Source of the DNA: Gammaproteobacteria bacterium
Lineage (GTDB): Bacteria > Pseudomonadota > Gammaproteobacteria > GRL18
NCBI GenBank assembly: GCA_024511395.1
Contig: JANELJ010000034.1
Span: 1 to 11,661, forward strand
Length of the DNA: 11,661 nucleotides
Direction of reading: 5' to 3'
Shown here: positions 1-11,661 of the stretch, piece by piece
Position numbering within the stretch: the stretch's first letter is position 1
How the letters are laid out: the number at the start of each line of letters is the position of its first letter
Notes under the pieces: model-generated
Seen by the model: only the letters and a program-made list of their open reading frames with translations
Told to the model about the DNA's origin: nothing
Databases searched by the model: none
Program-made: the position numbers and the translations under genes

Positions 1-2
1 GC

Positions 3-31
3 TTTAAACCTGGCTTGATGTCAGGCTTAAA
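3..31. repeat. 12-bp stem-loop at the end of the broken cyclase gene
   Basis: The two arms TTTAAACCTGGC (3-14) and GTCAGGCTTAAA (20-31) pair over 12 positions with one mismatch and one wobble around a 5-base loop. It lies about 10 bases beyond the premature stop of the minus-strand cyclase fragment. It has no clear T-tract on the minus-strand exit side, so a terminator role is uncertain. It could equally be the end of an inserted element or a small interspersed repeat whose other side is outside the window. Confidence 0.4.
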
Positions 32-41
32 ACGGTATTAT

Positions 42-1154
42 TCAGGTTGAACTATTTACGGCAATGTGAAAATTAATAATTGGCTGGCCGGCCTTTTCAC
101 GCTGTATATTCAGGGTAGTGATTAGCCGCTGAATTAACAGAGCATAGGAAATAGCCTGAAAGGTGTGGTGTTCGGTCTGTTCAGGCACTCCAAACACCAG
201 CATAACGCAATCACCGATATATTTATCAACATGACCGCTGTAGATCTGGCCTGCTTGGGCGATATAGGAAAAATATTCATTAAGGATCTGGGTCAGTTTA
301 CCCGGCTCCATGGTTTTGGACATTTCGGTAAAGCCTATCATATCAACAAACAGTACACTGGCATCAATTTGCTGTCCGCCCAGGTTAATGTTCTCCAGGT
401 TATTCAGTACTTCCTGGGCTACCTGAGGAGAAACATAGCGGGAAAAGGCTTTTTCAACTGATTCTTTTTTAACAGACCGTCAGCCATCATATTGAGTGAC
501 TCCATTAAAATACCAAATTCATCATTACGCCGTTCATCAAAACGAACCTTATAATTGCCCCTGGAAATGGCATCACTGGCAGTAACCAGCTCTTCAATGG
601 GTCTGGACAGGCGTTTACCCAGGAAAAAAGCAAATAAAATTGTCAAAATAATCAGTACTATGGTTGTCAGGATTATGGTGTACATGGTTTTAATGCGTGC
701 CTGAGTAAACAGGCTTTGATCAAAAGTCAGTACCACATAACCTATGGTCACATTGTTATAAATGACATGACCCATAAAAGAAAGATTATTGTCCCATTGC
801 AATGATGATATTTGCTTATAATTTGTCGGGAAAGCGGTTAATGGCGGGTAGAGTTCCCTTACTGCTGATGGGCTGTTTTTCATTGGAATAAAAGGTAATG
901 CCCTGAATTTCCGTATGTCGTGAAAGGTTTTTAACCAGTACATCCAGATCTAGGGTATCAGAAGTGAGGTAGGATTCGGTTGCTGAGGTGGCCAGCTGAC
1001 GGATAAGAATATCGGCATAGGAGTACATCTGCTTTTCAAGCAGCTGATTCTGATCACGGATGATCAGTGCGGCCAGTGCCAGCATCCCGGTAACGATCAG
1101 CACTATCATGGAGATGGCCAGTTTGTAGGCATAAGGAAAATTAACTTTTCGCAT
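42..1154 (-). pseudogene. Membrane class III adenylate/guanylate cyclase, frameshifted and truncated
   Basis: Class III cyclases make cAMP or cGMP from ATP or GTP. Three minus-strand segments join into one protein: 1154 to about 825, about 825 to 464, and about 464 to 42. The start at 1154 has AAGGA six bases upstream. In order it encodes TM1 (about residues 12-32), a periplasmic sensor region, TM2 (nt 682-617), a HAMP domain (about nt 616-464) and the catalytic domain. The catalytic domain keeps the metal-binding Asp in FVDMIGFT and the KYIGD lysine/aspartate motif. A +1 shift is needed between about 850 and 818, and a -1 shift at 464-470. The two shifts restore the original frame. After HIAVNS (about nt 50) homology stops, so the glycine-rich and Asn/Arg catalytic part is missing. 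I see no continuation in any frame in 1-44. It is most likely a non-functional relic. Confidence 0.85.
464..470 (-). other. A_AAA_AAG slippery heptamer at the -1 frameshift of the cyclase
   Basis: On the minus strand the HAMP-end codons read TTA AAA AAG, which contains the canonical -1 slippery heptamer in the correct phase. A -1 slip here yields KKESVEKAFSRYVSPQ, the normal HAMP-to-cyclase linker. The unshifted frame reaches TAG about 14 codons later. Either this is a programmed frameshift site or an A was lost from a run of seven. I saw only a weak GAAAA/TTTTC stem downstream. The rest of the gene is damaged, so loss of an A is the simpler reading. Confidence 0.4.
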
Positions 1155-1220
1155 GGTTTTCCTTATCAGAAGAATAACGCATAATGAGTAATCTTTTATC
1201 TAAGATTATTATAGTTAAGC

Positions 1221-1249
1221 CTTGATTTTATTATATGTAAACCTTATTT
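1221..1249 (+). promoter_or_regulatory. Sigma-32-like promoter candidate for hslVU
   Basis: CTTGATT (1221-1227), a 14-base spacer, then CCTTATTT (1242-1249) resembles the heat-shock consensus CTTGAAA / CCCCATNT. It lies 30 bases before the hslV start. hslVU is a classical sigma-32 operon in enteric bacteria. The region is also shared with the divergent cyclase gene and holds a 7-bp inverted repeat, TAATCTT (1189-1195) / AAGATTA (1202-1208). Confidence 0.5.
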
Positions 1250-1279
1250 CACAATAATTAAAAAAGCAGGTAGGTTATT

Positions 1280-1825
1280 TTGGAACAATATAGAGGTACA
1301 ACAATTCTTTCTGTACGCCGGGGTAACCAGGTGGTTATCGGTGGTGATGGACAGGTTTCCTTGGGTAATACCATTATGAAAGGCAATGCCCGTAAGGTGC
1401 GTCGGCTGTTTCATGACAAGGTGATTGCCGGGTTTGCCGGCGGTACTGCTGATGCTTTTACCCTGTTTGAGCGTTTTGAAGCCAAACTGGAGAAGCATCG
1501 CGGCCAGCTGGTACGTTCAGCGGTGGAACTGGCGAAAGACTGGCGGACTGAACAGTCTTTAAGAAAGCTTGAAGCTCTGCTGGCGGTCGCTGATAAGGAT
1601 GCCTCCCTGATTATTACCGGAAATGGTGATGTTATTGAGCCGGAAGAAGGCCTGATAGCCATTGGCTCCGGTGGTCCTTATGCCCAGTCAGCGGCACGTG
1701 CCCTGCTGGATAATACTGAGCTCAGTGCCCGGGAAATTGTACAGAAAGGTCTGACCATAGCCGGTGACATCTGTATTTATACCAACCACAATCAAACTAT
1801 TGAAACACTGGATTTAGACCAGTAA
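1280..1825 (+). CDS. hslV: ATP-dependent protease subunit HslV (ClpQ)
   Basis: HslV is the peptidase of the cytoplasmic HslVU (ClpYQ) protease, a double-ring threonine peptidase related to the proteasome beta subunit. It degrades unfolded and regulatory proteins fed by HslU. The 181-residue product begins [14 protein letters not shown]. Removing the first six residues exposes Thr7 as the catalytic N-terminal threonine, and Asp23 and Lys39 then correspond to mature Asp17 and Lys33. GGTADAF (54-60) and GSGG (129-132) are also conserved. The start is TTG: an in-frame TAG lies three codons upstream and no ATG is nearby, while AGCAGG/TAGG at 1265-1274 gives a good ribosome binding site. hslU follows after 50 bases. 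Length and motifs are normal for the family. Confidence 0.97.
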
Positions 1826-1875
1826 TTAGCCTTATTGATAGCCAGATAAGTATTAAGCAGGAGCAGAAAGAATCA

Positions 1876-3219
1876 ATGTCTCAGATGACACCCAGAGAAA
1901 TTGTACAGGAACTGGATAAACACATTATCGGTCAGGCCGATGCCAAGCGTGCCGTCGCTATTGCCCTGCGTAACCGCTGGCGCAGAAGTCAGGTGGAAGA
2001 ACCACTGTGCAGTGAAATTACCCCCAAGAATATTTTAATGATAGGCCCGACCGGGGTAGGAAAAACCGAAATAGCCCGCCGTCTGGCCCGTCTGGCCAAT
2101 GCCCCTTTTATTAAAATTGAAGCCACCAAGTTCACCGAAGTGGGATATGTAGGCCGTGATGTGGAGTCAATTATCCGTGATCTGGTGGATGTCTCCATTA
2201 AAATGACCCGTGAACAGGCTACCGCCAAAGTTCAGCATCGGGCTCTGGATGCGGCTGAAGACCGGGTACTGGACATTTTATTGCCCCCGGCACGGGGTGC
2301 CGATGAGTGGAATGCTGATGCCATGCCATCAGACAGTGAAAATGCGACCCGCCAGAAGTTTCGTAAGATGCTGCGGGAAGGTAAGCTTGATGAAAAAGAA
2401 ATTGAAGTTGATCTTAAGGCGCCCAGCGTCGGAGTTGAAATTATGGCACCTCCCGGTATGGAGGAAATGACCAGCCAGTTACAGGGTATGTTCCAGAATC
2501 TGGACGGCGGTGGAAAAACCAAACGCAGTAAAATGGCCATTAAAGATGCTATGAAGGTACTGACTGAGGAAGAAGCTGGCAAACTGGTTAATGAAGAAGA
2601 AGTGAAACAGCAGGCGGTCAACAATGTGGAACAGAACGGCATAGTATTTCTGGATGAAATTGACAAAATTGCCACCCGCAGTGAAGGCCGCGGTCCGGAA
2701 GTCTCCCGTGAGGGTGTACAGCGTGACCTACTGCCGCTGGTTGAAGGCAGCACCGTTTCCACCAAGTTTGGTATGATTAAAACCGATCATATTCTGTTTA
2801 TCTGCTCAGGAGCCTTTCACCTGAGCAAGCCGTCGGATCTGATTCCGGAACTGCAGGGCCGTCTGCCTATACGGGTGGAGCTCAATGCTCTGGATGTGAA
2901 GGACTTCAGCCGAATTCTGGTTGAACCGGATGCCTCCCTGACGGAGCAGTACCGGGCCTTAATGGAAACCGAAGGCCTGAAGCTGGAATTTGAACACAGT
3001 GCCATTGAGCGTATTGCAGAAGTGGCCTTTACCGTGAATGAGTCCACCGAAAATATCGGTGCCCGGCGTCTGCATACCATTATGGAACGCCTGCTGGAAT
3101 CCATTTCTTTTGAAGCTTCAGATACCAGTGACGAAGTGCTGGTGATTGACGGTGCTTATGTGGATAAACAATTAGGCGACCTGGCGATTAATGAAGATTT
3201 ATCGCGTTATATTTTATAA
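1876..3219 (+). CDS. hslU: ATP-dependent unfoldase HslU (ClpY)
   Basis: HslU is the hexameric AAA+ ATPase that unfolds substrates and threads them into HslV. The 447-residue product shows Walker A GPTGVGKT (57-64), the pore loop GYVG (90-93), an intermediate domain rich in charged residues (about 110-235), Walker [10 protein letters not shown] (255-263) and the sensor-2 GARR (395-398). It ends in DLSRYIL, matching the C-terminal tail that docks into HslV and activates it. The start [10 protein letters not shown] matches the usual family N-terminus. AGGAG at 1859-1863 lies 12 bases upstream, which is slightly long spacing. It is in one operon with hslV. No defect is seen. Confidence 0.98.
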
Positions 3220-3227
3220 ATTATTTA

Positions 3228-3249
3228 ACCTGATTAATCTTTATCAGGT
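3228..3249 (+). other. Stem-loop between hslU and the DUF971 gene
   Basis: ACCTGAT (3228-3234) and ATCAGGT (3243-3249) form a perfect 7-bp stem with an 8-base loop, starting 8 bases after the hslU stop. No T-tract follows, so full termination is unlikely. It may protect the hslVU mRNA 3' end or attenuate read-through. Confidence 0.4.
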
Positions 3250-3267
3250 AAACAAAGGTAACAAAGT

Positions 3268-3642
3268 ATGTCAGAAACCACCAATACCCCTACACCAACA
3301 GAGATAAACTTTCATCAAAAATCCCGCGAACTGGACGTCGCTTTTGATGACGGCTCCCGCTTTGCCTTCAGCAGTGAATTTTTAAGAGTCCACTCCCCTT
3401 CTGCGGAAGTTCGCGGTCATGCACCGGGTGAGGAAAAATTACAGGTTGGTAAGGAAAACGTCAATATTGAGTCACTGGAGCCGGTTGGTAACTATGCTAT
3501 TAAAATTACCTTTACCGATGGCCATGACAGCGGTATTTTCTCCTGGGAACTGCTGTATGACTATGGCAAAAACCAGGAAAAAATGTGGCCGACCTACCTG
3601 GAAAAACTTAAAGAAGCTGGCCACGAACGTAAAATCAACTAA
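3268..3642 (+). CDS. DUF971 / gamma-butyrobetaine hydroxylase N-terminal-like protein
   Basis: The 124-residue protein matches the DUF971 family, a small beta-rich domain that also forms the N-terminus of gamma-butyrobetaine hydroxylase-type oxygenases. Visible family features are the RELDVAFDDG opening strand (about 20-29), LRVHSPSAEVRGH (39-51), the IESLEPVGNYAIKITFTDGHDSGIFSW core (about 67-93) and the following LLYDYG. The catalytic oxygenase domain is absent, so no hydroxylase activity is expected. Free-standing DUF971 genes often lie next to hslU in gammaproteobacteria, as here 48 bases downstream. Its role is unknown; a link to metal-cluster or quinone metabolism is sometimes suggested for relatives but nothing here shows it. 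AAAGG at 3254-3258 is the ribosome binding site. Confidence 0.88.
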   Translation: MSETTNTPTPTEINFHQKSRELDVAFDDGSRFAFSSEFLRVHSPSAEVRGHAPGEEKLQVGKENVNIESLEPVGNYAIKITFTDGHDSGIFSWELLYDYGKNQEKMWPTYLEKLKEAGHERKIN

Positions 3643-3645
3643 TAT

Positions 3646-3678
3646 CCCCTCATCCGAACCTTCTCCCATTGGGAGAAG
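3646..3678. repeat. REP-like palindromic element, possible terminator
   Basis: CCCCTCATCCGAACC (3646-3660) leads into a perfect stem CTTCTCCC (3660-3667) / GGGAGAAG (3671-3678) with a 3-base loop. The CCCTCA-TCC-AACC plus CTCCC/GGGAG layout resembles interspersed REP-type repeats common in proteobacterial intergenic regions. It sits just after the DUF971 stop. Only a weak T-rich stretch follows. It may help end the hslVU transcript. Confidence 0.55.
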
Positions 3679-3741
3679 ATGCTCAGTTTATTGATTGAAT
3701 TTTAGCCGCATAGATATTGATCAAGAAAAATCCGAATTTTT

Positions 3742-3770
3742 TTCACTCTTAAAGCCAGCAATGGTAGTAT
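3742..3770 (+). promoter_or_regulatory. Extended -10 sigma-70 promoter candidate for the ATPase operon
   Basis: TTCACT (3742-3747), 17 bases, then TAGTAT (3765-3770) preceded by TGG gives an extended -10 element. It would start transcription about 75 bases before the small ORF at 3853, giving a leader that contains the 3787-3822 stem-loop. This is by inspection only. Confidence 0.4.
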
Positions 3771-3786
3771 TAGCGTTTAATAATTT

Positions 3787-3822
3787 GTAGCGGTTCAGGA
3801 CTGTCTGATATGAACGGGCTAC
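3787..3822 (+). other. Structured 5' leader hairpin of the ATPase operon
   Basis: GTAGC (3787-3791) pairs with GCTAC (3818-3822), and GTTCA (3793-3797) pairs with TGAAC (3811-3815), with a small internal loop and a 13-base apical loop. The stem ends 30 bases before the small ORF and about 15 bases before its ribosome binding site. It could be a protein- or RNA-binding leader element. It does not match a riboswitch I know. Confidence 0.35.
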
Positions 3823-3852
3823 TGATAAACATTTCTACCCAGGAGAGCTTCT

Positions 3853-4050
3853 ATGTCGGCAGGTGAACATCCCAAGCCTTTGAATATAACCGAACGGCGT
3901 ACCACCATTGAGGAGTACCCCCGGTTTTGTGAAGAAGAAAAAGAACGCCGTATGAATTCCGATGATGAATTTGAAGAGCAGGCTTTTGATGCGGCCGTCG
4001 AGTTGACCCTGCGTAAACTAGAAAAGCTGGAAGAAGAGGGCTGGGTATGA
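3853..4050 (+). CDS. Small acidic helical protein of unknown function
   Basis: The product is 65 residues. I do not recognise the family. It has a proline-containing N-terminus, then EEYPRFCEEEKERR (about 20-33), then a highly charged predicted helix from about 37 to 63 (FEEQAFDAAVELTLRKLEKL) ending GWV. It has no signal peptide or membrane segment and one cysteine (Cys26). AGGAG at 3841-3845 is a good ribosome binding site seven bases before ATG. Its stop codon overlaps the ATG of the next gene (ATGA at 4047-4050), typical of translational coupling with the SMC-like ATPase. I infer an adaptor or regulator of that ATPase from its position only. The upstream promoter and strict overlap argue that it is a real gene. 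Confidence 0.75.
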   Translation: MSAGEHPKPLNITERRTTIEEYPRFCEEEKERRMNSDDEFEEQAFDAAVELTLRKLEKLEEEGWV

Positions 4051-5849
4051 TTATTCAAAGTATCAGTGCAAGAAATGTACTTAAATACAAAAGCCTGGAG
4101 CTGAACGATCTGCCTGAACAGGGTATTATTGCCATTAGTGGCTTTAATGAGTCCGGCAAAAGTACCATCGGGGAATCCATCTGTTTTGCTCTGTTTGGTC
4201 GAACCTTTTCTATTGATGAAGATGAGCTGGACAAGATATTACGCTGGGGCGCCAGTGACTGTTCAGTAACCATCCGCTTCAGCCATCAAAGTGCTGATGC
4301 CAGCGAGCCTGAACTGTATGCCATTACCCGCATGCTGGACTGTGACGGCAACCACTCTGCCAAGCTTTATAAAGTTTATAATGAAGAAAATGCCATTGCC
4401 CGGTGTGTTGAACGGGTTGAAGAAGCCCTGTATAAGCTGACTTCGGTGGAATTTGATGAGTTTATTGAGTCCTTCTACTTGGCTCAGAGAGAAATCACCA
4501 CCCCCTATCCGCACAGTTATGCCCTTAAAACCATGGCCGGTATCGCCACTATGGAATACTGCGAGCAGAATATCCAGGAAGATATTGAGCAGGATATCGT
4601 TGTCTCCGAAGAGCTGATAAATCGTATCAACCTGCTGGAAGAAGAAATAGAAGCCATACAGCTGGATGAACAGCATCTGGATAAACTGACCGCACAGCAT
4701 GATCAGCTGCTGGCTGATAAAAAGCAGATTGATGAAAACCTGTCAGAGCTGAACAGCAGCATTGAGCAGTATAATACTGACCAGCCGCAGAAAGTGGCCT
4801 ATCAGTATAAAAAAGGCCGAGCCGGGTTCTGGCGTTTTATTAGCCTGATCCTGGCTGCTGGTTTTCTGGGACTATGGGTGATCCTTGTTAAAATGCCCGG
4901 CAGTGACCTGTTTAATAAGGTTAATGAACTTCTACAGACTAATGTTCCCCAGTTCACTGCTGAGCAATACCCGTTTTTGCTCTATGCCGGCAGCGGTTTT
5001 GCTTTACTGTTTATTATTTTCTGGGCCATGATCGTCAGCCATAAAGGCAATATCGGACGTCTGGACGAAGCCGGTAAAACCTTGGCAGAGAAACTGAGGG
5101 CACTGGACAGTGAGTGTGCTGCAGAGTCTGATGAAAACAAGGACATGCTGTTGCGCCGTATTGAAAAAAGCTCACTGGATACTAAAGCCCTGTCTGAAGC
5201 TCTACAGGCGGATCTGGATTATCTGACTCAGGAACAGGAAAAACTGGCGGAACAGATCAGTGAATTATCCTCAGAACTGGCCATTGAACGTGATCGTGTA
5301 GAGAAAGTACGTGATCTGTTGGAAAAAGTAGATATTCTGCAGGCCCAGGTTGATGACAAAGCTGAGCGTAACCGTATCCGGGAACTGGCATCAGAATTAT
5401 TAATGGGCGCCACCCATCACCTGTCCAAACGTTTTAATCATGTGATCCGTGATCACGTCAGCAAGACCCTGCCTCTGTTTACCGACAACCGTTATGAACA
5501 TCTGCAGATTGATGAAGATCTGACTGTACGGGTATTTTCTAATGAAAAGCACGACTTTATGGAACTGGATGAAATTTCCAGCGGTACCCAGCGGCAGATC
5601 ATGCTGGCCGTGCGTCTGGCTCTGTCGCAGGAAATGGTCAGCCGCAAGGTGCATAACCAGCAGTTCCTGATCCTGGATGAGCCGTTTGCCTTCTTTGATG
5701 AAGAACGTACCGAGCGTTCACTGGCGGTATTGCCGGAGCTCAGCGACAATCTGCCGCAAATCTGGATTATTGCTCAGACTTTCCCTGAAGGTATGAACTT
5801 TAAGCGCACTATTTACTGTGAACGGGAACAAGTTGAAAAAACAGCCTGA
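4047..5849 (+). CDS. SMC/Rad50-like ATPase with a transmembrane hairpin in its coiled coil
   Basis: The 600-residue protein has the bipartite ABC ATPase plan of SMC, Rad50/SbcC, RecF and YhaN proteins. The N-terminal half shows MIIQSISARNVLKY, Walker A GFNESGKST (32-40) and a Q-loop around Gln147 (FYLAQRE). A coiled coil runs about 185-245, and a second about 335-445. Between them, where a hinge or zinc hook is expected, lie two hydrophobic segments (about 262-282 and 309-331) with about 26 residues between. Basic residues KKGR before the first and HKGNIGR after the second suggest both ends are cytoplasmic. The C-terminal half carries the signature SSGTQRQ (511-517), Walker B LILDEP (541-546) and D-loop FFDEER. 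YhaN-type proteins are the nearest comparison I can name, but no SbcD/YhaO-like nuclease gene is next to it. Function is unknown; DNA or envelope maintenance at the inner membrane is inference. Confidence 0.85.
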   Translation: MIIQSISARNVLKYKSLELNDLPEQGIIAISGFNESGKSTIGESICFALFGRTFSIDEDELDKILRWGASDCSVTIRFSHQSADASEPELYAITRMLDCDGNHSAKLYKVYNEENAIARCVERVEEALYKLTSVEFDEFIESFYLAQREITTPYPHSYALKTMAGIATMEYCEQNIQEDIEQDIVVSEELINRINLLEEEIEAIQLDEQHLDKLTAQHDQLLADKKQIDENLSELNSSIEQYNTDQPQKVAYQYKKGRAGFWRFISLILAAGFLGLWVILVKMPGSDLFNKVNELLQTNVPQFTAEQYPFLLYAGSGFALLFIIFWAMIVSHKGNIGRLDEAGKTLAEKLRALDSECAAESDENKDMLLRRIEKSSLDTKALSEALQADLDYLTQEQEKLAEQISELSSELAIERDRVEKVRDLLEKVDILQAQVDDKAERNRIRELASELLMGATHHLSKRFNHVIRDHVSKTLPLFTDNRYEHLQIDEDLTVRVFSNEKHDFMELDEISSGTQRQIMLAVRLALSQEMVSRKVHNQQFLILDEPFAFFDEERTERSLAVLPELSDNLPQIWIIAQTFPEGMNFKRTIYCEREQVEKTA

Positions 5850-6297
5850 GTGCAAAAAAGAGCCTGATCAACAGAAAGGCGCCATTAAGCACAGCGGCCC
5901 CAATCATCAGGGTAGTAACAGCACCTCACCCTACCCTGTCAGCCGCCTGGCGCCCCATTTTGAACTGGTGGATCTGGCCCGGCAGATTTCAGAAGCCGAC
6001 AGTAAAATCAATATCCGTGTCAATGCCAAGCTCAAGGTCATTGCCGATCAAATTAAACACCTGCAGGCCGAAGCCCAGAGTGTAATGGAAGCGGCTCAAC
6101 GGGATCAGGAACTGCATCAAGCCGACTGCAATTTCACCCGCATCCCTGGTCGTATTTACCATTTATACAAAAAACCTGATGGTACTACTTATTTCCCCAT
6201 GCTCTCCCCACAGGACTGGGGCAAACAGTGCCCACATGAATTTATAGCCTCCTACCGCCTGGAAAATGATATGTCCTGGACCTTAATGGACAATTAA
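5818..6297 (+). CDS. DUF2452 family protein
   Basis: The 159-residue product matches DUF2452. The N-terminal 38 residues are polar, low in complexity and probably disordered. The conserved domain runs from about 39 to 157: YPVSRLAPHFELVDLARQI, a helical stretch KLKVIADQIKHLQAEAQ (71-87), CNFTRIPGRIYHLYKKPDG (104-122), then MLSPQDWG and PHEFIASYRLENDMSW. No catalytic motif, signal peptide or membrane helix is visible. From memory, the family also includes eukaryotic proteins such as human C1orf50, with no settled function. The start is uncertain: GTG at 5818 overlaps the ATPase gene by 32 bases and has no clear ribosome binding site, while TTG at 5833 has GGGA shortly before it. Overlap with the ATPase gene implies coupled expression. 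Confidence 0.85.
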   Translation: MNGNKLKKQPECKKEPDQQKGAIKHSGPNHQGSNSTSPYPVSRLAPHFELVDLARQISEADSKINIRVNAKLKVIADQIKHLQAEAQSVMEAAQRDQELHQADCNFTRIPGRIYHLYKKPDGTTYFPMLSPQDWGKQCPHEFIASYRLENDMSWTLMDN

Positions 6298-6311
6298 AAG
6301 TTAAAACTTTT
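6296..6311 (+). terminator. Weak AT-rich hairpin after the DUF2452 gene
   Basis: AAAAGTT (6296-6302) and AACTTTT (6305-6311) form a near-perfect palindrome straddling the DUF2452 stop region. The stem has a single G-C pair and a short T-run. It could be a weak terminator, but the evidence is slight. Confidence 0.25.
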
Positions 6312-6362
6312 GTAACTACACTCCATAATACAAACCACCGTAGAGTGACTGACCACAGGATC

Positions 6363-6391
6363 ATGATTTTCTAATGGAATCGTCGTATAAT
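6363..6391 (+). promoter_or_regulatory. Promoter candidate for ubiE-ubiJ-ubiB
   Basis: A consensus -10 TATAAT at 6386-6391 lies 42 bases before the ubiE start. The -35 (ATGATT at 6363-6368, 17-base spacing) is poor. The -10 is flanked by GTCG (6382-6385) and CGAC (6392-6395), a short dyad that might bind a regulator. It would let the ubi genes be transcribed apart from the ATPase block. Confidence 0.5.
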
Positions 6392-6433
6392 CGACACTTA
6401 AGAAAATAACCGCATTTTATTATTGGAAATACC

Positions 6434-7195
6434 ATGGAAAATCAGAATCAGCCGGGTGATACTACCCATTTTGGTTATAAAACGGTCAATAAAGAAGAAA
6501 AAGTCGGTAAGGTGGCCGAGGTTTTTCATTCGGTGGCCAGTAAATACGATGTGATGAATGATCTGATGTCGATGGGTATTCATCGACTCTGGAAGCGTTT
6601 GACCATTGAAAAAAGCGGTGTGCGCCGTGGTCAGAGTGTGCTGGATCTGGCCGGGGGTACAGGCGATCTGGCGGCTAAATTTTCCAGAATTGTGGGTGAA
6701 ACCGGCCGGGTGGTGCTGGGTGATATTAATGAGTCCATGCTTAAGGTAGGCTGTGCCCGCCTGACGGATCAGGGCATTGTCGGTAATGTCGAGTATGTAC
6801 AGGCCAATGCCGAATGCCTGCCTTTTCCGGATAATACCTTTGACTGCATTACTATTGCCTTTGGCCTGCGAAATGTTACAGATAAGGATGCTGCCCTGGC
6901 TTCTATGTTCCGGGTATTAAAACCCGGCGGTCGACTGCTTATCCTAGAATTTTCCAAACCGGTTGCACCGGGTCTGAGTCCCATCTATGATTTTTATTCC
7001 TTTAATATCCTGCCCACCATGGGCAAACTGATTGCCAACGATTCAGAAAGCTATCGTTACCTAGCAGAATCCATTCGTATGCATTCAGATCAGGAAACCC
7101 TGAAGGCTATGATGGAAAATGCCGGCTTTGAGCGCTGTGATTATACCAACCTGACTGGTGGTATTGTGGCTCTGCATCGTGGTTTTAAATTTTAA
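6434..7195 (+). CDS. ubiE: Ubiquinone/menaquinone C-methyltransferase UbiE
   Basis: UbiE is a SAM-dependent methyltransferase that adds the ring C-methyl group in ubiquinone synthesis, and in menaquinone synthesis where that pathway exists. The 253-residue product has the usual length (E. coli 251). It shows the N-terminal [22 protein letters not shown] signature region (30-51), SAM motif [10 protein letters not shown] (70-78), the acidic loop GDIN (96-99), the family motif FGLRNV (143-148), [15 protein letters not shown] (162-176) and YRYLAESI (208-215). GGA at about 6425-6427 precedes the ATG. It is first in a ubiE-ubiJ-ubiB operon; ubiJ begins 18 bases after its stop. Confidence 0.97.
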
Positions 7196-7213
7196 TACAG
7201 GCCCGGTAATTTT

Positions 7214-7921
7214 ATGCAAAGCAGCACTATGGATCATAAAGTAAACAGCCCGCAGGAGCATATCAATCCCCTGCTGATCCCCTTGCTGGCCGCTATGGAG
7301 GCCGCGCTTAATCAGCTATTTGCTATGGATCCCGAGAGTTTTGTCAGACTGGCCGATTTTAAGGGACGTATTATCGCCTTTCATATCACCGATATGGATC
7401 AGTGGCTGTATTTTTTCCCCGATAAACAGGGTATGCAGATCATCAGTCATTATGAAGGTGAACCGGATACGGTTATATCCGGCAGCTTACTGGCCTTTGC
7501 CAAAATGGTTCTGGCAGAAGATCAGGAAAAAACCCGTTCGGTCTTTAAGGGTGATATTAAAATTATCGGCGATATGGCGCTGGGTCAGCATTTTCAGGCA
7601 TTGTTCCAGCAGCTAGATATTGACTGGGAAGAACATCTGTCTCATATTACCGGTGATATCATAGCACATTCACTGGGCAATGCAGCGCGAGGCATACTCG
7701 GTTTTGGTAGACAACTCTTTAATTCACTGGGTATGGATGTAAGTGAGTACTTGCAATATGAAACTCGTGATATTGCTTCCGAGCCGGAAATTCAGCATTT
7801 TAACCAGCAGGTGGATATTATCCGTAATGATGTTGAACGGGCAGAAGCCCGTATTAAGCGTCTGGAACAGGCGCTTGCTCAGTTAGCTCAATCAGAAAAA
7901 GAAAACAGCTCTGACCAATAA
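7214..7921 (+). CDS. ubiJ: Ubiquinone biosynthesis accessory factor UbiJ (SCP2 domain)
   Basis: UbiJ is a non-enzymatic factor of aerobic ubiquinone synthesis. Its SCP2 lipid-binding domain is thought to hold hydrophobic intermediates within the soluble Ubi complex with UbiK. The 235-residue product is somewhat longer than E. coli UbiJ (201), owing mostly to an N-terminal extension. The SCP2 domain spans about 33-135 (FVRLADFKGRIIAFHITDMD, then VISGSLLAFAKM and VFKGDIKIIGDMALGQHFQALF). A linker with LSHITGDIIAHSLGNAARG follows, then a C-terminal coiled coil (about 192-230, NDVERAEARIKRLEQAL). Identification rests on these features and on its place between ubiE and ubiB. ATG codons at 7214 and 7229 are both possible; the upstream GGTAA is a weak ribosome binding site. 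Confidence 0.92.
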   Translation: MQSSTMDHKVNSPQEHINPLLIPLLAAMEAALNQLFAMDPESFVRLADFKGRIIAFHITDMDQWLYFFPDKQGMQIISHYEGEPDTVISGSLLAFAKMVLAEDQEKTRSVFKGDIKIIGDMALGQHFQALFQQLDIDWEEHLSHITGDIIAHSLGNAARGILGFGRQLFNSLGMDVSEYLQYETRDIASEPEIQHFNQQVDIIRNDVERAEARIKRLEQALAQLAQSEKENSSDQ

Positions 7922-7951
7922 CGGAACCCCTTTCTACATGGCTCACATTCA

Positions 7952-9580
7952 ATGAGAAACATCGCTCACTTTTTCCACCTGATGACTATTAGCCGGGTGC
8001 TGCTGAAACACGGCCTGGATGAGTTAATTCTAAATACCCATCTGTTCAGACCTATTCGTTTGCTGCGTTATTTATCTCCTACCTTCTGGTTTAACCCCCG
8101 AACCCGCCGACCACGGGGTGAACGTATTCGTATGGCCCTGGAAGATCTGGGGCCGATTTTTGTTAAGTTCGGGCAGATTCTGTCAACCCGGCGGGATCTG
8201 CTGCCTGATGATCTGGCTGAGGAACTGGCCAAATTGCAGGATCAGGTGCTGCCCTTTGGTGCAGAGAAAGCCGTGGCCATCATTGAGGCCTCATTTAAAC
8301 AGCCGATTACTGATATTTTTGCCGAGTTTGAGCATACCCCGCTGGCCTCTGCTTCCATTGCCCAGGTACATACCGCTACCATGCATGACGGCCGGGAAGT
8401 GGTGGTTAAAGTGGTGCGTCCGGATATTGAAAAGGTTATTCGCCGTGATCTGGCACTGCTGTATGTGATTGCCGGCAAGATGGAACGCTACTGGGCTGAT
8501 GGCCGGCGTCTGCGCCCAATGGAAGTGGTGCATGAATTTGAAAAAAACATTCTGGATGAGCTGGATCTGCTGCGTGAAGCCGCCAATGCTTCCCAGTTAA
8601 GACGAAACTTTAAAGACTCCACTATTCTGTATGTACCGGAAGTGGACTGGAACCACTGTCGTAAAAAAGTCATGGTTATGGAGCGCATTCATGGTGTACC
8701 GGTAACCAATATGGCCGAGCTTAAGTCCATGGATATTGACTTTAAGCGGCTGGCGGAAATGGGTGTGGAAATCTTTTTTACCCAAGTGTTCCGGGATAAT
8801 TTTTTCCATGCCGATATGCACCCCGGAAATATCTTTGTCTCCAATACCGGCCAGTATATTGCCATTGATTTCGGTATTATGGGTACTCTGAATCCGGAAG
8901 ATCAGCGTTATCTGGCAGAAAACTTCCTGGCCTTTTTTAACCGGGATTATTACCGGGTGGCTGAACTGCATGTGGAATCCGGCTGGGTACCACCGGATAC
9001 CCGGGTGGATGATTTTGAGTCGGCGATCCGTTCGGTATGTGAGCCGATTTTTGAAAAGCCGCTGCACGAAATTTCTTTTGGTCAGTTATTATTACGCCTG
9101 TTTCAGACTGCACGGCGTTTTAATATGGAGGTTCAGCCACAGCTGGTGTTATTACAGAAAACCCTGCTTAATATCGAGGGTCTGGGACGGCAGCTATACC
9201 CTGAACTGGATCTCTGGGATACTGCCAAACCGTTCCTGGAAAACTGGATGAAAGAACAGCTGGGTTTCCGCTCTTTTGCCAAACAGATCAAACACAATGC
9301 CCCTTTATGGATGGAGCAGCTGCCAGATTTCCCCAATAAAGTTTTTGATGTGGTACAACAGGCCCGCCATGGTAAGCTGAGCATTAATTACAAAAGTGAA
9401 ACCTTAAACCGTATCGAAGAAAAAATTGAACTGCAGAGCAGTAAGACCACATCTGCAATTATCAGTTCGGGCCTGCTGGTATGCGGAGCTATTCTGTATT
9501 CTGGCAGTTTAATACTTGAGGCTCAGGTTCTGGCAGGACTGGGTGTGGTAGGTGTATTGTGGGCACTATTTAAAAAATAA
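7952..9580 (+). CDS. ubiB: Atypical kinase/ATPase UbiB of ubiquinone biosynthesis
   Basis: UbiB belongs to the ABC1/ADCK/Coq8 family of atypical protein kinase-like ATPases needed for ubiquinone synthesis at the inner membrane. The 542-residue length is typical. Visible motifs in order are the inhibitory KxGQ KFGQ (72-75) in [16 protein letters not shown], the alanine-rich nucleotide loop ASASIAQVH (132-140), the ATP-site Lys153 in VVVKVVRP, ExD at 203-205, the catalytic loop HADMHPGN (286-293) and DFG (306-308). Two C-terminal hydrophobic segments (about 497-540) form the membrane anchor. It is the last gene of ubiE-ubiJ-ubiB, 30 bases after ubiJ, and ends just before a strong terminator. 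The ribosome binding site before ATG 7952 is poor. Confidence 0.97.
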
Positions 9581-9585
9581 AGTTC

Positions 9586-9623
9586 TCTCCCCTGCGCCTG
9601 AAAAAAGTAGGGGAGATTTTTTT
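9586..9623 (+). terminator. Rho-independent terminator of the ubiEJB operon
   Basis: TCTCCCCT (9586-9593) and AGGGGAGA (9609-9616) form a perfect 8-bp stem with a 15-base loop, followed directly by seven T (9617-9623). It begins 5 bases after the ubiB stop. The next gene converges from the minus strand, and its stop is 8 bases beyond the T-run, so the stem may partly serve both sides. Confidence 0.93.
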
Positions 9624-9630
9624 AACAGGT

Positions 9631-9915
9631 TTAAAGTACCTTTTTGGCAGTATTTAATAACTGTTCCGGATTAAACGGCTTAACCAGCCAACCAGTAGCC
9701 CCCGCTGCTTTACCTTCCATTTTTTTATCGGTACCGGCTTCTGTGGTTAATACTAGGATGGGAGTGAATTTATAATTGGGTAGTTTATGAACTTCTTTGG
9801 TAAAAGCCAGTCCGTCATTGGCTTCTTCCACTTCATAACCTGCACTTTTCAGGGTAAAAGAAATCATTTGTCTCATGGATGATGAGTCATCCACCACTAA
9901 AATTTTCTGTGCCAT
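9631..9915 (-). CDS. CheY-like receiver domain lacking the phospho-acceptor aspartate
   Basis: Stand-alone CheY-type receivers normally have about 121 residues and are phosphorylated on a central Asp at the end of strand beta-3. This one has 94. It keeps the acidic pair Asp9/Asp10 (KILVVDDSSSMRQM), the conserved Thr57/Thr58 (LVLTTEA) and Lys79 (GWLVKPFNPEQLL). However, EANDG (31-35) runs straight into LAFTKEVHKLPNYKFTP. The block normally between, with the LTDxNMPNMDG phospho-acceptor strand, is missing: about 26 residues, in frame. Both deletion edges would have encoded Asp-Gly, consistent with loss between short repeats. A good ribosome binding site (GGAG seven bases upstream) remains. No kinase or chemotaxis gene is nearby. 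It probably cannot be phosphorylated and may not fold as a normal receiver; it may be a pseudogene. Confidence 0.85.
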   Translation of the reverse strand: MAQKILVVDDSSSMRQMISFTLKSAGYEVEEANDGLAFTKEVHKLPNYKFTPILVLTTEAGTDKKMEGKAAGATGWLVKPFNPEQLLNTAKKVL

Positions 9916-10000
9916 TGTATGCTCCGAAATTAGGTAATTTTTTCTTTAAGAATGATTGATGCAGGCTAAAAAATCAAGTTACAAATATTTAATGTTGGCT

Positions 10001-10675
10001 TCAGGTTTGCCAGTTAATGGGGGCCTGTCCCTGCTGTTCAAGAAACTGGTTTATTTTAGAAAACGGGCGGCGGCCGAAAAATCCCCGATAGGCAGATAAA
10101 GGGGATGGATGAGGGGAACGCAGGACAAAATGTTTATCAGTATCAATAATGGCACCTTTTTTCTGGGCATAGCTGCCCCATAAGACAAAGGCAATGGGCC
10201 GGGACTGCTGATTAAGGGTATTGATAATGACGTCGGTCAGAATTTCCCAGCCACGCCCCTGATGAGAATTAGGTTCACCGCTTTCCACGGTTAAGACACT
10301 ATTAAGCAATAATACTCCCTGTTCGGCCCAGGACTGTAAATGACCATTGTGGTTAGTAATGCCCAGATCATCTTGCAGTTCCTTAAATATATTAATCAGG
10401 GATTTGGGGATGGGTTTGACTTCCGGCATAACCGAAAAGCAGAGACCATGGGCATGTCCAGGGGTGGGGTAGGGATCCTGACCTAGGATAACCACTTTAA
10501 CCTGTTCCGGGGCGGTGGTGTTAAGGGCATTAAACCAGAGGCTGGAGTGGGGCAGAATAATTTTGCCCTGGTTTTTTTCAGTGCGTAAAAATTCTTTAAG
10601 GTTTAATAAGGCATCTGTTTGAAAGGTGTCTTCAAGCAGTTCCTTCCAGCCGTTATTAAGTTTGACAGAACTCAT
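10001..10675 (-). CDS. ung: Uracil-DNA glycosylase (family 1)
   Basis: Ung removes uracil from DNA, starting base excision repair of deaminated cytosine and misincorporated dUMP. The 224-residue protein shows the water-activating motif GQDPYP (65-70, catalytic Asp67), the uracil pocket AHGLCFS (75-81), LLLNSVLTV (122-130, Asn125), VLWGSYAQKKG (164-174) and the DNA-intercalating loop HPSPLSAYRGFFG (189-201, catalytic His189). Many relatives have GQDPYH; the GQDPYPTPGHAHG form here is a known variant in gammaproteobacteria as I recall. Length is normal. It is encoded 85 bases upstream of the receiver gene on the same strand and has its own promoter candidate. The start at 10675 follows a GGGGG Shine-Dalgarno-like run. 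Confidence 0.96.
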   Translation of the reverse strand: MSSVKLNNGWKELLEDTFQTDALLNLKEFLRTEKNQGKIILPHSSLWFNALNTTAPEQVKVVILGQDPYPTPGHAHGLCFSVMPEVKPIPKSLINIFKELQDDLGITNHNGHLQSWAEQGVLLLNSVLTVESGEPNSHQGRGWEILTDVIINTLNQQSRPIAFVLWGSYAQKKGAIIDTDKHFVLRSPHPSPLSAYRGFFGRRPFSKINQFLEQQGQAPINWQT

Positions 10676-10684
10676 AAATACCCC

Positions 10685-10703
10685 CGAGTAAATAATTTAC
10701 CCG
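10685..10703 (-). promoter_or_regulatory. Dyad at the 5' end of the ung transcript
   Basis: CGAGTAAAT (10685-10693) and ATTTACCCG (10695-10703) surround one central A, with a single mismatch that becomes a G-U pair in the minus-strand RNA. It abuts the GGGGG run that acts as the ung ribosome binding site. It could be an operator or an RNA hairpin limiting translation. Confidence 0.35.
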
Positions 10704-10706
10704 GAG

Positions 10707-10735
10707 AGTATAACCGCTTTACTGCAGGCATGGAA
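10707..10735 (-). promoter_or_regulatory. Sigma-70 promoter candidate for ung
   Basis: Read on the minus strand, TATACT (10712-10707) is a good -10, and TTCCAT (10735-10730), 17 bases upstream, is a weak -35. The -35 overlaps a perfect palindrome at 10728-10742. Confidence 0.5.
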
Positions 10736-10742
10736 TCCATGC
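10728..10742. promoter_or_regulatory. Perfect 15-bp palindrome over the ung -35 region
   Basis: GCATGGAATCCATGC is a perfect 7+1+7 inverted repeat covering the predicted ung -35 hexamer. Its position suits a repressor or activator site. It does not match the LexA box (CTG-N10-CAG as the core) or another operator I know. A transcription terminator role for the upstream SYLF gene is less likely because no T-run follows on the minus strand. Confidence 0.4.
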
Positions 10743-10787
10743 AGTTAAATCTACTGATTAATTTAGGTTAAAAGAGCTCCCGGGTGA

Positions 10788-11297
10788 TTATTTTTTAGGA
10801 GTAAAGGTAAATTTCTGACCAGCCAGGCTGGCTTCATACATCAGACCAGCCTTGGCAACGGTAAAAACAACCATGCCCTTACGAAAACCACTGCTGGCCG
10901 TATCAGCATTGTTTTTGTCACCGCTGATAGAAGCGGTATTGCCGGTGGTATTGGCACTAGCTGATGCTCCGGCGGTAATGGCAACGGCTTCAGCAGAAGC
11001 GCTGAACTCAAAGTTGTTGCTGGTAAAGGCATCCAGTGCAGCCTTGTTTTCAAAGAAAATAATCTGGCTGAATTCCTGGGCTCCTAGCTGGAAACCAATG
11101 GAGCCCTGAGTCATACTGGTGTCACCAATATATTTGCCTTGTTCATAGACTTTACCTTTGCCATAGGCGCCGCCAATCACAAAGCCGGCTTTACCAATGG
11201 TTGGAAATACGGCATAGCCGTAGCTTCTTTTGAAAAACTGGCCACTTTCGCCGGCTTCACGAAATACTTTTAAAGTATCTGCAATATCATCGGCCAT
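10788..11297 (-). CDS. YSC84/SYLF-domain lipid-binding protein (mature part)
   Basis: SYLF (YSC84-like) proteins bind phosphoinositides in eukaryotes; bacterial members are exported proteins of poorly known role. The open frame gives 169 residues covering the whole mature domain: GYAVFPTIGKAGFVIGGAYGKG (27-48), YIGDTSMTQGSIGFQLGAQEFSQIIFFE (56-83), FEFSASAEAVAITAGASASA (96-115) and a C-terminal KGMVVFTVAKAGLMYEASLAGQKF. In frame upstream of ATG 11297 the codons read LVLLSQSA, giving a signal-peptide core and an SQSAMA cleavage site, but a TAA lies a few codons further up (11333-11331). The signal-peptide start is in another frame (11355). ATG 11297 itself has no convincing ribosome binding site. 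Export is therefore probably lost unless the sequence is in error or a +1 shift occurs. Confidence 0.85.
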   Translation of the reverse strand: MADDIADTLKVFREAGESGQFFKRSYGYAVFPTIGKAGFVIGGAYGKGKVYEQGKYIGDTSMTQGSIGFQLGAQEFSQIIFFENKAALDAFTSNNFEFSASAEAVAITAGASASANTTGNTASISGDKNNADTASSGFRKGMVVFTVAKAGLMYEASLAGQKFTFTPKK

Positions 11298-11355
11298 CGC
11301 ACTCTGCGATAGTAAAACTAAAGAGAAGAATTAATAATGTAAAAATCTTTTTCAT
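11287..11355 (-). pseudogene. Out-of-frame signal peptide start of the SYLF gene
   Basis: ATG at 11355 has AAGGA nine bases upstream and encodes MKKIFTLLILLF, a typical signal-peptide n- and h-region. It then runs out of frame with the SYLF domain to a TGA at 11289-11287. Removing one T from the TTT run at 11322-11320 would join it to LVLLSQSAMADD, restoring a normal Sec signal peptide. This shows the true gene start and a single-base +1 lesion. Confidence 0.8.
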
Positions 11356-11392
11356 AGCTGCTTTCCTTAAAGTTAAAAAATAAAGTAAAAAT

Positions 11393-11409
11393 GTACCACA
11401 TAATGGTAC
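11393..11409. promoter_or_regulatory. Palindromic operator candidate between divergent genes
   Basis: GTACCA (11393-11398), five bases, then TGGTAC (11404-11409) is a perfect 6-bp inverted repeat. It covers the predicted -35 of the hemerythrin-like gene and the predicted start point of the SYLF gene, so one bound protein could control both. Confidence 0.45.
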
Positions 11410-11427
11410 TATAAAGGCTACTATAAT
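11399..11427 (+). promoter_or_regulatory. Promoter candidate for the hemerythrin-like gene
   Basis: The consensus -10 TATAAT at 11422-11427 has only a poor -35 (CATAAT, 11399-11404) inside the palindrome, which may mean an activator is needed. The start point would be about 9 bases before the ATG, so the mRNA would be nearly leaderless. Confidence 0.45.
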
Positions 11428-11436
11428 TGATATGAA
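11408..11436 (-). promoter_or_regulatory. Promoter candidate for the SYLF gene
   Basis: Read on the minus strand, TTCATA (11436-11431), 17 bases, then TATAGT (11413-11408) gives an acceptable sigma-70 promoter. It overlaps the plus-strand promoter of the divergent gene. Confidence 0.4.
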
Positions 11437-11442
11437 CCTATT

Positions 11443-11661
11443 ATGAAACGCATAACACAGCTTCAACCCCTGTCCAAAGAGCATCATCAGTCGCTGGTAC
11501 TGTCACAAAAAGCCATTAATACAGCACAGCAGGGTGATGAGAAACAAATTGCAGAATTCTGTCAGCAAATTGTGCAGAGCTATCCCGGTGACTGGAAAAT
11601 ACATTTTAAAATTGAAGAAGACAGTATTTTTCATGTGATTCAACATTTATCTGCCGACCAT
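11443..11661 (+). CDS. Hemerythrin-like HHE domain protein, cut by the window end
   Basis: The first 73 residues are present and the frame is open at the edge. LSKEHHQSLVLSQKA (10-24) carries the first histidines of an HHE helix (His14, His15), and HFKIEEDSIF (54-63) carries the next ligand candidates (His54 and Glu58). Hemerythrin-like domains are four-helix bundles with a non-heme di-iron site that bind oxygen or sense oxidative or nitrosative stress. The remaining ligands should lie beyond the window. The start ATG has no strong ribosome binding site and is close to the predicted transcription start. It is divergent from the SYLF gene. Confidence 0.75.
   Translation, partial: MKRITQLQPLSKEHHQSLVLSQKAINTAQQGDEKQIAEFCQQIVQSYPGDWKIHFKIEEDSIFHVIQHLSADH

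Follow-up and report, generated by a model that had tools for sequence, protein, structure and literature searches.

A Rad50/SMC-like ATPase with an apical hydrophobic hairpin and its closely coupled small helical partner gene in Gammaproteobacteria

The window analysed here, a stretch of 11,661 nucleotides from a gammaproteobacterial genome (2.26 Mb in 407 contigs, 99.4% complete), carries a block of three overlapping forward-strand genes. On our reading of the open reading frames (ORFs), the block is flanked by hslV-hslU-DUF971 on one side and ubiE-ubiJ-ubiB on the other, and two of these names are backed by Pfam, with GBBH-like_N found for the DUF971-like gene and SCP2 for the ubiJ-like gene. 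The block encodes a 65-aa protein, called p65 here, a 600-aa ATPase and a DUF2452 protein, with the following features.

3853-4050, + strand: p65 gene, 65-aa predicted helical-hairpin protein, pI 4.5 (ORF list, AF2, co-occurrence, adjacency)
4047-5849, + strand: ATPase gene, 600-aa Rad50/SMC fold with short coiled coil and apical hydrophobic (presumed transmembrane) hairpin (Pfam, AF2, Foldseek, hydropathy)
4047-4050, + strand: ATGA shared by the p65 stop and the ATPase start codon (same four bases in 50 of the 68 loci having p65)
4140-4163, + strand: Walker A, GFNESGKS, ATPase residues 32-39 (sequence, conservation)
4836-4892, + strand: hydrophobic segment 1, ATPase residues 264-282 (hydropathy)
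4980-5036, + strand: hydrophobic segment 2, ATPase residues 312-330 (hydropathy)
5577-5597, + strand: ABC signature, SSGTQRQ, ATPase residues 511-517 (sequence, conservation)
5667-5684, + strand: Walker B, LILDEP, with Glu intact, ATPase residues 541-546 (sequence, conservation)
5818-6297, + strand: DUF2452 gene, GTG start, overlapping the ATPase gene by 32 bases (ORF list, Pfam)

The first-pass annotation described all three genes as overlapping, and the ORF coordinates bear this out: p65 and the ATPase gene share ATGA, and the second overlap measures 32 bases because the DUF2452 gene starts at the GTG at 5818. The shared promoter candidate and leader hairpin proposed in the same annotation are not supported. 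A consensus scan for one promoter type returned two sigma-70-like sites between 3600 and 6500, compared with 4.4 expected from shuffles, both near 6270-6330 and none before p65, and the predicted folding of the 218-nt leader does not rise above that of shuffled sequences (z = -1.14, with 24 of 200 shuffles equally good). Searched at gathering scores, Rfam gives no match anywhere in the window. After the DUF971 stop, at about 3660-3678, lies a short hairpin with perfect pairing (CTTCTCCC/GGGAGAAG) and no T-run.

The ATPase is a coiled-coil ABC ATPase of the Rad50/SMC type, with a split head that contains Walker A, signature and Walker B motifs and is joined by a coiled coil. Pfam matches to PF13476 (AAA_23, 3e-14) and PF02463 (SMC_N, 4.9e-13), together with two hydrophobic stretches in the middle of the protein, uphold its initial description as an SMC/Rad50-like ATPase with membrane segments. 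An AF2 model built from 42 aligned sequences (mean pLDDT 85.1, pTM 0.58) has four helices separating the halves of the head, at residues 167-204, 210-282, 305-356 and 379-478. The top Foldseek matches of this model are Mre11-Rad50 structures (Rad50 of 5dny, E 1e-18), followed by SMC, SbcCD and Lamassu, in agreement with a profile search of the PDB (5f3w, 9.9e-34; 3aux, 1e-32). Across 68 ATPase sequences, the residues of all three nucleotide-binding motifs are conserved, with D544 and E545 present in at least 95%.

When a simple hydropathy cut-off is applied to 70 ATPases, 58 show two hydrophobic segments and 69 have one or more in the middle of the protein. The one that does not, L103, is a 365-aa frame close to a contig end, the other half of which seemingly lies on a second contig; in L180, one of the two segments is not mid-protein. 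The spacing between the segments is only 29 residues. Situated at the tip of the coiled coil, they are presumably transmembrane, membrane insertion being predicted from hydropathy. The zinc-hook CxxC motif is absent from the window ATPase, and in relatives CxxC occurs within residues 150-520 in 4 of 70 and never between the two hydrophobic segments. The base of the coiled coil, at about residues 441-480, is more conserved in the ATPase alignment than the remaining coil.

With E allowed up to 1, the product of the first gene has no match among Pfam or NCBIfam families. AF2 predicts a two-helix hairpin (mean pLDDT 83.7) with helices at residues 18-34 and 42-61, supporting the helical half of its earlier designation as a small acidic helix protein. 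The acidic half does not extend to the family, because a few distant p65 proteins (L102 and L100, for example) are basic by pI calculation; charge is thus not the conserved feature of p65, despite the pI of 4.5 here. The predicted structure has no significant Foldseek match (12 weak matches, best E 3.8, none to Mre11), and a p65 profile searched against the PDB returns cullin-3 as its top matches (E 0.039), with Mre11 absent at E up to 10. Likeness to Mre11 or to any solved fold was accordingly rejected. In SMC-kleisin complexes a kleisin bridges two heads, with KITE or HAWK subunits; kleisins are larger than p65, for which the same Foldseek search gave no significant fold match. A redox device built on conserved cysteines is not claimed, as the Cys of p65 is not invariant; in the ATPase, C591 (at least 95% of sequences) and C46 (85-95%) are conserved. 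p65-like proteins from Thiothrix are among the listed matches.

The close pairing of these two genes, in presence and in position, is the strongest result of the analysis. A profile scan for the ATPase was positive in 34 of 369 genomes of the class, and p65 was found in 33 of these and in none of the 335 ATPase-negative genomes at E below 1e-14 (Fisher 2.5e-46); four p65 matches with E of 0.005-0.009 in ATPase-negative genomes (G142, G281, G289 and G379) were taken as chance. At the phylum level, 33 of 299 genomes carry the ATPase, and 32 of these carriers fall outside the class. Inspection of 70 loci from 69 genomes places p65 upstream of the ATPase gene in 68. These loci cover 33 of the 34 positive class genomes (G008 was left out, its p65 being found elsewhere in the analysis), 19 of those 32 from beyond the class and 17 further genomes, 12 relatives among them. 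In 67 of the 68, p65 matches at E below 1e-3; in L185 (E 0.32), it is counted by position only. The p65 of one genome (G006) was missed by tblastn (L025, L029) and recovered by profile (L105). Within the window's relatives, p65 was seen in G001, G002, G003 and G012, and G015 and G022 fall outside the p65 inspection. The two loci without a p65 call are L169, which ends at a contig edge, and L104, a complete ATPase locus, which belongs to the lone ATPase-positive class genome lacking p65 (G242) and weighs against the complex proposed below.

The arrangement of the pair is as well conserved as its presence. p65 overlaps the ATPase start in 60 of the 68 loci that have it, 50 of them by exactly ATGA, and conservation of this overlap is far beyond chance expectation. 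p65 remains directly upstream even where ATPase identity falls to 34-43% and the hslVU neighbourhood is lost, and an ATPase with adjacent p65 (L186) is present in Magnetococcus marinus MC-1, one of the 32 genomes from beyond the class. The other neighbours of the pair vary between lineages. These observations answer the earlier suggestion that the ATPase has a dedicated neighbour among the flanking genes: in the small helical protein it does, both by co-occurrence and by the neighbourhoods of its homologues, and p65 and the ATPase very probably constitute a dedicated two-gene unit. The two genes have not been seen fused, at least among 120 listed of 903 homologues.

The closest points of comparison are Rad50 and SbcC, which have the same ATPase head fold, Walker motifs and a coiled coil that returns to the head, and which supply the closest structure and profile matches. 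The ATPase differs from them in its hydrophobic hairpin in place of a zinc hook, its length of about 600 aa and its SSGTQRQ signature. The host genome contains the ATPase in a single copy; its only other match, a distant one, is SbcC, encoded in a separate sbcD-sbcC pair on contig C66. SbcD passes the TIGR00619 cut-off, and SbcC gives a full-length match to NF007600 (3.7e-166) that stays below the cut-off of that model. In this pair sbcD comes first and overlaps sbcC by 4 bases, the same order and overlap as in p65-ATPase, so that p65 occupies the place of sbcD in gene order. Unlike SbcCD, the p65-ATPase pair has a tiny helical protein at this position, and no gene for a metallophosphoesterase of the Mre11/SbcD type was found in the window by ORF and Pfam analysis. 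Because the genome has its own SbcCD, any repair role for the pair would be additional.

A second point of comparison is YhaN of Bacillus, which has membrane segments and whose operon partners are the nucleases YhaO and YhaM; we know of no p65-like protein for YhaN. YhaN (SbcE) is described as SMC-like, distinct from SbcC and linked to double-strand break repair (PMC4205851), and it is set beside the ATPase here by this description.

Taken together, these features suggest a membrane-anchored Rad50/SMC-like complex of p65 and ATPase that acts on nucleic acid. A pair of ATPase heads would dimerise with two ATPs between them, each head linked via its short coiled coil to a putative transmembrane hairpin at the position of the Rad50 zinc hook. 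p65, whose translation immediately precedes that of the ATPase, would dock on the coiled coil close to the head, the site taken on Rad50 by the helix-loop-helix of Mre11, and the better conservation of the coiled-coil base fits this predicted binding site. Binding of p65 would control engagement of the heads, allowing the complex to hold or clamp nucleic acid at the membrane, most likely chromosomal DNA or DNA ends. It may thus have a housekeeping role as a chromosome-maintenance device that has no nuclease of its own and is additional to SbcCD. The full chain of steps is plausible, and our confidence in it stops somewhat short of even. Results that weigh against it include the lack of any significant structural match for p65 and the enrichment of dsrA and soxB described below, which a generic role on DNA does not predict.

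Most work on Rad50- and SMC-type ATPases concerns soluble machines whose partner is a nuclease, a kleisin or an effector. The ATPase fold family is already known; the combination of a hydrophobic hairpin with a near-obligate small hairpin partner appears to be new, in that it was not found in the literature searched, which was open-licence, and no Rad50-like ATPase that is both anchored in the membrane and accompanied by a small protein came up there. Tentatively, and with more doubt than attaches to the chain of steps itself, the pair might represent a new class of Rad50-like complex, with a transmembrane hairpin in place of the zinc hook and, instead of the nuclease, a separate hairpin subunit of 50-65 aa. 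Such a complex would tether nucleic acid to the inner membrane under ATP control, and would have been retained both within Gammaproteobacteria and outside them, mainly by genomes that have sulfur-oxidation genes. If true, fixing the coiled coil in the membrane and retaining only a tiny hairpin partner would separate ATPase activity and tethering from cleavage. The strict pairing of two small genes also makes for a clean, testable complex that would be easy to reconstitute and that reaches named organisms.

The pair could alternatively supply the ATPase to a nuclease machine of the SbcCD or YhaNO kind, with the nuclease encoded elsewhere, a role that a neighbouring RNase II-like 3'-5' exoribonuclease might fill in some relatives to give a membrane-anchored RNA or DNA degradation complex. 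YhaN (SbcE) of Firmicutes, encoded beside the nucleases YhaM and YhaO, offers a precedent. The original statement that no nuclease is present is accurate for the window and fails for the relatives L040-L044, in which an RNB-domain protein is encoded directly 5' of p65; Pfam RNB matches of 3e-56 to 5e-51, with HTH_RNase_II and S1, were obtained in the four of these five that were scanned, and L042 was assigned by a local profile. In L079 and L086, RNase II-like genes lie further upstream, at distances of 2.6 and 2.0 kb, respectively. The gene is found in 22 of 369 genomes, however, five of which are among the 34 ATPase-positive ones (Fisher p = 0.04), and the query gives weak matches only in the window genome (a 798-aa frame, best identity 31%). 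The RNase II-like neighbour is therefore lineage-specific, and a nuclease as constant partner was rejected. Pfam scans of 13 other neighbours, a small fraction of all, identified a transporter, a histidine kinase, AlgH-like, TPR, solute-binding and MoaA-like proteins and a multihaem cytochrome, left some without a match and revealed no metallophosphoesterase. Clustering of neighbour ORFs yields no third gene common to nearly all loci; the remaining large recurrent clusters read as antisense or shadow frames of the ATPase. Membership in a nuclease machine is, on this evidence, unlikely.

Conservation of the hydrophobic hairpin across the ATPase family (two segments in 58 of 70) could also reflect a role in the envelope or in metabolism, in which the heads, closing on ATP, would exert a pull on the hairpin in the membrane like envelope coupling ATPases, perhaps in connection with sulfur oxidation and with no involvement of nucleic acid. 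In its favour is also the enrichment of sulfur-oxidation genes in pair-positive genomes. In a sample of the 34 positives and 46 of the 335 negatives, taken in handle order, dsrA passes its cut-off in 26 of 34 positive versus 10 of 46 negative genomes (p = 1.3e-6), with a dsrA piece below cut-off in G056 scored as negative, and soxB in 27 of 34 versus 11 of 46 (p = 1.1e-6). Counted by family, the positives stand at 14 of 17, versus 10 of 46 for dsrA (p = 1.9e-5) and 11 of 46 for soxB (p = 6.8e-5). The association may arise from shared ancestry, and no mechanism is drawn from it; the window genome itself, at 99.4% completeness, has neither dsrA nor soxB above cut-off. The 29 residues between the segments would moreover leave little to act on outside, and among solved structures the heads are nearest to Rad50. 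A purely envelope or metabolic role is consequently improbable, and the nucleic-acid-binding complex of p65 and ATPase is retained as the preferred reading.

A defence function of the Lamassu or MADS type, with the ATPase as sensor and p65 as small adaptor, is very unlikely. Lamassu LmuB/LmuC and MADS mad3 do resemble the pair, since each joins a Rad50-like ATPase of short length to a small second protein; the ATPase matches the PADLOC profiles mad3 (8.7e-18) and LmuB (7.7e-14), and Lamassu is described as usually including a small middle protein, LmuC (PMC10586767). The same paper reports a Glu-to-Gln change in Walker B as general in LmuB (PMC10586767), whereas the DEP of the ATPase is intact, E545 being kept by at least 95% of the 68 sequences. 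The pair further differs from Lamassu in its hydrophobic hairpin, in the lack of LmuA, to which neither p65, the ATPase nor DUF2452 has a PADLOC match, and in its mostly housekeeping neighbours within its own family, where it adjoins hslU or DUF971 in 17 of 20 genomes checked. The clustered neighbours include no constant effector gene, and none of 10 neighbours of relatives tested with PADLOC, from 186 neighbour ORFs, gives a match. A search of phage and plasmid records with the window ATPase found nothing at E 1e-10, and placement of the pair in a defence island is unsupported by these records and by the 10 neighbours.

The third gene encodes an unambiguous DUF2452 protein (PF10504, 2.5e-54; 183.5 bits against a gathering score of 25), and it too had been put forward as a partner of the ATPase. 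A search of 62 genomes, comprising 24 of the window's family, 30 further ATPase-positive members of the class and 8 outside it, returns DUF2452 in six, five of them over cut-off, and locates a complete gene beside the ATPase in only two, the window genome (G000) and its sister G005. The neighbourhoods of ATPase homologues thus contradict this second partnership. The second overlap is likewise seen complete in these two genomes. In G268, G261, G206 and G275, DUF2452 lies elsewhere in the genome; G004, of the window's genus, retains a mere piece of it beside the ATPase, G002 has its first 20 residues there before the contig ends, and the contigs of G001 and G003 stop within the ATPase. Since DUF2452 is complete and adjacent in 2 of 62 genomes, it is best regarded as a genus-level passenger, and its link to the ATPase may hold within the genus, not beyond. 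A single functional system of p65, ATPase and DUF2452 is refuted as a general rule and extremely improbable in any form, for all that the 32-base overlap recurs in G005 and the gene begins beside the ATPase in G002. The DUF2452 name also occurs in a paper on human C1orf50.

Among the complete loci of the Rad50/SMC-fold ATPase that were inspected, only one lacks p65, the 65-residue predicted helical-hairpin protein otherwise encoded directly upstream. At this locus (L104 in genome G242, positions 2900-4200), the ORF preceding the ATPase gene looks, from a reading of the ORF, like a small S4-type RNA-binding protein. The layout of p65 and its ATPase is also that of sbcD and sbcC in the genome containing the window (G000), where the gene junction is as follows:

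L197 (G000 contig C66), 6180-6183: four-base overlap of sbcD and sbcC, sbcD first

Within the ATPase itself, cysteines C46 and C591 are well conserved over 68 sequences.

In five gammaproteobacterial genomes (L040-L044), one of them labelled Sedimenticola (L040), a gene for an RNase II-like exoribonuclease adjoins the pair, directly upstream of p65. The sulfur-oxidation markers dsrA and soxB are strongly enriched in pair-positive genomes (34 pair-positive versus 46 pair-negative), although neither scored above cut-off in the window's own genome.

Two further features lie upstream of the pair in the window:

3660-3678: short hairpin with perfectly paired arms, CTTCTCCC-ATT-GGGAGAAG, directly 3' of the DUF971 gene
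42-1154, minus strand: HAMP and adenylate/guanylate-cyclase gene, apparently split; Pfam matches in two of three ORFs

The hairpin, which is without a T-run, may mark the end of the hslVU-DUF971 unit. The three ORFs that appear to make up the single cyclase gene lie in differing frames, and the split appears to reflect either a gene that is truly disrupted or a frameshift introduced in assembly.
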